Assembly: GCA_001913845.2 (NCBI GenBank)
Contig: MKGP02000047.1
Span: 1-64,000, forward strand
Direction of reading: 5' to 3'
Source of the DNA: Limnothrix sp. CACIAM 69d
GTDB taxonomy: Bacteria; Cyanobacteriota; Cyanobacteriia; CACIAM-69d
DNA: 64,000 bases
Position numbers and translations under genes: made by a program. Below the pieces are notes generated by a model, which ran no database searches, had not been told where the DNA came from, and saw only the letters and a program-made list of their open reading frames with translations. This document shows, in pieces, positions 1-64,000 of this stretch; the stretch's first letter is position 1, and every line of letters begins with the position of its first letter.

Positions 1-107
1 GATTTCGGATCTTCTCAGAACGCTATCGCAATCGTCGTCGCCGTTTTGGCTTGAGGCTCCATCTGTTAGCTGGGTTGCTCAACTACCAAGCGGCACATCC
101 AATTTGA
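1..107 (+). CDS. Transposase C-terminal fragment (cut by window start)
   Basis: The third forward frame is open from base 3 to a TGA at 105-107. It encodes a basic tail containing RIFSERYRNRRRRFGLRLH followed by LLAGLLNYQ. This is the typical end of a DDE transposase of the IS4/IS5 type, where the YRNRR/FGLR segment lies at the extreme C-terminus. The rest lies upstream of the window, so completeness cannot be judged. It is followed 20 bases later by a piece of a different transposase in another frame, so this is a junction between two elements rather than one gene. Confidence 0.6.
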   Translation, partial: FRIFSERYRNRRRRFGLRLHLLAGLLNYQAAHPI

Positions 108-126
108 TTCGTGCAAGAGGTCTATT

Positions 127-444
127 GTGGTGTTAGAGGAAGTGAAGGAGAAGCTATCTCGACTAGAGGTTATTTGGGTTGATCAGGGGTATTCCGGGAA
201 AAAGTTTGCGGATGCTGTGAAGCGTGTGTGTGGTGAGAGTGTGCGCGTGGAGGTGATCAGCCGAATCGGTAAAGGGTTTGAGACGTTGCCCAAGCGGTGG
301 ATTGTCGAGCGGACGTTTGGCTGGCTGAACCGATTTCGGCGATTGAGCAAGGACTATGAGTTGTATTCGGAGACGAGCGAAGGAATGATCTATGGCTGCT
401 TAATGCATTTGATGGTGAGAAGATTGGCTGCCCTAGATGATTAA
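127..444 (+). pseudogene. IS5-family (IS427/IS1031-like) transposase, C-terminal part
   Basis: Only the C-terminal half of a DDE transposase is present, about 105 residues. It contains the second catalytic Asp in WVDQGYSGK and the catalytic Glu in RRIVERTFGW-like context (here KRWIVERTFGWLNRFRRLSKDYE). It ends with the SETSEGMIYGCLMHLMVRRLA segment characteristic of the IS427 group. The N-terminal domain with the first catalytic Asp is missing: the frame is closed by a TAG at 67-69 and the upstream DNA belongs to another transposase. The GTG at 127 is therefore only the first usable start, and the gene is almost certainly dead. The DNA just after it (445-468) may be the right inverted end of the IS. 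Confidence 0.75.
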
Positions 445-469
445 TAGTTGCTTTATAAATCAGCTCTTA

Positions 470-571
470 GAGGATGTTTGAAAAGTATCTTTTGGCCTGT
501 GCCAAATACCAATAGTTGTGGGGGCAAGGGGCTTAAGCCCCTTGTTTCCGTCAGTTACGCAGGCGATCGCG
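470..571. mobile_element. MITE-like repeat, copy A (left half)
   Basis: The left end reads TAGAGGATGTTTGAAAAG at 470-487. The same end in copy D reads TAGAGGATGTCTG. The segment contains the family core, a perfect 20-base palindrome CAAGGGGCTTAAGCCCCTTG at 525-544, preceded by GTGGGGG. The right inverted end is not seen before the manC stop codon, so this copy is truncated. It directly follows the IS5 remnant. Confidence 0.6.
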
Positions 572-1645
572 TTAGAGCCGATCGAGCCATTCAGGATGAT
601 CCTGCACTGCTTTTACGGCCGCCTTAATATCTTGGGTGCGATCCTTTGCCACAATCAAGGTCACATTCCCATCGCGCACCACCACCACATCCTCCAGGCC
701 AATGGTGACCACCAACTCTTCGGGATCACTGCTGTAAACGATCGCCCCGGTTGTCTCCAAAGCCAAATGTTGAGCCAAATCCACATTGGCCCGATCGCCC
801 TTTAACAGCCGCTCGATCGCGTTCCAATCACCCAAGTCATCCCAAGCAAAGGCCGCCGGAACAATACAGGCGCGATCGGTCTTTTCCATCAGCGCATAGT
901 CCACGCTCAACTTGGGAACCTGGCCATAGGCCGCCACCCCTTCCGCCCGCAGCGGTTCGATAATTTCCGGGGCGTGCCGCTCTAATTCCGCAATCACCGT
1001 CTTGGCCTGAAACACAAACATGCCGCTATTCCAGCTATAGCGACCGCTGGCGAGGAACTGTTCCGCCCGATCGCGATCGGGCTTTTCCGTGAACCGGCTG
1101 ACGCGATAGCCCGGCAAGCCCGCAAAGTCCCCCAAGGCCTCGCCCTGTTCGATGTAGCCATAGCCCGTGGCCGGCTGGGTTGGCGTAATGCCCAAGGTGA
1201 CGATCGCCCCCTCCGTGCGGGCCAGGGTCGCCGCCGCCGCCAGGGTTTGGGCAAACGCTTCCCCATCCCCAATCCAGTGATCCGCTGGGAAAAAGCCCAA
1301 CACTGCCTCATCGCCATATTGCTTGGCCGCCTCCAGGGTTGCCCAAGCCAGGGCCGGGGCCGTGTCGCGCCCTTCCGGTTCGATCGCAAAATTCGCCGCC
1401 GGTAATTCTGGCAACTGTTCGCGGGCCGTGGCTTCCAGGTGTTGACCCGTCACAACCCACACATGCTCCGCCGCCCCCGCCAACGGAATCAGGCGATCGA
1501 TCGTGGCTTGCAACAAACTGCGGCCGCTGCCATCCAAACAAAGAAACTGCTTGGGAAGCTGACGGCGACTGAGGGGCCAAAACCGCTCACCCTTGCCACC
1601 GGCCAAGACGATCGGGACTAACTGGGGCGTTGAGGAAGCAACCAT
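572..1645 (-). CDS. manC: Mannose-1-phosphate guanylyltransferase
   Basis: Makes GDP-mannose from mannose-1-phosphate and GTP for polysaccharide and glycan synthesis; cytoplasmic. The N-terminal nucleotidyltransferase motif VLAGGKGERFWPLSRR with PKQFL follows within the first 35 residues. FFPADHWI, WNSGMFVF, FTEKPD and SVDYALMEK are the usual further motifs. At 357 residues it is a single-domain pyrophosphorylase without the isomerase (ManA-like) cupin of bifunctional ManC/AlgA. The ATG at 1645 gives the start closest to the conserved motif. An in-frame ATG at 1660 would add five residues and cannot be excluded, as neither has a strong Shine-Dalgarno. It stands alone on this strand, with a MITE copy just beyond its stop. 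Confidence 0.9.
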   Translation of the reverse strand: MVASSTPQLVPIVLAGGKGERFWPLSRRQLPKQFLCLDGSGRSLLQATIDRLIPLAGAAEHVWVVTGQHLEATAREQLPELPAANFAIEPEGRDTAPALAWATLEAAKQYGDEAVLGFFPADHWIGDGEAFAQTLAAAATLARTEGAIVTLGITPTQPATGYGYIEQGEALGDFAGLPGYRVSRFTEKPDRDRAEQFLASGRYSWNSGMFVFQAKTVIAELERHAPEIIEPLRAEGVAAYGQVPKLSVDYALMEKTDRACIVPAAFAWDDLGDWNAIERLLKGDRANVDLAQHLALETTGAIVYSSDPEELVVTIGLEDVVVVRDGNVTLIVAKDRTQDIKAAVKAVQDHPEWLDRL

Positions 1646-1828
1646 TTGTTCAAAGACCATCAGACTTAACTGGAAAACCAATGCGGAGACGGCGGGCCCC
1701 CAACCGGACACAAATTCAGGTGCAGACTCGCGATCAAAGCTCTAGGTGCAAACTCTAGACGCAAACTCTCAGTGCAAAACTCAACACAAACTTAACGATG
1801 GATGCGACCAATTCCCAGAATTGATAGA

Positions 1829-1891
1829 AATTTCGCAAGTTCCGCAAATTGTGCCAATTCAACAAATTCCGCACATTTCGCACATTTCACG
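1829..1891. repeat. 9-bp tandem repeat, seven degenerate units
   Basis: Seven consecutive 9-base units run without gaps: AATTTCGCA, AGTTCCGCA, AATTGTGCC, AATTCAACA, AATTCCGCA, CATTTCGCA, CATTTCACG. It is upstream of both manC and the kinase gene. The unit sequence differs from other arrays in the window, which suggests local slippage rather than transposition. Confidence 0.7.
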
Positions 1892-2329
1892 GATGCCTGC
1901 AAACGGGATTTCCCCAATTCTGGCTTGACCCAAGGCGATCGGCACGGTTTTTATTGTTTCGATGGTTGCAACCGCCAAGTTATCAACGCGCTCTCCACGC
2001 GCAGCAGGGCCAGAAAACTGAGCCGCCAAAGGGCCCAATTCTGCGCAAGGGCGCGATCGACCCCTTTGCTCCATCAGTTGGGAGTAGGCGACAATGATTG
2101 GGGAATCGGGCCCAACGCTTCCTCTCCCTGCCAGCTCTCCTCAACCCACCCCGCCGCTCCATTTTTTTCCTACTCCTGGCGGGCGATCGCCCTTAGGGTC
2201 TCCCGCCGCCAATCGCATTGTTCATCAACTTTTTGCTTTAATTTTGGTTGGTTTGCTTGCCCTAGCCTTCTAGACAGGTCTTCGGGAGCGGCTCCTGATG
2301 GCTCTGATCAGGTCAGATATGGCTATTGG

Positions 2330-2365
2330 ATCAGTTAAATCAGTTGAATCAGTTAGATCTGTTGC
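2330..2365. repeat. 9-bp tandem repeat, four units
   Basis: ATCAGTTAA, ATCAGTTGA, ATCAGTTAG, ATCTGTTGC in direct succession. Like the array 440 bases upstream it has a 9-base period but a different unit. Confidence 0.65.
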
Positions 2366-2687
2366 ATCCGTTCCATTAAGCATCTGCTCACTCGGGCATC
2401 TGCTCGCTTGGGTGTTCGATCGAGTTCCTTTGGCAAGGATCATGACGAGGAAATAGACCAGTTAGTCTGGGTGCAACCGAATCCGCAGAATTCCAACGCT
2501 TGATCTCACGGTCTGGCCCCGCCGACTGAGTACCCAAGGCCGCATACCCAGGATTGACGATCGCCACCTGGGCATCGCCGCCTGGGCATCGTAGATACTG
2601 ATAGGATTCACCGGATTTGTTGCATTCTTGGTTTGATTTGACGATTTCTAATTTTTGCGATCAGCCCAGCAGAAGAGCGCAGACGCT

Positions 2688-4250
2688 ATGAGCGACCCGA
2701 ATCTTGGCCGAGTGCTAGCCGACCGATATCGACTCGATGAGTTGATCGGGCGCGGTGCTATGGGTCGCGTTTACCGAGCCAAGCACATCCTGTTGGATGC
2801 GCCCGTGGCCGTGAAATTTTTGTCTCAAACCTTGTTGAACCAGAAAATGCGCGATCGCTTCAAACGGGAAGCCCGCTCCTGTTTTCTGTTAGGGCAAAAA
2901 AGCAAGCACATTGTCCAGGTGTTGGACTACGGGGTCAGCGAGGATGAGGTTCCGTTCTATGTGATGGAATATCTCGAAGGCCGAGACCTGGGGGCGATCG
3001 TTAAGCGGGAAACCATGCCCCTGCCGCGTTTTCTCAATTTGGCCCACCAAATTTGCCTGGGACTTCAGGCGGCTCACCAGGGCATTTTGCTAGAGGATCG
3101 CCTTTGCCCGATCGTCCACCGAGACATCAAGCCCAGCAACCTGCTGGTGGTGCAAGATCCGGACATGGGTGAGTCGGTCAAAATTTTGGATTTTGGCATT
3201 GCCAAACTCATGCAGGGGGATGCGGCCCAAACCAGCCACTTCATGGGCACCCTGGCCTACTCTTCGCCAGAGCAGATGGAAGGCAAGGAGTTGGACGGCC
3301 GGGCTGATATCTATAGCCTGGGCGTGGTGATGTTTGAAATGCTCTCGGGGAAGATGCCTCTGCGGGCGGAAACCCATTCCTTTGGCAGTTGGTATAAGGT
3401 ACACCGGGACACCCCGCCCATGACCTTTGCGGAGGCGCGGCCGGGGCTGAAAGTGCCCAAGCCGCTGGAGTCACTGATTCTGCAATGCTTGGCGAAAAAG
3501 CCGGACGATCGCCCCGCTTCCGTTAGCGATATTTTGCAAGCCTTGGAGCCGATGGAACACCGCTACAGTCCCGGCCGGCTCATTAGTCGTCGCATTGAAA
3601 GCACACTCCAGCGGGCGACCTTGCCCGGGGCCTCCCTCAGCGGGGAGGGTGGGTCTGAATCGCGGGGGCGATCGAGCAATGCGGATCCTGATGTGCTTTG
3701 TCGGTTGCAGTCTTGGCCTAAGGGCAAACCAGTAGCGGAAATTGTGTTTCCTCACCTGCTGCCCACCAGTGGCGACCCGTTGGCAACGGTTTGGATTATG
3801 TTGCCGCGCCAAATGATCCGCGCTATCCAATCCAGCGAGGAGGGCAGCAGTTGCTACAGCCGATTTATGGGCATGATGTCTCCCCATCCGATGGTGTTGT
3901 GGCTGACGGTGCTCTATATGTCGATCGGGGATGGCACGCGGCGGGCCAAATGGCTACCGTCCTATTTGGATTTGAAACAGCCCCGCAATTTGGAGTTGGC
4001 TCGGCAGTTGGCCAAGCAAAGTTGCTATCGCTTGCTGTTTTTTGCCCTTGAGGATCCCCACAGTTGCCAATATGTGGCCAAGATCCATCTAACGGCGGCC
4101 AATTGCCAAATGCTGCGTCAGTGGGCTGACCAAAGCTCACAGATGCCCGCAGCGGATCCGCAGGTGGGCAAGGCCTATCTGCGCAAGGAGTTGGATCGCG
4201 CCAAGCCCCAAATTTTGCAGCAAATCGAGCAGCGATTGCGTCGGCCTTGA
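2688..4250 (+). CDS. Ser/Thr protein kinase with cyanobacterial C-terminal domain
   Basis: A eukaryotic-type (Hanks) kinase. Counting from the ATG at 2688, it has the glycine loop GRGAMG (21-26), catalytic Lys in AVKFL (Lys43), Glu61 in the C-helix, HRD at 144-146 in HRDIKPSN, DFG at 168-170 and SPEQ in the activation segment. The kinase domain ends near residue 285. The following 230 residues have no transmembrane helix or sensor repeat and no domain I can name. They include a Ser/Arg-rich linker (about 295-330) and then a globular region rich in Trp, Leu and Arg. The upstream TTG at 2655 would add 11 residues; the ATG is preferred because the conserved N-terminus starts there. Probably cytosolic. 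Stands alone, converging on the next gene 33 bases away. Confidence 0.9.
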   Translation: MSDPNLGRVLADRYRLDELIGRGAMGRVYRAKHILLDAPVAVKFLSQTLLNQKMRDRFKREARSCFLLGQKSKHIVQVLDYGVSEDEVPFYVMEYLEGRDLGAIVKRETMPLPRFLNLAHQICLGLQAAHQGILLEDRLCPIVHRDIKPSNLLVVQDPDMGESVKILDFGIAKLMQGDAAQTSHFMGTLAYSSPEQMEGKELDGRADIYSLGVVMFEMLSGKMPLRAETHSFGSWYKVHRDTPPMTFAEARPGLKVPKPLESLILQCLAKKPDDRPASVSDILQALEPMEHRYSPGRLISRRIESTLQRATLPGASLSGEGGSESRGRSSNADPDVLCRLQSWPKGKPVAEIVFPHLLPTSGDPLATVWIMLPRQMIRAIQSSEEGSSCYSRFMGMMSPHPMVLWLTVLYMSIGDGTRRAKWLPSYLDLKQPRNLELARQLAKQSCYRLLFFALEDPHSCQYVAKIHLTAANCQMLRQWADQSSQMPAADPQVGKAYLRKELDRAKPQILQQIEQRLRRP

Positions 4251-4282
4251 GGGGCCAAGCCACCCAAGACCGACGCGATCGG

Positions 4283-5368
4283 CTAGGGAGTTTGCAGGCG
4301 GGCGATCGCCCGTTCCCAAGCACCAGTCACTTGCTGGATGGATTGGGGCAGTCGATCGCGCATCAAATCGGCATATTGCACCGAAACGCCCCGATCAATC
4401 AGGGTCACCGTTTGGTAGTCTGCGGCTCCCGGTGTGGGCAAGTAACTGAGGCCCGAGAGATTGGACAACATACCATTATCCAGAGCCTGTTCCAATTCGG
4501 TTCGCTGACTAGCAGATAGTTGACCCACCCACTCCGGCGCTTGATTGTTGATGCGCCGCAACACTCGCCCATCTTCCATCAAAATCCAACGTTCCTGGCG
4601 ACCGGCAATCCCGCCAGTGATGTGCACCTGGAATCGCTCCCCATTGCCGAGGGCGGGGAGGTCGCTGGTCATGGGGACAATGGCGGTTGTGCCGTTGCTG
4701 GCGGCTGGGTTGTAGCGCACGAGGTTGGCCGCGCGATCGAGGTGAAACACAAAGGCACGATCGCCCTGGTTCAAAATGGCTTGCCAACCATCGATCGCAA
4801 TCATGGTGCAGGCAGTGAGCGGCGTATCGTAAACCCCCATGCAGCCATCCCAGGTTCTGCGTTTCAGGGCCGTGACCGTGAGCGATCGAGACGGCAACTT
4901 CAGCGATCGTTCCGCCTGTCGCAGCAACCGCTGTTCCACCTCTGGCGTGAGCGATCGGGAACCCACCGCCTGGCGAATGATCTGACCCGCTTGGTCGGCG
5001 CGATAAAACCAACTGGGCGGCCCCCAGGATTGACGCTCGCTCACTTCAACGGCCCAACCCGGGACTTGCATTTGGGCACAGAGTTCCGCTGGCCCACCCA
5101 AACCCAAGCAACTGTCTGGCCAGGTGACGCGGGTGGCCTCGCGAATGGTCAGGTTCCCAGGCGCTTGACCCAAATCCCGAGCCGCCACTGCCAAGATGCG
5201 CGATCGCACCGAGGGGGGCAACTGATGATTGGTGTTGAGCACGGGGGCCGATCGGGGATTGGCCTGGGCGATCGACGGCTGCCCCAACTCTCCCGCCATG
5301 CCCATTAACAGACCCAATCCCAAGGGCACAACCCAACCCAAACGCCAACGCAAAGAAACAGGAGACAT
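4283..5368 (-). CDS. Secreted protein with two Cys-containing modules, unknown function
   Basis: A 361-residue exported protein. A signal peptide (hydrophobic stretch WVVPLGLGLLMGMAGELG, cleavage probably near SIAQA) is followed by two related modules of about 80 residues. Module 1 contains NLTIREATRVTWPDSCLGL, a second Cys in ELCAQ and VPGWAV. Module 2 contains SLTVTALKRRTWDGCMGV, TACTM and IDGWQA. Each has one Cys pair that could form a disulfide in the periplasm. A third C-terminal domain (about residues 215-361) includes ERWILMEDGRVLRR and NNGMLSNL-like sequence. I recognise the module as one recurring in cyanobacterial secreted proteins but cannot name a function. Translation most likely begins at the ATG at 5368; a TTG two codons upstream is less likely. 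No operon partner. Confidence 0.75.
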   Translation of the reverse strand: MSPVSLRWRLGWVVPLGLGLLMGMAGELGQPSIAQANPRSAPVLNTNHQLPPSVRSRILAVAARDLGQAPGNLTIREATRVTWPDSCLGLGGPAELCAQMQVPGWAVEVSERQSWGPPSWFYRADQAGQIIRQAVGSRSLTPEVEQRLLRQAERSLKLPSRSLTVTALKRRTWDGCMGVYDTPLTACTMIAIDGWQAILNQGDRAFVFHLDRAANLVRYNPAASNGTTAIVPMTSDLPALGNGERFQVHITGGIAGRQERWILMEDGRVLRRINNQAPEWVGQLSASQRTELEQALDNGMLSNLSGLSYLPTPGAADYQTVTLIDRGVSVQYADLMRDRLPQSIQQVTGAWERAIARLQTP

Positions 5369-5896
5369 AGCCAAACTCGATCGGTCATTAACTGTGAGAA
5401 ATCAAAAAGCAGCGGTCTTGAAGCCCTAAATGGCTGTCTTCAATCACCGTTTTCGATCACTATTCATTCAGCATCGGCCAGACCTTGCTCAGGAAAAGTC
5501 ACCATGAGCCGGTCTTTGGGATGTCACCTCATGGGCGAGTTTTTCCTTAGCAATACTTCCCATGGGTTGTCGCACCAATCCAGCAACTGCAATTGATTGC
5601 AACTTGAACTGCTGTTTGCTAATTGGCTTCCCCGATCGGGCCAGTTAACCAACCTCAACAGGCCCTGCCCCTGAGAAACCCAGCCAGCCTCGACAGCAAA
5701 CAGTAAAGAGAAAGCAAAAATCAGAAGATCAATAAATCAATAGATAAAACAAGCGATTAATAGACAAAACGAAATCGCAAAACAAGAAATAGGGATAAAA
5801 ATAAAATAAAAAACAAGGAGCATTAACCCCTTGTTTTCGTAATATTCAGTGCGTTATCAGGGAAAAAGCTTGGGGGAAGCAAACTTCAGACGGTCT
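5369..5896. other. Gene-free stretch, A-rich, with terminator
   Basis: Divergent 5' region of the secreted-protein gene plus the 3' region of the small acidic-protein gene. From 5700 to 5810 the plus strand is strikingly A-rich and T/C-poor. Apart from the hairpin at 5810-5837, I see no gene or RNA. Confidence 0.5.
5810..5837 (-). terminator. Probable rho-independent terminator
   Basis: Inverted repeat AAAACAAGG (5810-5818) and CCTTGTTTT (5829-5837). Read on the minus strand it is followed by a long T-rich run (complement of 5790-5812). It lies 60 bases beyond the stop of the small acidic-protein gene. Its stem resembles a decayed copy of the CAAGGGGCTTAAGCCCCTTG core, so a MITE origin is possible. 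Confidence 0.6.
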
Positions 5897-6136
5897 TTAT
5901 TCCTCGTCCCAAAGGGCCTGGGTGTAGCCGAGCTTCGTCAAGGCAGCTTGCTGACCAGCGCTCAAATCTTCCCAATATTCATCATCACTGGCTGGGGGAT
6001 CCGTGTCTTCTTCCCAGCTCGACTCATCCCATCCTAACTCACCCCAAAGGGACTGCTCTTCGCTGCTGAGATCAGACCAGCTCAAGTCTGCCCAAGTGCC
6101 GTTGGGGTCGCCGTCAACATCGCGAATTCCAGACAT
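5897..6136 (-). CDS. Small acidic protein with two W-DLS/LGY-W repeats
   Basis: A 79-residue, very acidic, tryptophan-rich protein. It contains two ungapped 25-residue repeats: one starts WSDLSSEEQ and ends ELGWDESSWEED, the other starts WEDLSAGQQAAL and ends KLGYTQALWDEE. Both fit W-x-D-L-S-(x)3-Q-(x)6-L-G-(W/Y)-(x)4-W-(E/D)-E. A partial third unit (TWADLS) precedes them. No signal peptide or membrane segment. The motif resembles short LGYxxxxWD modules I have seen scattered in bacterial and algal proteins of unknown role, probably as a small helical or peptide-binding unit; that is recollection, not proof. ATG start with GAGAAG upstream. Flanked by gene-poor DNA and its own terminator. Confidence 0.75.
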   Translation of the reverse strand: MSGIRDVDGDPNGTWADLSWSDLSSEEQSLWGELGWDESSWEEDTDPPASDDEYWEDLSAGQQAALTKLGYTQALWDEE

Positions 6137-7109
6137 ATTTCTTCTCAGTGGAAAATGATTTGATCAAGGGTAATCACAAGGCATCAACAGTTTGCGAGTA
6201 ACCAGTTTGCAAATTAATTTGCGAGCAACCGGTTTGCAAATTGTGACTGACCGTAAGTTGACTTTGAATCAACCAGGATCAAGGTTCCATCAAACTATTG
6301 TCACTCCATCAAAATTCAGAGTAGCTCGTTGTTTGCATTCGTTGTTTGCATTCAGAGATGGCTCAGAAATTTTGCTTCATGAATGAACCAATTCACAGGA
6401 TCCGCTTTTTGAAGGGTAAGCAACAATTCGACGGCTAACTTAGATCATCTGCTTAATTGATCAAGAAATTAACCCAGCCGAATTTGGTATAACACCACGA
6501 TTCGGCAGCGTCAAGAATAGATTAAGTGGAGTCTTTTAAAGATTTATTGAATTCTAGAACAAATCGAAATTTAACCACCATGCAGCCCCTAGGGGGTTCA
6601 CAATTTAGCTCATGATCAGTGCGTTAAGTTCATTGATTGCTAAGTTCATTAATTACATTGATGCATTTGCTGCATGGGCTGAGCACAGAAATTGGGTGTG
6701 GAAATTCAGGTTAAGCATGATTGGATGATTGGCGCTGGTCGATCGAACCGTTCACCGGCTTGAGGTGCTGAGCAACAGGCACGCAGGAGGAAGACAACAG
6801 CCCCGGGCAAAACGACGCAGACCCAGCCGCAGGCCCCAATTTGGGGTTGCTCCCGTCGTTGATCGGCTCACCCGGCGGCAACCGGACGGGGCCACGGGGC
6901 GATCGGGGCAATCCGTTGGATCCAGGAAATTGTTAAGGAATTTCTAAAGTCAGCAATGGGTGAGAGGCATTTACGGTCAGCAGTCGATCGCTCAAAAAGC
7001 GCTGGGGGTTAGGCTTCTGGTTTCAAAGCGGCAAAATTCCTCTACCATTGCCCTAAAACTTGCGGTTAAAACTAACCGGTAGGTCGATCGCCGACGTGGG
7101 TGATTTGGA
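6137..7109. other. Gene-free stretch of about 970 bases
   Basis: No supported gene. At 6192-6245 a direct repeat of about 27 bases occurs twice (TTTGCGAG(T/C)AACC(A/G)GTTTGCAAATT). The part from 6720 to 6930 is GC-rich and could fold extensively, but no known RNA family signature is visible. The last 100 bases should carry the promoter of the YdcF-type gene. Confidence 0.45.
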
Positions 7110-8180
7110 ATGTTTGAGACCCTGACCTTTATCTTAATTTGGCTGTTCATCGGCTGGCTGCTCTGGTACTTCCTGTTTCAGGTCAAGTTCATCCCGGTGG
7201 CCTACTACACCGGCTTTGGCATTGTCACGATCGCGGCATTGCTGACGATCGCGTTTATGAACCCCGGTGGCCGCACCTCAGAATCGGTGGGCAGCCTTCT
7301 GTCCCTGCTTCTGACTCCTCTGGGTCTGTCGCTGCTGTTGCTCTCGCGCTGGGTGCTGCGCGAAGGGCCGGGCAAGTTCACGGCCAATGGGGTGGCGGCT
7401 TGGGCCTTTTCGGTGTTGCTGCTGTTTAGCACCCCGGCAATCGGGTTTTTGCTGGCGGGGCAACTGGAGCGCGAAGCCGTGTCCATGCAGGGCTACGGCG
7501 ATCGTGGATCCGTTGAGGCGATCGTGCTGCTGGGGAATGGCACAACCCGTGTGGCGGGGATTGGCCAACAGCGCATTGAGCTGACCGAAAGCGGCGATCG
7601 AATTACATTGGCGGCGCAACTGTATCGCGCTGGCCGGGCCAATCGAATTATTGTGAGCGCGGGTTTCCGGCCGGAGCTGAACGCTTACTGGCGACCGGTG
7701 AGCAGCGACTGTCGCAACCCAGACGGCACGGCCACGCGCTGCCGGGCGGCGGAATCGTCTGATATCAGCGTGTTGTTACAGGAAATGGGCGTGCCGGCCA
7801 GCGCGATCGTGATTCCCCGCAGCGAAATTGCCCAAAAGCGGGAAGTGGTGAACGTGCGCAACAGCGCCCTGGATGTGCGCGATGAGTTTGGTTCCAACCC
7901 CCAGGGGGCCCGAATTGCCCTGGTCACCTCCGCGATCGAAATGCGGCGATCGACCCTGGCGTTCGAGTCCGTTGGTTTCCGGGTTGTGCCGCAACCGGCA
8001 GACTTTTACACCCTGCCCTACGATGCCCCGGACATCACCCCCATCCCCTGGCGCTATTTCTCCATTCCGGATCTGGTTCCCAACTCCGAAGGCCTCACCG
8101 TCAGCACCAAGGTGGTGACGGAATACCTGCAAAGCGTGTTCTACTTCCTCCGTGGTTGGATTTCACCGTTTAGGCTCTAA
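7110..8180 (+). CDS. YdcF-type (DUF218) membrane protein
   Basis: A 356-residue inner-membrane protein. Four hydrophobic helices occupy roughly residues 1-120. They are followed by a DUF218/YdcF domain starting at SVEAIVLLGNGT, with an Arg-containing QLYRAGRANRIIVSAG strand and an ARIALVTSAIEMRRS segment typical of this fold. In E. coli, relatives (ElyC, SanA, YdcF) affect envelope integrity; the biochemical activity is not settled. Between the second and third motifs is an insertion with two cysteines (SDCRNPDGTATRCRA) that could form a disulfide if the domain is periplasmic. Located alone, converging on the methyltransferase with a shared terminator. Confidence 0.8.
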   Translation: MFETLTFILIWLFIGWLLWYFLFQVKFIPVAYYTGFGIVTIAALLTIAFMNPGGRTSESVGSLLSLLLTPLGLSLLLLSRWVLREGPGKFTANGVAAWAFSVLLLFSTPAIGFLLAGQLEREAVSMQGYGDRGSVEAIVLLGNGTTRVAGIGQQRIELTESGDRITLAAQLYRAGRANRIIVSAGFRPELNAYWRPVSSDCRNPDGTATRCRAAESSDISVLLQEMGVPASAIVIPRSEIAQKREVVNVRNSALDVRDEFGSNPQGARIALVTSAIEMRRSTLAFESVGFRVVPQPADFYTLPYDAPDITPIPWRYFSIPDLVPNSEGLTVSTKVVTEYLQSVFYFLRGWISPFRL

Positions 8181-8301
8181 TTTCCGGCTCTCATTTCAAG
8201 CTCCAATTTCGGGCTTTTCAACAAGCCGAAGGAAACAGAATCTCAAGGGCTTGATCGGCGATCGGGCTACCGTTTGGCGACCTAAACAAACCCATTGCTC
8301 A

Positions 8302-8338
8302 TCAATCCCCACGCTGGGCCAGCCGGTGTGGGGATTGA
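8302..8338. terminator. Bidirectional terminator hairpin
   Basis: TCAATCCCCAC (8302-8312) pairs with GTGGGGATTGA (8328-8338), with a further small palindrome GCTGGCC-like inside the loop. It sits between two converging genes and can serve both. Confidence 0.65.
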
Positions 8339-8364
8339 TTGTATGAGCATTCGCAAGGTTCAGC

Positions 8365-8994
8365 CTAATCGGGACGCTTAGCCCGCAGCACTTGCACCGA
8401 TCCCCCCGCATACAACGCTGGGGACACATCACAAAACCCGATCGACTCCAGCAAGCCCGGCACATCCGTCTGCACAAATTCCCAAGCCGTTTCCGTTTCA
8501 AACAGCCAGAAGAACGCGGCCACCCCCGGCCAGAACAGCGGGTTGGTGGGGGCATGGAAATCGGAAAACAGAAACCAGCCCCCCGGAACCAGCACCCGAT
8601 GGACTTCCTGAAAAATTTGGCGGAGCTGCTCAGCCTCCATTTCATGCATGGCGGCGCTGCTGTGAACCACCTCAAAGCTACCGTCCGGAAAGGGCATGGC
8701 TTCCGCAAAAGCTTCCACATAGGTAGCTTGGGGCACGGCGAGGCGGGCCCGGGCCAGGGCCTTGGGCGAAGCATCCAACCCGGTCACGCGGTTCGATCGC
8801 TCCACCAACAGCGCCGTTGTTTGCCCCCAGCCGCAACAGAGATCCAGCACCCGGGTTTCCGGTTGCCAGTCGAAGTTTTGTAACGCTAGTTGACGAAAGC
8901 GCCCCTCACCGCCCACCGCCAGGGCCGCCACCCGCGAAATGTTGTCGTATAGCCACTGGTAGCGATAACTCAAATCCCGTAGAATCGTAGCCAC
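8365..8994 (-). CDS. Class I SAM-dependent methyltransferase
   Basis: A 209-residue soluble methyltransferase. The SAM-binding motif I is VLDLCCGWGQTT (about residues 49-60), motif post-I is VTGLDAS, motif II is GSFEVVHSSAAMHEM and motif III is VLVPGGWFLFSDF. This fits the UbiE/MPBQ-like Methyltransf_11 family; the substrate cannot be inferred. Start is a GTG with AAGGA eight bases upstream; no ATG gives the conserved N-terminus. Single gene, no pathway neighbours. Confidence 0.85.
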   Translation of the reverse strand: MATILRDLSYRYQWLYDNISRVAALAVGGEGRFRQLALQNFDWQPETRVLDLCCGWGQTTALLVERSNRVTGLDASPKALARARLAVPQATYVEAFAEAMPFPDGSFEVVHSSAAMHEMEAEQLRQIFQEVHRVLVPGGWFLFSDFHAPTNPLFWPGVAAFFWLFETETAWEFVQTDVPGLLESIGFCDVSPALYAGGSVQVLRAKRPD

Positions 8995-9239
8995 AAAGCA
9001 TCCTTAAAACATTATTGACAATAGCAATCGTCCATCAGACGGCCCTTCATCAAATTAGGGTCGATGACTGAACGCCTTGAGGGTTCTGTGTTTCAGACCG
9101 TTGCGAAGTCCCTTGCCGGGTTCCCTTACCGGGTTCAGATGATGGGGCGATCGCCCATCGGCGCAAACCTCAAGATATTGTTAATATCAGTTAAGAATCT
9201 GAAAAGAAACACCAACAGCGGAACGGGAAGCAAAAGGTT

Positions 9240-10403
9240 ATGGGTCGAGATGGGGTCTTATTGCTCAACCTAGGGGGGCCGGAAAAACTGGAAGACGTGC
9301 GGCCCTTCCTGTTTAACCTATTTTCCGATCCCGAAATTATCCGGTTGCCCAGCCCAATTCTGCAAAAGCCCCTAGCCTGGCTGATCTCCACCCTGCGGGC
9401 TTCCAAATCCCAAGAGGGCTACAAGCAAATTGGTGGCGGCTCGCCCCTGCGGCAAATCACCGAAGACCAGGCCCGCGCCCTGGAAGGCAGGCTGCGGGAG
9501 CGGGGCCGCGATGCCAAGATCTACATCGGAATGCGCTATTGGTATCCCTTCACCGAAGAAGCACTCGATCAGATCAAGCGGGATGGCGTGGACAACCTGG
9601 CAATTTTGCCGCTTTATCCCCAGTTTTCAATTAGCACCAGCGGTTCCAGTTTCCGGCTGATTGAACGGTTGATAGAAAAAGATCAAACCCTGCAAAAGAT
9701 TGACCATCGCGTGGTGCAATCTTGGTACGATCGCCCCGGTTATCTCCGGGCCATGGCGGATTTGATTGCCACGGAACTCGATCGCTGTGAAGATCCCAAC
9801 AGCGCCCACATTTTCTTTAGTGCCCACGGTGTGCCCGTCAGCTACGTGACCGAGGCCGGCGATCCCTACCAGCAAGAAATTGAAGACTGCGTAGCGCGGA
9901 TTATTCGCACCCTGAATCGACCCAACCAACATACCCTCGCCTATCAAAGCCGGGTGGGCCCGATCGAGTGGTTGCAGCCCTACACGGACGATGCGATCAA
10001 GGAACTGGCCGCCCAAGGGGTGAAAACCCTGGTGGTCGTGCCGATTAGTTTCGTGTCTGAGCACATCGAAACCCTTGAAGAAATTGACATGGAATATCGG
10101 GAAGTGGCCGAAGAAGCGGGAATTCATAATTTCCACCGCGTGCCCGCCCTGAATGTCCATCCGGGTTTCATTGAGGATTTGGCCAACCTGGCGATCGAAA
10201 CCCTAGATGGCAAGGGCATGACCCTGGCCCAAACCTTGCACCCGCCCGACAAGGCCAAGATCTATCCCCAAGAGCGTTGGGAATGGGGGCTGACCACGGC
10301 GGCGGAAGTGTGGAATGGTCGCTTGGCCATGCTGGGCTTCCTGGCGCTGGCGTTGGAGTTGATTAGCGGCCGCGGGCCGCTGCACTTGGCTGGGTTGCTC
10401 TAG
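9240..10403 (+). CDS. hemH: Ferrochelatase with C-terminal chlorophyll-binding helix
   Basis: Inserts ferrous iron into protoporphyrin IX to make protoheme. The catalytic domain (about residues 1-320) starts [19 protein letters not shown] and contains the conserved IFFSAHGVP with the active-site His, and the [14 protein letters not shown] segment. A linker leads to a C-terminal transmembrane CAB-type helix with [21 protein letters not shown], the chlorophyll a/b-binding motif found in HLIP proteins. This fusion is the normal cyanobacterial and plastid type II form and places the enzyme at the thylakoid. ATG at 9240 with AAAGG just upstream. 387 residues, as usual for the fused form. Confidence 0.97.
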
Positions 10404-10430
10404 CGGGGCGATCGGCCCGAGACCCGGTGT

Positions 10431-10465
10431 GCCTGGGGCAGGTGTGCCAATCCCCGCCCCCAGGC
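10431..10465. terminator. Terminator hairpin between hemH and the DHOD-like gene
   Basis: GCCTGGGG (10431-10438) pairs with CCCCAGGC (10458-10465). It lies between two converging genes, 28 bases past the hemH stop. Confidence 0.5.
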
Positions 10466-10475
10466 TTGTCCAGGT

Positions 10476-11528
10476 TCAGGAAGGCAAAAAGCCGCTGTGA
10501 ATGGGTGGATCGAGAATCAACCCGTGGCCCGCATCCACTCGGAAGGATTGCAGGGTTTTCAGGTATTGGGCCCGTTCGTAGGCACTGGGGTCAGGGCAAT
10601 GAACTTGGCTCATTACCCCTCGTAATTCTTCAACGGAGCTATAGTCCTGGGCCTCTAGCCAGGCCACCAGTTCCCGTTCCAAAACGCGCAAATGCTCCAG
10701 GCCATGGCGCAGCAGCACGGAACAGACCTGGGTAATTTTGGCCCCAGCCATCAGCAATTTCACCACATCGGCCCCATGTTGCACCCCACCTGTGGCCGCC
10801 AGATCCGCCTCTAACCGGCCGTAGAGCAGGGCAATCCAGCGCAGGGGCAACCGCAAATCATTGGCGGAACTGAGATAGGGAACGGGGCGCACCTCCAGCT
10901 CGATCGGGTCGATGTCGGGCTGCATAAACCGATTGAACAGCACCAAGGCATCGGCTCCGGCTTCATCAAAGCGCTGGGCCATGTTGGCCAGGCTGCTGAA
11001 GTAAGGGCTGATTTTGACCGCGACGGGGATGCTCACTTCGGCTTTGACGGCCCGCAGGGTGGTGAGGAACGATTGCTCAATATCCAGGCCGGAAATGTCC
11101 GGGTCGCTGGGGACAAAGTAAAGGTTTAGCTCGATCGCGTCGGCCCCGGCTTCCTGGATCGATCGGGCATATTCCACCCAGCCGCCGGGGGAATAGCCAT
11201 TGAGGCTGGCAATGATTGGGATGCTGAGGGCGGCTTTGGCGGTGCGAATGTGGTCGAGATAATGCTCGGGGCCCAGGCGGAAGGCTTCCGGCTCAGGAAA
11301 GTAGGTGAGGGCTTCGGGATAGCTGTCGCGCCCATGGCTGAGATGGTGGTGCAGCTCAAAACTGTCTTGCACCAGTTGTTCTTCAAACAGGGAGGGCAAG
11401 ACGATCGCCCCCGCTCCGGCATCTTCTAAGCGACGCAGGTGATCAAGAGAACTGGTGAGTGGAGCAGCGGCCGAGGGCACCAGGGGTGATCGCAGGGTGA
11501 GACCCAGATAGGTGGTGTGCAGATCCAT
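10476..11528 (-). CDS. Dihydroorotate dehydrogenase-like flavoprotein
   Basis: A 350-residue TIM-barrel protein of the dihydroorotate dehydrogenase superfamily. It begins MDLHTTYLGLTLRSPLVPSA and contains SLNGYSPGGWVEYARSIQEAGADAIELNLY, IPVAVKISPYFSSL and TGGVQHGADVVKLLMAGA, the usual FMN-phosphate and substrate-loop regions. It is not assigned to pyrimidine synthesis: this gene type is commonly found next to nifJ in cyanobacteria, and here it follows nifJ on the same strand after 125 bases. A role as an FMN oxidoreductase partner of the pyruvate:ferredoxin oxidoreductase is inference. ATG start, full length. Confidence 0.85.
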   Translation of the reverse strand: MDLHTTYLGLTLRSPLVPSAAAPLTSSLDHLRRLEDAGAGAIVLPSLFEEQLVQDSFELHHHLSHGRDSYPEALTYFPEPEAFRLGPEHYLDHIRTAKAALSIPIIASLNGYSPGGWVEYARSIQEAGADAIELNLYFVPSDPDISGLDIEQSFLTTLRAVKAEVSIPVAVKISPYFSSLANMAQRFDEAGADALVLFNRFMQPDIDPIELEVRPVPYLSSANDLRLPLRWIALLYGRLEADLAATGGVQHGADVVKLLMAGAKITQVCSVLLRHGLEHLRVLERELVAWLEAQDYSSVEELRGVMSQVHCPDPSAYERAQYLKTLQSFRVDAGHGLILDPPIHSGFLPS

Positions 11529-11653
11529 AGATTAGGGCGCTAGGTGGGGACGCTAGGGACGAAGAGAACTGTGGAGGGGTGAGCCGATCGGGCGATCGGC
11601 CCATTCAAGACTTCATTCAGGAGATTTCATTCAGGGGATTTCAGGAACGGGGC

Positions 11654-14600
11654 CTAGGAGACCGGCTTGGGTTCCGAGGAAGACGCGGCATCCCCTGGCG
11701 GCGTTGGGCTGGGGCGATCGGCTCCTGGGGGCTGCCCGATCGACTGGGCCGCCAGGTATTGATAGAACCGCCAGCGGTGGTTAATGTCCGCCTGGGCCTG
11801 TTGGGCCAACTGTTGCGCGGCGGCCGGGTTGGTCTTGCTCAACATTTTGAAGCGGGTTTCCATGTCCATGGCCGCCGCCACAGGCATCTTCGGCGCGGGC
11901 GAATCCAAATGCAGCGGATTTTTGCCCTGGGCCACCAAATCCGGGTGATAGCGATAGAGGAACCAACGACCGCTATCCACCGCAGCTTTCTGGTGAGTCG
12001 TTCCCTTGCTCATATCAATGCCATGGGCAATGCAGTGGCTATAGGCCAAAATCAGCGAGGGGCCGTCGTAGGCTTCGGCTTCCAGAAAAGCCCGCAGGGT
12101 ATGTTCATCACGGGCCCCCATGGCCACGCTGGCCACGTAGATGTTGCCGTAGGTCATGGCGATCGCCCCGAGATCTTTCTTGGCGGCGGGTTTCCCACCA
12201 GCGGCAAACTTGGCCACCGCGCCTCGGGGGGTTGATTTTGAAGCTTGCCCCCCCGTGTTGGAATAGACTTCCGTATCCAAAACCAACACATTGACGTTTT
12301 GGCCGCTGGCCAGGACATGATCCAAGCCGCCAAAGCCAATGTCATAGGCCCAACCGTCACCCCCCACAATCCAGACAGATTTCTTGACGAGGTAGTCTGC
12401 CACGGCCAACAACCGCCGAGCATCGGGGTGATTGATCTCGGGGAGGCGGGTTTTCAGGCTGGCCACCCGATCGCGCTGTTCCCAAATTTCCGCTTCGGTG
12501 CGCTGTTCCGCCTGCAACAGATCTTGAACCGTGTTGTCACCCAGTTCCCCGGCCAACCGCTTCAGCAGCTCGCTGGCGAAGGTGGCTTGCTGATTCACGG
12601 ACAGGCGGAACCCAAGGCCAAATTCCGCGTTGTCCTCAAACAGGCTGTTTGCCCAGGCGGGGCCGCGGCCATCGGCATTTTTAGTCCAAGGGGTGGTGGG
12701 CAGGTTGCCGCCATAGATTGAGGAGCAACCGGTGGCGTTGGCAATCAATGCCCGATCGCCAAACAATTGGGACACCAACTTTAGGTAGGGTGTTTCGCCG
12801 CAACCGGCACAGGCCCCTGAGAATTCAAAGAGCGGCTCTTGCCATTGCTGTTGACGCAGCCGATCGGGATGTAATTTGGTGCGATCGGGATTCGGCAGCC
12901 CCAAGAAAAAGTCCCAGTTTGTCCGCTCTGCGTCGCGCACCTCGTTGGGGTTCACCCAATTCAGCGCCTTGCGAGAGGGGCGCTTGCGATCCTTCGCGGG
13001 GCAAATTTCCACACAAAGACCGCAGCCGGTGCAGTCTTCCGGAGCCACCTGAATGGTGAATTTTTCGCCTTTGAAGTCTGGGTCGCGCGTGTCGGCCACC
13101 CGGAACCCGGCCGGCGCATCTCCCAAAGCGGACGGATCGTAGGATTTGCCGCGAATGGTGGCATGGGGACAAATGGCGATGCACTTGCCACACTGCACGC
13201 AAACCTCTGGATCCCATTCGGGCAGTTGCTGGGCAATGTTGCGTTTTTCCCATTGGGACGTGCCCGTGGGATAGGTGCCATCGCAGGGCAAGGCGCTCAC
13301 CGGCAGTCGATCGCCCTCCCGAGCCATCATCGCCGCCTGCACATTGCGCACAAAATCCGGCGCGCGATCGGACACCATGGGCAACCGATGCAAGGTGGAT
13401 TGGGCCGATCGAATCGGCACCTCTTGCAAATTCGACAGGGTGTTATCCACCGCCCGCAGGTTCATATTCACCACGGCGCTACCTTTTTTGCCGTAGGTTT
13501 TTTGAATTGCCGCCCGAATTTGATTGAGGGCTTCTTCCTGGGGCAACACCCCCGTCAAGGTGAAGAAACAAACCTGCATTGGAATATTAATGTGACCGCC
13601 CGTGCCACTCTCGCGAGCCACTTTATAGGCATCAATTGCCCAAAGTTTCAGTTGCTTCCGAATGATGATTTCTTGGGCCTCTAGCGGCAAATGATCCCAA
13701 AGTTCCGCCGCCGGATAGGCCGCGTTGATCAGCACCGTTGCTCCATCAAGGGCCTTGTCCAAAATTTCATAGCGTTCCAGGAACATCCACTGGTGACAGC
13801 CAATGAAATTCGCACCTTCAATTAGGTAAGGGGCCCGAATCGGGTCAGCCCCAAAGCGCAGGTGGGAAACGGTCATTGCTCCCGATTTCTTGGAGTCATA
13901 GACGAAATAGCCCTGGGCATATTGATCGGTACTGTCGCCAATAATTTCGATCGTGTTTTTGTTGGCTCCCACGGTTCCATCGGCCCCCAAGCCATAGAAA
14001 ATGGCTGCAAAGGTGCGATCGCCCGGCAAAGCAAAGTTGGGGTCAAAGTCCAAGGATGTGAAGCTCACATCATCCACAATTCCCACCGTGAATCCATTCT
14101 TGGGTTCCGGTAATTGCAGATTTTCAAACACCGCCTTCACCATGGCCGGTGTGAATTCCTTGGAAGACAATCCATAGCGCCCACCGATCATCGTTTTAAT
14201 CGCTGAGTGTTGCGCCGATTGTTGAACCGTTGCCACCACGTCTAGATAAAGCGGTTCGCCCAATGCACCGGGTTCCTTGGTGCGATCGAGAACGGCAATG
14301 CGTTGGGTACTGATGGGCAATACGGCGAGGAAATCCGCCGCATTCCAGGGGCGATATAAACGAACTTTCAAGACTCCCAATTTCTGTCCCTGTTGATTCA
14401 GGGCCTGCACCGTTTCTTCAACGGTTTCGCAACCGGAACCCATCAGAATCACCACGGATTCTGCTTCCGGATCACCCACATATTCAAAGGGCTGATAAAC
14501 CCGTCCCGTCAGATTGCCAAATTCCGCCATCACGGATTTCACAATTTCCGAACAAGCAAGATAAAACGGATTAACAGTTTCCCGACCTTGGAAATAAACA

Positions 14601-15271
14601 TCGGGGTTTTGGGCCGTGCCACGCATCACCGGGCGATCGGGTGTTAGGGCCCGATCGCGGTGTTCCAAAATTGCTGTTTCCGGGATCATGGCTCGCAAAT
14701 GATCTTCATCCACGGGAACGATTTTTTGAATTTCGTGGGAAGTCCGAAAGCCATCAAAAAAGTGCAAAAACGGCACTCGAGATTTCAAGGCCGCAATGTG
14801 GGAAATCGCAGCAAAATCATGGGCTTCTTGCACCGAAGCCGAACACAACAGCGCCCAACCCGTGCCCCGCGTGGCCATCACATCGCTGTGATCCCCAAAA
14901 ATTGACAACCCTTGGGCCGCAAGCGATCGGGCAGCCACATGCAAGGTCGCACCGGTCAATTCCCCGGCAATTTTGTACATGTTGGGAATCATCAACAGCA
15001 ACCCTTGGGAAGCCGTGAACGTGGTGGCCAAGGATCCCGCCTGGAGCGCCCCATGCAGCGTGCCCGCCGCTCCGGCTTCGCTTTGCATTTCCACCACGCT
15101 CGGCACAGATCCCCAAAGATTGGGCTTGTTTTGAGCTGCCCAAGCATCAGACCATTCCCCCATGGGCGAAGCGGGCGTAATGGGGTAAATAACAATTAGT
15201 TCACTGAGACTGTAGGCAATTTTGGCAACGGCTTCGTTACCATCAAGAGTCATGGTTTGGTAGCGTTTCAT
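11654..15271 (-). CDS. nifJ: Pyruvate:ferredoxin (flavodoxin) oxidoreductase
   Basis: Oxidatively decarboxylates pyruvate to acetyl-CoA and passes electrons to ferredoxin or flavodoxin; cytoplasmic homodimer with thiamine diphosphate and three [4Fe-4S] clusters. Visible parts: N-terminal YPITPASPMGE pyruvate-binding motif; ferredoxin-like domain with CVQCGKCIAICPH and CTGCGLCVEICPAK; and the thiamine diphosphate region with GACAGCGETPYLKL, NATGCSSIYGGNLPTTPW and GGDGWAYDIGFGGLDHV. About 1205 residues, normal for a fused one-chain enzyme. The ATG at 15271 is preferred because GGAG lies eight to ten bases upstream; an ATG two codons earlier and another at 15295 are alternatives. It follows hoxW by 48 bases on the same strand and ends before the DHOD-like gene, so it is probably co-transcribed with the hydrogenase genes. 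Confidence 0.97.
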   Translation of the reverse strand: MKRYQTMTLDGNEAVAKIAYSLSELIVIYPITPASPMGEWSDAWAAQNKPNLWGSVPSVVEMQSEAGAAGTLHGALQAGSLATTFTASQGLLLMIPNMYKIAGELTGATLHVAARSLAAQGLSIFGDHSDVMATRGTGWALLCSASVQEAHDFAAISHIAALKSRVPFLHFFDGFRTSHEIQKIVPVDEDHLRAMIPETAILEHRDRALTPDRPVMRGTAQNPDVYFQGRETVNPFYLACSEIVKSVMAEFGNLTGRVYQPFEYVGDPEAESVVILMGSGCETVEETVQALNQQGQKLGVLKVRLYRPWNAADFLAVLPISTQRIAVLDRTKEPGALGEPLYLDVVATVQQSAQHSAIKTMIGGRYGLSSKEFTPAMVKAVFENLQLPEPKNGFTVGIVDDVSFTSLDFDPNFALPGDRTFAAIFYGLGADGTVGANKNTIEIIGDSTDQYAQGYFVYDSKKSGAMTVSHLRFGADPIRAPYLIEGANFIGCHQWMFLERYEILDKALDGATVLINAAYPAAELWDHLPLEAQEIIIRKQLKLWAIDAYKVARESGTGGHINIPMQVCFFTLTGVLPQEEALNQIRAAIQKTYGKKGSAVVNMNLRAVDNTLSNLQEVPIRSAQSTLHRLPMVSDRAPDFVRNVQAAMMAREGDRLPVSALPCDGTYPTGTSQWEKRNIAQQLPEWDPEVCVQCGKCIAICPHATIRGKSYDPSALGDAPAGFRVADTRDPDFKGEKFTIQVAPEDCTGCGLCVEICPAKDRKRPSRKALNWVNPNEVRDAERTNWDFFLGLPNPDRTKLHPDRLRQQQWQEPLFEFSGACAGCGETPYLKLVSQLFGDRALIANATGCSSIYGGNLPTTPWTKNADGRGPAWANSLFEDNAEFGLGFRLSVNQQATFASELLKRLAGELGDNTVQDLLQAEQRTEAEIWEQRDRVASLKTRLPEINHPDARRLLAVADYLVKKSVWIVGGDGWAYDIGFGGLDHVLASGQNVNVLVLDTEVYSNTGGQASKSTPRGAVAKFAAGGKPAAKKDLGAIAMTYGNIYVASVAMGARDEHTLRAFLEAEAYDGPSLILAYSHCIAHGIDMSKGTTHQKAAVDSGRWFLYRYHPDLVAQGKNPLHLDSPAPKMPVAAAMDMETRFKMLSKTNPAAAQQLAQQAQADINHRWRFYQYLAAQSIGQPPGADRPSPTPPGDAASSSEPKPVS

Positions 15272-15319
15272 GGTCATCACTCCAGCAAAAGGCACAGGGA
15301 AGAACAGCGGGTAATTGAT

Positions 15320-15904
15320 TTAGATTCGGACGGGCAATTTCAGGGACTCGCTGGGCAGATGAAGCGAGGGAAACTTAGTCGTCATGCCTTGTACCTCGTC
15401 AATCAGGGTTTGAATGACAACCAGCGCCCGTTGCATTCCTTGAATGGCAATTTCAGAAAATTCGCAGCCCAACTCAAAGGACACCGCAGGCACTGCAATT
15501 AACCAAGCTGGGGGCACATGGCCATAGAGCCATTTCGTCATGTGCAACAGACTTTCGGGTTGATAGAAATGACCCAAAAGGCTGGGAATTTCTGGATTTT
15601 CAGCGGCAACCGTTGCGGAAGCTGGGGTGGGTGGGCGAATTCCCAAATCCAGCGATCGCAGTTGGGTTTTGGGGGCAGACATTTTCAGGGCATTGCAGTC
15701 TAAGGCATCAACAAAAATTACCAAGCCAGCTCCCGCGATCGAATCGGCTAACTCCGGGGTTAGTTGATGACAAATGAGGGTTTGAAGTTGTGAATTTTGC
15801 CATTGGGAAATGGCTTGGGCGACCGCTGGCCCCACACCGTCATCACTGCGAAGGGTATTGCCATAACCAATCACCAAGATTGGGGATGGAAGATGGGTAA
15901 CCAT
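15320..15904 (-). CDS. hoxW: Hydrogenase maturation endopeptidase HoxW
   Basis: Cleaves the C-terminal extension of HoxH after nickel insertion. It starts VTHLPSPILVIGYGNTLRSDDGVGP, the signature of HybD/HycI-type proteases. The conserved acidic residue of the LRSDDG loop and the Asp of VIFVDALD are the expected nickel ligands. HLTP-like and SFELGCEFSE segments follow. About 194 residues, slightly longer than E. coli HybD. The ATG at 15904 has a GAGGTG 12 bases upstream. It lies immediately after hoxH in the operon, next to its probable substrate. Confidence 0.92.
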   Translation of the reverse strand: MVTHLPSPILVIGYGNTLRSDDGVGPAVAQAISQWQNSQLQTLICHQLTPELADSIAGAGLVIFVDALDCNALKMSAPKTQLRSLDLGIRPPTPASATVAAENPEIPSLLGHFYQPESLLHMTKWLYGHVPPAWLIAVPAVSFELGCEFSEIAIQGMQRALVVIQTLIDEVQGMTTKFPSLHLPSESLKLPVRI

Positions 15905-16056
15905 AGGGCGATCGCACCTCAAAAACTAGCGAGATTCCGGCCAATGCCACTGAGCTGTTTCAACTAAGTCATTTGGTCATGGAGTTCAAGGGGTTGCTCA
16001 CCCACCGATCGGTGATTAATACCGTCAATCAGAACTCCATTTTTCACCTGCAACTC

Positions 16057-17496
16057 CTAGGACGATCGTTCCAAGGTCTGAATCAGTACCCGATCGGCAT
16101 TGAACACATCTAGTTTCAGTGGCATTTGCCCCACCGCATGGGTTGAACAACTTAAGCAAGGATCGAAGGCTCGAATTCCCGCTTCAACTCGATTCAAAAT
16201 TCCCTCTGGAATCGATCCATCGCTGCTGCCTTCCACATAATGTTGAGCAATTTGTTTGATGGTACGATTCATCGCCAGGTTATTTTGACCCGTGGCAATG
16301 ATCAGATTCACCGATTGAATTAAGCCGTTTTCATCCACTTGGTAATGGTGAAACAATGTGCCCCGAGGTGCTTCACTCACACCCACTCCATTCAGTTCAT
16401 TAATACCGGCTTCCGCCCGCACCCGTGACGACTGCACATCAGGATCATTCACTAACTGTTCGATCGCCTCAACACAGGCCAAAATTTCAATCAATCGAGC
16501 GTAGTGATAGAAAAACGAAGAAGTAGCCACTCGCCCGCCGGCCCGCTGTCTGAATCGCTCCAGGGCCCGATCGGCTTCTGGTGTGCCAATGAAGTCACAA
16601 ATATTCAACCGAGCCAGGGGCCCGACACGATACACCCCATCGGGATAGCCCAAGGGTTTGTAGTAGGGAAACTTCAGATAAGACCAGGGTTCAACGGCTT
16701 CACCAATGAAGGATTGATAGTCATCTTCCGAAAGGCGATCGGCGACAATTTGCCCTTCACTGTCAATGATGCGGAGATGCCCACCGTAATGCTCCCAGCG
16801 CCCGTCGTCACCCACCAAACTCATGAAAAGCGATGGAAATTTACCAAACACATCGACTTCCACCGGATGGGCATCCAGCCACGATTCAAACAGTTCGATC
16901 GCGCTTAAAATTGTGGCTCGCGATTCCGGCAATCGGTCTTGAATCCAAGCTTTTCCTTCATCGGACAAGGGATAGCGAACCCCGCCAGGAACCGGCCAAG
17001 CCGCATGAATTTTGCGCGCTCCCAACAGCTCAATCACCGTTTGGCCAAACTGCCGCAACCGAATCCCCGCCCGCGCCAAGTCCGGATTCGCCGCCATTAA
17101 TCCAAAAACATTGCGCTGGCCTGGGTCACTGTCCCAACCCAGCAGAAAATCGGGACTGCTGAGATGGAAAAAGCTGAGGGCGTGGGATTGCAAAATTTGC
17201 CCCAGGTTCATCATCCGCCGCAACTTTTCACCCGCGATCGGGACACGCACGGCCAAGATTTTGTCGCCGGTTTTTGCAGAGGCCAACAAGTGACTCACGG
17301 GGCAAATACCACAGATACGGGAAGTAATGCCCGCCATTTCCCACATGGGTCGCCCTTCGCAGAATTTTTCAAACCCGCGAAATTCAACCACATGAAAGTG
17401 GGCATCTTCGACTTTTCCCGCATCATCCAAAAATAGGGAGATTTTGGCATGACCTTCAATGCGGGTGACCGGATCAATAACCAGTTTAGAACTCAT
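16057..17496 (-). CDS. hoxH: Bidirectional [NiFe] hydrogenase large subunit HoxH
   Basis: Catalytic subunit carrying the NiFe(CN)2CO site; reversibly interconverts H2 and protons. The N-terminal nickel motif is [10 protein letters not shown] (about residues 60-69). The C-terminal motif is [12 protein letters not shown], followed by a tail of about 20 residues ([12 protein letters not shown] onward) that HoxW should remove. 479 residues, typical for HoxH of the NAD-linked group 3d enzymes. The start ATG gives the conserved [22 protein letters not shown]-like insertion of about 217 bases separates it from the rest of the operon upstream, while hoxW follows after 152 bases. Confidence 0.97.
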
Positions 17497-17595
17497 AATA
17501 CTCGCATAATTTCAGAGGATTACCGCAGCCCAATGGGTCTATTTTCAATTGCCGATTTCTGCCAACTCAAGTCCTGTTTAACTGACGGTTCAACT

Positions 17596-17813
17596 TAGAA
17601 AGTGTCTGAGCAGTTCTTTGGGTAATTGCAAGGCGTTAGTCATCGTGGGAGCAAGGGTCTTAAGCCCCTTGTTTTGTTTAAGCCTCTTGTCTTGTTGAAG
17701 CTCCTTATTTTGTGTGCGGGAGCAAGGGGCTTAAGCCCCTTGTTTTTGTTAATGTCTTCGTCAATCCACGAGAGATGCAAAGTGACCGTTTTGGCTTTTC
17801 AAGCATTCTCTTA
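17596..17813. mobile_element. MITE-like repeat, copy B/C (two cores)
   Basis: Bounded by imperfect inverted ends: TTAGAAAGTGTCTGAG at 17595-17610 and CAAGCATTCTCTTAA at 17800-17814. It holds two cores: CAAGGGTCTTAAGCCCCTTG at 17652-17671 and the perfect palindrome at 17723-17742, 71 bases apart, so part of the element is duplicated. Its right end (GTGACCGTTTTGGCTTTTC) matches that of copy D (GTAACAGTTTTAGCTTTTC). It lies inside the hox operon and supplies the stop codon of the FPD-repeat gene. Confidence 0.7.
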
Positions 17814-18173
17814 AGTCAAGCCAGGAAAGCTGGTGACAAACTGAATTTTGAGGTCAGGAAATGCCGTCACAAATTTAATTTTGAAGTCGGGGAAAGCATT
17901 GACAAATTGCCACTCACCACACCGATCGGGAAATGCGTTGACAATCTGCACTTTCAAATCGGGGAATGCTTCAACAACCTGCACCGTAAAATCGGGAAAG
18001 GATTCGACAATTTGCACCTTGCCAAAGAGAGGACGCTCTTTGTATTGACAGGTGCTGGGGGAATTGGCCCTGGCTCCTAAGCTCCAGAGGGATAAGATCA
18101 GCCCGATCGCCCCAATCAAGAGTCCCCTCGAAAGCGAAAGTCGCCAGGGTTGCCGCCGTCGATCGCCTGCCAT
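17811..18173 (-). CDS. Secreted FPD-repeat protein encoded in the hox operon
   Basis: A 120-residue exported protein. A basic N-terminus and hydrophobic segment (GLLIGAIGLILSLWSLG) form a signal peptide ending near GARANS. The mature part is almost entirely six 11-residue repeats: KVQIVESFPDF, TVQVVEAFPDL, KVQIVNAFPDR, (CGE)WQFVNAFPDF, KIKFVTAFPDL, KIQFVTSFPGL. Alternating hydrophobic and polar residues followed by FPD suggest stacked beta-strands, as in a small solenoid. Two Cys (CQYKERP and RCGEW) could pair. It starts 15 bases after the hoxY stop on the same strand, so it is co-transcribed. Its last codons run into the end of the MITE-like element, so the original C-terminus may have been longer. 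I know of similar FPD-repeat proteins elsewhere but no assigned function. Confidence 0.75.
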   Translation of the reverse strand: MAGDRRRQPWRLSLSRGLLIGAIGLILSLWSLGARANSPSTCQYKERPLFGKVQIVESFPDFTVQVVEAFPDLKVQIVNAFPDRCGEWQFVNAFPDFKIKFVTAFPDLKIQFVTSFPGLT

Positions 18174-18188
18174 GGTTGCCCCCTCTCC

Positions 18189-18785
18189 CTAACCAAATTT
18201 CAGCTTGGCTGTTTGGGCTTCGCCGGTAAAAAGTGACTCCAGGGCGCTTTGAATTTGGGCAGCTGAGGGCGGACAACCGGGCAAAAACACATCCACCGGA
18301 ACCACTTGATGCACGGGCAAGGCCTGTTTAATTAAGGGCGGCACAATGCCCGGCTCTCGAGGATATTGCGGTGATAAATCCGCCAATTCCAGATAGCAAC
18401 GATCGAGAATTTCTTCGACGGTGGCACTCGGATTGCGCATGGCCGTTACGTTGCCATTCACCGCACAATCACCAAAGGAAATTAACAGCTTGCTGCGCGA
18501 TCGTACCTTTTGGATGAATTCCAAGTTTTCCTCATTGGCAACGGCTCCTTCTGCCAGGCAAATATCCACCTGATCGGGAAAAATCTTGGCATCACTGCCC
18601 ACGGGGCTAAACACCACCTCCGCATATTTTGCCAGCTCAAACAGCCATTCATCTAAGTCCAAAAAGGACATATGACAACCGGAACAGCCCCCTAACCAAA
18701 CGGTTGCAAAGCGCAATTTTTTGGGGCGATCGGCTCCTTCGGTTTCGACAACAGCTCCTGGGGCGGGATTGGTTAGCGTGTCCAT
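18189..18785 (-). CDS. hoxY: Bidirectional hydrogenase small subunit HoxY
   Basis: Carries the proximal [4Fe-4S] cluster that links the NiFe site to the diaphorase module. Cluster ligands are Cys34 and Cys37 in GGCSGCHMS, the Cys of SFGDCAVNG and the Cys of FLPGCPPSA. At 198 residues it is the short, single-cluster form of group 3d enzymes, lacking the medial and distal clusters and the export signal of uptake-type small subunits. It overlaps the end of hoxU by 13 bases, indicating translational coupling. Confidence 0.96.
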   Translation of the reverse strand: MDTLTNPAPGAVVETEGADRPKKLRFATVWLGGCSGCHMSFLDLDEWLFELAKYAEVVFSPVGSDAKIFPDQVDICLAEGAVANEENLEFIQKVRSRSKLLISFGDCAVNGNVTAMRNPSATVEEILDRCYLELADLSPQYPREPGIVPPLIKQALPVHQVVPVDVFLPGCPPSAAQIQSALESLFTGEAQTAKLKFG

Positions 18786-19489
18786 TGGTGTTCCTCCCTG
18801 GCGGATTGCAAAAATTGCAGGCGATCGCGATCGCGCGTCATTTCCGCAACCGTTGATCCTTTCTTAAACAAAGCACCCGTGGGGCAAGCATCCACGCACT
18901 TACCGCAGGAGGTGCAAGCCTCCACATCACCCCAGGACTGATCCAAACCGGCAATTAATTTGACCCGCTCACCCCGGAATGCAATATCCCAAACCCTGGC
19001 TCCTTCGATTTCGTCACAAACTCGAATGCAGCGGGTGCAATAGATACAACGGTTACGATCGAGTCCGAATTTTTCATGGGAAACATCCACATCCCGCTTG
19101 GGGAATTGGTAGGCAAAATGGCTATGATCCATCCCCACCGTGGTAGCCATATCCTGCAATTCACAGTGATTATTAGCCACACAAACGGAACAAACATGGT
19201 TGCCTTCTGCAAAGAGCAATTCCACCAACGTTCGACGGTAGGATTGCAAGGTGGGTGTGTTGGTTTGCACCGCCATGCCCTCGGCCACTTGGGTCACACA
19301 GGCGGGCAATAGTTTGTTAATTCCCGCCACTTCCACCACACAAAGCCGACAGCCTCCCACATCGGAAACCCCTTCCAAATGGCACAGGGTGGGAATCGCA
19401 ATACCAGCCGATCGCGCCGCCTGCAAAATACTGGCGTTTGCTTCAGCGGCGATCGCCACCCCATCAATTGTCAGCGTTACGACAGCCAT
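18773..19489 (-). CDS. hoxU: Hydrogenase diaphorase subunit HoxU
   Basis: NuoG-like iron-sulfur subunit that carries electrons between HoxF and HoxY. An N-terminal [2Fe-2S] ferredoxin domain has CHLEGVSDVGGCRLC with a further Cys in LPACV. A NuoG-type Cys/His cluster region (GNHVCSVCVANNHCELQ) follows, then two [4Fe-4S] sets, CIYCTRCIRVC and CTSCGKCVDACP. The ATG at 19489 gives MAVVTLTIDG, the conserved start; an upstream start at 19537 would add 16 unconserved residues. 238 residues, typical. Confidence 0.95.
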   Translation of the reverse strand: MAVVTLTIDGVAIAAEANASILQAARSAGIAIPTLCHLEGVSDVGGCRLCVVEVAGINKLLPACVTQVAEGMAVQTNTPTLQSYRRTLVELLFAEGNHVCSVCVANNHCELQDMATTVGMDHSHFAYQFPKRDVDVSHEKFGLDRNRCIYCTRCIRVCDEIEGARVWDIAFRGERVKLIAGLDQSWGDVEACTSCGKCVDACPTGALFKKGSTVAEMTRDRDRLQFLQSAREEHQWTR

Positions 19490-19564
19490 ACATTCAATCC
19501 CTTCAGTCCCGTGAAATTGCTTGCTTCGATCAGCCAAAGAAGATCAGCAAAAGAATTAACTATT

Positions 19565-19613
19565 GGGTTCAACCATGGGGTTTAACCATGGGGTTCAACC
19601 ATGGGGTTTAACC
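19565..19613. repeat. 13-bp tandem repeat between hoxF and hoxU
   Basis: Four units alternate GGGGTTCAACCAT and GGGGTTTAACCAT, with the first and last incomplete. Each unit contains the near-palindrome GGTTNAACC, so the array can form several alternative hairpins. It fills about half of the intergenic gap. Confidence 0.8.
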
Positions 19614-19629
19614 GGATGCATCACCTCCC

Positions 19630-21261
19630 TCAAGGCACCGTCGCCGGAATTCGCCAGCGATCGGGCTGCAACAGGGCTTGATATTCCTCCGGGAAATAGC
19701 GCAACGTGCTCACGATCGGATTCGGAGCCGACATGCCCAACCCGCAAAGGCTGGTGTGGCGCACCACCTGACAAAGACTTTCCATCTGCGCCAGATCAAA
19801 GGCCGTGCCCCGACCTTCCACCAACTTGGTCAGCAAATCATGGAGTTGTACCGTGCCCGTCCGGCAAGGCACACAGCGCCCACAGGACTCACTGCGGCAA
19901 AATTCCATATAGAACCGCGCCACCTCCACCATGCTGGTTTTGTCATCCATCACCACCATGCCGCCGGATCCCATCATTGACCCCAAAGCCGCCAAGGACT
20001 CGTAATCCACAGGCGTGTCCAGATAGCTGCTGGGAATGCAGCCGCCTGAGGGGCCGCCCGTCTGGACTGCTTTCACCTGCCCCTCGGAAACACCGCCGCC
20101 CATTTCTTCCACAATCGTGCGCAGGCTAATGCCCATCGGCACTTCAATTAGGCCGGTGTTGCAAACCTTGCCGGTCAGGGAAAAGATTTTGGTGCCCTTG
20201 CTGGTTTCTGTGCCAATGCCCGCAAACCAATCCGCACCCTTGCGAATGATCGGGGCAATGTTGGCGAAGGTTTCCACGTTGTTGATCAGGGTGGGCGCTT
20301 GCCAGAGGCCCGAAATGGCCGGGTAGGGCGGCCGGGGGCGGGGAGTGCCGCGCTTGCCTTCCACGGAAGCGATCAGGGCCGTTTCTTCGCCACAAACAAA
20401 GGCCCCAGCCCCCACCCGAATGTCCACCTTGAAATCAAAACCCGAGCCAAAAATTTGGCTCCCTAAAAATCCCTTTTGTTTGGCCTGTTGAATGGCCTTT
20501 TGCAGGCGATGAATCGCTAGGGGATATTCCGCTCGCACATAGATAAATCCTTGGTCAGCTCCCACGGCATAGCCCGCGATCGCCATCCCTTCTAGGATCC
20601 GGTGGGGATCGCTCTCCAGAACGCTGCGATCCATGAATGCGCCCGGATCCCCTTCGTCTCCATTACAGATCACATACTTTTGGCCGGGGGGCATTTTGGC
20701 CACCGTAGCCCACTTCAACCCTGTGGGATAGCCCGCACCACCTCGGCCCCGCAGGCCCGATTTCGAGATTTCTTGAACCACCGCTTCTGGGGTGAGTTCA
20801 AACAGGGCATGATGGAGGGCTTGATAAGCACCAAGGGCGATCGATTCTTCAATTCGTTCTGGGTCAACTTTGCCGCTGTGGTTCCGCACAATCAGCAACT
20901 GCTTCGCAAAAAATGGGTGTTGCGAATTGCCCTGTAGGGCATCGGTTTGGCCCCCTTGAATGGTGTCAATAATTGAGGGGGCCTGTTCCGGGGTCACCTT
21001 TTCGTAATGGGTCGTTGTGACCTGGGGATCGGTGGAGTCCAATTCCACCATCGGCCCCTGACCACAAAACCCCATGCAACCCACGCCAACCACTTCCACG
21101 CGATCGGCTAGTTGGCAATCCTGAACCCGTTTTTCGAGGGCTTTTTTAACTTCGAGCGATCGAGCTGCTTGGCAGCCCGTGGAAGTGCAGCAATGTACAC
21201 GAATGGGCTTTTTCGCCTGGGCACATTGTTCCGCGAGATCGAGCAGTTCATGACCATCCAT
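19630..21261 (-). CDS. hoxF: Hydrogenase diaphorase subunit HoxF
   Basis: NuoF-like subunit with FMN, NAD(P)H site and Fe-S clusters. A thioredoxin-like [2Fe-2S] domain at the N-terminus has HCCTSTGCQAAR and VGCMGFCGQGP. The NuoF core has SGLRGRGGAGYPTGLKW and ICNGDEGDPGAFMDR, with GAGAFVCGEETALIAS in the NADH and FMN pocket. The C-terminal [4Fe-4S] motif is CRSESCGRCVPCRTG with a fourth Cys in TSLCGLG. The ATG at 21261 (MDGHELLD) has GAGGAG about ten bases upstream. A longer frame starting at 21342 would add an unusual hydrophobic extension and is rejected. 543 residues. Confidence 0.96.
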   Translation of the reverse strand: MDGHELLDLAEQCAQAKKPIRVHCCTSTGCQAARSLEVKKALEKRVQDCQLADRVEVVGVGCMGFCGQGPMVELDSTDPQVTTTHYEKVTPEQAPSIIDTIQGGQTDALQGNSQHPFFAKQLLIVRNHSGKVDPERIEESIALGAYQALHHALFELTPEAVVQEISKSGLRGRGGAGYPTGLKWATVAKMPPGQKYVICNGDEGDPGAFMDRSVLESDPHRILEGMAIAGYAVGADQGFIYVRAEYPLAIHRLQKAIQQAKQKGFLGSQIFGSGFDFKVDIRVGAGAFVCGEETALIASVEGKRGTPRPRPPYPAISGLWQAPTLINNVETFANIAPIIRKGADWFAGIGTETSKGTKIFSLTGKVCNTGLIEVPMGISLRTIVEEMGGGVSEGQVKAVQTGGPSGGCIPSSYLDTPVDYESLAALGSMMGSGGMVVMDDKTSMVEVARFYMEFCRSESCGRCVPCRTGTVQLHDLLTKLVEGRGTAFDLAQMESLCQVVRHTSLCGLGMSAPNPIVSTLRYFPEEYQALLQPDRWRIPATVP

Positions 21262-21388
21262 GGATTCGGACTCCTCAGGCAGCTTGGTCAGCAGATTGGG
21301 GGCAAACGGGGCGGCAAAAAAGGTAATAAACAGAATGGTCAAGGAGGGTAGCCATCAACGGGCAACCCACATCGATTCAGGCATCGGT

Positions 21389-22021
21389 TCATGCATCGCC
21401 ACGCCATTGATCAATGCGGGCGATCGCCTGTTCCGTGGTCACCTGTGCCGCCACTTGCCCGTCAAACACCACCGCTGGCGCAATGCCACAGGCTCCAATG
21501 CAACGGGCCGTCACCAGTGAAACCTTGCCGTCACTGGTGGTGGCTCCCGACTGAATGCCGGTGTGTTTTTCCAACGCATTCAGCACATCGCCACTCCCCT
21601 TGACATAGCAAGCGGTTCCCAAACAAACCACGCAGGTGTGTTCACCGCTGGGCTTCAGGGAAAAGAGGTGATAAAACGTGGCGACACCCAACACATGGCT
21701 CGCAGGTAATTGGAGCGATCGAGCCACATGCAACAGCGTTTTTTCCTCTAAATAACCGAAAATTTCTTGGGACCGATGCAGAACTTCAATCAAGGCATCC
21801 TGGCGATATTGTTGGCGTTTCATTACCAAATCCAACGCCTTGAATCGCTTATCAACCGCCGAGGAATCAGTTGCCTTTGCAGGTTTAGCAGCCTTCGATC
21901 CAGAAGCCTTTGATCCAGCCGCCCCAGCCGATCCAGATTGACTCATTGGGGCATTCGCAGAGACAGCACCAGAGGGTTGACTGACCGGCTGATCTTGATC
22001 AGGCTTCGTTGCAATAGCCAT
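21389..22021 (-). CDS. hoxE: Hydrogenase diaphorase subunit HoxE
   Basis: NuoE-like [2Fe-2S] subunit at the head of the hox operon. Cluster ligands are in CVVCLGTACYVKG and ARCIGACGIAP; the conserved helix QDALIEVLHRSQEIFGYL precedes them. The N-terminal 55 residues are low-complexity (Ala, Ser, Gly, Lys, Pro), unlike the core, and may be a flexible tail. The ATG at 22021 is chosen; an in-frame ATG at 22039 adds six residues and is a reasonable alternative. It is followed by hoxF after 127 bases. Confidence 0.95.
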   Translation of the reverse strand: MAIATKPDQDQPVSQPSGAVSANAPMSQSGSAGAAGSKASGSKAAKPAKATDSSAVDKRFKALDLVMKRQQYRQDALIEVLHRSQEIFGYLEEKTLLHVARSLQLPASHVLGVATFYHLFSLKPSGEHTCVVCLGTACYVKGSGDVLNALEKHTGIQSGATTSDGKVSLVTARCIGACGIAPAVVFDGQVAAQVTTEQAIARIDQWRGDA

Positions 22022-22222
22022 AGTTCCACTCACTTTCATGACTCTCAACCAATGTTGTGCCGTTGTGCCAAGGCAGCACAAAGCAACCCCTGACAACGCT
22101 GCCATGGCAACAACCTGGCAGTGAAGCGGGCGATTGGTTATCTCAAATGTTCAAAAAACTGGATCAGGCGAGCTTCCTTGGGCAAGGACTGAACCTCAGA
22201 AGCATTGAGCTGATTCGGATAG

Positions 22223-22271
22223 ATTCAGGACAGCCAATTCAAAGGAATTAATTCAGGGCAGCCAATTCAAA
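22223..22271. repeat. 21-bp direct repeat upstream of hoxE
   Basis: ATTCAGGACAGCCAATTCAAA and ATTCAGGGCAGCCAATTCAAA, with one mismatch and seven bases between them. They lie about 200 bases before the hoxE start. The spacing of 28 bases from start to start is close to an integral number of helical turns, compatible with a cooperative binding site, but it may be a simple duplication. Confidence 0.6.
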
Positions 22272-22920
22272 ACAGCCCACTTCATTGGGCGCGGTTGAAT
22301 TTGATTAGGCTAGCTTGATGCGGCTAATGGGTTGGTCAAGGCAAAGGAAAGCAATCAAGTCGTGAGCTGGTAGCGCTAGATTCGTTGCCGAATTCACGGA
22401 AGGGTTAGCCAAAAGCGTCAATCCTTCGGGAAATTCATGCCCAAAGAGAAGGGAAAATCATGACCCGATCGCCGTTCCGTGATCTCCATCCCCGATCGCC
22501 CGTGGGGGTCGAGAATGGGTGGCCACAGCAGGGGCAAGATCGAATCACAAATCTAGCCTAGCGTCAGTTCCCAGATGAATTGAGGGAGCGATCGGTTTTC
22601 TTAAGGAATGCCGAGCAAAATAGTGCGATTTCTGTAAAGTTTGTAAATACTTGCTTGGGCAGCGGAAGGCTAAACAAATTCTCTTTGGTTGTTTAGCTGC
22701 CAAATTTTCCCAAATTAGCAAAAATTTCCGATGAAAAGTGTTGATCGATGCGTTCTTGAAGAAGTTATTAAAACAACAAAAAGCGATCAAAAATTACTTA
22801 ATTTCTTGCATCGATCGATTCTTGACCGGTTCCTTTCCATTTTGATCGTGGCTCCGTGGGGCAACCACCACACCCCTCGGCTAATTACCGGCTAACTACC
22901 GGCTAATTGAGGAATCATCC

Positions 22921-23169
22921 ATGAAGCTGAGCAACCAGCCGCTTGGACTCGATCGAGATCTGAAGTTTAACCCAAGTTTAAATCATGGTTTCTTAACTTA
23001 TCTTGATGAAATATCCGAGCGGAATTTGCCAGAGAATTCGCCCGCGAGTCGCGTCATTCCCACCAAGGTGAATGGAGACCTCACCCGATCAAAGTATTCT
23101 GGTTTAATGGAGCTTTTGATTTCAGTTCAGCCGCTTCATGCGGTCACCCAATTCAGTCGATCGATTTAG
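22921..23169 (+). CDS. Doubtful small hypothetical protein
   Basis: An 82-residue frame (MKLSNQPLGLDRDLKFNPSL onward) with GAGGAAT upstream of its ATG. No domain, signal peptide or membrane helix is evident. It is the only frame in a 1.3-kb gap with a plausible ribosome-binding site. I would not rely on it without homologues. Confidence 0.25.
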   Translation: MKLSNQPLGLDRDLKFNPSLNHGFLTYLDEISERNLPENSPASRVIPTKVNGDLTRSKYSGLMELLISVQPLHAVTQFSRSI

Positions 23170-23300
23170 CTACAGGATTGGACTATTGGTGAAATTGCTT
23201 TGGAAATTTGATAGGAAGTTTGATAGCAAGAGGCGGGCATAGCAAACCTACTTGCCACACCCGCCATCCGCAGATCACTGAACATCGCGCAACTAAAGGC

Positions 23301-23510
23301 TTAACCAGAATGGCTGCAAACATCCGCTAGGAGAAAACCCATCTCACACTCATAGCAAGCGGGTTGGTTTTCGGCGGCAGGCCGCACCGCATGGGCACAG
23401 GAGAGATGACCATTCCGCCAACGCGGGTTACCCGTGCGATCGGCCCACAGGCAACCTTGACAAACATCTTTCGGGGTCAACAAGCCACTGTTCAGGAGCA
23501 TGACCAACAT
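23301..23510 (-). CDS. Small Cys-rich protein, possible metal binder
   Basis: A 69-residue protein with the pattern C-x2-C (VCQGCLWAD), then a single Cys (HLSCAHA), then C-x2-C (PACYECEMGF). This is compatible with a zinc ribbon or iron-sulfur site. The aromatic and charged context (GNPRWRNGHLSC) looks like a real fold rather than a chance frame, and I believe similar short proteins occur in other cyanobacteria. It starts 78 bases downstream of the RND pump stop on the same strand and could be the last gene of that unit. Two in-frame ATGs (23510, 23501) are possible starts. Confidence 0.55.
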   Translation of the reverse strand: MLVMLLNSGLLTPKDVCQGCLWADRTGNPRWRNGHLSCAHAVRPAAENQPACYECEMGFLLADVCSHSG

Positions 23511-23588
23511 CAGGACACCCCCAGGCTTAGGTTCGCCGGTTCTGCTCTGATTGTATGCCGTTCTTAGGGGGCGTTCCTGTGGCGGAGA

Positions 23589-26500
23589 TCACGACTCCAG
23601 AACTTTGCGCACGGTCGATCGACGACGACGGCGCGGCTCAATCCCCACCAGTTGCTTGAACCAATGCTGGATATTGTCCACATAGGTAAACAACACAGGC
23701 ACCACCAGCAACGTCAGCAGGGTTGAGGTGGTGAATCCACCAATCACAGCGACGGCCATGGGGCTGCGTTCTTCGGCTCCGGCTCCCAAACCCAAGGCCA
23801 GAGGAAACAAACCCACCACCGTTGACACGGAGGTCATCAAAATCGGGCGCAGGCGGGCCACACCGGATTCAATCACGGCTTTCGATTGGGGGAGTCCGTG
23901 GCGTTCCGCTTCGAGGGCAAAGTCCACCAGCAGAATCGCATTTTTGGTCACCAGTCCCATCAACAGCACAATCCCAATTAGGGCGAAGAGACCCAGTTCC
24001 TTTTGCATCACCAATAGGCCCAGGAAAGTGCCTCCCGTGGCCAAGGGCAGGGCTGCCAGAATCCCGATCGGGTAAAGGAAGCTGTTATAGAGCAGCACCA
24101 ACACCCCGTAGATCGAGAGCACGCCCAACCCCAATGCGGACAAAAATCGGCTGAAGATGTCGCGCATGATTTTGGCATCGCCGGCCGGTTCTTCTTCAAT
24201 GCCGGGGGGTAGAGGGTTCATGGCCGGTAGGGCGCGAATCTGTTCCAGGGCCGTGCCCAGGGAGATGCCTTGCAGGTTGGCATCTAGGGTGACCTGGCGC
24301 GATCGGTTGTAGCGGTTGATTTGGGCGGGCCCGCTGATCAGTTGAATATCCGCCACGCTGGTGAGGGGAATCATGGCTCCGTTGCGACCGGGAACCCGCA
24401 GATTTTCCAGGGTTTCGATGTTGCTCCGGAACTGAGGGGCAATTTTTACCCAAATTGGGATTTGTCGATCGCTCAGGTTGAACTTAGCCAGGCTCGATTC
24501 GTTATCCCCGATCGTGGCCAGGGTGGCGGTGCGGGAAATGGCCTGAACCGAAACGCCCAAGTCCGTTGCCCGTTGCACATCGGGAATGATCGCCACTTCC
24601 GGCTTCACTAGGCTGGCGCTGGAGGTGACTTCCACCAAACCGGACAGGCCGCGCATTTGCCGCTCCAAGTCAGCGGCGGTTTTGGTCAGCAGTTCCGGGT
24701 TTTCGCTCTTGAGCACAATCCGCAGATCTTTGCTGGTGCCCCCTCGGCTTTGCAGGCTTTGGAAGGTGACCCGGGCCCCGGCGATCGACTTGAACTGTTC
24801 CCGCATTTGCTGTTCAAATTCCCGCTGGGTGACGCTGCGTTGGTCTTCGGGCTTCAGGTTCACATAGCCGGTGGCCAGGTTGTTTTGACGAGCGGAAAAC
24901 AACACCCGATCGACCGCTGGATTGGCCTTCAGCAGGCCGTAGGTACGGCTCATGACTTCTACGGTTTCTTCGAGGGGCGTGCCCGGTGGCAGTTCAATTT
25001 CCACGGTGCTGAGGCCCGTATCGCCGCTACTAAACAAACCTTTGGGAATGAAGGGCACTAACTGCAAGCTGGCGATGAAAAAGGCGATCGCGATCATCAA
25101 GGTGGCAACCCGATGCCGCAGGGCCCAAATCAGCACCCGACGATAGGGCCCCGGTTGGGCTTCGGTCGATCGCGCCTCTGCCACCAGCTCCAAATTGGCC
25201 TTAGGTTTCAGCAAGTAGGCGCTCATCATCGGCGTGACGGTACAGGCCACGGTGGTGGAAAAAACCGTGGACACGGCCACCGTGACCCCAAAGGGTTGGA
25301 AAAATTGCCCCGGAATGCCGCCCATGAAGGCCACCGGCAAGAACACCCCGATCAGGGTTCCAGCGGTGGCCAGCAGGGAAAAGCCCAATTCCGACGATGC
25401 ATCCAAGGCCGCCTGTCGGGGCGATTTGCCCATGTTTAAGTGGCGATCGACATCCTCCACCACACACACCGCGTCATCAATCAAGTTCCCGATCGCCAGG
25501 GCCAAGGCCAGCAGGGTCATGCTGTTGAGCGTGTAGCCCAGCATTTGCATCACCGCGAAGGTGGGAATGATCGACAACGGCAGGGCCGCCCCCGCAATCA
25601 GCGTGTAACGGACATTCCGCAGAAAAATGCCCACCACGATCGTGGTCAGGATGCAGGAGGAAATCAACTCCTCAACGGTCGATCGATAGGTCTGCCGAAT
25701 CGGATCCGCATCGCTAAAAATCAAATCAAATTTGAGATTGGGCAAGCGCTTTTGCAGTTCCGCCACCGCCTTGGTGACGTTTTCTTCCACGGTCACCAGG
25801 GTGCTGCCGGTGCTGCGGAGCACGGAAAAGGCCACGGCCGGCTCCCCGTTCAAAAAAGCTGCTTCCTTGGGTTCCGTGAAACTATCGCTGACACGGCCCA
25901 GGCTCGCGAGGGGAATCGTGCCGCCATTGGCCAGGGTAATTCGGTAGTTTTGCAGTTGGCTGAGGGTGCGGGCGCTGCCCAAGGTACGAATCGTTTGCTG
26001 GCTGCCGCCCACATCCACCTGGCCACCGGGGAAGTTGGCATTGAGCGATCGCACCTGGTCATTCACTTGGGTGGCCGTAATCCCATAGGCCGACAGTCGC
26101 CCCGGATCCAAATCAATCCGAATGGCCCGGCTCACACCCCCCAAGCGCTCCACCTGGGCCACGCCAGCCACAGACAGCAACTCGCGGGCAATGGTGCGAT
26201 CGACCAAATCGCTCAGTTCTTCAACGGATTTGCCCTGGCCCGACAAGGCGTAGGTCATGATCGCGCCGCCACTGAATTCCACCCGATCGACCAACGGCTC
26301 ATCCACCGAAGCAGGCAGGCTCGATCGAATCTGGGAGATGGCATTGCGCACATCATTGGTGGCCTGGTTGGCATCGGTTCCCAGCACAAAGTTGACCAAC
26401 GTGAACGATCGCCCATCGGTCACCGTAGAGGTCATCTGGTCAATGTTGCCCAAGGCGGCGATCGCATCCTCCACCTTTTTGGTCACCTCGGTTTCCAGCT

Positions 26501-26681
26501 CCACGGGCCCCGCACCGGGTTGAATCACCGTGACGGACACCGCCGGTACATCGATATTCGGGCTTTGGTCAATGCCCAAATTCAAAAAGGAGGCAACCCC
26601 CAAGATGGCCGCCACCAAACAGGCCAAAATCGTGGGGATCGGTTTCCGAATCGAACCAGCGGACAGGTTGAAGTTACTCAT
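23589..26681 (-). CDS. RND-type efflux transporter (AcrB/HAE1-like)
   Basis: Inner-membrane proton-driven exporter of 1030 residues. The N-terminal helix is IPTILACLVAAILGVASFLNLGIDQ-like and is followed by a large periplasmic loop with VSVTVIQPGAGPVELE. The central helices contain GIFLRNVRYTLIAG, ALAIGNLIDDAVCVVEDVDRH with the conserved Asp pair of the proton relay, and GTLIGVFLPVAFMGGIPGQF. The second half repeats the pattern, with VLLMGLVTKNAILLVDFALE and MTSVSTVVGLFPLALGLGAG. This is the drug/lipid HAE1 class, not the metal HME class. It lies downstream of its adaptor on the same strand (gap 221 bases). No TolC-type outer-membrane gene is in the window. Confidence 0.95.
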   Translation of the reverse strand: MSNFNLSAGSIRKPIPTILACLVAAILGVASFLNLGIDQSPNIDVPAVSVTVIQPGAGPVELETEVTKKVEDAIAALGNIDQMTSTVTDGRSFTLVNFVLGTDANQATNDVRNAISQIRSSLPASVDEPLVDRVEFSGGAIMTYALSGQGKSVEELSDLVDRTIARELLSVAGVAQVERLGGVSRAIRIDLDPGRLSAYGITATQVNDQVRSLNANFPGGQVDVGGSQQTIRTLGSARTLSQLQNYRITLANGGTIPLASLGRVSDSFTEPKEAAFLNGEPAVAFSVLRSTGSTLVTVEENVTKAVAELQKRLPNLKFDLIFSDADPIRQTYRSTVEELISSCILTTIVVGIFLRNVRYTLIAGAALPLSIIPTFAVMQMLGYTLNSMTLLALALAIGNLIDDAVCVVEDVDRHLNMGKSPRQAALDASSELGFSLLATAGTLIGVFLPVAFMGGIPGQFFQPFGVTVAVSTVFSTTVACTVTPMMSAYLLKPKANLELVAEARSTEAQPGPYRRVLIWALRHRVATLMIAIAFFIASLQLVPFIPKGLFSSGDTGLSTVEIELPPGTPLEETVEVMSRTYGLLKANPAVDRVLFSARQNNLATGYVNLKPEDQRSVTQREFEQQMREQFKSIAGARVTFQSLQSRGGTSKDLRIVLKSENPELLTKTAADLERQMRGLSGLVEVTSSASLVKPEVAIIPDVQRATDLGVSVQAISRTATLATIGDNESSLAKFNLSDRQIPIWVKIAPQFRSNIETLENLRVPGRNGAMIPLTSVADIQLISGPAQINRYNRSRQVTLDANLQGISLGTALEQIRALPAMNPLPPGIEEEPAGDAKIMRDIFSRFLSALGLGVLSIYGVLVLLYNSFLYPIGILAALPLATGGTFLGLLVMQKELGLFALIGIVLLMGLVTKNAILLVDFALEAERHGLPQSKAVIESGVARLRPILMTSVSTVVGLFPLALGLGAGAEERSPMAVAVIGGFTTSTLLTLLVVPVLFTYVDNIQHWFKQLVGIEPRRRRRSTVRKVLES

Positions 26682-26739
26682 CGGTCAAGAATCCGTTCGT
26701 CCGAAGTGACGGCATTAGGCATCTGGAAACATCGATATA

Positions 26740-26830
26740 ACGGGCATTTGATCAATGGGCACTTGATCAACAGGCACTGTGATCAACGGGTACTTGGTCA
26801 ACGGGTACTTGATCAACAGGCGCTTGAGCA
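26740..26830. repeat. 15-bp tandem repeat between efflux genes
   Basis: Six units: ACGGGCATTTGATCA, ATGGGCACTTGATCA, ACAGGCACTGTGATCA, ACGGGTACTTGGTCA, ACGGGTACTTGATCA, ACAGGCGCTTGAGCA. It lies in the transcribed gap between adaptor and pump. There are no spacers of unrelated sequence, so it is not a CRISPR. Confidence 0.75.
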
Positions 26831-26902
26831 GTTAATCAGCGAGCATCAACGGACATCAACGGGCGTTTAATTGACCATTACACGGGGCATTAATTGAGGT
26901 AT

Positions 26903-28378
26903 TTAATTGGGCATCACGCGCACCCGATCGCCATCTTTCAAGTAGGGCCCACCCTTGACCACTACTCCTTGGCCCGCTTGCAAACCGCTGCGCACTTCGA
27001 CCCGCCCATCGGGGAGCACCTTGCCCACTTCAACACGCTGGGCACTAACCGTATTGTCGGGGTTCAAGCGATAGGCGATCGCCGTGCCATCCGGCTGTGG
27101 CAACACCGCCTTGGCCGGAATTGCCAAGCCGCGGCCCATGGAGACCCCTACGGCGGCCCGCAAAAACATCCCCGTGCGTAGACCCGGCGAGGGTTGCAGT
27201 TCCACCTTGACCGTGGCCAGGCGGGATTGGGGGTCGATCGTGGGGTCAATTTCGCGCACCCGACCATTAATCACCTGCCGGGTGGCATCCACGATCGCCT
27301 GCACTGGTTGCCCCGGCTGAATACCCCGTAGTTGGGTTTCGGGAACTTTCAAATGCAGTTCCAGCTTGCCCACCGCTGCAATTTGGAAGAGTGGTGTATT
27401 AGCCGTCACATTACCCACGGTGGTTTCGCGCTTCACAATCACCCCCGGCGCAGGAGCCAGCACGCGCGAGTTTTTGAGCTGCTCCATAATTTGGCGCACC
27501 CGGCCACGCGCCTGCAAAAAGCGGGCTTCCGCTTGGGTAATGTCTTCTCGGCGGTTCCCGGTGGCTAACTGGCGGTAGCGCTGCTGGGTTTCCGCAAAGC
27601 GGGCTTGGGCCTGTTCGAGGGCCGCCTCGTCGCCCCGGGCCCGGGTAATCACTTCATCCAGTCGATCGCGCGAGATTGCCCCCTCGTTGGCCAGGGACTG
27701 GTTGCGATCGACCCGCAACTTTGAAAGGGCCAGGTCAGCTCTGGCGCGATCGACCCCCGCTGCGGCCTGGCGGGCCGCCTCGCGGGCCTGGGCAATTTCC
27801 TCCGGCCGGAACCCACTGCGCAACTTTGCCAGGGCCGCTTCCTCTTCCAAGGCCTGGGCGCGGGCTTGACCTAACTGGGTGCGCAACAAGGAATCATCCA
27901 CAATGGCCAGGGTTTGCCCCTGCTGCACCACTTGCCCCTCATCGGCCAAAATTTGCAGCACCTTTAGCCCAGTGCCCGGCGGTTGCACTGGCACTAGCTC
28001 ACGGGCCTCGATCGTGCCGCTGGCTTCGATCGTCCGGCTCACTTGGGCCAATTCTGCGGTAGCAATGGTCACCGGCTGTTCGCTGCCGGTTGCCGGGGGC
28101 GCGGTGGTCGTCGCGGGCTGTTGGGCCACGGCGGGTTGTGCTTGGGGATTGCGGCCCCCCAGGGCAAAGCTCACCCCCAAACTGACCAACACCCCCACCC
28201 CCAGACCCACCAACAACCCCCGGGGGCCGCTCAGCCAAGCAGTTCCCGGGAGCCACAGGTCATCTCCAGGGTCAAGGGCTTCATCATCCAGATCAAGAAT
28301 CTCGTCATCGATCGGGGTCGGTGGCATGGGTGCGGGTGAAGCGTCCGTTGTGGTGCGATCGGGCAAGTCAAGGGCCAT
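26903..28378 (-). CDS. RND efflux periplasmic adaptor (membrane fusion protein)
   Basis: A 491-residue HlyD/AcrA-type adaptor. An acidic cytoplasmic N-terminus (DDEILDLDDEALDPGDD) precedes one transmembrane helix (GLLVGLGVGVLVSLGVSFALGG, about 53-75) and a Pro/Thr/Ala linker. It has split biotinyl-lipoyl halves (VLQILADEGQVVQQGQTLAIVDD and NSRVLAPAPGVIVKRETTVGNV) around a long coiled-coil hairpin (about 165-295, rich in Ala, Arg, Glu, Gln). The beta-barrel and membrane-proximal domains end at GVVVKGGPYLKDGDRVRV. It is anchored by a helix rather than a lipid. It precedes the RND pump and should form a tripartite complex with it. Confidence 0.92.
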   Translation of the reverse strand: MALDLPDRTTTDASPAPMPPTPIDDEILDLDDEALDPGDDLWLPGTAWLSGPRGLLVGLGVGVLVSLGVSFALGGRNPQAQPAVAQQPATTTAPPATGSEQPVTIATAELAQVSRTIEASGTIEARELVPVQPPGTGLKVLQILADEGQVVQQGQTLAIVDDSLLRTQLGQARAQALEEEAALAKLRSGFRPEEIAQAREAARQAAAGVDRARADLALSKLRVDRNQSLANEGAISRDRLDEVITRARGDEAALEQAQARFAETQQRYRQLATGNRREDITQAEARFLQARGRVRQIMEQLKNSRVLAPAPGVIVKRETTVGNVTANTPLFQIAAVGKLELHLKVPETQLRGIQPGQPVQAIVDATRQVINGRVREIDPTIDPQSRLATVKVELQPSPGLRTGMFLRAAVGVSMGRGLAIPAKAVLPQPDGTAIAYRLNPDNTVSAQRVEVGKVLPDGRVEVRSGLQAGQGVVVKGGPYLKDGDRVRVMPN

Positions 28379-28781
28379 GGTTTAACCCCAGGCGGGTGGC
28401 AAGTGAGAGGCAATTGGCGGCGATGGCGTTAGGCGGTCTGTTCGCCCAACGTCACAGGGTCAATTCCAGCGGGTCAATTCCACAGGGTAAGGAATTCAGA
28501 CCTGAATCGTGATCCCTGGAAGCTAAAGAAACATGAAATTTTTTTGCATCCTCTTTAAAGATTACCCCAACCATGCCCTGAGCTTGGGATCGATTGGCAG
28601 TTCCGATCGCCCCTCCATGGTTCCAATCGCTGCCAATCGACAGCCGACGCGGATTGAGCATCCAAATCCTCTCCATCCTCCCCGATCGCACCGCACCGAC
28701 CGCGCCGTCAGCCTCCTGTGGGCGCGATCGATAATGGAGCCGGCCCAAGCCCACAGCAATCCAGCAATTAGGAGCCAGTTC
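28379..28781. other. Divergent promoter region
   Basis: Between the adaptor gene (minus) and the DUF389 gene (plus), about 400 bases. A long frame continues upstream from the DUF389 gene to 28533, but its translation is low-complexity and unlike the conserved protein, so I treat it as non-coding. No clear operator is seen; CAGGGTCAATTCC and GCGGGTCAATTCC repeat at 28454-28480. Confidence 0.45.
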
Positions 28782-29879
28782 ATGGCGCAAAAGCAGCACA
28801 AGTCGGGGTGGATCAGGCAAGGGGGGTGGCGGGCCAGCCGGCCTGACCTTTGGCAATGGGGAAAGGTCGCCCGTCAACGGCTGATTCAGTGGCAGCGCCT
28901 GTCACCGGAGCGATCGGCCCAGCTCAATCACATGCTCTGGGAAGATGCGCGGATCGATCGCCCCTACCTCACCCAAGTCCTCGCGGCCTGTCTGATTGCC
29001 TCCTTTGGGCTGTTGGCCAACAGCGTCGCCGTTATCATTGGGGCCATGATCATCGCTCCCCTGATGTTGCCCATTCGGGCGATCGCCTGGAGCGTTGTGG
29101 CAGGCGATTGGTCTCTGTTTCGGCGGGGTGTTGGGTCGCTCAGTTGTGGTGTGTTTCTGGCGATCGGGCTGTCTGCCTTGGTTGGTTGGTTGGCAGGCAT
29201 TCCCGCCTTTGGCAGTGAAGTGCTGGCCCGGGGCAATCCCAACCTGTTGGATTTAGGTGTGGCCCTAGTGGCCGGAGCGGTCAGCGCCTATGCCATGGTG
29301 CAGCCCAAGGTTTCGGGAACCGTGGCAGGAACCGCGATCGCCGTGGCCCTGATGCCGCCCGCCTGTACCGTTGGTCTCGCCATTTCTCAGGGCTATGGTC
29401 TGTTGGCCCAAGGGGCCGCCCTGCTGCTGTTGACGAACCTCTGTGGCATTGCCTTGGCAGCGGCGCTGACCTTCTGGATTTTGGGGGAACTGCCCCTGAA
29501 AACCGGCCGCCACGGCATGACCGCGATCGTGGGCATGACCCTACTTTTGGCCGTGCCGTTGACCTACAGCTTTTCTGAACTGGTGCGCCAGGCCCGGCTA
29601 GAAGCCAGCTTGCGCCAAGCCCTGCTCGATCGCACCCTCACCTTTCGGCGCGTGCAGCTCATTGACAGCAGCGTTAACTGGCTGGCCAGCCCACCCGAAG
29701 TTCGCCTCACCGTTCAATCGGCCGAGAGCATTTCGCCCTTTCAAGCCCAATTACTCGAGGAATTTCTGGAAAAAGCCATGGGTCAACCGTTCCGGCTCGT
29801 ATTCTTGGTCAGCAAAGTTTCAGAAATTCACTCGGATTCGCGCACTGAGCCGGAGCCACCTCCGCCAGCTCCCCAATAG
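28782..29879 (+). CDS. DUF389 family membrane protein
   Basis: A 365-residue polytopic protein of the DUF389/TIGR00341 family, function unknown. The conserved core has about six helices, including LTQVLAACLIASFGLLANSVAVIIGAMIIAPLM, where the ANSVAVIIGAMIIAPLM signature is diagnostic. Later helices carry AYAMVQPKVSGTVAGTAIAVALMPPACTVG. The start is set at the ATG at 28782 because TTAGGAG lies eight bases upstream; the frame stays open for another 250 bases upstream but without conserved content. The C-terminus ends in a Pro-rich tail (EPEPPPPAPQ). Confidence 0.85.
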   Translation: MAQKQHKSGWIRQGGWRASRPDLWQWGKVARQRLIQWQRLSPERSAQLNHMLWEDARIDRPYLTQVLAACLIASFGLLANSVAVIIGAMIIAPLMLPIRAIAWSVVAGDWSLFRRGVGSLSCGVFLAIGLSALVGWLAGIPAFGSEVLARGNPNLLDLGVALVAGAVSAYAMVQPKVSGTVAGTAIAVALMPPACTVGLAISQGYGLLAQGAALLLLTNLCGIALAAALTFWILGELPLKTGRHGMTAIVGMTLLLAVPLTYSFSELVRQARLEASLRQALLDRTLTFRRVQLIDSSVNWLASPPEVRLTVQSAESISPFQAQLLEEFLEKAMGQPFRLVFLVSKVSEIHSDSRTEPEPPPPAPQ

Positions 29880-29933
29880 TTTCAATAGTTTCAACCGATC
29901 AGCCCAATTCCTTAAGCCAGATTCACCCGCAAG

Positions 29934-29999
29934 ATTCAGTTGTTGAATCAGTTGTTAAAACAGTGGTGATCCGTTGTTAAAAGATCAGTTGTTAAAAGA
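29934..29999. repeat. Degenerate tandem repeat (CAGTTGTTAAAA-like)
   Basis: Four imperfect units built on (C)AGTTGTT(A/G)AA are spaced 12 to 20 bases apart. They lie between the DUF389 gene and the TerB/Mo-nitro_C gene. Confidence 0.55.
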
Positions 30000-30097
30000 A
30001 GTGGGTACTGCGGGCCAGGGCGCGATCGCCCCTCTTAGGATATTGATCAAGACACAAAGGGATTGAGACACAACGTTGCGATTAGGTGTCAGTTTTT

Positions 30098-30748
30098 ATG
30101 ACTCTTGTGGCAGAACCATCCGATCGCGTTCGTACCCTGCTGTGGTTGCGCGGCCTGACCACCGTTGCTTGGGCCGATGGGCATCTGGATGATGAAGAAC
30201 GGGAAATCATCACCTCCCTCACCCACGAAACCCTCGACCCCGAAGCCATCCTCGAACCCCTCACCCCCGAAGAACTAGCCGCCGAACTCGGAGACGACCC
30301 CCACCATGCAGACAACTTTCTGCGCACCGCCGTGATGGTGGCGATCGCTGACGGCATTTACTCCGACTCCGAAGATCAGCTCATTCGGCAGTTCAGCGCC
30401 GCCCTCGGCCGCAAAATTCCCGCCTTCGAGGCCCTACAACAAACCCTCAATTGCGCCGAGCCGATTCAGCCCCACCCCGACCCGCACCGGGGCGATGTGC
30501 TCAACCCCGTGCGCCATTGGCTGGATGGTTTGGAAATTCACAATCCCAAAGTTGCGCACTTTCTCTGTAAAATGATCCCCGCCCAATGTCCCTTCGAGCG
30601 GGATGTGATCGTTTTTGGGCGCAAGCTGGCCCACATTCCCCCCATGTGCAAACTCAACCCACTCTACGACCAGCTCATGGGGTTGCGATTCCGTGCTCTC
30701 TCCTACTTGGCAGACGACTGTGGTGAAGACATCACCCCCTACTGCTAG
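30098..30748 (+). CDS. TerB-like / Mo-nitro_C domain protein
   Basis: A 216-residue soluble protein with two parts. The N-terminal all-helical half resembles the TerB/DUF533 fold: [19 protein letters not shown] and later [17 protein letters not shown] are two repeats of the A-D-G-x-(x)-D-x-E-x2-(L/I) acidic motif. The C-terminal 80 residues ([51 protein letters not shown]) match the Mo-nitro_C domain, named from nitrogenase gene regions and with six conserved Cys. No nif structural genes are in the window, so the name should not be read as evidence of nitrogen fixation. ATG at 30098 is preferred over a GTG four codons upstream. Confidence 0.8.
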
Positions 30749-30796
30749 GTGGGTTTTGGGGGCGATCGGGGATCTCTGCCCAACCCAAAGCCACCT
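30747..30796 (+). terminator. Possible terminator after TerB/Mo-nitro_C gene
   Basis: AGGTGG at the stop codon pairs with CCACCT at 30791-30796, with additional imperfect pairing of GTTTTGGG and CCCAACCC inside. There is no clean T-run, so the assignment is weak. Confidence 0.35.
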
Positions 30797-30900
30797 CTAG
30801 CGCGATCGCGAGCCGTCATCGCCCGGATCATCTGCGATCCTCGGCCAGGGCTGCTGGACTTCCCCAATGCTGCTTTCCCGTCACTTCGCGCCACTATTTC

Positions 30901-32037
30901 ATGCAATTTATTGATCATTCAGAAATCGTCGTCCAGGCTGGCAACGGGGGCGACGGCATCGTTGCCTTTCGTCGGGAAAAATATGTGCCCGCCGGGGGCC
31001 CCGCTGGCGGTAACGGGGGTCGGGGCGGCTCCGTCTACTTTGTCGCCACCGATCGCCTGCAAACCCTATTGGACTTTCGCTACAACGCCCGCTTCAAGGC
31101 CCAAGACGGAATGCGCGGCGGCCCCAACAATTGCACCGGCCGCAGCGGTGAAGATTTGGTGGTGGAAGTGCCCTGCGGCACGGCAGTTTATGATGCCAAC
31201 ACCCGGGTACTGGTGGCCGATTTGGTGCAACCCGGCCAACGAATTTGCATTGCCAAAGGGGGCAAGGGTGGCCTCGGGAATGCCCATTTCCTGAGCAACC
31301 GGAACCGCGCTCCGGAACTGGCCCTGCCTGGGTTACCCGGCGAAGAATTTCGGCTGTATTTGGAACTAAAGCTACTGGCGGAGGTGGGGATCGTGGGTCT
31401 GCCGAATGCGGGCAAGTCCACGATGATCTCCGCGCTCTCGGCGGCCAAGCCGAAAATTGCTGACTATCCCTTTACAACCCTCGTACCGAACTTGGGCGTG
31501 GTGCGCCGGCCCACGGGCGATGGCACGGTGTTTGCGGACATTCCCGGCTTAATTGAGGGGGCCCACGAGGGCTTGGGGCTGGGCCATGAGTTTCTGCGAC
31601 ACATTGAACGGACAAGGCTGCTGTTGCACTTGGTGGATGCCACAGGAGAAGACCCGATCGCGGCCTATCACACGATTCAAAACGAGCTACAGGCCTATGG
31701 GCGCGGCCTGACCGATCGCCCGCAAATCCTAGCCATTAACAAGGTGGATGCGGTGGATGCTGATTGGGTCAACGCCCTGATCGAAGAGCTGCAACCCCAC
31801 CACCCGGAACCGATCCTGAAGGTATCCGCCGCCACCCGCCATAACTTGGATGGCTTGTTGCAGCGGGTTTGGGATTGGCTCGACGAGTTAGGCCCCGTTG
31901 TTTTGGAGTTGCCCACCCTGCTCGATCGCCCCCTGCGCGGTGATGGGGATGAGTTTGGTGATGATGAGGACTGGGAAGACGACGAAGAATGGGAAGACGA
32001 TGAAGACGGCCCCGAAGTGATTTGGGTTGGCCATTAA
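30901..32037 (+). CDS. obgE: Obg family GTPase
   Basis: Conserved ribosome-associated GTPase. The N-terminal Obg fold is glycine-rich ([43 protein letters not shown]). The G domain has P-loop GLPNAGKST, switch TT of YPFTT, G3 [17 protein letters not shown] and G4 NKVD. The C-terminal extension is strongly acidic (a run of D/E/W from about residue 345), as in other cyanobacterial Obg proteins. 378 residues. Converges on the lipoprotein gene 34 bases away. Confidence 0.96.
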
Positions 32038-32070
32038 GCACCGGAATCTCCCAAAGTCAACCCAGCTCCG

Positions 32071-32760
32071 TTAGTCGGCTAATTCTGTCCAGCCAGTCGC
32101 GTCCTTGGCCGGGCCGGGAGCTGGGGCAGCCGCCGGAGCGGAGCGCGGAGCAGCCGGTGTGTTGGCGGTGGCGGGATCGGTGCTGGCGGGGTTGGGACTG
32201 GTTTCGGGGGCGATCGCCTGGGCTGGTGGATTGCTGGGCCGTTGGGCCGTCAAAGCCGGTGGGGGTGTTTGCCAGGTGATTTGCCCCTGATCACGCACAT
32301 CCACCGTGATCGATCGCACCTGGCCCGCCCCAATCACTTGGCATTCAAAGCGATCGCCCGGTGAAACCACGCGATAGGGTTGTCCACAGTCAATTTTCAG
32401 GCTGTTGGCGGGGCCGCTGATTGCCTCCTGGGCCGCCAACGCTGTTTGTAAATCGGTCTGCAAGGAACCTAAATCCAACAGCCGCCAAGAGTTGATCACT
32501 TCCCAACGAATCGTGGCCCGATCATCTACTTGCGTCACAGCCACAAAGAAATTGCCCTCCGGTTCCAGCTTGCCCACACATTCAAAGGTTTGCCCCGTCC
32601 GAGGGGTTAAATTCGCTGGGCAACGCAACTGATTGACCGGCACTTTGGCGTTGAGCAATTCCTGCTGAATTTGGGCGGAAATTTTTTCCGTATCGAGTTT
32701 GGAACAGCCTCCTAGAAGCAGCCCCAAGCTAGCTAGGGCGATCGCCAGTCGAGCACTCAT
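32071..32760 (-). CDS. Lipoprotein with two DUF4333-like domains
   Basis: A 229-residue lipoprotein with a signal peptide ending in the lipobox LLGGC (Cys about 19). Two DUF4333-like units follow: LRCPANLTPRTGQTFECVGKL and IDCGQPYRVVSPGDRFECQVIG. Each has a Cys pair and the G-x2-FEC-x-(V) strand typical of that domain; each is followed by an acidic DDR or DQG turn and an IRWEV or ITWQT strand. The C-terminal third is Ala/Pro/Thr-rich and disordered. It is the last gene of the TonB-like/ExbB/ExbD unit (67 bases after exbD). The ATG at 32760 is preferred; another at 32766 is possible. Confidence 0.8.
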   Translation of the reverse strand: MSARLAIALASLGLLLGGCSKLDTEKISAQIQQELLNAKVPVNQLRCPANLTPRTGQTFECVGKLEPEGNFFVAVTQVDDRATIRWEVINSWRLLDLGSLQTDLQTALAAQEAISGPANSLKIDCGQPYRVVSPGDRFECQVIGAGQVRSITVDVRDQGQITWQTPPPALTAQRPSNPPAQAIAPETSPNPASTDPATANTPAAPRSAPAAAPAPGPAKDATGWTELAD

Positions 32761-32827
32761 TAGCATGATCAATAAGTAGTGAAATAGATCAAGATTCAAG
32801 TCAAATTAAAGTTTTTCAAATAACCAT

Positions 32828-33253
32828 CTAGGGTGACTCGATCGCCAACGACACGCGATCGCCCCCGGCTTGCTGCAACTTGCCCAAGAGTTTGGCGAGT
32901 TGCTCATAGGCAACCTTATTGTCGGCTTTTAATAAAACAGCACCTTCAGGGCTTTTGCTCAAATAGGTTTGTACTTGCGAGATCAAATCTGCTTCGGAAA
33001 CCAGTTGGCTACCCACTGAAATTTGCCCGGTATTGGACAAGCTCACCATCAAGGGATCGGGGGTTTTTTCTTTGCTGGCTGGGGGCGCATCTGCCTTGGG
33101 TAGGTTAATTTTCAGGGCGCTATTATTCCCTGTTAAGGTCATGGAGACAATGATGAAAAAGGTCAAAATGGTCATGATCACATCCATCATCGGCACCAAG
33201 TTAACCTCAGGAATTTGCGAAGAAGGCTGATTACGGCGATTACGGGAATACAT
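32828..33253 (-). CDS. exbD: ExbD/TolR family protein
   Basis: A 141-residue subunit of a proton-driven energy-transducing motor. A basic, Asn/Arg-rich N-terminus is followed by PEVNLVPMMDVIMTILTFFIIVSM, the single transmembrane helix with the conserved Asp that conducts protons (VPMMDV). The periplasmic domain ends with LLKADNKVAYEQLAKLL, typical of ExbD/TolR. It follows exbB by 88 bases and should assemble with it. Confidence 0.92.
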   Translation of the reverse strand: MYSRNRRNQPSSQIPEVNLVPMMDVIMTILTFFIIVSMTLTGNNSALKINLPKADAPPASKEKTPDPLMVSLSNTGQISVGSQLVSEADLISQVQTYLSKSPEGAVLLKADNKVAYEQLAKLLGKLQQAGGDRVSLAIESP

Positions 33254-33341
33254 ATCACATTCTCCTGAAAGATTAGCTTCCGGTTGTCGTCAACTCAGAT
33301 TCGTTCATGCCAGATTTATTGATGAATTGGTCTGGTATGAA

Positions 33342-34073
33342 CTAGTTGGCCGTTGCGGTCTTTTCATCAGATCTCGACTTGATGCCATTTAGATTTGAGC
33401 TGGCTTCCGATTCCGATGAATTTGAATCGGGTTCAGTTTGATTCGCTTCATACCAAACCTGCCGATAAATCAGTTCGAGGGCAGCGCCTACCTGGGAGAA
33501 GTACTGCATTTGCTTAGTTTGGAAAGTCACTAAGATTCTGAGAATACTTAAGGCTAAAATCGCCGCGATCATTCCTCCGGCCGTTGTGGTCAGGGCTTCC
33601 CCAATCCCGGCTGCTGCTTTGCTGGCTTCTTCGGCCCCTCCAGAGCCGCCGATGTTGAGGCTGGCAAAGGTGGCAATCAAGCCCGTGACTGTTCCTAACA
33701 GACCCAGAAGCGGGGCAATGCCCACAACGCTCTCAAGAAGTTTGTCCCCACGATGCATTTCAATAAACTCGCGATCGGCTGCCGTTTCCAGGGCGAGGCG
33801 AAAGGTTTCCGGGGTGGGATCTTGTAACCGCAAGGGTGCTAACAGAAACCGCCCGATCGGCAATTCTTTGGCTTGGCGGGCGATCGCCGCTGCATCTGCC
33901 AAATTGTAGTGGGCGGCTTCTAAAACTTCCCGCACAATGCGATCTTCACGGCTCAGGAGTTGATACCAAAACCACGATCGCTCTAATCCGCAACCCACTG
34001 TGGCGATCGACATCCCCACAATGGGAATCATCACTGGGCCGCCAACCGCAATTAACTGAAACAAATTGGACAT
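33342..34073 (-). CDS. exbB: ExbB/TolQ/MotA family protein
   Basis: A 243-residue, three-helix motor subunit. The first helix is VGGPVMIPIVGMSIATVGCGLE. The signature region LLESVVGIAPLLGLLGTVTGLIATF and EALTTTAGGMIAAILALSILRI forms helices 2 and 3 with the conserved Thr/Gly residues of the proton channel. It ends in a Ser/Asn/Lys-rich cytoplasmic tail of about 35 residues. It lies between the TonB-like gene and exbD on the same strand. Confidence 0.93.
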   Translation of the reverse strand: MSNLFQLIAVGGPVMIPIVGMSIATVGCGLERSWFWYQLLSREDRIVREVLEAAHYNLADAAAIARQAKELPIGRFLLAPLRLQDPTPETFRLALETAADREFIEMHRGDKLLESVVGIAPLLGLLGTVTGLIATFASLNIGGSGGAEEASKAAAGIGEALTTTAGGMIAAILALSILRILVTFQTKQMQYFSQVGAALELIYRQVWYEANQTEPDSNSSESEASSNLNGIKSRSDEKTATAN

Positions 34074-34202
34074 CGATCCTTAGCTCCTATTTAGGTTTCT
34101 GGGCAATGGCTACGATAGGGAACTCAATTAATTCACATTCTTTGGGAGTTGATCATTAGAACTTGAGCAGGCGATCGCCCAGGGTCATCCTGGGTTGATA
34201 CT

Positions 34203-35387
34203 TTATTGGGGTGCAACCCGCCAAACAACTACAATCGTGCCGCTGTTATCAGCCGTGGGCACTAGGTTGAGATAAAGCACCAAGCTGGCTTTTTTCACGC
34301 GATAAACAAAACCACCGCCATATTGCTGATTGGTCTCTTGGGGATCAAAGCCGTTGTTGACCAGGTTAGTGCGGAAATAGGCATCAAAGAACGTTGTGGG
34401 ATCTTCACCAGCCACAAACTTCATGGCCGCAATTTCCGATCGAGCCGTGCCAGCCGGGAAGAAATCATTGGGTTGAGCAAACTGAGCGGCGCTTGCATCC
34501 TCTGCGGCTAAGCCACTCAGCACGCTGTAGATTTCATTCGGCACTTCGATCGCCTGGGTCAAATCTCCCAAGCCCACGGGTTGCTCTGACAAAACATAAA
34601 TTGCCCCCAATTCCTCTGCATTCAAAATGCTCAGAAATTGCGTTAACCCGTCACGGGAAACCTGCAAAACAATCCCGCCGTTGGCGCTGCCATTAGCCGG
34701 TTGCACGGCATACTTGCGAGCCACCAATTCCTTTTGAAAAAACTGCGACACTTCTGCCAGGGATTTACCCGTGCTGAGGCAAGATTGCAAATTAAAGCAC
34801 CCTGGTTTCGCCCCTGGATATTGCGGGAAATCCTGCCAGGGGTTAGCTCCGGTGGCGGGTGGCGCGGTGGTCGCGGGTGCGGTGGTCGCGGGTGGCGTGG
34901 TGGCGGGTGGGGTCGTTGTGGGTGGCGGGGTTTGGCGAGGGCGCTGCACGATCGGGCGCTGGGCTGGCCGTGTGGCGGGGCGACTAATGGCCGGTCGCTG
35001 AATGGGCGATCTCGCGGGCGGTGTGGGCCGTGCTGGTGTTAGTGGGGCTGCCTTCGCGATCGGTTGACCCGGCATGGGCAATTGCACGATGCGCACCTTT
35101 TTTTCTTGGGGATTGGTAGGCGGTGCCTTTGCCTCATCTCCAGTTGAGATGAAACCGAGAGCCAGATGCAGGCCCAATGCCAAAGCCATCGTTCCCCAAA
35201 ACAATCCCTTCGATTGTGGAACCGGACTTTCTAAAACATGCAACCAAGCGATCGCCTCGGGGGAATCGTCATCATCAGGATTCGCCGCTAGATCTAGATT
35301 GATCGAAGGCTGAAACTCTCCGGTTTTTCGTTCAAAAGCCAGAGAATCCAAATTCGGTAATGAAGGAAACAGTTTAGGTAAAGCCAC
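34203..35387 (-). CDS. TonB-like protein with unusual two-module C-terminus
   Basis: A 394-residue protein with TonB topology. A 60-residue acidic cytoplasmic part leads to one helix (GLFWGTMALALGLHLALGFIS, 61-81) carrying His74, in the place where TonB has its functional His. A Pro/Thr/Arg-rich periplasmic spacer follows (about 85-180, with PARPTPPARSP and repeated PPATT). The C-terminus is not the TonB carboxyl domain. Instead there are two weakly similar modules, one from WQDFPQYPGAKPG with FFQKELVARKYAVQ and one with FFPAGTAR, FFDAYFRTNLVNNGF and LVLYLNLVP. It is upstream of exbB by 129 bases, so it is the likely energy-transducing partner. TonB function is inference from topology and position. 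Confidence 0.75.
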   Translation of the reverse strand: MALPKLFPSLPNLDSLAFERKTGEFQPSINLDLAANPDDDDSPEAIAWLHVLESPVPQSKGLFWGTMALALGLHLALGFISTGDEAKAPPTNPQEKKVRIVQLPMPGQPIAKAAPLTPARPTPPARSPIQRPAISRPATRPAQRPIVQRPRQTPPPTTTPPATTPPATTAPATTAPPATGANPWQDFPQYPGAKPGCFNLQSCLSTGKSLAEVSQFFQKELVARKYAVQPANGSANGGIVLQVSRDGLTQFLSILNAEELGAIYVLSEQPVGLGDLTQAIEVPNEIYSVLSGLAAEDASAAQFAQPNDFFPAGTARSEIAAMKFVAGEDPTTFFDAYFRTNLVNNGFDPQETNQQYGGGFVYRVKKASLVLYLNLVPTADNSGTIVVVWRVAPQ

Positions 35388-35657
35388 GATTAGAGAGCAA
35401 AGGAGGGAGCGTCACAACAACTTACAAGACGGCCACTAAAGGCAAACCAGAATATGCAGTTCCGTCAGCAAAATACCGTCAGCAAAATCATTTGAGGTCA
35501 GCATCTTTACTCATAAGGAAAGGCTGTCTTTGCAAATTCACCCATGTTCGTGAACTTACAAAAACTGCCTTTGAATCAACTTCGACATTCTTCGGCAAAT
35601 GAATCAAACCACTTCAGAAAATTGATTGCTTTTGATGCTGCTCAAAAGCACCTTTCA

Positions 35658-36812
35658 TTAGCGGTTGGTATAGATTTGGTCGAAGATTGCACCCTCATCA
35701 AAGAACTTCTTGTTGGCGGCATCCCATCCACCAAAGTCATTAACCGTGTAGAGCTTGTTCACCTTGGGGAATTTGTTTTCAAACTCGCGGGCAACAGTGG
35801 GATCCACAGGACGGAAGCCGACTTTGGCAAATTCACGTTGGGCCTCTGGCGTGAACAGAAATTTCACGAAGGCTTCCGAGACAGCCCGAGTGCCATGCCG
35901 GTCAACATTTTTGTCTACGACTGCCACAGGTGCGTCGATCGAAATGTTGGTTTGCGGAACCACATAAAACAGTGATTGTTGACCTTGCAGTCCGGCTAAA
36001 ATCACTTCGTTTTCATAGTTCAGCAACACGTCGCCTTGATTTGCTCGGAAAAACACATCCGATGACTCACGGGCATCCTTGGGCAGCACTGGCACCTTGC
36101 GATAAATTTGCCGCACGTAATCCAAGGCTTGTTCTTCGCTGCCACCGGTATGGGAGACCGATCCCCAGAGACCCAGGAAGTTCCAACGAGCCACCCCGGA
36201 AGTTTTGGGATTGGCGGTAATGATGCTGACCTCAGGCTTCAGCAAGTCTGGCCAATTTCGCACGCCTTTGGGATTGCCCTGACGGGTAACGAACGCAATC
36301 ACCGATCGCGTCACAATCCCATTATTAGGCGATTCGCTTTCCCAACCGGGGTTAATCAAACCGCCCTTTTCAATGCGCTTGGTATCTGCGGCCAAGGCCA
36401 ACGCCACCACGTCCGCTTCTAGACCATCCAAAACGGCGCGCGTCTGGGATCCAGAACCACCATAGCTGGCATTAATAACAACATCCTGTCCCTGTTCGCG
36501 TTTCCACTTCTCCACAAACAACGGAATGATTTTGTCGTAGGCAGCTCTGGTAACGGCATAGGTCACCAGGGTAATTTCTACAGGCTTGTTCTGGCTGATT
36601 TGTAACGGCTGGTTTTGGGGAGACGGATTGCCTAGGCGCGCGCTCGCTGCATTGGTGCTGATGGGCGACAGGGCCAAAACGCTGAGTCCGCTGGCCACGG
36701 CTAGGGCGATCGATCGCAGGGCTGTGCGGCGACCAAGGCGGTGGGCTTTTGAGTTCAGGGGATTGAGCTGTGAGCGGAGAGCTTGCAGGGATTGGAGGAG
36801 AGGCAATCGCAT
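35658..36812 (-). CDS. sbpA: Sulfate ABC transporter substrate-binding protein
   Basis: Periplasmic sulfate-binding protein, 384 residues. Characteristic segments are ITLVTYAVTRAAYDKIIPLFVEKW, VINASYGGSGSQTRAVLDGLEADVVALAL, TANPKTSGVARWNFLGLWG and VLLNYENEVILA. The long N-terminus has RRTALRSIALAVASGLSVLAL, a signal peptide with paired arginines that could be read by Sec or possibly Tat. It is an orphan here: no cysT, cysW or cysA flanks it, so the permease must be elsewhere. Expression in relatives is induced by sulfur starvation; no site was identified. Confidence 0.93.
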   Translation of the reverse strand: MRLPLLQSLQALRSQLNPLNSKAHRLGRRTALRSIALAVASGLSVLALSPISTNAASARLGNPSPQNQPLQISQNKPVEITLVTYAVTRAAYDKIIPLFVEKWKREQGQDVVINASYGGSGSQTRAVLDGLEADVVALALAADTKRIEKGGLINPGWESESPNNGIVTRSVIAFVTRQGNPKGVRNWPDLLKPEVSIITANPKTSGVARWNFLGLWGSVSHTGGSEEQALDYVRQIYRKVPVLPKDARESSDVFFRANQGDVLLNYENEVILAGLQGQQSLFYVVPQTNISIDAPVAVVDKNVDRHGTRAVSEAFVKFLFTPEAQREFAKVGFRPVDPTVAREFENKFPKVNKLYTVNDFGGWDAANKKFFDEGAIFDQIYTNR

Positions 36813-37252
36813 GGTGCTTGGCTGAAAGGGGGCAGGCTGTTTTTTATAAACCCCGGTATTCCGATCGGCTTTTAGGATTTATTGAGCAAGATGATACTCA
36901 TGCCCCCAGGGAAAGTCAATCGAATTTGCTCAAAAACGGTCTAAAAATCAGGGAATTCTCAATTAGTTCCGCAAAATGGAAGCCGTCTATCAGTTTGCTA
37001 AGCGCAAGACAAGATCTTTAGAATACAAAAACGGAATACAAAAACTGAAATAGGCAATTCAGCACTTTAGCTTGAGCCAACAATAAAAGGATGAAAATAA
37101 ACAGAAAGCCCAAACCAATCAAAAATTCAATCAAAAATCCAATCAAAACGGGGCGATCGAACTGAATCGATCGCCCCGTTTGATATCAATGGCAACTGAT
37201 AGCAACTAGTCGCTGCAATCAGTTTCAGCAGTTGTCCAGCAAACCCGCTGCC
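36813..37252. other. Intergenic region of sbpA promoter and petD 3' end
   Basis: About 440 bases. The AT-rich half near 36840-37140 should carry the sbpA promoter reading leftward; no operator is clear. The other half carries the petD terminator. Confidence 0.5.
37146..37181 (-). terminator. Terminator hairpin of the petBD operon
   Basis: A perfect 15-bp stem, AAACGGGGCGATCGA (37146-37160) with TCGATCGCCCCGTTT (37167-37181), and a six-base loop. On the minus strand it is followed by T-rich sequence. It is 72 bases past the petD stop. The stem includes the GCGATCG part of a HIP1 site on each arm. Confidence 0.8.
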
Positions 37253-37735
37253 TTAGAACAGACCCAAGGTCAGGGACTTGTCGATCGGCATGATTGCGCC
37301 AATACCCAACCAGATGGCAAAGGCCGTTCCAAACAGGAACGAAGCCATAGCCACCGGACGACGGAAGGGGTTTTGGAACTTGTTCACGTTCTCAATGAAC
37401 GGAACCAACATCAAGCCCAGAGGAATGCCGCCCATGCAGGCGATTCCCAACAGCTTGTTCGGCAGAATCCGCAGGATTTGGAACACCGGATACAGGTACC
37501 ACTCCGGCAGAATTTCCAGCGGCGTGGCAAACGGATCCGCCGGTTCACCCACGATCGCCGGATCCAGCACAGCCAGACCCACCATCAGGGCGAAGGTTCC
37601 CAGGATCACCACCGGGAACACATAGAGCAAATCGTTCGGCCAAGCGGGTTCACCGTAGTAGTTGTGACCCATGCCCTTGGCCAGCTTCAGGCGCAAGTTC
37701 GGATCGCTCAGATCCGGCTTTTTGAGGATGGACAT
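37253..37735 (-). CDS. petD: Cytochrome b6f subunit IV
   Basis: A 160-residue thylakoid membrane protein with three helices. It starts [15 protein letters not shown] and has the quinol-oxidation-site motif PEWYLYP in [15 protein letters not shown]. It ends with the usual [10 protein letters not shown]. It follows petB by 202 bases on the same strand, the standard petBD pair. Confidence 0.98.
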
Positions 37736-37937
37736 CGCTAAACGCTTCTCCGTGAAGGGAATTTAAAACGGCAGGTGGGACAAGGGTGGAGCCGGTTGCT
37801 CCCTGTGTTCTTTATTCCGATCCTGAACGATCCTGAAGACCAATCCTAGAAAAGCTCCCGAGGGAGTTCAAGACGGCGATACACAATTCAACAACCGGCT
37901 AATGAGCACCAAGCCAGCCACACCCGGTAGCGCATCT

Positions 37938-38585
37938 TTACAGGGGGCCCGAGATCCCTTGCTTGCGGATCATCAGGAAGTGCATCAGCATGAACACGGC
38001 GATCATCCAGGGCAGGACGAAGGTGTGCAGGCTGTAGTAGCGAGTGAGGGTGCCTTGGCCAACGCTTTCGCCACCGCGCAGCAGTTCAACAATGGTCGAA
38101 CCAACGACCGGGATCGCCTCAGGCACACCGGACACGATTTTCACAGCCCAGTAGCCCACTTGATCCCAGGGCAGCGAGTAGCCGGTCACACCGAAGGAAA
38201 CGGTCAACACGGCCAACACCACACCCGTTACCCAGGTCAGTTCGCGGGGCTTTTTGAAACCACCGGTCAGGTACACGCGGAAGACGTGCAGGATCATCAT
38301 CAGCACCATCATGCTGGCAGACCAGCGGTGGATGGAGCGGATCAGCCAGCCAAAGCTCACGTCGGTCATGATGTACTGCACCGACGAGAACGCTTCTGCC
38401 ACGGTGGGCTTGTAGTAGAAGGTCATGGCAAAGCCGGTAGCAAACTGGATCAAGAAGCAGACCAGCGTGACACCGCCAAGGCAGTAAAAGATGTTGACGT
38501 GGGGCGGGACGTACTTGTCCGTCACGTCGTCGGCGAGTGCTTGGATTTCCAAACGCTCGTCGAACCATTCGTACAGTTTCGACAT
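37938..38585 (-). CDS. petB: Cytochrome b6
   Basis: A 215-residue, four-helix heme protein of cytochrome b6f. It begins with [16 protein letters not shown] and binds two b hemes through His pairs in [25 protein letters not shown] and [29 protein letters not shown]. Cys near VNIFYCLGG is the site of covalent heme c-n attachment in this family. It is divergent from ctpA, an arrangement seen in other cyanobacteria. Confidence 0.98.
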
Positions 38586-38906
38586 AGGTGCGGAGTCCCT
38601 TGCTGGAAAATGAGGCTGAAACTTAAAAATGCGTGGCGCTTTTTAAAAAATTTAACACACTGGAAATCCCCCCAACCCGATACGGAGAACCGATCAGTGG
38701 TGCGATCGCGCGGAGGGGGTGATTTACTTTGCCTTCGGGAGTACCTGGCCATGGCGCTGACCCATCCTGGGGGCCCCTGAGTCATTCTCAGGAAGGGGAT
38801 GGCCCAGGGGGCGATCGAGCCGGGCCGGGTTGTCACTTGGCCTCGCAAGTTAAACAATTTTGGGTAGGGTTTGAGGAAGCCCCTTTCAGCAGTTAGGATC
38901 GGTTTC
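38586..38906. other. Divergent petB/ctpA promoter region
   Basis: About 320 bases between two outward-facing genes. AT-rich near petB (38625-38660) and GC-rich in the middle. Apart from ribosome-binding sequences I see no specific element. Confidence 0.5.
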
Positions 38907-40172
38907 ATGCTTAAGAATCTGATTCAAAAACCATTTAGGGTTGGACTCCTCCTAGGGTTGTGGGTGCTGCTGCTGTGGCTGGGTGGGCCCACCGATCGCG
39001 CTTGGGCCATGACCCAGGAGCAGAAGCTGCTGAGTGAAGCATGGCGAATTGTTAACCGCGCTTATATAGACGACACGTTTAATCATCAAAACTGGTGGTG
39101 GATTCGTGAAAAGGCGCTGAAGAAGCCCTTGCGCGATCGAACGGAAACCTATGGGGCGATTCAAGAAATGCTGGCCGTGTTGGGGGATCCCTTCACCCGA
39201 TTCCTGTCACCGGAGCAATATCGCAGTTTGCAAACCAACACCTCCGGGGAACTGACCGGGGTGGGATTACAAATTGCGCTCGATCCCGAAACAGGCGCGT
39301 TGACGGTGGTGGCTCCCTTGGCGGGTTCACCGGCCGATCGAGCGGGAATTTTGCCCCAGGATCAAATTCTGAGCATTAACGGCATCCCCACCAAGGCCAT
39401 GAGCTTGGATGAGGCGGCGGAGCGGATGCGCGGCCCCTCGGGCAGTCAGGTGCGATTGCAAATTCAGCGATCGGGGGAACCGGAACCCAAAGATTACGAC
39501 TTGGTGCGCGATCGCATTGCGATTAATCCGGTAGTGGCGGAGTTGCGGCGCGATCGGGATCGCAAGATCGGTTACCTGCGCCTTAGCCAGTTCAATGGCA
39601 ACGCAGCGGCGGAAATGGCCACCGCCATCAAGCAACTGTCGCGACAAGGAGCTGAGGGGTTTGTGCTCGATCTGCGCAATAATCCCGGCGGGCTGCTGCA
39701 GGCGGGCATTGCGATCGCCCGACAATGGATTGATAGCGGGCCGATCGTTTATACGGTGAATCGCCAAGGGGTGTTCGACTCCTTCGAGGCTAGCGGCAAC
39801 GCCCTCACCGACGCGCCGTTGGTGGTGTTGGTGAATCGGGGAACCGCCAGCGCCAGCGAGATTTTGGCCGGTGCGCTGCAAGATAGCGGCCGGGCCCAAC
39901 TGGTGGGCGAGCGCACCTTTGGCAAGGGGTTAATTCAATCCCTGTTTGATTTGGCCGACGGCTCCGGATTGGCGGTGACGATCGCTAAATACGAAACCCC
40001 ATCCCACCGGGATATCAACCAAGCCGGCATTGAGCCGAACCGTCCCATTGATGGCCCGCCTCCGCTGCCGATTGGCGATCGATCTGCTCCCGATCGGGTT
40101 GATCCCCAATATGATGCGGCGGTGGAAACCCTACTGGCCAACTTGACGGGCACGGTCACGGCCCGCCGATAA
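38907..40172 (+). CDS. ctpA: Carboxyl-terminal processing protease (D1 processing)
   Basis: Lumenal serine protease that removes the C-terminal extension of photosystem II protein D1. A signal peptide (VGLLLGLWVLLLWLGGPTDRAWA) is followed by the N-terminal domain, a PDZ domain (LTGVGLQIALDPETGALTVVAPLAGSPADRAGI, QDQILSINGIPT) and the S41 catalytic domain. That domain carries FVLDLRNNPGGLL, catalytic Ser in NRGTASASEILAGAL and catalytic Lys in GERTFGKG. The ATG at 38907 has AGGA nine bases upstream; an in-frame start 36 bases earlier is less likely. 421 residues. Confidence 0.95.
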   Translation: MLKNLIQKPFRVGLLLGLWVLLLWLGGPTDRAWAMTQEQKLLSEAWRIVNRAYIDDTFNHQNWWWIREKALKKPLRDRTETYGAIQEMLAVLGDPFTRFLSPEQYRSLQTNTSGELTGVGLQIALDPETGALTVVAPLAGSPADRAGILPQDQILSINGIPTKAMSLDEAAERMRGPSGSQVRLQIQRSGEPEPKDYDLVRDRIAINPVVAELRRDRDRKIGYLRLSQFNGNAAAEMATAIKQLSRQGAEGFVLDLRNNPGGLLQAGIAIARQWIDSGPIVYTVNRQGVFDSFEASGNALTDAPLVVLVNRGTASASEILAGALQDSGRAQLVGERTFGKGLIQSLFDLADGSGLAVTIAKYETPSHRDINQAGIEPNRPIDGPPPLPIGDRSAPDRVDPQYDAAVETLLANLTGTVTARR

Positions 40173-40176
40173 AATC

Positions 40177-40208
40177 AGCCCCTGGCGCAATCGTCATGCT
40201 CAGGGGCT
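40177..40208. terminator. Terminator hairpin between ctpA and ccmO
   Basis: AGCCCCTG (40177-40184) pairs with CAGGGGCT (40201-40208). It lies just past the ctpA stop, between converging genes. The T-run is weak. Confidence 0.55.
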
Positions 40209-40306
40209 ATTGACTGGCTATTCAATTTGCAGGTTTTGGCTGGATGCAGATTGGCCGGTTGCAGATTGGCTTCATTCAGGCAACCGTCACTCAAACCAAA
40301 CGCGTC

Positions 40307-41083
40307 CTAAAGGCGCTCCTCAAATCGTTCCAACTGCTGAGGCTCACGCATCGGCAGTTCCACCGGCTCTAAACGTTGCAGTTCCGGCAGCGCCACCGGT
40401 TGCATCACCCGCCGCTCCACTTGATGCAGCTCGATCGGGATCGCCCGGCGAGTTTCCACCGTCGCTTGCCAATGTTCCGCCAAGGGCAAGGCCCGTTCCA
40501 AGTCTTCTAAGGCTCGGGGAATCACCATCACCGCATGGAGTTGGCCAATCCGTTCTGCTTCAGCCATACCAATTTGAATCGCCATCCCCACATCAGCCAC
40601 GGAGCCGCGAATGATGGCGGTGCAAAGGCCATCCCCGATCGTTTCATAGGCGGCCAACCGCACATCGGCTCCCTTGAGCATGGCATCGGCGGCTCCCACC
40701 ATGGCCGGGAATCCGACGGTTTCTAAGAGGCCCACCGCTTGATTCGCAAACGGGCTGCGGGGCATTTCCGCCAAAGCGTCCCAACTGGGTGGCCGAATCG
40801 GCAACACCGCATCCAAGTTAGGCAGCGGCCGCGGAATCACGGTTTTGCCCACCAGTTGCCCAAATTGTCCGGCAGTTTCTGCGCCAGCTTCCACGGCAAT
40901 TCGCACATCGGCAATGTTGCCCCGCACGATCGCGGTGCAATGGCCGCTACCGGTTTTCTCGAAACCCACCAGGGTCACCCCCGAAGATTTCAGCATCATG
41001 TCCGCAGTGCCGACAATTGCCGGAAAACTGCGGGTTGAGACCATGCCGAGGGCAGATTGATTTGCGGGAGTGGCAGCGGTCAT
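40307..41083 (-). CDS. ccmO: Carboxysome shell protein CcmO (tandem BMC)
   Basis: A 258-residue protein with two bacterial-microcompartment domains. The first runs about 11-91 (ALGMVSTRSFPAIVGTADMML, CTAIVRGNIADV, VIPRPLPNL) and the second about 115-200 (AVGLLETVGFPAMVGAADAML, CTAIIRGSVADV, MVIPRALEDL). A C-terminal tail of about 55 residues rich in Glu, Arg, Gln and Pro follows. Tandem BMC proteins form pseudohexameric trimers in the shell. Last gene of the ccm unit, 122 bases after ccmN. Confidence 0.94.
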   Translation of the reverse strand: MTAATPANQSALGMVSTRSFPAIVGTADMMLKSSGVTLVGFEKTGSGHCTAIVRGNIADVRIAVEAGAETAGQFGQLVGKTVIPRPLPNLDAVLPIRPPSWDALAEMPRSPFANQAVGLLETVGFPAMVGAADAMLKGADVRLAAYETIGDGLCTAIIRGSVADVGMAIQIGMAEAERIGQLHAVMVIPRALEDLERALPLAEHWQATVETRRAIPIELHQVERRVMQPVALPELQRLEPVELPMREPQQLERFEERL

Positions 41084-41205
41084 CGGAGGAAGGGGAGGGG
41101 CGCAAGGGGAACGATCGGGGCAATTCAGAACATTGCTGCCTCTATCTTAGGCCTGCCACAGGTTCGGCCCGCCACAGAGATTGGCGCGATCGGGTGAGCA
41201 GGAAC

Positions 41206-42264
41206 TCAGGGTTCATCCCGATCATCCGCACCGGGCGAATGGGCGGAGGGCAGTTGACCGGCTCCATGGGTTCCGTTCAGGGATTGCTGATAGGGAAACA
41301 TCATGGACAGCAACCGATTCACGTGGCTGCGTCCATAGACTTCCACCTTCTGCTCCACAATTTGATGCTCAGTGGTTTGGGTGACGATCGCGCTTGGGGT
41401 GGGCGGCGGCTCGGCCACGGTTGGTGTTGAGGTCAGCGGCTCTGAAGTGGTTGAGGTTGCTGAAGTGCCGGGAAGAATAGCTGGCGTGGCGATCGGGCGC
41501 GGCTGGATGGGGCTGACACCGGGAGCCAAGCCCGGCGGTGCTTGGTAGGGCACGGGTTCCGGCAAGGGCGGTGCGGCGGGCGGTGCAGGTGGAAAAGGAC
41601 TCCCGGAAAATCCCTGGCGATAGAAACGGCCGCTCCGATCCTGGCGTTCTTCATCGTCCTCATCCCAGGGAGAGGGCAACGGATCGGGCGGGTCGTCGGT
41701 CGCCGGGGCGGTTGGTTGCGGGCTGGGGGCGATCGGGGTTTCGTTGAACTGAGCGGCGGCCGGTAAATCTTCAGCCCTCAAATTGCCCGTGCTCAAATCT
41801 CCCGTGCTTAAATCTCCCGTGCTTAAATTCTTAGCCCCTGAATGTTCAGCCCCTGAATGTACAACCCCTGAACTTCCCGTATTTGAATTTTGAGTTCCTG
41901 AATCCCCTAGGTCTGAATCTCCCAGGTATTGACCCGGCGCAATTCGCTGGCCAGGGGCGATCGACTGGTTTAAAACAGTTGTGCTGGGGCCAATGCAGGC
42001 CGATCGACCCACCCGTACCGCGCCAATCAGCAACACAGCGGCCCCCAGATGGGCCGAGGCTTCCAGCACAATTTGCCCCCCTTGACAGGCATGGACGACT
42101 GCGCCCATCCCGATCGTCACGTGGGGGCCGATTGTAATTCGGCTGCCCGGATCCGCCTGTAACAGCACCCCGGGGGCAATCGTCGCCGTTGGATCAAGCG
42201 TCACTTCGCCGGAAATCCAGGACTGGCGATCGTCCACCGGATGTAGCGGTTGCAGGGTCATCAT
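41206..42264 (-). CDS. ccmN: Carboxysome assembly protein CcmN with expanded linker
   Basis: Adaptor linking CcmM/Rubisco cargo to the shell. The N-terminal left-handed beta-helix has hexapeptide repeats (ISGEVTLDPTATIAPGVLL, ITIGPHVTIGMGAVVHA, LIGAVRVGRSACIGPST). A linker of about 200 residues is far longer than in most CcmN proteins I know. It contains in-frame repeats (LSTGDLSTGDLSTGNL; HSGAEHSGAK) and a Pro-rich part. The C-terminal encapsulation peptide is the amphipathic VYGRSHVNRLLSMMFPYQ, followed by a short acidic tail. 352 residues. It begins 36 bases after the ccmM stop. Confidence 0.9.
   Translation of the reverse strand: MMTLQPLHPVDDRQSWISGEVTLDPTATIAPGVLLQADPGSRITIGPHVTIGMGAVVHACQGGQIVLEASAHLGAAVLLIGAVRVGRSACIGPSTTVLNQSIAPGQRIAPGQYLGDSDLGDSGTQNSNTGSSGVVHSGAEHSGAKNLSTGDLSTGDLSTGNLRAEDLPAAAQFNETPIAPSPQPTAPATDDPPDPLPSPWDEDDEERQDRSGRFYRQGFSGSPFPPAPPAAPPLPEPVPYQAPPGLAPGVSPIQPRPIATPAILPGTSATSTTSEPLTSTPTVAEPPPTPSAIVTQTTEHQIVEQKVEVYGRSHVNRLLSMMFPYQQSLNGTHGAGQLPSAHSPGADDRDEP
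41785..41905. repeat. In-frame tandem repeats within the ccmN linker
   Basis: CCCGTGCTTAAATCT-like 15-base units repeat about three times near 41785-41825, followed by CCCCTGAATGTTCAG-like units near 41833-41870. Because the unit is a multiple of three, the frame is kept and the linker lengthens by five-residue steps. Confidence 0.7.
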
Positions 42265-42300
42265 GCGGCAGCCGAATAGGGGGATGGGGGCCTCCGGGTC

Positions 42301-44268
42301 TTAGCGACCGGGACGCTGAACCACTTCTTCGTAAACGCGCTTCTTGGCCGTCGGGTCGATGCCAATCACACGCACGTAGCTCGTGGGGTTATTTGCCAAG
42401 CAAGCCGTCAGGGCCGCCAGCACTTGGTTAGCCGAGGAGCCTTCCAGGCCGCCGCAGCTCGTCCAAGCATTAGCCCGGAACCGACGCGCATCGGCATATT
42501 CAGCGCCAATTCGGTAGCCTTGGCTCAGGAGCTTTTGGATTTGCTGGGCAACGGCAGCGGGCACGTTTCCAGCGCTCACCGGGGCAGAACCATTGGTGCT
42601 GGCTGCCGCAGGGGCGCTGAAGCTCACCGCATTGTTAGCTGCTTGCACACCGGGACGCTGAACGATGATTTCAGCGGCGCGGCGCTTGCTGCCGGGTTCC
42701 ACGGCCACCAAACGCACATAGGCGGTGGCATGATCGGCCATGCAGGCACTTAAGGACGCGATCGCTTCCCGTTCCGAAGTGGCTTGCACCGAACCGCAAG
42801 TCGTCCAGGCGTTAGCGCGGAAGCGACGCACATCGGCAAATTCCGCCGTGATCTTGCAACCCCGGCCCACCAGTTGCCGAATTTGGGCTGCCACTTCTGC
42901 CGAAATGCCACCCGTAGCCACCGCTGCACCATTGCTGGCAGCGGCCGCCGAAGCACCGGTCACCGCCTTGGTTCCGGAGCCGTCGGGCCGTTGGATCACG
43001 GATTCAAAAACGCGCTTTTTCGCCCGCTTGTCAATTCCAATCAAGCGCACATAGTCCCCCGCGTGGTCAGCCAAGCAGCCTTGCAGCAGGCTCAACACTT
43101 GGGACTCGCTGGTGGAATCGATCGGCTTACAGCTCGTCCAAGCATTCGCCCGGAAGCGACGCGGATCCGCATGTTCCGTACCAATTTGGTAGCCCTGGGC
43201 TAGCAGTTGGCGCACTTGGGTGGCCAAATCACCACCAACCGCACCATTGCTGGTCGGAGCTTTGGAGCCGTTGCCGTTGCTGCTCGGTTGGCTGGCTTTG
43301 GCACTGGTGACCGTGCCTTGACCCACCTTGTCACCCGGGCGATGGACAACCGATTCATAAACCCGTTTCTTAACCGCAGGATCAATCCCGATCACCCGCA
43401 CATATTCACCCGCGTGATCACGCAGGCAGCCTTCTAGGGCCGTCAGCACGTCGCTTTCATAGGCCGATCGCGGCAGGGCGCAGCTCGTCCAGGCATTGGC
43501 CCGGAAGCGGCGTGCGTCGGCATATTCAGCGCTGACTTGGTATCCCTGAGCCAGCAATTGGCGAACCTGTTGCACCAACTCGGCGCTCAACGTCGTCGTA
43601 ACCACGGAACCCCCAGAACCTTCAGAACGATAATCTTGAACAGCAGAACCGTTGGCGGGCCAATTGCCCGTCGGGTTGGCGATCGCCCCCTCAGGCCAAT
43701 GATCCAACCCGGCCAACTGGCGCACAAACTCCCGATCGCGCTCCCGAGCCACCGGCAACGCATCGGCCTGTTCCTGCGTCAGAATCGTTGAACCCGACGG
43801 CACGTAACGCCCCGACGGAATTTCCACGTCTTGAATCAGCACATGCATCATCACAATACAGCCATCGCCGACCCGCGCATTAAACACGGTCGATCGAAAG
43901 CCAATGAAGCAATCGCTGCCGATGTAGGCGGGGCCATGAATCAGCGCCAGGTGTGATACCGTCGCCGATTCACCAATCCAAACCGCATAATCTTGGCCGT
44001 CATCCCCCAACACACAGCCGTCGGCCAACCCATGGATCAACGCTCCATCTTCCACCGATGCCCCCGCACCGATGTGGAACGCTGCGCCCCGATCGGCTCG
44101 CACCGATGTACCTGGCCCCACCCTTGCCCCAGCGGCGATCGTCACTTGACCAACCACATTGGCGAACGGATGAACTTGAGCCGTGGGATGGATGGCGGGC
44201 CGCACGGATTGATCGGAAGCCAGTGACTTCCGATCAATAACCGTTCCATTTGCCCCTCGCGATCCCAT
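42301..44268 (-). CDS. ccmM: Carboxysome protein CcmM with four Rubisco-small-subunit-like domains
   Basis: Condenses Rubisco in the beta-carboxysome. The N-terminal gamma-carbonic-anhydrase-like left-handed beta-helix (about 1-200) is followed by four SSUL repeats of about 85 residues. Each has the pattern (V/I)xQ(V/I)xxLLxxGYx(I/V)xxEx AD [10 protein letters not shown](S/T)C and a C-terminal YVR(V/L)(I/V)(G/A) strand, linked by Gly/Ser/Ala-rich spacers. The paired Cys in each SSUL can be redox-active. The ATG at 44268 is chosen since GGAGG lies nine bases upstream; an in-frame GTG six codons earlier is rejected. A GTG at 43605 preceded by GGGGG may start the short, SSUL-only form. Confidence 0.96.
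43603..43620 (-). promoter_or_regulatory. Candidate internal start of short CcmM (M35-like form)
   Basis: On the minus strand, TGGGGGTTCC immediately precedes a GTG (43605-43603) that is in frame with ccmM and lies just before the first SSUL domain. Many beta-cyanobacteria produce a short CcmM by internal initiation at an equivalent place. From here the product would be about 434 residues. Confidence 0.5.
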
Positions 44269-44595
44269 GCTTAAAACCTCCGTCACGACTTCACTAACAA
44301 TTGCTGCGATTCGCTAGCGAATGCTGCAACCAGGAAGCTTCCTACTCAATCGCGGTGCAGGTGGCTGCGTTTGCGACCCAGGCTGGCAGGGCCGGACTGG
44401 CTGCCTTCCGGATTGTTGATTTAGATGATCAAGTGACTCCATTGAGTTGACCTGATCGCTAGATCGCCCCGCTCAAGTTGCCATTCACCCAAGTTGCCGT
44501 TAGTCCCCATTGCCATTAGCCACCTTGAATTGCAGATGCCTGGAACAGGCCTGGAAGATCCCTAGACTATTCCTGGCAACTCCGCACGGGTGACC
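44269..44595. other. ccmL-ccmM intergenic region
   Basis: About 330 bases inside the operon. It contains the strong GGAGG of ccmM and degenerate repeats of AAGTTGCC(A/G)TT near 44465-44525. No gene. Confidence 0.5.
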
Positions 44596-44931
44596 CTAAT
44601 TCGGCAACCGGGCATTATTGGGCAGCAGCAGCCGGTCTTCATCACGCTTGCTGTACAAGCGCATATTCTCAGCGCTCACGGTGTCGATGATCGCAATGGC
44701 CGCCGCGTCAATTGGACGACCTTCGCCCCCCTCCACTTGACGAGCAGCACTGCCCCGGGCCACCAGCACCCATTCATCCATGCCAGCCCCCACCCCGTCA
44801 GCCACCACCTCATATTTCGGCGTGAGCTGACCGGCCGCATCGACCAACTGCACCAACAGAAACTTCACGCCCCGTAGGCTGGGTTCCTTTTGGGTGCTAA
44901 CCACCGTGCCGCAGACCCGTGCAATTTGCAT
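44596..44931 (-). CDS. ccmL: Carboxysome vertex protein CcmL
   Basis: A 111-residue EutN/CcmL-type pentamer that caps carboxysome vertices. It begins MQIARVCGTVVSTQKEPSLRG and contains FLLVQLVDAAGQ, DGVGAGMDEWVLVARGSAAR and the IDAAAIAIIDTV segment. It extends slightly past the usual end with a charged tail (RDEDRLLLPN). Second gene of the ccm operon. Confidence 0.96.
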   Translation of the reverse strand: MQIARVCGTVVSTQKEPSLRGVKFLLVQLVDAAGQLTPKYEVVADGVGAGMDEWVLVARGSAARQVEGGEGRPIDAAAIAIIDTVSAENMRLYSKRDEDRLLLPNNARLPN

Positions 44932-45400
44932 AGCAACTGATTCAAACCAGCACTGTGAACGATCGCGAAAACAACAGACACTTTGAAGCTTTTTTACGAG
45001 GACTCACCCTCAACACTCCTATCCGTTTTAGCCACTGACTTGATCGAAGCGATCGCCTCGATCAGAAAGTTCTCAAAACGCTTTGCAATTCAATAAATTG
45101 CATTGTTTCGGAATATCGGGATGCGCACTGACTAACCGACAGTACGATCGAGTCGTGATCAGACCTAAACAAAAATTTTTAGCCCGTTGGATGAAGTTAG
45201 GTTTTAACCAATTTCGATAGGGCGATCGCGTCATGCCAGCGCACTCAGAACCTTGATCTCAACACCAATGGTTTAAATTGCCCGATGACCGGGATTAGAC
45301 CTCTGATGGAGACGACTGATTCTCATGCTCGATCGCTTAAAAACTGCTGCCCGCTGAAATTGCGTCAAAGCCTAACGCAGCCAACTTCGCGCTTGGATGA
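44932..45400. other. ccmK-ccmL intergenic region
   Basis: About 470 bases. The inverted repeat TGATCGA (45041-45047) and TCGATCA (45058-45064) encloses a HIP1 site, and TCTGATCGAGG-like sequence flanks it. A structured gap between an abundant shell protein (CcmK) and a scarce vertex protein (CcmL) could set their ratio, but I see no clear terminator. No gene. Confidence 0.45.
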
Positions 45401-45709
45401 CTATTCCGAGAACTGTTGCACTGCCTCGGTGTAGCGGATCGGCAGCACATACTCCAGGTTTTCGTGGGGACGAGCAATGATGTGGGTCGAAACCACTTCA
45501 CCGCCGTTCACGCGGCGCACGGATTCCACGCCAGCGGCCACGGAAGCTTGCACTTCCGACACATCGCCACGGACGATCACGGTCACGCGGGCGCTACCGA
45601 TTTTCTCGTAGCCCACCAGGGTCACCCGAGCGGCCTTCACCATCGCATCAGCGGCTTCCACAACGGCGGGAAAACCACGGGTTTCAATCATTCCGACTGC
45701 AATAGGCAT
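45401..45709 (-). CDS. ccmK2: Carboxysome shell hexamer CcmK
   Basis: A 102-residue single BMC-domain protein forming shell hexamers. It starts [29 protein letters not shown], with pore-region sequence [18 protein letters not shown] and [15 protein letters not shown]. The C-terminus is that of the CcmK1/CcmK2 type. AAGGAG lies eight bases before its ATG. Only one ccmK precedes ccmL; many relatives have two, so a second copy may be elsewhere. Confidence 0.95.
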
Positions 45710-45840
45710 TGCCGAACTCCTTATGTTGTGTCGTAAACGCGAATGTTGTAGAACGCCTTGGTTATTTCCAAGGACGATCGTCCCTGCGCTAGTGCGATCG
45801 CGGCATTTATCGTACCCCCCTTGGGGATCTGGCGCTAGCT

Positions 45841-45866
45841 ATTATTTCTCAAGGACTGGAAATAAT
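45841..45866. promoter_or_regulatory. Inverted repeat, candidate operator
   Basis: ATTATTTC and GAAATAAT are separated by ten bases. The pair contains a T-N11-A half-pattern as expected for LysR-type sites and lies about 130 bases upstream of ccmK. Confidence 0.4.
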
Positions 45867-45876
45867 GCGCACGATA

Positions 45877-45906
45877 AAGTGCGGGTTTTCATCAAAAAAC
45901 CCACTT
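45877..45906. promoter_or_regulatory. Hairpin upstream of ccmK
   Basis: AAGTGCGGGTTTT pairs with AAAACCCACTT, with one bulged base and a short loop (CATCAA). On the minus strand the right arm contributes a GGGTTTTTT run. It may be a terminator or attenuator-like leader, or simply an operator. Confidence 0.4.
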
Positions 45907-46511
45907 AATCCACGATTCCTCCGCAGAGTAGCGTTGACGAACTTCCCAAGCCTAGATACGGCTCCCTACGCATTAGGCTACAGGGTGACGCACCTAAGGC
46001 AATTCGCCCCGCAACGATTTGTTACGGATTGCTACCTGGGCAGGAATTAACGCTTTGCTAACTAGTTTGCCTATTCCCTAGTGTAGTGAAAAGCGTCCCC
46101 AATCAGCTTTTTTAATCTCAATCGTTTTGATAACTTGCGGTTAAGCCCCCGTTCGCTTATCAGAAAATCAGGAAAATTAATCCCCCCGCAAAGGAATTGC
46201 AAAGTTGATCTCGAATGATCAAAAACATTGGATCATCGTCTTCAACGGCCTAAATACCCGATCGCCCCGGGCGCGATTCCCTTGGCAGTGGCACGAACCC
46301 AGCCACCGGGGATGCGAAACTGAGGATCGCAGAGGATCAAAACCGATCCAATCACTTGCTAGGCTTAACGATGGCCGGCCAACTCGCCGTCCGTTTCGCG
46401 TCTGATTGTTTTTAGCTCTATTCCTGGCTATTGCTGGCTGTTTCGCCTGATTGCGCCTTTTTGCGCCCTTTTAAATTTTCCTGTTCACTCTTACCTTGAG
46501 CGCGATCGCCC

Positions 46512-48383
46512 ATGACCGCCTTACCCCCTCTGACTCAATGGCTGGTGCAAACCGTCTGGCTTGTGCCGGCCTATGGCTTGATTGGGGCGTTGATGACCCT
46601 GCCTTGGGCCACGGGAACCATCCGCCGCACGGGGCCCCGGCCCGCCGCCTACATCAACCTATTGATGACGATTTTGGCCGCCATCCACGGCGGTTGGCTA
46701 TTTCGGGAATTTTGGGGTCAGGAGGCGCAATACCTCAGCTTCAATTGGCTGGAGGTGGCGGATTTTAAGCTCTCCTTTGTCTTGGAGGTTTCTCCGGTCA
46801 GTTTGGGGGCCATGGAGCTGGTCACGGGGCTGAGTTTGGTGGCGCAGGTCTACTCTCTGGGTTACTTGGAAAAAGACTGGGGCTTGGCGCGGTTCTTCGC
46901 CATGATGGGCTTTTTTGAAGGGGCCATGAGCGGTTTAGCAATCAGCGATTCGTTGCTGTTGAGCTATTGCCTGCTGGAGATGCTGACCCTTTCCACCTAC
47001 CTGATCGTGGGCTATTGGTACGCACAACCCTTGGCCGTTACGGGGGCCCGGGATGCTTTTTTGACCAAGCGGGTGGGGGATATTTTGCTGCTGATGGGGA
47101 CGTTGGCCCTTTCAACCCTCAGCGGCAGTTTGAACTTTTCGGATTTGGCCGATTGGGCCCAAACAGCCCAGTTAACGGACTGGCAGGCGGGTTTGCTGGC
47201 GATCGCCCTCATTGCGGGGCCCACGGGCAAATGTGCCCAGTTTCCGCTGCACCTGTGGCTGGACGAAGCCATGGAAGGGCCCAATCCAGCTTCCCTGATG
47301 CGGAATTCGATCGTGGTGGCCTGTGGAGCCTATGTGCTGATTAAGCTGGCTCCGGTGTTGGCCCTGTCGCCCTTGGGGTCAGCGATTCCCATTGCCTTGG
47401 GAACCATGACGGCGATCGGGGCCTCGTTGGTGGGAATTGCCCAAATTGACCTGAAGCGGGCCCTGTCCCACACCACCAGCGCCTATCTGGGGTTGGTGTT
47501 CATTGCGGTGGGGCTGCAACAAACGGATGTGGCGTTGCTGTTGCTGCTGACCCATGCGATCGCGAAGGCGGCCCTGTTTACCAGCATTGGCGGTGTCATT
47601 CTGAACACCAGCACCCAGGACATGACCCAAATGGGCGGTTTATGGTCAAAAATGCCCGTTTCTACTATGGCTTTTGTGGCTGGTTCCATGGGGATGGTCG
47701 CCCTGTTGCCCTTGGGATCCTTTTGGGCCATGGAGCGGTGGCTCAGCGAGCCAGCCATGCCCAGTTGGTCGATCGCGGTGGTCTTGCTGGTGAATGGTTT
47801 GACGGCGCTGAATTTGGCCCGGGTGTTTGGGCTGGTGTTTGGCGGCTCCACACAACCCAAAACTCGCCGGGCCCCGGAGGTGGGCTGGACGATGGCCGTG
47901 CCGATCGTGTCCTCAATTATCCTGACCCTGCTGGTTCCCTTGATGCTGGAGCAGTGGCAACTGCTGTTAACCCGGGTGGGAATGCTGCAATTTCCGATCA
48001 CAGAAACGATCGCCCTGGTGACTTCGGCGGCCCTCGGCGCGGCGATCGGAATTGCCATCTATAGCTTTGGGGCAGTGGCGCGGCCGGTGCAGTTGCCGGT
48101 TCCAGCCCTGCAAGACCTGTTGGCCTATGACTTTTATATCGATCGAATTTATCGAATCACCATTGCCCTCGTGGTTGGGGCGGCGGCCCGGTTCACGGCC
48201 TGGGTCGATCGTTACATCATTGACGGCTTGGTGAACTTGGTCGGGGTGGCGGCCCTGTTTGGCGGCGAAGGCTTGAAATACAGCACCTCCGGCCAATCCC
48301 AAGGCTATGTGCTGGTGGTGCTGATCAGCGTCAGCATGATGGTGGTTTTGGCTGGATGGTCCTTGGCGCAACTGTGGTTCTAG
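46512..48383 (+). CDS. ndhF4: NAD(P)H dehydrogenase subunit NdhF (CO2-uptake type)
   Basis: A 623-residue antiporter-like membrane subunit of the NDH-1 complex. It contains ARFFAMMGFFEGAMSGLAISDSLLLSY, the core GPTGKCAQFPLHLWLDEAMEGPNPASLM and LKRALSHTTSAYLGLVF, with the Lys/Glu residues of proton channels. A long C-terminal amphipathic segment (VDRYIIDGLVNLVGVAALFGGEGL) follows. Its pairing with ndhD and a Cup protein marks the CO2-uptake subtypes NdhF3/F4. I favour F4 because the Cup protein is the short type and no CupS is present, but the paralogue number is inference. Confidence 0.9.
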   Translation: MTALPPLTQWLVQTVWLVPAYGLIGALMTLPWATGTIRRTGPRPAAYINLLMTILAAIHGGWLFREFWGQEAQYLSFNWLEVADFKLSFVLEVSPVSLGAMELVTGLSLVAQVYSLGYLEKDWGLARFFAMMGFFEGAMSGLAISDSLLLSYCLLEMLTLSTYLIVGYWYAQPLAVTGARDAFLTKRVGDILLLMGTLALSTLSGSLNFSDLADWAQTAQLTDWQAGLLAIALIAGPTGKCAQFPLHLWLDEAMEGPNPASLMRNSIVVACGAYVLIKLAPVLALSPLGSAIPIALGTMTAIGASLVGIAQIDLKRALSHTTSAYLGLVFIAVGLQQTDVALLLLLTHAIAKAALFTSIGGVILNTSTQDMTQMGGLWSKMPVSTMAFVAGSMGMVALLPLGSFWAMERWLSEPAMPSWSIAVVLLVNGLTALNLARVFGLVFGGSTQPKTRRAPEVGWTMAVPIVSSIILTLLVPLMLEQWQLLLTRVGMLQFPITETIALVTSAALGAAIGIAIYSFGAVARPVQLPVPALQDLLAYDFYIDRIYRITIALVVGAAARFTAWVDRYIIDGLVNLVGVAALFGGEGLKYSTSGQSQGYVLVVLISVSMMVVLAGWSLAQLWF

Positions 48384-48479
48384 CAACCAAGCGCCAAGGG
48401 GAAATCAGGGAAATAACAGGCAAAGAGACGGCTGCATGATCAACGGCCGCGTGATTGCTGAGACAAAGAGGAAAAAACT

Positions 48480-49994
48480 GTGCTGCTGAGTTTGTTGGTT
48501 TGGATTCCCATTGTCGGGGCGATCGCGATCGCCCTTTGGCCCGGCGAAGTCAACGCCACCCAGGCCCGCCAAGCGGCCATCTTGAACTGGATTGGCCTCA
48601 CGATCATTACCGGCGTGATTGTGACCCAGTTTGACCCCAGCACCGATCGCCTAGCCCTGATCGAATCCTTCCCCTGGATCGATCGACTCGGCCTCAGCTA
48701 CAGCCTCGCCATTGATGGCCTGTCCTTCCCGCTGGTGGTGCTCAACACCTTGCTGGTCGGCATCGCCATCTTCAGCACCAACGAAGCCATCAACCGCCCC
48801 CGGTTTTACTACAGCCTGCTGTTGTTGCTTACCAGCGGTGTCTATGGAGCCTTTCTCGCCCAAGACCTGTTGCTGTTCTTCCTGTTCTATGAACTAGAAC
48901 TCATCCCCCTCTACTTCCTGATTGCCATTTGGGGCGGGGCCCGGCGCGGCTATGCGGCCACCAAATTTTTGATCTACACGGCCGTTTCTGGAATTTTGAT
49001 CCTGGCCGCCTTCCTAGGATTAGCCAGCGCCGCCGGTTTCAGCACCTTTGGCTATGAACCCCTGCGGGAATTTGCGATCGCCCAAGCCACCGCCCCCGAC
49101 TCCCTCTTGCCCGCCGCTTCTCAACTCCTGCTGTTGGCGCTGCTCGTGGTGGGCTTTGGCATCAAAATTCCCCTGGTTCCTCTGCACACCTGGCTGCCCG
49201 ATGCCCACGTGGAAGCCTCCACGCCCATCTCCGTTCTACTGGCCGGCGTGCTGCTGAAACTGGGAACCTATGGCCTAATCCGGTTTGGGTTGGGCATGTT
49301 CCCCGAAGCCTGGAACCAAATTGCACCTTGGATGGCCGCCTGGGCCGTAGTGAGCGTGCTCTATGGCTCCTTTGCCGCCATTTCCGAAGGCATCGCCAAT
49401 GGGGACATGAAACGCCTGGTCGCCTACAGTTCCGTGGGGCACATGGGCTTTATTTTGCTGGCGACGGCGGCGGCCACCCCCGTCAGCCTCATGGGTGCAG
49501 AGTTTCAGATGGTGGCCCATGGCTTGATTTCTGGCCTGTTGTTTCTGCTGGTGGGGATTGTTTATAAAAAGGTGGGCACTCGCCAACTGAGCGCCCTCAG
49601 CGGGTTGTTTAATCCCCAACGGGGTTTGCCGGTGGTGGGGTCGCTGATGGTGTTGGGGGTAATGGCCAGCAGTGGCATTCCCGGAATGGCGGGCTTCATT
49701 GCGGAGTTTTTGATCTTCCGAGGCAGCTTCCCCACCTATCCGATCTATACCTTGCTTTGCATGGTTGGCACGGGGCTAACGGCGGTTTATTTTCTGATTT
49801 TGCTGAATCAGTCATTTTTTGGGCGGCTGACGGAGCGGGTGGCCAATTTACCTTCGGTGAGTTGGCTCGATCGGGCCCCGGCCATTGCCTTAGCTGTCCC
49901 GATCGCCCTGTTTGGTTTGCAACCCAGTTGGCTAGCCTACTGGAGCGAGCCAGTCACCACCGCGATCGCCCTAGCGGCCCATCACAGCCCCTAA
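48480..49994 (+). CDS. ndhD4: NAD(P)H dehydrogenase subunit NdhD (CO2-uptake type)
   Basis: A 504-residue proton-pumping subunit. Signature regions are LLFFLFYELELIPLYFLIAIWGG, the PLVPLHTWLPDAHVEASTPISVLLAGVLLKLGTYG motif, DMKRLVAYSSVGHMGFIL and GMAGFIAEFLIFRG. The start is a GTG with GAGGA eight bases upstream; there is no suitable ATG. It begins 96 bases after ndhF. Same paralogue caveat as for ndhF. Confidence 0.9.
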   Translation: MLLSLLVWIPIVGAIAIALWPGEVNATQARQAAILNWIGLTIITGVIVTQFDPSTDRLALIESFPWIDRLGLSYSLAIDGLSFPLVVLNTLLVGIAIFSTNEAINRPRFYYSLLLLLTSGVYGAFLAQDLLLFFLFYELELIPLYFLIAIWGGARRGYAATKFLIYTAVSGILILAAFLGLASAAGFSTFGYEPLREFAIAQATAPDSLLPAASQLLLLALLVVGFGIKIPLVPLHTWLPDAHVEASTPISVLLAGVLLKLGTYGLIRFGLGMFPEAWNQIAPWMAAWAVVSVLYGSFAAISEGIANGDMKRLVAYSSVGHMGFILLATAAATPVSLMGAEFQMVAHGLISGLLFLLVGIVYKKVGTRQLSALSGLFNPQRGLPVVGSLMVLGVMASSGIPGMAGFIAEFLIFRGSFPTYPIYTLLCMVGTGLTAVYFLILLNQSFFGRLTERVANLPSVSWLDRAPAIALAVPIALFGLQPSWLAYWSEPVTTAIALAAHHSP

Positions 49995-50348
49995 GTAATC
50001 ACCGCTCTGGTTTTTTTGCCACCCGATCACCCCGGTCATCACTCCGCGATCGGGCACGAACATCGCCAACCGCAGGCCGATTCTGATTGCTCCTTTGGCA
50101 TCCTCATATAATCAGATTGCTAGAGGATGTCTGGGCTAGTGACTTGGGGTACTTGCCAAGCACTAGTCGTGATCGTGGGGGCAAGGGGCTTAAGCCCCTT
50201 GTCTTTGTCGGTTGGTGAGACCCGGAAGGTAACAGTTTTAGCTTTTCAGACATCCTCTTAGAATTGCCAGCTCCCAAGCCACGAATTCAAGCCACGAATT
50301 CAAACTGGGAATTTCAATACCCTTGCCCCAGCTTAAGGTTTTTAACCC
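49995..50348. other. Gap between ndhD and the cup gene
   Basis: About 350 bases whose centre is a complete MITE-like element (copy D). The remaining DNA has no gene. The 88 bases between the element and the cup start could hold a promoter for cup. Confidence 0.6.
50121..50260. mobile_element. MITE-like repeat, copy D (complete)
   Basis: The best-preserved copy, 140 bases. The left end TAGAGGATGTCTG (50121) and right end CAGACATCCTCTTA (ending 50260) are inverted repeats of 12 bases flanked by TA. The central palindrome CAAGGGGCTTAAGCCCCTTG lies at 50182-50201 with GTGGGGG before it. It has no coding capacity. It interrupts the ndhF-ndhD-cup cluster. Confidence 0.8.
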
Positions 50349-51473
50349 ATGCTCTCTATGACTGCCACCCATCCCCTGAACAGCACGATCGAGCAGCTCT
50401 TGCAAGGGGAAGCACTGCTGAAAGACAGCCCCAGCAATGTGCTGGAAGTGGTGGGCATTTTGCATAGCTACGGCATTATTTTAGATGCCTATTCTAATAA
50501 CCTAAACTATATTGCTCTGCATCAATTTTTGCGATTTTTCCCGTTCTTTAAATATTTTAACGGTGAGATTTCGCTGCCAAAGTTGCTGAAACATTGGCAG
50601 CACGATCGGATCAATTTTGAATATGCCGAATATTGCATGAAAGCCATGTTTTGGCATGGGGGCGGCCGCTACGATAGCTATTTGGATTCACCGGAATTTG
50701 TTGCCCTCGCCAAAAAAGCGATTCGGGCCCGATTTGCCAAAAACCCGATCGTCCTGGGCATGGATCAGCTCTTTCCTGAGTTTTTGCTAGAGCAAGTGCG
50801 GCAATTAGCCTATTACCGAGCCTTGGGGCAATTTTGGCGAATCATGAGCGACATGTTCATGAGCCTTTCAGATCAGTACGATCGCCGCAAAATCACCACC
50901 ATTCCCCAAGTGGTTCAACATATCCAAGATGGCCTGGTGGCGGGGGCCAATTCCCCCATTGAATATGCCGTGGAATTGGGCGGGATGACCTATGACATTG
51001 TGCCCCGATCGGCCAAGATGACCTTCCTGATGGATGCGGCTGTGCCCTACGTGGAGGCGGTCTTTTTCCGGGGAACCCCCTTCAGTGGCACGATTTCCTA
51101 CAATGCCCAAGCGGCCCGCATTCCCACCGAACAGGGAGATTTTGCCTATGGTGCGCTCTACGCTGACCCATTGCCCGTGGGCGGCGCAGGCATTCCGCCG
51201 ACCCTCCTGATGCAGGACATGCGGCATTTTGTGCCCGATTATTTGCACCAATTCTATGAAAATAGCCTGCGCCATGAAGACGATTTATTGGTGAAAATTT
51301 GCCAATCATTTCAAAAGTCCATGTATTGTGTCACCACGGCGGCCCTACGTGGCTTGGCTCCCCATCCCCTGGAGTCGGTTGACCCGGCCCATCAATCGGC
51401 TAATATTGCCTACTTGAATGGTTGGATGGATCGGTTTATTTCGTCGCAGCTTGGCAATGTGAACCGTGATTAG
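50349..51473 (+). CDS. cupB: CO2 hydration protein (CupB/ChpX type)
   Basis: Peripheral subunit of the NDH-1 CO2-uptake complex thought to catalyse CO2 hydration at a zinc site. Conserved features are DSPSNVLEVVGILHSYGIILDAYSNNL with Tyr41, FKYFNGEISL, NFEYAEYCMKAMFWHGGGR with Cys96, His103 and Arg107 as plausible metal-site residues, and the long DPLPVGGAGIPPTLLMQDMRHFVPDYL block. 374 residues is the length of CupB/ChpX; CupA/ChpY proteins are longer. The ATG at 50349 is used; one three codons later is possible. Confidence 0.85.
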   Translation: MLSMTATHPLNSTIEQLLQGEALLKDSPSNVLEVVGILHSYGIILDAYSNNLNYIALHQFLRFFPFFKYFNGEISLPKLLKHWQHDRINFEYAEYCMKAMFWHGGGRYDSYLDSPEFVALAKKAIRARFAKNPIVLGMDQLFPEFLLEQVRQLAYYRALGQFWRIMSDMFMSLSDQYDRRKITTIPQVVQHIQDGLVAGANSPIEYAVELGGMTYDIVPRSAKMTFLMDAAVPYVEAVFFRGTPFSGTISYNAQAARIPTEQGDFAYGALYADPLPVGGAGIPPTLLMQDMRHFVPDYLHQFYENSLRHEDDLLVKICQSFQKSMYCVTTAALRGLAPHPLESVDPAHQSANIAYLNGWMDRFISSQLGNVNRD

Positions 51474-51518
51474 GCATCAAATTCATCTGATAATTGATCC
51501 ATTCATCTACCCGTCAAT

Positions 51519-51917
51519 ATGTCAGTTGATATGACCCTCAATTCTGTGGAAACACGCCAGGCGATCGACGATGAATTATCCCAACGGCCTTTAGACCTTG
51601 ACCCGGCTGGCTATTTCGTGATCTACCTCGATCGGGAACAGGCCTTAATTTGCGCCAAACACTACAGCACCGTGATTAACGATCGGGGCTTGGCCACGGA
51701 TCCGGTCACCGGCAAGGTGATTCCGGCGAAGGGTTCTGTTCCGCGCACGGCCGAGGCCCTCTATACCGGACGCACCGCCAAGGAACTCTGTGTGAAATTG
51801 CTCGAACAAACCCAGCCGATACCGGTTTCAATGCTGGATCATGCGGCTTATTTAGGCCGAGAGTTCATGCGTGCAGAACAGGCTTTGGCCACCGGTGCGG
51901 AATATATTCAAGACTAA
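51519..51917 (+). CDS. DUF4346 family protein behind cup
   Basis: A 132-residue soluble protein matching, as far as I can recall it, the DUF4346 family of cyanobacteria. The core is LDPAGYFVIYLDREQALICAKHYSTVIND, followed by ATDPVTGKVIPAKG, PRTAEALYTGRTAKELCVKLLE and LDHAAYLGREFMRAEQAL. There are no membrane segments. It has two Cys, in ALICAKH and KELCVKL. Function unknown. It starts 45 bases after the cup stop on the same strand, suggesting a role connected with CO2 uptake; that link is inference from position. Confidence 0.8.
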   Translation: MSVDMTLNSVETRQAIDDELSQRPLDLDPAGYFVIYLDREQALICAKHYSTVINDRGLATDPVTGKVIPAKGSVPRTAEALYTGRTAKELCVKLLEQTQPIPVSMLDHAAYLGREFMRAEQALATGAEYIQD

Positions 51918-54336
51918 GACCAAGGCCCTGGCAGCGGCCTGGCGCAGCGCCCGAACACGACATCCTCAGGGGTGGTGGTTGGCGGCGCTGTTGTATGGTC
52001 TGCTGGGGGTTTTGATTTTGGGGCCCCAGCCCTGGCTCCCGGTGGTGGGGGCAGGGGACACGGATCTCTGGGAAGCGATGGGATTTTATGTGCGGGAGCA
52101 TTGGCACTGGTGGCCCCTGCCGCATATCGATTTGGTCAGCGATCGGGCGTTTTATCCCTACGGGGGGCAAGTGGCTCTCCAGGCCTGGGGTCTGGAGCGG
52201 GATTTATTCTATGCCTTGCTCTTCAGCCTGGGCGGAGCGGGCCCTTGGCTAAAACTATATTTTCTGCTGTCGGTGGCGATCGCCCTCTTTGGCATCGCGC
52301 GGATTTTGCAGCCGGACTTTGGGGAACGGCGGGCAATTTTGACGGCGATCGGGGCGGTGTTTTTGAACATCTATGCCCTGATTTGTAAGTTTCCGTTCCA
52401 TAGCAACATGGCGATCGTCCATTGGCTGGGCCTGAGCCTGGCCACGGATTTTGTGTTGGTGTGGCGATTTGTGCGGGGCCGGGCGATCGGGCGGGCTTGG
52501 TGGCTGGGGCGCGTGGCGTTGGTGCTCCTCAGTTTGGGCCAAGACTTGGGCTATGTGGCGGGGTTTGGGCTGCTGTCGCTGGTGCTGTCGGGGGGATGGA
52601 TGTTGGCGGTGAGGTGGTGGCGGTGGCGAACCCCAGCAATTGAGCGGGCTGCCGATGCCAACCAAGGCGAAAAGAACCCAGATTGGCAGCTCCGGCTTGG
52701 CTATTGGATTTATGGCTGGCCGCCCTTCCGCCCGATCGAGTGGGGATTGATCGCCCTGATCATTTGGGCCGCTTGGTTATATCTGCTGCCGGTGATTCCC
52801 ATCGTGCAGTTAGCCAAGGAATTGGACTGGAGCAACAGCTTCGATCGGGCTTGGTTTGCCCATCCCCTGCGCCTTCTGGCTCCCTATTGGCCCCAAATCA
52901 ACCCGATCGCGGCGGCCGGCTGGTGGCGAGCTGTGCTGCCCAGCCCCTTGGAAACAGACTTTGATGGGGTGGTTGGTTGGGGGCTGTTGCTGGCGGGGGC
53001 GATCGGCTTCTGGCAACGGCGGCGCTGGTGGGCGGCGTTTGTGCCCCTGGGTTTGTTGATGGGCTGTTTAATCGCCTATCGCCCCTGGGATTTACCGATT
53101 TTGCAGTGGTTTCCCTGGTTTTCCTTTAACCGCGTGGCCGGACGGGGTACGGTGGTCTTCCCGATCGCCTTGGCCCTATGCAGCCTGGGTTGGCAGCCGG
53201 ATGCGGGTCGATCGGCCCGATCGCGGCAATGGAACCGCTGGGCCGCCTGGGCCGTGACAGGCATCTGCTTGCTGGATTTGATCGGCGGTTATGGCCTCAA
53301 ACCTCGCGAACAACCCCTAGCCCCCAGCTTTCAGCCTTACATGGCCCTGGTGGCCCAGCAGCCGGGCACGGCTGTTTTGGACTGGCCCTTTTGCGTAACA
53401 GGGGGCAACGGCGTGGGCAGTGGCGATGGCACCTGCCCTTTTTTTGCCCATAATCCCAGCACCCACGCCCTCAGTCGGTTTCACCACAAAGCAACCGTGG
53501 GGCAATACTTGGGGCGATTGCACCCCAGCCAGCTCACCCCCTACCTCGAAGCCGGTTGGCAATATTTGGCCCTGCCCGATCATCCGGATTTAAACCAAAC
53601 CCAACGCCAGCGCCGCTGTTTTCGCAGGGATGAGTGGGAGTTTTTTCGGCGATTCTTTCAATTAGGCGATTTTGCGGGCATTAATCTCTATGTCGATCGC
53701 CTGGCTCGGGGATGTGAGAGAGAGTTTTATGCCCAGTTGGGCCACCCGATCGCCAAAACCACCGTGCCGGGTATGGGGCGTGTGGTGTTTATTCCCAAGC
53801 CAGCCCCCTGGCAAGGCCTCGTTGATTTGGATCAGGCACGACTGTTGCGTTTTTCACCCTTTCTCGACCCAGCCCCCGTCAGCCCGGATCCTGCCAATCG
53901 CGATCGCCTGGATCCGGAAGCCGCCCCCCTGAAAACCGCCGTGCCAGAGCTAGACCTCGTGCAGTTCGGAACCGTGCGCGGTGTGGAAATTCGCAGCGGA
54001 TTGGATCGCAGTCGCCAAGGTCAACGCTGGGGGTTGGCCCCCATGACCGTCCTGGATTTGCAGAGCGATCGGTCTCAAACCCGACAGCTCAAAATCCAAG
54101 CAATAGTGCCTGTGACCAATCAGCGACTCAGCATCTTTTTAGATGATGAACTCCTGTGGCGCAGTGAGCTTTTATCCCGTAACCAAGCCCTGGATTTGAA
54201 CTTACCGATCGCCCTACCGGCCGGCAGGAGTCAGCTATGCTTGGTTTATGAGCAATCCATCATTCTGCGCGATCAAATTCCTGCGGCTGGCAACCGCCCG
54301 ATCGCGCTAACCTTCCAGCATTTAGCAATTGAATAA
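51871..54336 (+). CDS. Large polytopic membrane protein, GT-C glycosyltransferase-like
   Basis: An 821-residue protein with about ten hydrophobic helices in the first 450 residues. The first extramembrane loop has VVGAGDTDLWEAMGFYVREHWHWWP and ends with AFYPYGGQVALQAW. An acidic pair in this loop is where GT-C glycosyltransferases carry their catalytic Asp, but no family assignment is certain. The C-terminal 370 residues are mostly soluble, including two Cys in WPFCVTGGNG and GTCPFF and a beta-rich end. Its start is uncertain: GTG at 51871 overlaps the DUF4346 gene by 47 bases, GTG at 51895 is another option, and the first ATG is 200 bases on. Probably not part of the CO2-uptake machinery. 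Confidence 0.7.
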   Translation: MQNRLWPPVRNIFKTKTKALAAAWRSARTRHPQGWWLAALLYGLLGVLILGPQPWLPVVGAGDTDLWEAMGFYVREHWHWWPLPHIDLVSDRAFYPYGGQVALQAWGLERDLFYALLFSLGGAGPWLKLYFLLSVAIALFGIARILQPDFGERRAILTAIGAVFLNIYALICKFPFHSNMAIVHWLGLSLATDFVLVWRFVRGRAIGRAWWLGRVALVLLSLGQDLGYVAGFGLLSLVLSGGWMLAVRWWRWRTPAIERAADANQGEKNPDWQLRLGYWIYGWPPFRPIEWGLIALIIWAAWLYLLPVIPIVQLAKELDWSNSFDRAWFAHPLRLLAPYWPQINPIAAAGWWRAVLPSPLETDFDGVVGWGLLLAGAIGFWQRRRWWAAFVPLGLLMGCLIAYRPWDLPILQWFPWFSFNRVAGRGTVVFPIALALCSLGWQPDAGRSARSRQWNRWAAWAVTGICLLDLIGGYGLKPREQPLAPSFQPYMALVAQQPGTAVLDWPFCVTGGNGVGSGDGTCPFFAHNPSTHALSRFHHKATVGQYLGRLHPSQLTPYLEAGWQYLALPDHPDLNQTQRQRRCFRRDEWEFFRRFFQLGDFAGINLYVDRLARGCEREFYAQLGHPIAKTTVPGMGRVVFIPKPAPWQGLVDLDQARLLRFSPFLDPAPVSPDPANRDRLDPEAAPLKTAVPELDLVQFGTVRGVEIRSGLDRSRQGQRWGLAPMTVLDLQSDRSQTRQLKIQAIVPVTNQRLSIFLDDELLWRSELLSRNQALDLNLPIALPAGRSQLCLVYEQSIILRDQIPAAGNRPIALTFQHLAIE

Positions 54337-54474
54337 CTGTCAATTCAAGTTACTTAAAATCACAATAATCATCAACCAAAATCACAATCAGCCAGAGTTC
54401 CCAATCATCTTGAATTTCAATGGAATCAAGATTTTAAGCAAGAACCAAAATAGCCAACATCAGGACAGAACTCG

Positions 54475-55095
54475 ATGGTTATAACTCGCGATCGCCTCTT
54501 GACCTTTGAGGACTATCTCAATCATCAAACCGATGACGCAGCCAGTGATGTTCGTTATGAATTTGTGGATGGTGAACTAATTCCCATGAATCCACCCAAA
54601 ATCGAGCACTTTTTGATTGCCAAATTTCTAACCCATTACTTTGAGCAGGCGATTCAGCAGGCTAATCTGCCTTGGCTGGTATTTTCTGAAATCGGAGTCA
54701 GGACGGGATTTCGGCGATCGCGCGTGGTGGATCTATGCGTGGTGCAACGGGAGCAGGTTCAGGAATTAGCGGGGCGATCGGCGGTTTTTGAAACGCCGCC
54801 CTTGCTCGCTGTGGAAATTGTCAGCCTCGATTCGATCGGGCGGGATTACCGCTACAAGCGATCAGAATATGCCGCTGCGGGAATTCCTGAATATTGGATT
54901 GTGGATCCCCTCGACAATCGCTTGACCATTCTGCAATTACAAGAAGGGTTATATGACGAAATTCCCCAAGATCCATCCGGCTTAATTCAGTCGCCTATTC
55001 TTTCAACTATGGGCCAGCAATCGGCCGATCAGCAGCCAGCGATTACGATCGAGCAAATCTGGCAAGCAGCCCATCTGGCTCCAGATCCTGCGTAG
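54475..55095 (+). CDS. Uma2 family (DUF820) putative endonuclease
   Basis: A 206-residue protein of the PD-(D/E)XK-like Uma2 family, expanded in cyanobacteria. The fold markers are LTFEDYLNH, YEFVDGELIPMNPPKIEH, RRSRVVDLCVV with the catalytic Asp, and LLAVEIVSLDS with the Glu. RDYRYKRSEYAAAGIPEYWIVDP completes the core. The physiological role of Uma2 proteins is unclear. A second, only distantly similar member lies 2.2 kb away on the other strand. Confidence 0.88.
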   Translation: MVITRDRLLTFEDYLNHQTDDAASDVRYEFVDGELIPMNPPKIEHFLIAKFLTHYFEQAIQQANLPWLVFSEIGVRTGFRRSRVVDLCVVQREQVQELAGRSAVFETPPLLAVEIVSLDSIGRDYRYKRSEYAAAGIPEYWIVDPLDNRLTILQLQEGLYDEIPQDPSGLIQSPILSTMGQQSADQQPAITIEQIWQAAHLAPDPA

Positions 55096-55117
55096 AGTTT
55101 CCAAGCGATCGCGAGCC

Positions 55118-57184
55118 TTATCCTAAATCGGTCGCCCAGCAAAGGGCTTCCGCATCTACTAAGCGCTGTCGCAAACTGGCTACCAGCGATCGCGCCTGAT
55201 ATTCATACATCGCGCAAACCGTGGGTGGCTCACCCGCTTCCACCAAGGTAGGCAACCGCTGAAACAGCGATCGCGCCTGGGCCAAGCTGCATCCGGTGAT
55301 GCGGGCGATCGCGTTGGCCCCTTCAAAATCCGCCTGGGGACTGGCGGAATGCAACCGCACACACCACGATCGGGGAGCCAGCTCGCCCCGCTCAATTCGC
55401 CGCAAACCTTCAATGGAAGCCAACACCACCAGGCGATCGCCCGATCGCAAGTGGCGATCGAGGCGCGGAAAGTCCAACTCCCCATCCTCCAAGGCCTTGC
55501 GACCCACCCGCTCATGCAACAGCGGCACAGCACCGTAGCCACAGGCAAACTCCGCCAACAGCAAATCCACTAGGGTATCGCCCGGCTCAATCCGATATTC
55601 CGCCACCAGCATCGTGGTGCATCCCCAGCGGTAGAGACTGAGAATATTTTCGCCAAAGGCAGCGCCCGCAAAGGCTTCCGCCGCCAGGGCATAGGCACAA
55701 AGCACCTGGGCATCGGGCAACAGCCCCACCAAGGTATCGCTAAAGGCGCGATCGAACGTGCGAATCACCAACCCCGTGGAGAGTGACGCTTGGCGCACCA
55801 TCAACGCCATTTCCAAATTGGCAATTTCATCATCGGTGGCAAAGACGATCGACTTAGCCCGCTCCAACTCCACCCGATCCAGCGTATCCGGCAACTTCCC
55901 CACCATCAGCGGCAAATCGCCCAAGGTATTGTCATCCAAGCCCTGGCGTGTCAGCCCCGCCACCGACTGCCCAGACTGCAACAACAACCGGGCAATTTGT
56001 TGGCCCACCTGTCCCATGCCCACCACCAGCACATGATCCTTGTCCGGCAGGCGAGGGCGACTGGGAGCAAACCGCAGCCGCAGCGACAACAGCCGCTCCG
56101 TCAGCAGCGCATAGAGCACACCCACTAAACCCGTGCCCACCACCGTCAGGCTAAACCCAAACAACCGCAACCAGCGAGGCACACCGCTGGCCTGGGCTGA
56201 ATCGCCAAACAAATCGGCATAGCCCCCCAGCAGCAGCAGCGCCGTGTTGCAGAAGGCATCAAACCAATCGCGATAGGGCGAGTAGTGCCGCAAAATCACG
56301 GTGCCCAGCAGCAGCAAGCCCAGCACGGCTCCGGCATAGATCAGGGCGATCTGCAACAGCCGACTGCGATGGAGGAGCGATCGGGCGGCTTGCTGGAGCG
56401 ATCGCAGCAGTTGCCAACGCGGTGTCGATCGCGGGGCCGTCGTCAGCATCGGTCGCGACGGGTGCAAGGTAGCGGTGGCTTCCCACTCGTGCCAGCGGCC
56501 CCCGCGCCGCATTTCCACATAGGCCACCCAATCACCGAACCGCAAGGGTTCCATGATGCTCGACCCGTAGAACAGAGAATCCGGCGGCAGGGGCAGCGGG
56601 CCGCTCCAGTGACCCAAAATCAAGCGCGATCGATTGTTGAGGTTCGCGGGAATATCCCCCAGCCAAGGATCATCTGCTTCGAGCGATCGCTGGCGCACGC
56701 GATAGGCCACGCCGTTGATGTCAAACGCCCCGATCGTCTGATCCTGCAACGCGGCCAGGGCAAAGGCCATGGCAGACAACCGCGAAGGCTCGAAGGCCAC
56801 AAAGTTGCCAAATTGCCGAGCCAGCAAGTCATTCAAGTGGGGACGGTTGGAGCGCACCACCAGCCGCACCGCCGGATTCAGCAACCGCGCCGCCAGGGCC
56901 GCCTTGAGGTTAATTCGGTCATCCCCCGCCAGCAACAAAATCGCTCGACAATCGGCAATTCCCGCCCGCTGCAAAATACTCGATCGACAAAAATCCCCCT
57001 CAATTACCTGTTCCAGCATGGTGGGTAAATCCGGCACATCCCACCCGCTCGGAATCGTGCGCTCGATCGCCCGAACACGCACCCCAAAATTCGCCAAGGC
57101 CGCAACACAATGTTGTCCTAAATTGCCTAGCCCACAAACCAAGAACCTGTCAGACAGCACCGTTTGCATCTGCGAAGTTTGCAT
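55118..57184 (-). CDS. Double-RCK potassium-channel-like protein
   Basis: A 688-residue protein arranged RCK-pore-RCK. The first NAD-binding TrkA-N domain has VCGLGNLGQHCVAALANFGV. Two helices (LLQIALIYAGAVLGLLLLGTVIL, about 275-298; LRLFGFSLTVVGTGLVGVLYALL) flank a pore loop. A second TrkA-N domain has VLVVGMGQVGQQIARLLLQSGQ. In place of the K+ filter TVGYGD it reads LGGYADLFG, so the second glycine of GYG is replaced by Ala. It may still conduct cations or may serve as a regulator. It is flanked by Uma2 genes and has no Trk or Ktr partner nearby. The start could also be the ATG at 57169. Confidence 0.8.
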   Translation of the reverse strand: MQTSQMQTVLSDRFLVCGLGNLGQHCVAALANFGVRVRAIERTIPSGWDVPDLPTMLEQVIEGDFCRSSILQRAGIADCRAILLLAGDDRINLKAALAARLLNPAVRLVVRSNRPHLNDLLARQFGNFVAFEPSRLSAMAFALAALQDQTIGAFDINGVAYRVRQRSLEADDPWLGDIPANLNNRSRLILGHWSGPLPLPPDSLFYGSSIMEPLRFGDWVAYVEMRRGGRWHEWEATATLHPSRPMLTTAPRSTPRWQLLRSLQQAARSLLHRSRLLQIALIYAGAVLGLLLLGTVILRHYSPYRDWFDAFCNTALLLLGGYADLFGDSAQASGVPRWLRLFGFSLTVVGTGLVGVLYALLTERLLSLRLRFAPSRPRLPDKDHVLVVGMGQVGQQIARLLLQSGQSVAGLTRQGLDDNTLGDLPLMVGKLPDTLDRVELERAKSIVFATDDEIANLEMALMVRQASLSTGLVIRTFDRAFSDTLVGLLPDAQVLCAYALAAEAFAGAAFGENILSLYRWGCTTMLVAEYRIEPGDTLVDLLLAEFACGYGAVPLLHERVGRKALEDGELDFPRLDRHLRSGDRLVVLASIEGLRRIERGELAPRSWCVRLHSASPQADFEGANAIARITGCSLAQARSLFQRLPTLVEAGEPPTVCAMYEYQARSLVASLRQRLVDAEALCWATDLG

Positions 57185-57232
57185 CTGCCAATTTCGTATC
57201 CGCCAAATCCGCCAAAACGGTGCAACGGGAGA

Positions 57233-57871
57233 TTAATCCCCTGTCCCCCATTGCACCGCTTCATAGATCATGGCCAATGTGTCTGAAAATCCCAAACTTT
57301 GTAGCTCAAACGACATTTCCGGCAGTGAGCGCTGTTGCTCATCGGGGGTCAGGGTTTTGGGATCAAACTCGATCGCCCCGTAACGGGTCAGTTCCCAACA
57401 ATTCGGGGCCGCATCCTCGGGCCGATAGTAGCGATCGAGAGCCGGGCGATCGCTGCTAATCAACACATATTCCTTGAGGGATTCCATGCGGGCGTATTGC
57501 TGAAACTTTTGGTCGCGATCGAACTCGGCAGTTCCAGGCGATAACACTTCTGCAATCAAGCAGGGATATTGAATGAACTGGTGCGATCGAAAATCCCGAG
57601 GATCGCAACTGACCACCAAATCGGGATAGAAATAGGGCCCCTTTTCTGAAACATGCACCTGCACTTCATTGATGAACGCTCGGCAAGATGTACCGCGTAG
57701 GTGCTGCTTCAGCGCAATGGCGAAATTTGCAGTGATCGTGTTGCGATCCAGCGTGCTATCAGTCCTGGCATAGACTCGACCATTGAGGTATTCATGCCGC
57801 CATGGTTGTTGTGCTTCCCAAGCGAGAAATTCTGCGGGAGAAAGATAGCGGGAATCCGTTACATCAACCAT
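57233..57871 (-). CDS. Uma2 family (DUF820) putative endonuclease
   Basis: A 212-residue Uma2 protein: YLSPAEFLAWEAQQPWRHEYLNGRVYA, FYPDLVVSCDP with the catalytic Asp, and CLIAEVLSPGTAEFDRDQKFQQYARM with the Glu and following Lys. The ATG at 57871 is preferred to a GTG four codons upstream. It starts a small minus-strand pair with the channel-like gene, 48 bases apart. Confidence 0.88.
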   Translation of the reverse strand: MVDVTDSRYLSPAEFLAWEAQQPWRHEYLNGRVYARTDSTLDRNTITANFAIALKQHLRGTSCRAFINEVQVHVSEKGPYFYPDLVVSCDPRDFRSHQFIQYPCLIAEVLSPGTAEFDRDQKFQQYARMESLKEYVLISSDRPALDRYYRPEDAAPNCWELTRYGAIEFDPKTLTPDEQQRSLPEMSFELQSLGFSDTLAMIYEAVQWGTGD

Positions 57872-57964
57872 GGCCGCGCCCACATACTGAATGGTTGGAT
57901 GGGGTTAGGGCGCGTCATCAGATGCGATTGATTGAGGCTGAAATGGTTGATCTTCCTGGATCAA

Positions 57965-58010
57965 GCGCCCCAGACAAGGGGCTTAAGCCCCTTGCCCCCC
58001 ACGATCCGCT
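57965..58010. mobile_element. MITE-like repeat, copy E (core only)
   Basis: The perfect palindrome CAAGGGGCTTAAGCCCCTTG lies at 57975-57994, here followed by CCCCCCACGATC, the reverse orientation of copies A and D. Terminal inverted repeats are not recognisable. Confidence 0.6.
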
Positions 58011-58061
58011 AACGGCAAAATCAGGGTTTCAGGCGATTTGACGACAGGCCCTAGAACCAGT

Positions 58062-59465
58062 CTAGCGATCGCCCTTGGGTAATGCTTCACCTCGCATGGA
58101 TCGATCGAGCAGTTCGATCGGGTGCAACACAGGCACAGTTTTCCCTTGCAAACCAAGATGTTTTTGGATTTGCAGCGAGCAACCTGGATTCGGTGAGGCG
58201 ATCGCGTCGGCTCCCGTGTTGGTTAGGTTTTGCACCTTCATTTCGCCCAGCTCGTCGGCGATTTCCGGTTGCAGCAGGTTATAGATCCCAGCACTGCCGC
58301 AGCAGAGTTGCGAATCGATCGGCTCGCGCAGGGACACGCCGGGAATTTGCCGCAACAGGTCGCGGGGTGGGGCGCTGATTTTTTGGCCATGGAGCAGGTG
58401 GCAAGCGTCGTGATAAACCAGCGTCACCGGCTCCGGGGCGATCGGCTGGAGCGGTGCAGTCCAGCCCACTTCCGCAAAAAATTCGTGGATGTCGCGCACC
58501 TTGTCCACAAAGGCGACGGCCCGATCGCGGTATTCCGGATCGTCGTGCAGCATGTGCCCATATTCCTTGAGCGTGTGCCCGCAACCGGCGGCGTTGATGA
58601 TGATGTAGTCCACATTCGTATCGGCGAAGGCATCGATCATCTGGCGGGCGATCGCCTGGGCCTGGTTGGTTTGGCCCTGGTGCGACGGCAGGGCCGAGCA
58701 GCAACCCTGGCTGGGCGGAATCACCACTTCGCAGCCGTTGGCCGTCAGGGCGCGCATGGTGGCGGCGTTCACTCCGCTAAACAGGGTGCGCTGCACACAA
58801 CCGAGAATTGCACCCACCCGATAGCGCTGGGGGCCTTGGGCGGGAATGGTTTCGGGAAATTCGTTGTTCAGGTTGTCCCAGCGCAGGCGCGGCAAAATTT
58901 CTTCCATGGCCGCCAGGTTGGGCAGCCATTTTTTGAGCAGGCCGGTCGATCGCACCAGGGTTTGCAAGCCCGACTGCTGGTAGAGCAACAGGAACGGCAT
59001 CAGCAGTTTCAGGCGATCGGGATAGGGAAACAACTGGAAAATCAGCGTCCGCAGGGCCTGTTCCGGGAGCGATCGGGGCACGTTGCGCTCCACTTGGGGG
59101 CGGGTGGCGCTGATCAGTTGGTCATACTTCACGCCGGACGGGCAGGTGGTGACGCAGGCCAGGCAACCAAGGCAGGTGTCGAAATGTTGGGCAGTGGTGC
59201 GATCGAGTTCGGCGGTGCCTTCGTTGATCGCATCCATCAAATAGATGCGGCCGCGGGGCGAGTCAGTTTCCTTGCCCAACACGCGGTAGCTGGGGCAGGT
59301 CGAAAGGCAGAACCCGCAATGGACGCAGGAATCGAGCAGCTTCGGGTCGGGCGGCGAGTCGGGGTCAAAGCCCGATCGCTGACCGGCCGCCAATTCACCC
59401 CAATGGGGGTTTTGGGCCAGAAAGTTGCTCTCTTTGGCGGGAATCGGGCGATCGCTCGTTTGCAT
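58062..59465 (-). CDS. glcF: Glycolate dehydrogenase iron-sulfur subunit
   Basis: Fe-S subunit passing electrons from glycolate oxidation to the quinone pool; part of 2-phosphoglycolate salvage. Two [4Fe-4S] motifs near the N-terminus are CVHCGFCLSTCPSY and CLGCLACVTTCPSG. Two Cys-rich CCG-type domains follow (GCVQRTLFSGVN, QGCCSALPSHQGQ; YHDACHLLHGQ, DSQLCCGSAGIYNLLQ). The ATG at 59465 is chosen over a TTG seven codons upstream. It is downstream of glcE with a MITE core in the gap. GlcD is not in the window. Confidence 0.93.
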   Translation of the reverse strand: MQTSDRPIPAKESNFLAQNPHWGELAAGQRSGFDPDSPPDPKLLDSCVHCGFCLSTCPSYRVLGKETDSPRGRIYLMDAINEGTAELDRTTAQHFDTCLGCLACVTTCPSGVKYDQLISATRPQVERNVPRSLPEQALRTLIFQLFPYPDRLKLLMPFLLLYQQSGLQTLVRSTGLLKKWLPNLAAMEEILPRLRWDNLNNEFPETIPAQGPQRYRVGAILGCVQRTLFSGVNAATMRALTANGCEVVIPPSQGCCSALPSHQGQTNQAQAIARQMIDAFADTNVDYIIINAAGCGHTLKEYGHMLHDDPEYRDRAVAFVDKVRDIHEFFAEVGWTAPLQPIAPEPVTLVYHDACHLLHGQKISAPPRDLLRQIPGVSLREPIDSQLCCGSAGIYNLLQPEIADELGEMKVQNLTNTGADAIASPNPGCSLQIQKHLGLQGKTVPVLHPIELLDRSMRGEALPKGDR

Positions 59466-59564
59466 GGGTCGGTGGGTTGAAACCAATAGGCGATGGCAAT
59501 GATCTGGCGACTGTCGATCGGCTGGGACTGCTCGATCGCCCCTCCCGAAACCCTGGCGCGATCG

Positions 59565-59600
59565 TCGGGGGGCAAGGGGCTTAAGCCCCTTGTCTGAGAG
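59565..59600. mobile_element. MITE-like repeat, copy F (core only)
   Basis: The perfect palindrome at 59573-59592 is preceded by CGGGGGG, in the same orientation as copies A and D. It lies between glcE and glcF, within the probable operon. The ends are degraded. Confidence 0.6.
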
Positions 59601-59623
59601 GGGTGGGGGCGATGACTTCTGGG

Positions 59624-60922
59624 CTAAACCAAGAAGCGGCCGGGATTGAGGAGCTGGTGCGGATCGAACTGCTGTTTTATTTTCCCCATTAGGGCCAGAC
59701 CCGAACCGCGATCGCCCCAGCGATCGGATTGCTTAAACTGATGGGTCAGTTCAGCGGGCACTTGCAACAGCGTCAAAAATCCCTGTTCCGCTTCGCAGGC
59801 TGCCCGCAATTGCCGAATCCAGCGGGAAGTTCGCAGCCAATCGCCCTCGATCGCCCCGAGGCTGGCCCAACCGAGGCCGCTGCTGGCGTGGATTTGGCCT
59901 TGGCTGATCGGGCCGCTGGCCAGGCGATCGAGCAGGGCCGGGGCCGCCGTGGGCAATGCACCGAATTTGAGGGTGATCGGGCGATCGCTCGTGGGCGCGG
60001 TGCTGGCGGCACGGAGCTTATGCCAAAAGTCCGCCTCATCCGGTTCGCTCAACACCATCGATTGCAAGCCCAAGTCCTGGGCCAGGGCGATCGAGCGGCG
60101 CATCTGTTCCGCCACGCTGGGGGCGACGCTGCCAAACCGCAGGGCCAAGCCCACCGCCGCCTCCGGCAGGGCCGGGTTGCCCCAAACCCAATCCAGGGCG
60201 ATCGGGGTGAGGGTGGAATTGCGCAAGCCTTGGGCCGCTTGGGCTAGGGCCGGGCGATCGCCCCACAGCAGCAGGGTTTGGCACTGCTCCGGAATCGGGT
60301 AAGTCCGCACCGTCAAGGTCGCCAACAGGCCCAGCGTGCCAAAGGAGCCGGTGAACAGCTTCATCAGGTCATAGCCCGCCACGTTTTTGACCACGCGGCC
60401 GCCGGCCTTGGCGATTTGCCCATCCCAACGGACGATCGAAATTCCCAACAACAAATCCCGAATCCCCCCGTAGCGTTGACGCAGGGAACCCGCATCGGCC
60501 GTGGCCACGATTCCGCCCAAGGTGGCGCTGTCCGCAAAGGCCGGATCGATCGGCAACCACTGCCCCGACGGAGCCAAGGCCGCTTGCAGATCCCGCAGCT
60601 TCATGCCCGCTTCCACGGTGGCCACCAAGTCTGCTTCGTCGTGCATTACCAGCCGATCGAGCCGGCCCAATCCCACGGGTAATACCGATCCCTTGGGACT
60701 GTCGCCCCAGGCCAGCTTGCTGCCGCTGCCGAAGGGGACGATCGGTTGGCGATCAGCCGCACAGGCCGCCATCACCTCCGCTAACCGCTCGATCGACTCG
60801 GGTATCACCGCCGGGCGAGCCAACTGACCGATCGACCGATCAATTAACTGACCGATCGATGGATCTAATAAATCATTTAAATCATTGGGATCATTCAGAT
60901 CGTTTGGATCGATCGCACGCAT
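59624..60922 (-). CDS. glcE: Glycolate dehydrogenase FAD-binding subunit
   Basis: An FAD_binding_4 protein of 432 residues. The FAD-binding region is ADRQPIVPFGSGSKLAWGD, ATLGGIVATADAGSLRQRYGG and GGRVVKNVAGYDLMKLFTGSFGTLGLLATLTVR. The C-terminus ends QQFDPHQLLNPGRFL as usual. The N-terminus carries a variable leader of D-P-N/D-L-N triplets encoded by a 9-base DNA repeat. The ATG at 60922 follows an in-frame GTG. Although cyanobacterial annotation often calls this GlcE, a stand-alone FAD-linked oxidase is an alternative; the adjacent glcF supports GlcE. Confidence 0.9.
   Translation of the reverse strand: MRAIDPNDLNDPNDLNDLLDPSIGQLIDRSIGQLARPAVIPESIERLAEVMAACAADRQPIVPFGSGSKLAWGDSPKGSVLPVGLGRLDRLVMHDEADLVATVEAGMKLRDLQAALAPSGQWLPIDPAFADSATLGGIVATADAGSLRQRYGGIRDLLLGISIVRWDGQIAKAGGRVVKNVAGYDLMKLFTGSFGTLGLLATLTVRTYPIPEQCQTLLLWGDRPALAQAAQGLRNSTLTPIALDWVWGNPALPEAAVGLALRFGSVAPSVAEQMRRSIALAQDLGLQSMVLSEPDEADFWHKLRAASTAPTSDRPITLKFGALPTAAPALLDRLASGPISQGQIHASSGLGWASLGAIEGDWLRTSRWIRQLRAACEAEQGFLTLLQVPAELTHQFKQSDRWGDRGSGLALMGKIKQQFDPHQLLNPGRFLV
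60861..60914. repeat. 9-bp tandem repeat in the glcE start region
   Basis: Six units: GGATCTAAT, AAATCATTT, AAATCATTG, GGATCATTC, AGATCGTTT, GGATCGATC. They are in frame with glcE and encode a three-residue periodic leader starting DPND. The array is at the extreme N-terminus, ahead of the conserved domain. Confidence 0.75.
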
Positions 60923-61424
60923 CACGGGCCCAACCTCAAGACAATCAGCAATTGATTTGAAATACCTTGAAATGCATTGAAAATGCTTTGATCAGGTTTT
61001 TTTGAATTCATCCCAAGCAACGGGTTAAATTTAGCCTTAAAAAACGCCGAAATTTCCAAAAGGTCAGGGACGATGGGGCAAAATCCATCATTCTTCAAGA
61101 TTGCCGTTTTGCTGTTCCCAGCAACCGTTCCGCACCGGAGCGATCGGGTCGATCGCCCATCAAGTCCCCATCGATCATTAACCAATTCTTAAATCATTCA
61201 CTGGATTGATCGAATGTAATCGATTGGATTAATTGGACTAATTGGACTAGTTAGATGGATCCCGAGGCCAACTCGATCCGAATTTAGCTCCCCTGCTTGC
61301 GTCGATCGCTGCCAAGTGTGGTGAACCCATCTTCTCGGGCGGTGGGCACATCTGTTCGGTGATGAAAAACGCTGCCTAGACTGGAAAACAAGTGACCAAA
61401 CCCTCATGATAAGGAAATTTGCCC
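60923..61424. other. Gene-free stretch upstream of glcE and the lipoprotein gene
   Basis: Divergent region of about 500 bases. A 9-base repeat (ATTGGATTA, ATTGGACTA, ATTGGACTA) is at 61223-61249. No gene is supported. AAGGA at 61411-61415 is the ribosome-binding site of the next gene. Confidence 0.5.
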
Positions 61425-62009
61425 ATGAATGCGCCGTCTAAGGCCGGCCGTTGGCTGGCGGGTGCTGTTTTGACCCTGTTGCTGGTGGTGGGCGGTTGTG
61501 TGGCCCTCAACGATCGCAGCGATCGCGGCCCGGCTCCCAGTCCCACGCCAACCACCGTGGTCGATCGCTCCGGTGATCAGTCCACCGATCGCGGTTCCGA
61601 TCGTCGATCGCCCAAACCCAGCCCCAGTGTCAGCCCCTCGCCCATTGATAAAAAGCCAGTGGCGGGCGGCAAGCTGAATAAGTATTTCCCGAAAACTAGC
61701 GATGGCTACAGCCTGGTTTTCCAACAGGAAAAGAAAGGATTTGCGGAAGCCAAGCTGAAGAAGTCGGGAGAAGAAGTGGCCAAGTTGTCGATTAATGACT
61801 TGGCGAACAATGCAAGCGGTCTCAGCAAATTCCAAAGCAGCGATGATGACATTGACGGCTATCCTGCCGTTCAAGTGGGCAAAAACCAAACGGCTGTCTT
61901 GGTAGGCGATCGCTATCAGGTGAAGGTGCAGTCTACGACCCTCAAACCAAGCGATCGGGAAAACTGGATTGAGAAATTTAATCTCTCCGGTTTGGCCCGC
62001 TTGAAGTAG
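61425..62009 (+). CDS. Lipoprotein of unknown function
   Basis: A 194-residue lipoprotein with a signal helix AGAVLTLLLVVGGC ending in a lipobox (Cys about 25). A Ser/Pro/Asp/Arg-rich linker of about 55 residues follows, then a globular domain from GKLNKYFPKTSDGYSLVFQQEKKG to the end. That domain has a lysine-rich first half and the pattern GYPAVQVGKNQTAVLVGDRYQVKVQS. This resembles small periplasmic folds that bind membrane or protein partners, but I cannot name a family. The ATG at 61425 has AAGGA nine bases upstream. Confidence 0.75.
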   Translation: MNAPSKAGRWLAGAVLTLLLVVGGCVALNDRSDRGPAPSPTPTTVVDRSGDQSTDRGSDRRSPKPSPSVSPSPIDKKPVAGGKLNKYFPKTSDGYSLVFQQEKKGFAEAKLKKSGEEVAKLSINDLANNASGLSKFQSSDDDIDGYPAVQVGKNQTAVLVGDRYQVKVQSTTLKPSDRENWIEKFNLSGLARLK

Positions 62010-62109
62010 TTGGCTTTTCTATTTTCCGAATTGGCGCTTAGTTTGAACTTAGTAGCATGGCAAGCTTATTTTGATCGGTCAGGTCAAACAGCTATCACCG
62101 TTGCCTAAT

Positions 62110-62145
62110 CGTTAGGCAGCAAGGGGCTTAAGCCCCTTGTTATGA
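62110..62145. mobile_element. MITE-like repeat, copy G (degraded)
   Basis: The perfect palindrome is at 62120-62139. Sequence to its right (CCCCCACGATCT, CTATTAGCTTTCG) is reminiscent of inner parts of copies B and D, so the original element may have extended to about 62210. Inverted ends are not visible. Confidence 0.55.
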
Positions 62146-62283
62146 CGACTGATTCCGAAACGTTGCCCCCACGATCTAAAACCGTCACGCTATTAGCTTT
62201 CGCCTAGCCCTTGCCCAGTTTCGGTTGAGCTTGTTGTTTATTTTTCGTTTGGAAACCCTGTGTCTTAGTGAGGATCAAAATTC

Positions 62284-63162
62284 ATGGGTAAATCCATTGT
62301 GCAATTGGTTGATGAATTGCCCACCAGCGGCATGACCATCACGGTTCTGAATGCGTTGGATTTTGTGGTTCCCGGCGAGTGGGATAACTTGATTGGGTTC
62401 GATCGCACGATCAAAACCGTCACGGGCGAAGACGATCCGGGTTTAATTTCCCAAATCAAAGACCGGGCGATCGAGCTGTATAACGACGAAGGCGAGGGCT
62501 ATCAACGCGCCGTTTGGCTCTATCAAACCGTGGACACGGCCGCAAGCGCCTTGGGCACGGCTGCCATGGCCAATAAGGTGGGTCAAGATATCTCGTTCCT
62601 GGGCTTTTTGCAGAATTTGACTCCCAAACCCGAGAAGGCCCAAGCGATCGATTTGGGAATGAAAATTGTGGTGGAGCTGCTGGCCTATTGCCAAATTAAT
62701 GGCATTCCCGGCGACAGCATTGGCGACTTTTTGGGTTCCTTGGCAGACTATGGCGGAGAATCCAAAATGCGGATGGCAGCCATTGTTTGTTTGGATGGAT
62801 TAGTACCCCTGGGCCCGAACTTCATCAAAGCGGCCGGCGACTGGATCGGCAGTGCCACCCAATCCAGCCTGGAAGAAAATGAGGCTTTCCGGAATATTCA
62901 AAAGATGATTCCGGGCAGCGATAAGGCAGCATTTGTGGGTCAAGCCTTTAACTCAGTTTCGAGCTGGATGGGGGACTTTGTGAGCGATCGTGGTCTCAGT
63001 CCCCAAGTCGTTTTGCAACATCTACAAGGGTTTGTGGATATTGCCGATGACAAGCTGGATTATGTTGGTGCATTTTTGGACATGAGCACCAATTATTACT
63101 ATCACACGGGTGTCCAAACGGTTGCCAAGCGCCTGATCGATCGCGCCTATGCTGAAATTTAG
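62284..63162 (+). CDS. Conserved-looking protein of unknown function
   Basis: A 292-residue protein without a signal peptide, starting MGKSIVQLVDELPTSGMTIT. It is rich in small hydrophobic residues and helices: YQTVDTAASALGTAAMANKVG, DLGMKIVVELLAYCQINGIPGDSIGDF and MAAIVCLDGLVPLGPNFI. The composition suggests a helical bundle that could associate with membranes but lacks clear transmembrane segments. No domain is recognised. A strong terminator follows it, so it is probably a single transcription unit. Confidence 0.7.
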   Translation: MGKSIVQLVDELPTSGMTITVLNALDFVVPGEWDNLIGFDRTIKTVTGEDDPGLISQIKDRAIELYNDEGEGYQRAVWLYQTVDTAASALGTAAMANKVGQDISFLGFLQNLTPKPEKAQAIDLGMKIVVELLAYCQINGIPGDSIGDFLGSLADYGGESKMRMAAIVCLDGLVPLGPNFIKAAGDWIGSATQSSLEENEAFRNIQKMIPGSDKAAFVGQAFNSVSSWMGDFVSDRGLSPQVVLQHLQGFVDIADDKLDYVGAFLDMSTNYYYHTGVQTVAKRLIDRAYAEI

Positions 63163-63235
63163 CGCTTGAACTGGACTGGCTGAATTCAAACAACGATTGA
63201 TTTCTCTAGATACAGCCAAAAAACAACATTCAAAC

Positions 63236-63296
63236 AACGGGGTTGTTGAGCTGAAGTCGTGATCCTATTCATGACATGACTCAGAACCGCCCCGTT
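63236..63296 (+). terminator. Terminator of the 292-residue protein gene
   Basis: AACGGGG (63236-63242) pairs with CCCCGTT (63290-63296) and is followed by six T. The intervening sequence can extend the structure with GTCGTGA and TCATGAC segments. It lies 74 bases past the stop codon. Confidence 0.7.
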
Positions 63297-63410
63297 TTTT
63301 GTTTGTATTTTGATTGAATATTTTTAGATCGAACTATTGAGATACATGGGTTAAACGCATTTTTGGGGATGCATGGTTTAGTATTTTGGGAATTTTCCGG
63401 GGGATTTTTG

Positions 63411-64000
63411 ATGGTGAAGCTCAAACAACGGGGCTGGGGCTTGGTGTCGCTGGTGATTGTGGGGGTGATTGGGGTTGGCGGTTGCGGCCAGTCCAAAAAC
63501 ACAGTCTCGATTTCTGCGGGCAAGGCCGGTGTGGGCTATGACCTCATTAGCGAGCAATTGGGGCGATCGACCGATCGAATCGTGAGCCTGAAGCTCACCG
63601 ACGACAAAAACTCCAATGGTTCCCGCGATAACCTCGATCGCCTGGTGCAAGGTCGGGTTGATTTTGCCCTCGCCCAACTAGACGTTTCCCGCGATCTGCT
63701 GCGCAGTGGTCAGGTGGAAACCGTCGCCATTTTGGGTCATGAATATCTGCATTTGTTGGTGCGGGCCGACTCTCCCTTCAAAACCCTGACCGACATCAAC
63801 GGCAAGCGGGTGGCGATCGGGATTCAGGGCAGCGGCACCAACTTCACCACCACCCAAATCTTGACCCGCAGCGGCCTGCGAGTGATCACCAGCGCACCTC
63901 CCCTGAAGGAAGGCCTGGCCAAACTGAAGGCCGGAGAGCTGGACATGGTGGCCTACGTGGGCCCCTTGGGATCCAGCAGCATCATTCAAAACGCCATTAC
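63411..64000 (+). CDS. TAXI-type TRAP transporter solute-binding lipoprotein (cut by window end)
   Basis: Open from the ATG at 63411 to the window end, about 196 residues seen. The signal helix GLVSLVIVGVIGVGGC ends in a lipobox. The domain starts VSISAGKAGVGYDLISEQLG, where the GxxGxxY motif is typical of TAXI receptors. DNLDRLVQGRVDFALAQLDVS and HEYLHLLVRADSPFKTLTDINGKRVAIGIQGSGT are the usual following blocks. Substrates of cyanobacterial TAXI proteins are largely unknown. GGGGG lies before the start. No TRAP permease is seen; it may lie beyond the window. Confidence 0.85.
   Translation, partial: MVKLKQRGWGLVSLVIVGVIGVGGCGQSKNTVSISAGKAGVGYDLISEQLGRSTDRIVSLKLTDDKNSNGSRDNLDRLVQGRVDFALAQLDVSRDLLRSGQVETVAILGHEYLHLLVRADSPFKTLTDINGKRVAIGIQGSGTNFTTTQILTRSGLRVITSAPPLKEGLAKLKAGELDMVAYVGPLGSSSIIQNAI

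Follow-up and report, generated by a model that had tools for sequence, protein, structure and literature searches.

The most complex protein knot known, a 7_1 knot, belongs to the Ureaplasma protein Q9PR55, for which it was predicted in 2022 with a knotted core at residues 27-83 (PMC9278004) and later confirmed by crystallography (PMC13352647, PMC11223836). The 2022 report gives one homologue, P73136, a protein of 112 aa with a predicted 5_1 knot, and no function (PMC9278004). Regarding the genomic setting, the closest described case is the hox operon of Synechocystis, in which the Ssl2420-Sll1225 toxin-antitoxin pair occupies the hoxY-hoxH junction, related insertions being present near hox genes elsewhere (PMC4963859). 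Another point of comparison is PHROG 6462, a group of phage proteins of unknown function.

The protein considered here is encoded between hoxY and hoxH in a 64,000-nucleotide stretch of DNA from Limnothrix sp. CACIAM 69d, referred to as the window. It is a new member of the known Q9PR55/P73136 kind, found in a new genomic setting, and its homology to a 7_1-knotted protein is the main point that was overlooked by the first-pass annotation of this DNA. Taken as a whole, the data are best read in terms of a Sec-exported protein of this torus-knot family that is carried as an accessory passenger in the hox operon, a reading to which we give a probability of roughly 0.72.

The reading frame and its repeats

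On the minus strand, the genes follow each other in the order hoxE, hoxF, hoxU, hoxY, FPD-repeat ORF, hoxH, hoxW and a pyruvate:ferredoxin oxidoreductase-type ORF. The FPD-repeat ORF encodes 120 aa from an ATG start and begins 15 nt behind the hoxY stop, as initially proposed (coordinates in Table 1), and a purine-rich, ribosome-binding-like stretch, GGGAGAGGGGG, is located upstream of its ATG. No paralogue was found when the same genome was searched. Compared to the same-genus genome G002, the ORF displays 14 synonymous and 2 replacement codon differences and is therefore under coding constraint, which points to a maintained protein subject to purifying selection. It could be argued that the frame is a chance or non-expressed one, or a decaying relic, given that neither Pfam nor NCBIfam assigns it to a family at threshold. 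However, this is contradicted by the codon differences, by the ribosome-binding-like leader and by the existence of homologues at about 40-98% identity across several phyla, making such an explanation extremely improbable.

Table 1. Positions in the window of the FPD-repeat gene, its parts and its neighbours
Feature	Position	Strand	Basis
Exported FPD-repeat protein (predicted export), homologue of Q9PR55 (7_1) and P73136 (5_1)	17811..18173	-	ORF; phmmer, profile and Foldseek matches
Signal-peptide-like N-terminus, residues 1-36, predicted cleavage after Ala-Arg-Ala	18066..18173	-	Hydropathy; low-confidence model helix; homologue leaders
Mature region, residues 37-120, six predicted strands, two groups of three 11-residue units	17811..18065	-	AF2 model; period-11 test
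Cys42, first of the co-varying cysteine pair	18048..18050	-	Homologue co-occurrence
Cys85, in the CGEW break between the halves	17919..17921	-	Homologue co-occurrence
hoxY, upstream neighbour	18189..18785	-	Pfam PF01058
hoxH, downstream neighbour	16057..17496	-	Pfam PF00374
Two copies of a dispersed palindromic repeat, in the ORF-hoxH interval, outside the gene	17647..17752	.	Repeat search

The mature part of the protein shows a lag-11 self-identity of 30 matches, while shuffled versions reach at most 17 (any lag from 5 to 29, 20,000 shuffles), and its units are laid out as 3 + 3 around the CGEW break. The previous description of six near-identical 11-residue units ending in (A/S)FPD is thereby upheld as far as the repeat is concerned, but has to be amended for individual units: FPD closes five of them but FPG the last, and the fourth, RCGEWQFVNAFPD, is 13 residues long and contains the motif RCGEW. 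Outside the gene, the palindromic repeat listed in Table 1 has a core, CAAGGGGCTTAAGCCCCTTG, of which the genome holds 317 copies with up to one mismatch; the two copies in the window are missing from the same interval in G002.

Family membership and predicted fold

The sole molecule matched in a sequence search of the PDB is Q9PR55/UU089.1 (8IWA and others; phmmer E 7.8e-10), and a profile built from 55 homologues likewise retrieves Q9PR55 only (E 2.9e-15). Since the profile match spans Q9PR55 residues 26-85, and the knotted core residues 27-83, the homology extends over the knotted core, and the FPD-repeat protein belongs to the Q9PR55/P73136 torus-knot family. The window protein also matches the PHROG 6462 profile (E 1.8e-30; residues 30-118 against profile positions 15-102 of 103). 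A Pfam match to SnoaL (E 0.02) fell below the cut-off and was rejected.

Both the window protein and Q9PR55 contain 11-residue V-x-SFPD-x-K-V repeats, and the knotted core of Q9PR55 aligns with residues of about 52-106 of the window protein. Q9PR55 has 89 aa, and the homologues nearest to it in layout are three Bacillota forms (L026-L028) that begin with MSYDK or MSYSK and possess neither a hydrophobic leader nor the cysteine pair. What sets the window protein apart from Q9PR55 is its leader, its Cys pair, the CGEW break and one additional C-terminal unit. As for P73136, which we take from its accession range to be a Synechocystis protein, its predicted core (residues 45-94) has its counterpart in the window protein at about residues 53-102. 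A homologue of the same length, 112 aa, is found in the cyanobacterial genome G217; it shares the leader, the two cysteines and the six units of the window protein, and aligns to the latter without gaps through all repeats. The hoxY-hoxH gap of G217 holds an 86-residue ORF and a 142-residue PIN ORF, resembling the pair described for Synechocystis, and, judging from length and context only, this homologue is presumably P73136 itself. It differs from the window case in that its gene lies about 105 kb from hoxH.

The structure prediction recommended by the first-pass annotation was carried out with AlphaFold2. With 24 sequences, the repeat domain reached a pLDDT of about 97 with models that agree poorly, and with 55 sequences and the leader removed, a mean pLDDT of 92.4 and a pTM of 0.80 were obtained (five models at 89-92), that is, a confident mature fold matching Q9PR55. 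When compared to the PDB with Foldseek, both models had only the Q9PR55 entries (8IWA/8IWB/8JRM) as significant matches (E 1.8e-6 and 3.4e-6, TM by target 0.64 and 0.63, 43-44% identity), all other fold matches having E > 1. For the 55-sequence model, this corresponds to a probability of 1.00, E 3.4e-6, a TM of 0.59 by query and 0.63 by target, an rmsd of 3.3 A and 44% identity. A fold search of BFVD gave no significant match.

According to these models, the window protein shares the fold of the solved 7_1-knotted structure. As AlphaFold can misjudge topology (PMC10672856) and as the winding number varies within the family, we only infer the presence of a 5_1 or 7_1 torus knot, and the TM of about 0.6 together with the rmsd of 3.3 A may leave room for a different winding number. 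In this context, the protein could also be an unknotted homologue of Q9PR55 with similar local structure, its chain being open or less wound. Such a reading would be in line with the TM of only about 0.6 to 8IWA, with the variation between 5_1 and 7_1 knots inside the family (PMC9278004) and with the unknotted members of some knotted families (PMC11184937, PMC11223836). It is nevertheless rather improbable in view of the profile match across the knotted core of Q9PR55 and of the gap-free alignment of the P73136-like G217 protein through the repeats.

Leader peptide and cysteine pair

The N-terminus of the window protein is composed of a basic n-region, a hydrophobic core around residues 17-33 and Ala34-Arg35-Ala36 ahead of Asn37. 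The signal peptide first noticed in the 120-residue protein is thus corroborated by an n/h/c layout with an AxA site, the call being made from composition and hydropathy only. A helix is modelled by AlphaFold2 at residues 16-31 of the leader with low confidence, and, the Bacillota branch excepted, the N-terminus is hydrophobic in most homologues.

Equivalents of Cys42 and Cys85 are both present in 39 of 62 homologues and both absent from 21, the two mixed cases, one each way, including a truncated sequence. This co-occurrence (Fisher p 2.6e-14, a statistic that ignores relatedness) fits a disulfide between the two residues in an exported protein. In L024 and L025, two of the 21 homologues devoid of the pair, the cysteines are placed differently, with one immediately ahead of the first repeat and another at the C-terminus. 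That the N-terminal cysteine would be able to pair with either site suggests that the start, the middle and the end of the chain are close to one another, which is what a chain running round twice, at three units per turn, would give.

Relation to the hydrogenase genes

HoxH is found in 127 of 390 Cyanobacteriia genomes and the FPD gene in 15. Among the latter, eight have HoxH and seven do not, compared to 119 with HoxH among the 375 gene-negative genomes, a difference that is not significant (Fisher p 0.09). The gene sits between hoxY and hoxH in only three of the 127 HoxH-positive genomes, namely the window genome, G002 and G004, all from one family. It is therefore not an accessory gene conserved across cyanobacterial hox operons, and it was found in none of 40 hox loci sampled from other genomes. 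In the five other genomes that have both genes (G183, G217, G258, G314 and G319), the FPD gene and hoxH are on separate contigs or no less than 100 kb apart, so that the placement at the junction is seen in 3/3 such genomes of the window's family and in 0/5 outside it. Three further members of this family, G001, G003 and G005, are devoid of HoxH and carry the FPD gene at another site.

The first-pass annotation proposed to ask whether homologues sit in hox operons more often than expected by chance, and left two explanations side by side. Among the 390 Cyanobacteriia, the association with hox is local, being confined to the window's family. Its idea that the protein links hydrogen metabolism to an envelope function is left without support by the rarity of the junction placement, by the value of p and by the seven gene-positive genomes without HoxH; these same genomes, the three placements out of 127 and the unrelated neighbours in other phyla favour its other idea, a passenger captured by the operon. 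The FPD gene is thus probably an operon passenger rather than a component of hydrogen metabolism.

A different view would be that the gene was recruited to hox as a lineage-specific partner of the hydrogenase, encoding an envelope protein that is thereby made under fermentative, low-oxygen conditions. The 15-nt spacing from hoxY, the placement in all three HoxH-positive genomes of the family, which belong to two genera, the copies at another site in its three HoxH-negative genomes, and the unrelated small leader-bearing cysteine proteins found at the same junction in L072 and L083 are all compatible with such a partner. On the other hand, the remaining 124 HoxH-positive genomes do not have the gene at the junction, it is far from hoxH in the five genomes outside the family that have both, and its co-occurrence with HoxH (p = 0.09) falls short of significance, and we regard this view as unlikely. 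The junction proteins of the two genera are about 52% identical; the unconstrained tree separates the G004 copy from the window copy, a single clade not being rejected (p 0.45), so that the tree is compatible with one capture into hox as well as with two. That the gene has been kept at this place in two genera speaks mildly for a local advantage of co-expression with hox. All in all, a hydrogenase-specific role is disfavoured, with a possible residual local link in the window's family.

The hoxY-hoxH junction

In 37 of the 40 sampled hox loci, hoxY could be read beside hoxH, and in 18 of these 37 the gap measures at least 300 bp. The ORFs found there are of various kinds, comprising a CBS-CP12 fusion, PIN toxin-antitoxin pairs, two small leader-bearing cysteine proteins and others. 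Such gaps and their varied, unrelated ORFs imply that the junction often holds extra genes, the FPD gene being one of them. In this respect, it resembles the Ssl2420-Sll1225 case, where extra genes lie at the same junction within the hox transcription unit, but differs from it in that the latter is a PIN-domain toxin-antitoxin pair without sequence relation to the FPD protein. Sll1225/Ssl2420 was considered as the Synechocystis homologue at the same junction and rejected on this ground.

Of the extra genes located between hoxY and hoxH in cyanobacteria, the most frequent is an ORF of about 205 aa that encodes a CBS-CP12 fusion (L070, L075, L090, L095, L097, L098 and L100-L103), assigned by Pfam in L095 only and by resemblance in the nine others. 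Short CP12-like ORFs occupy the gap in L088 and L089. The small leader-bearing proteins of L072 and L083 have several cysteines, no Pfam match and no relation to the FPD family. At the other end of the hox genes of the window, the pyruvate:ferredoxin oxidoreductase-type ORF (11654-15295, named from its sequence) is large and follows hoxW on the same strand after 24 nt, and a fermentative electron source and the hydrogenase may thus share a transcript.

Distribution and carriage by prophages

The FPD family is sparse and wide, occurring in cyanobacteria, Bacteroidota, proteobacteria, Myxococcota, Leptospiraceae, Bacillota and prophages. Besides the Cyanobacteriia, the gene was detected in 8/198 genomes of the phylum sampled around a Bacteroidota genome, in 3/249 around Marinicella and in 3/250 around a Ruminococcus genome; E. 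coli genomes gave no match. The gene is likewise present on non-mobilizable replicons of Leptospira weilii and Burkholderia, and a search of plasmids gave three matches that extend over two thirds of the query. A neighbour conserved across phyla was sought and none was found, shared neighbours being limited to close relatives. In a Bacteroidales homologue (L011:4920-5531), two tandem FPD domains are present in one chain, which makes it a candidate composite torus knot.

In IMG/VR, 12 contigs contain the FPD gene, and phage genes adjoin it in four of the five that were checked: Rz spanin and Q antiterminator in L130, terminase and tail in L134, and baseplate hub and tape measure in L127 and L133. 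The fifth, L125, has a transposase only. L135 also lies among prophage genes and shares its source genome with L134. No match was obtained by tblastn in the phage GenBank collection with the window protein and a prophage homologue as queries. The members of PHROG 6462 differ from the window protein in being phage-borne, and many of the prophage homologues found here have no cysteine pair. The occurrence in prophages fits an accessory cargo gene. Judged by sequence, the family would be large, mostly exported, often equipped with the cysteine pair and partly phage-borne, which we have not found stated in the literature examined.

Proposed mechanism and significance

In the model that we favour, the FPD-repeat protein would be translated with the hydrogenase (hox) mRNA, exported unfolded by Sec and cleaved after Ala36, whereupon it would wind into a 5_1 or 7_1 torus-knotted beta domain outside the cytoplasm, the knot being pinned by a Cys42-Cys85 disulfide. 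Its gene would be an accessory, horizontally spread one, held in a hoxY-hoxH junction that often carries extra genes. The product would most likely serve at the envelope as a highly stable protein with a binding or protective role, a proposal drawn from the leader peptide and the cysteine pair, and would most likely take no part in hydrogenase catalysis or maturation.

More tentatively, and with odds somewhat below even, the family as a whole could be a widespread, so far unregistered group of exported torus-knot proteins (5_1 or 7_1), whose knot is tied after Sec passage, outside the cytoplasm and without cytosolic chaperones, closed by a disulfide and partly moved by prophages. If this is true, the knot becomes covalently trapped, giving a lasso-like topology. 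In any case, the protein with the most complex knot, so far treated as a near-orphan, now gains dozens of relatives, of which the majority bear export signals and paired cysteines and some are found in prophages. They form a natural series in which one may ask how a 5_1/7_1 knot ties, whether it does so outside the cell, what use it has and how the number of windings evolves. With regard to hydrogenases, an odd ORF of the hox operon is explained, and the hoxY-hoxH junction is shown often to hold extra genes.
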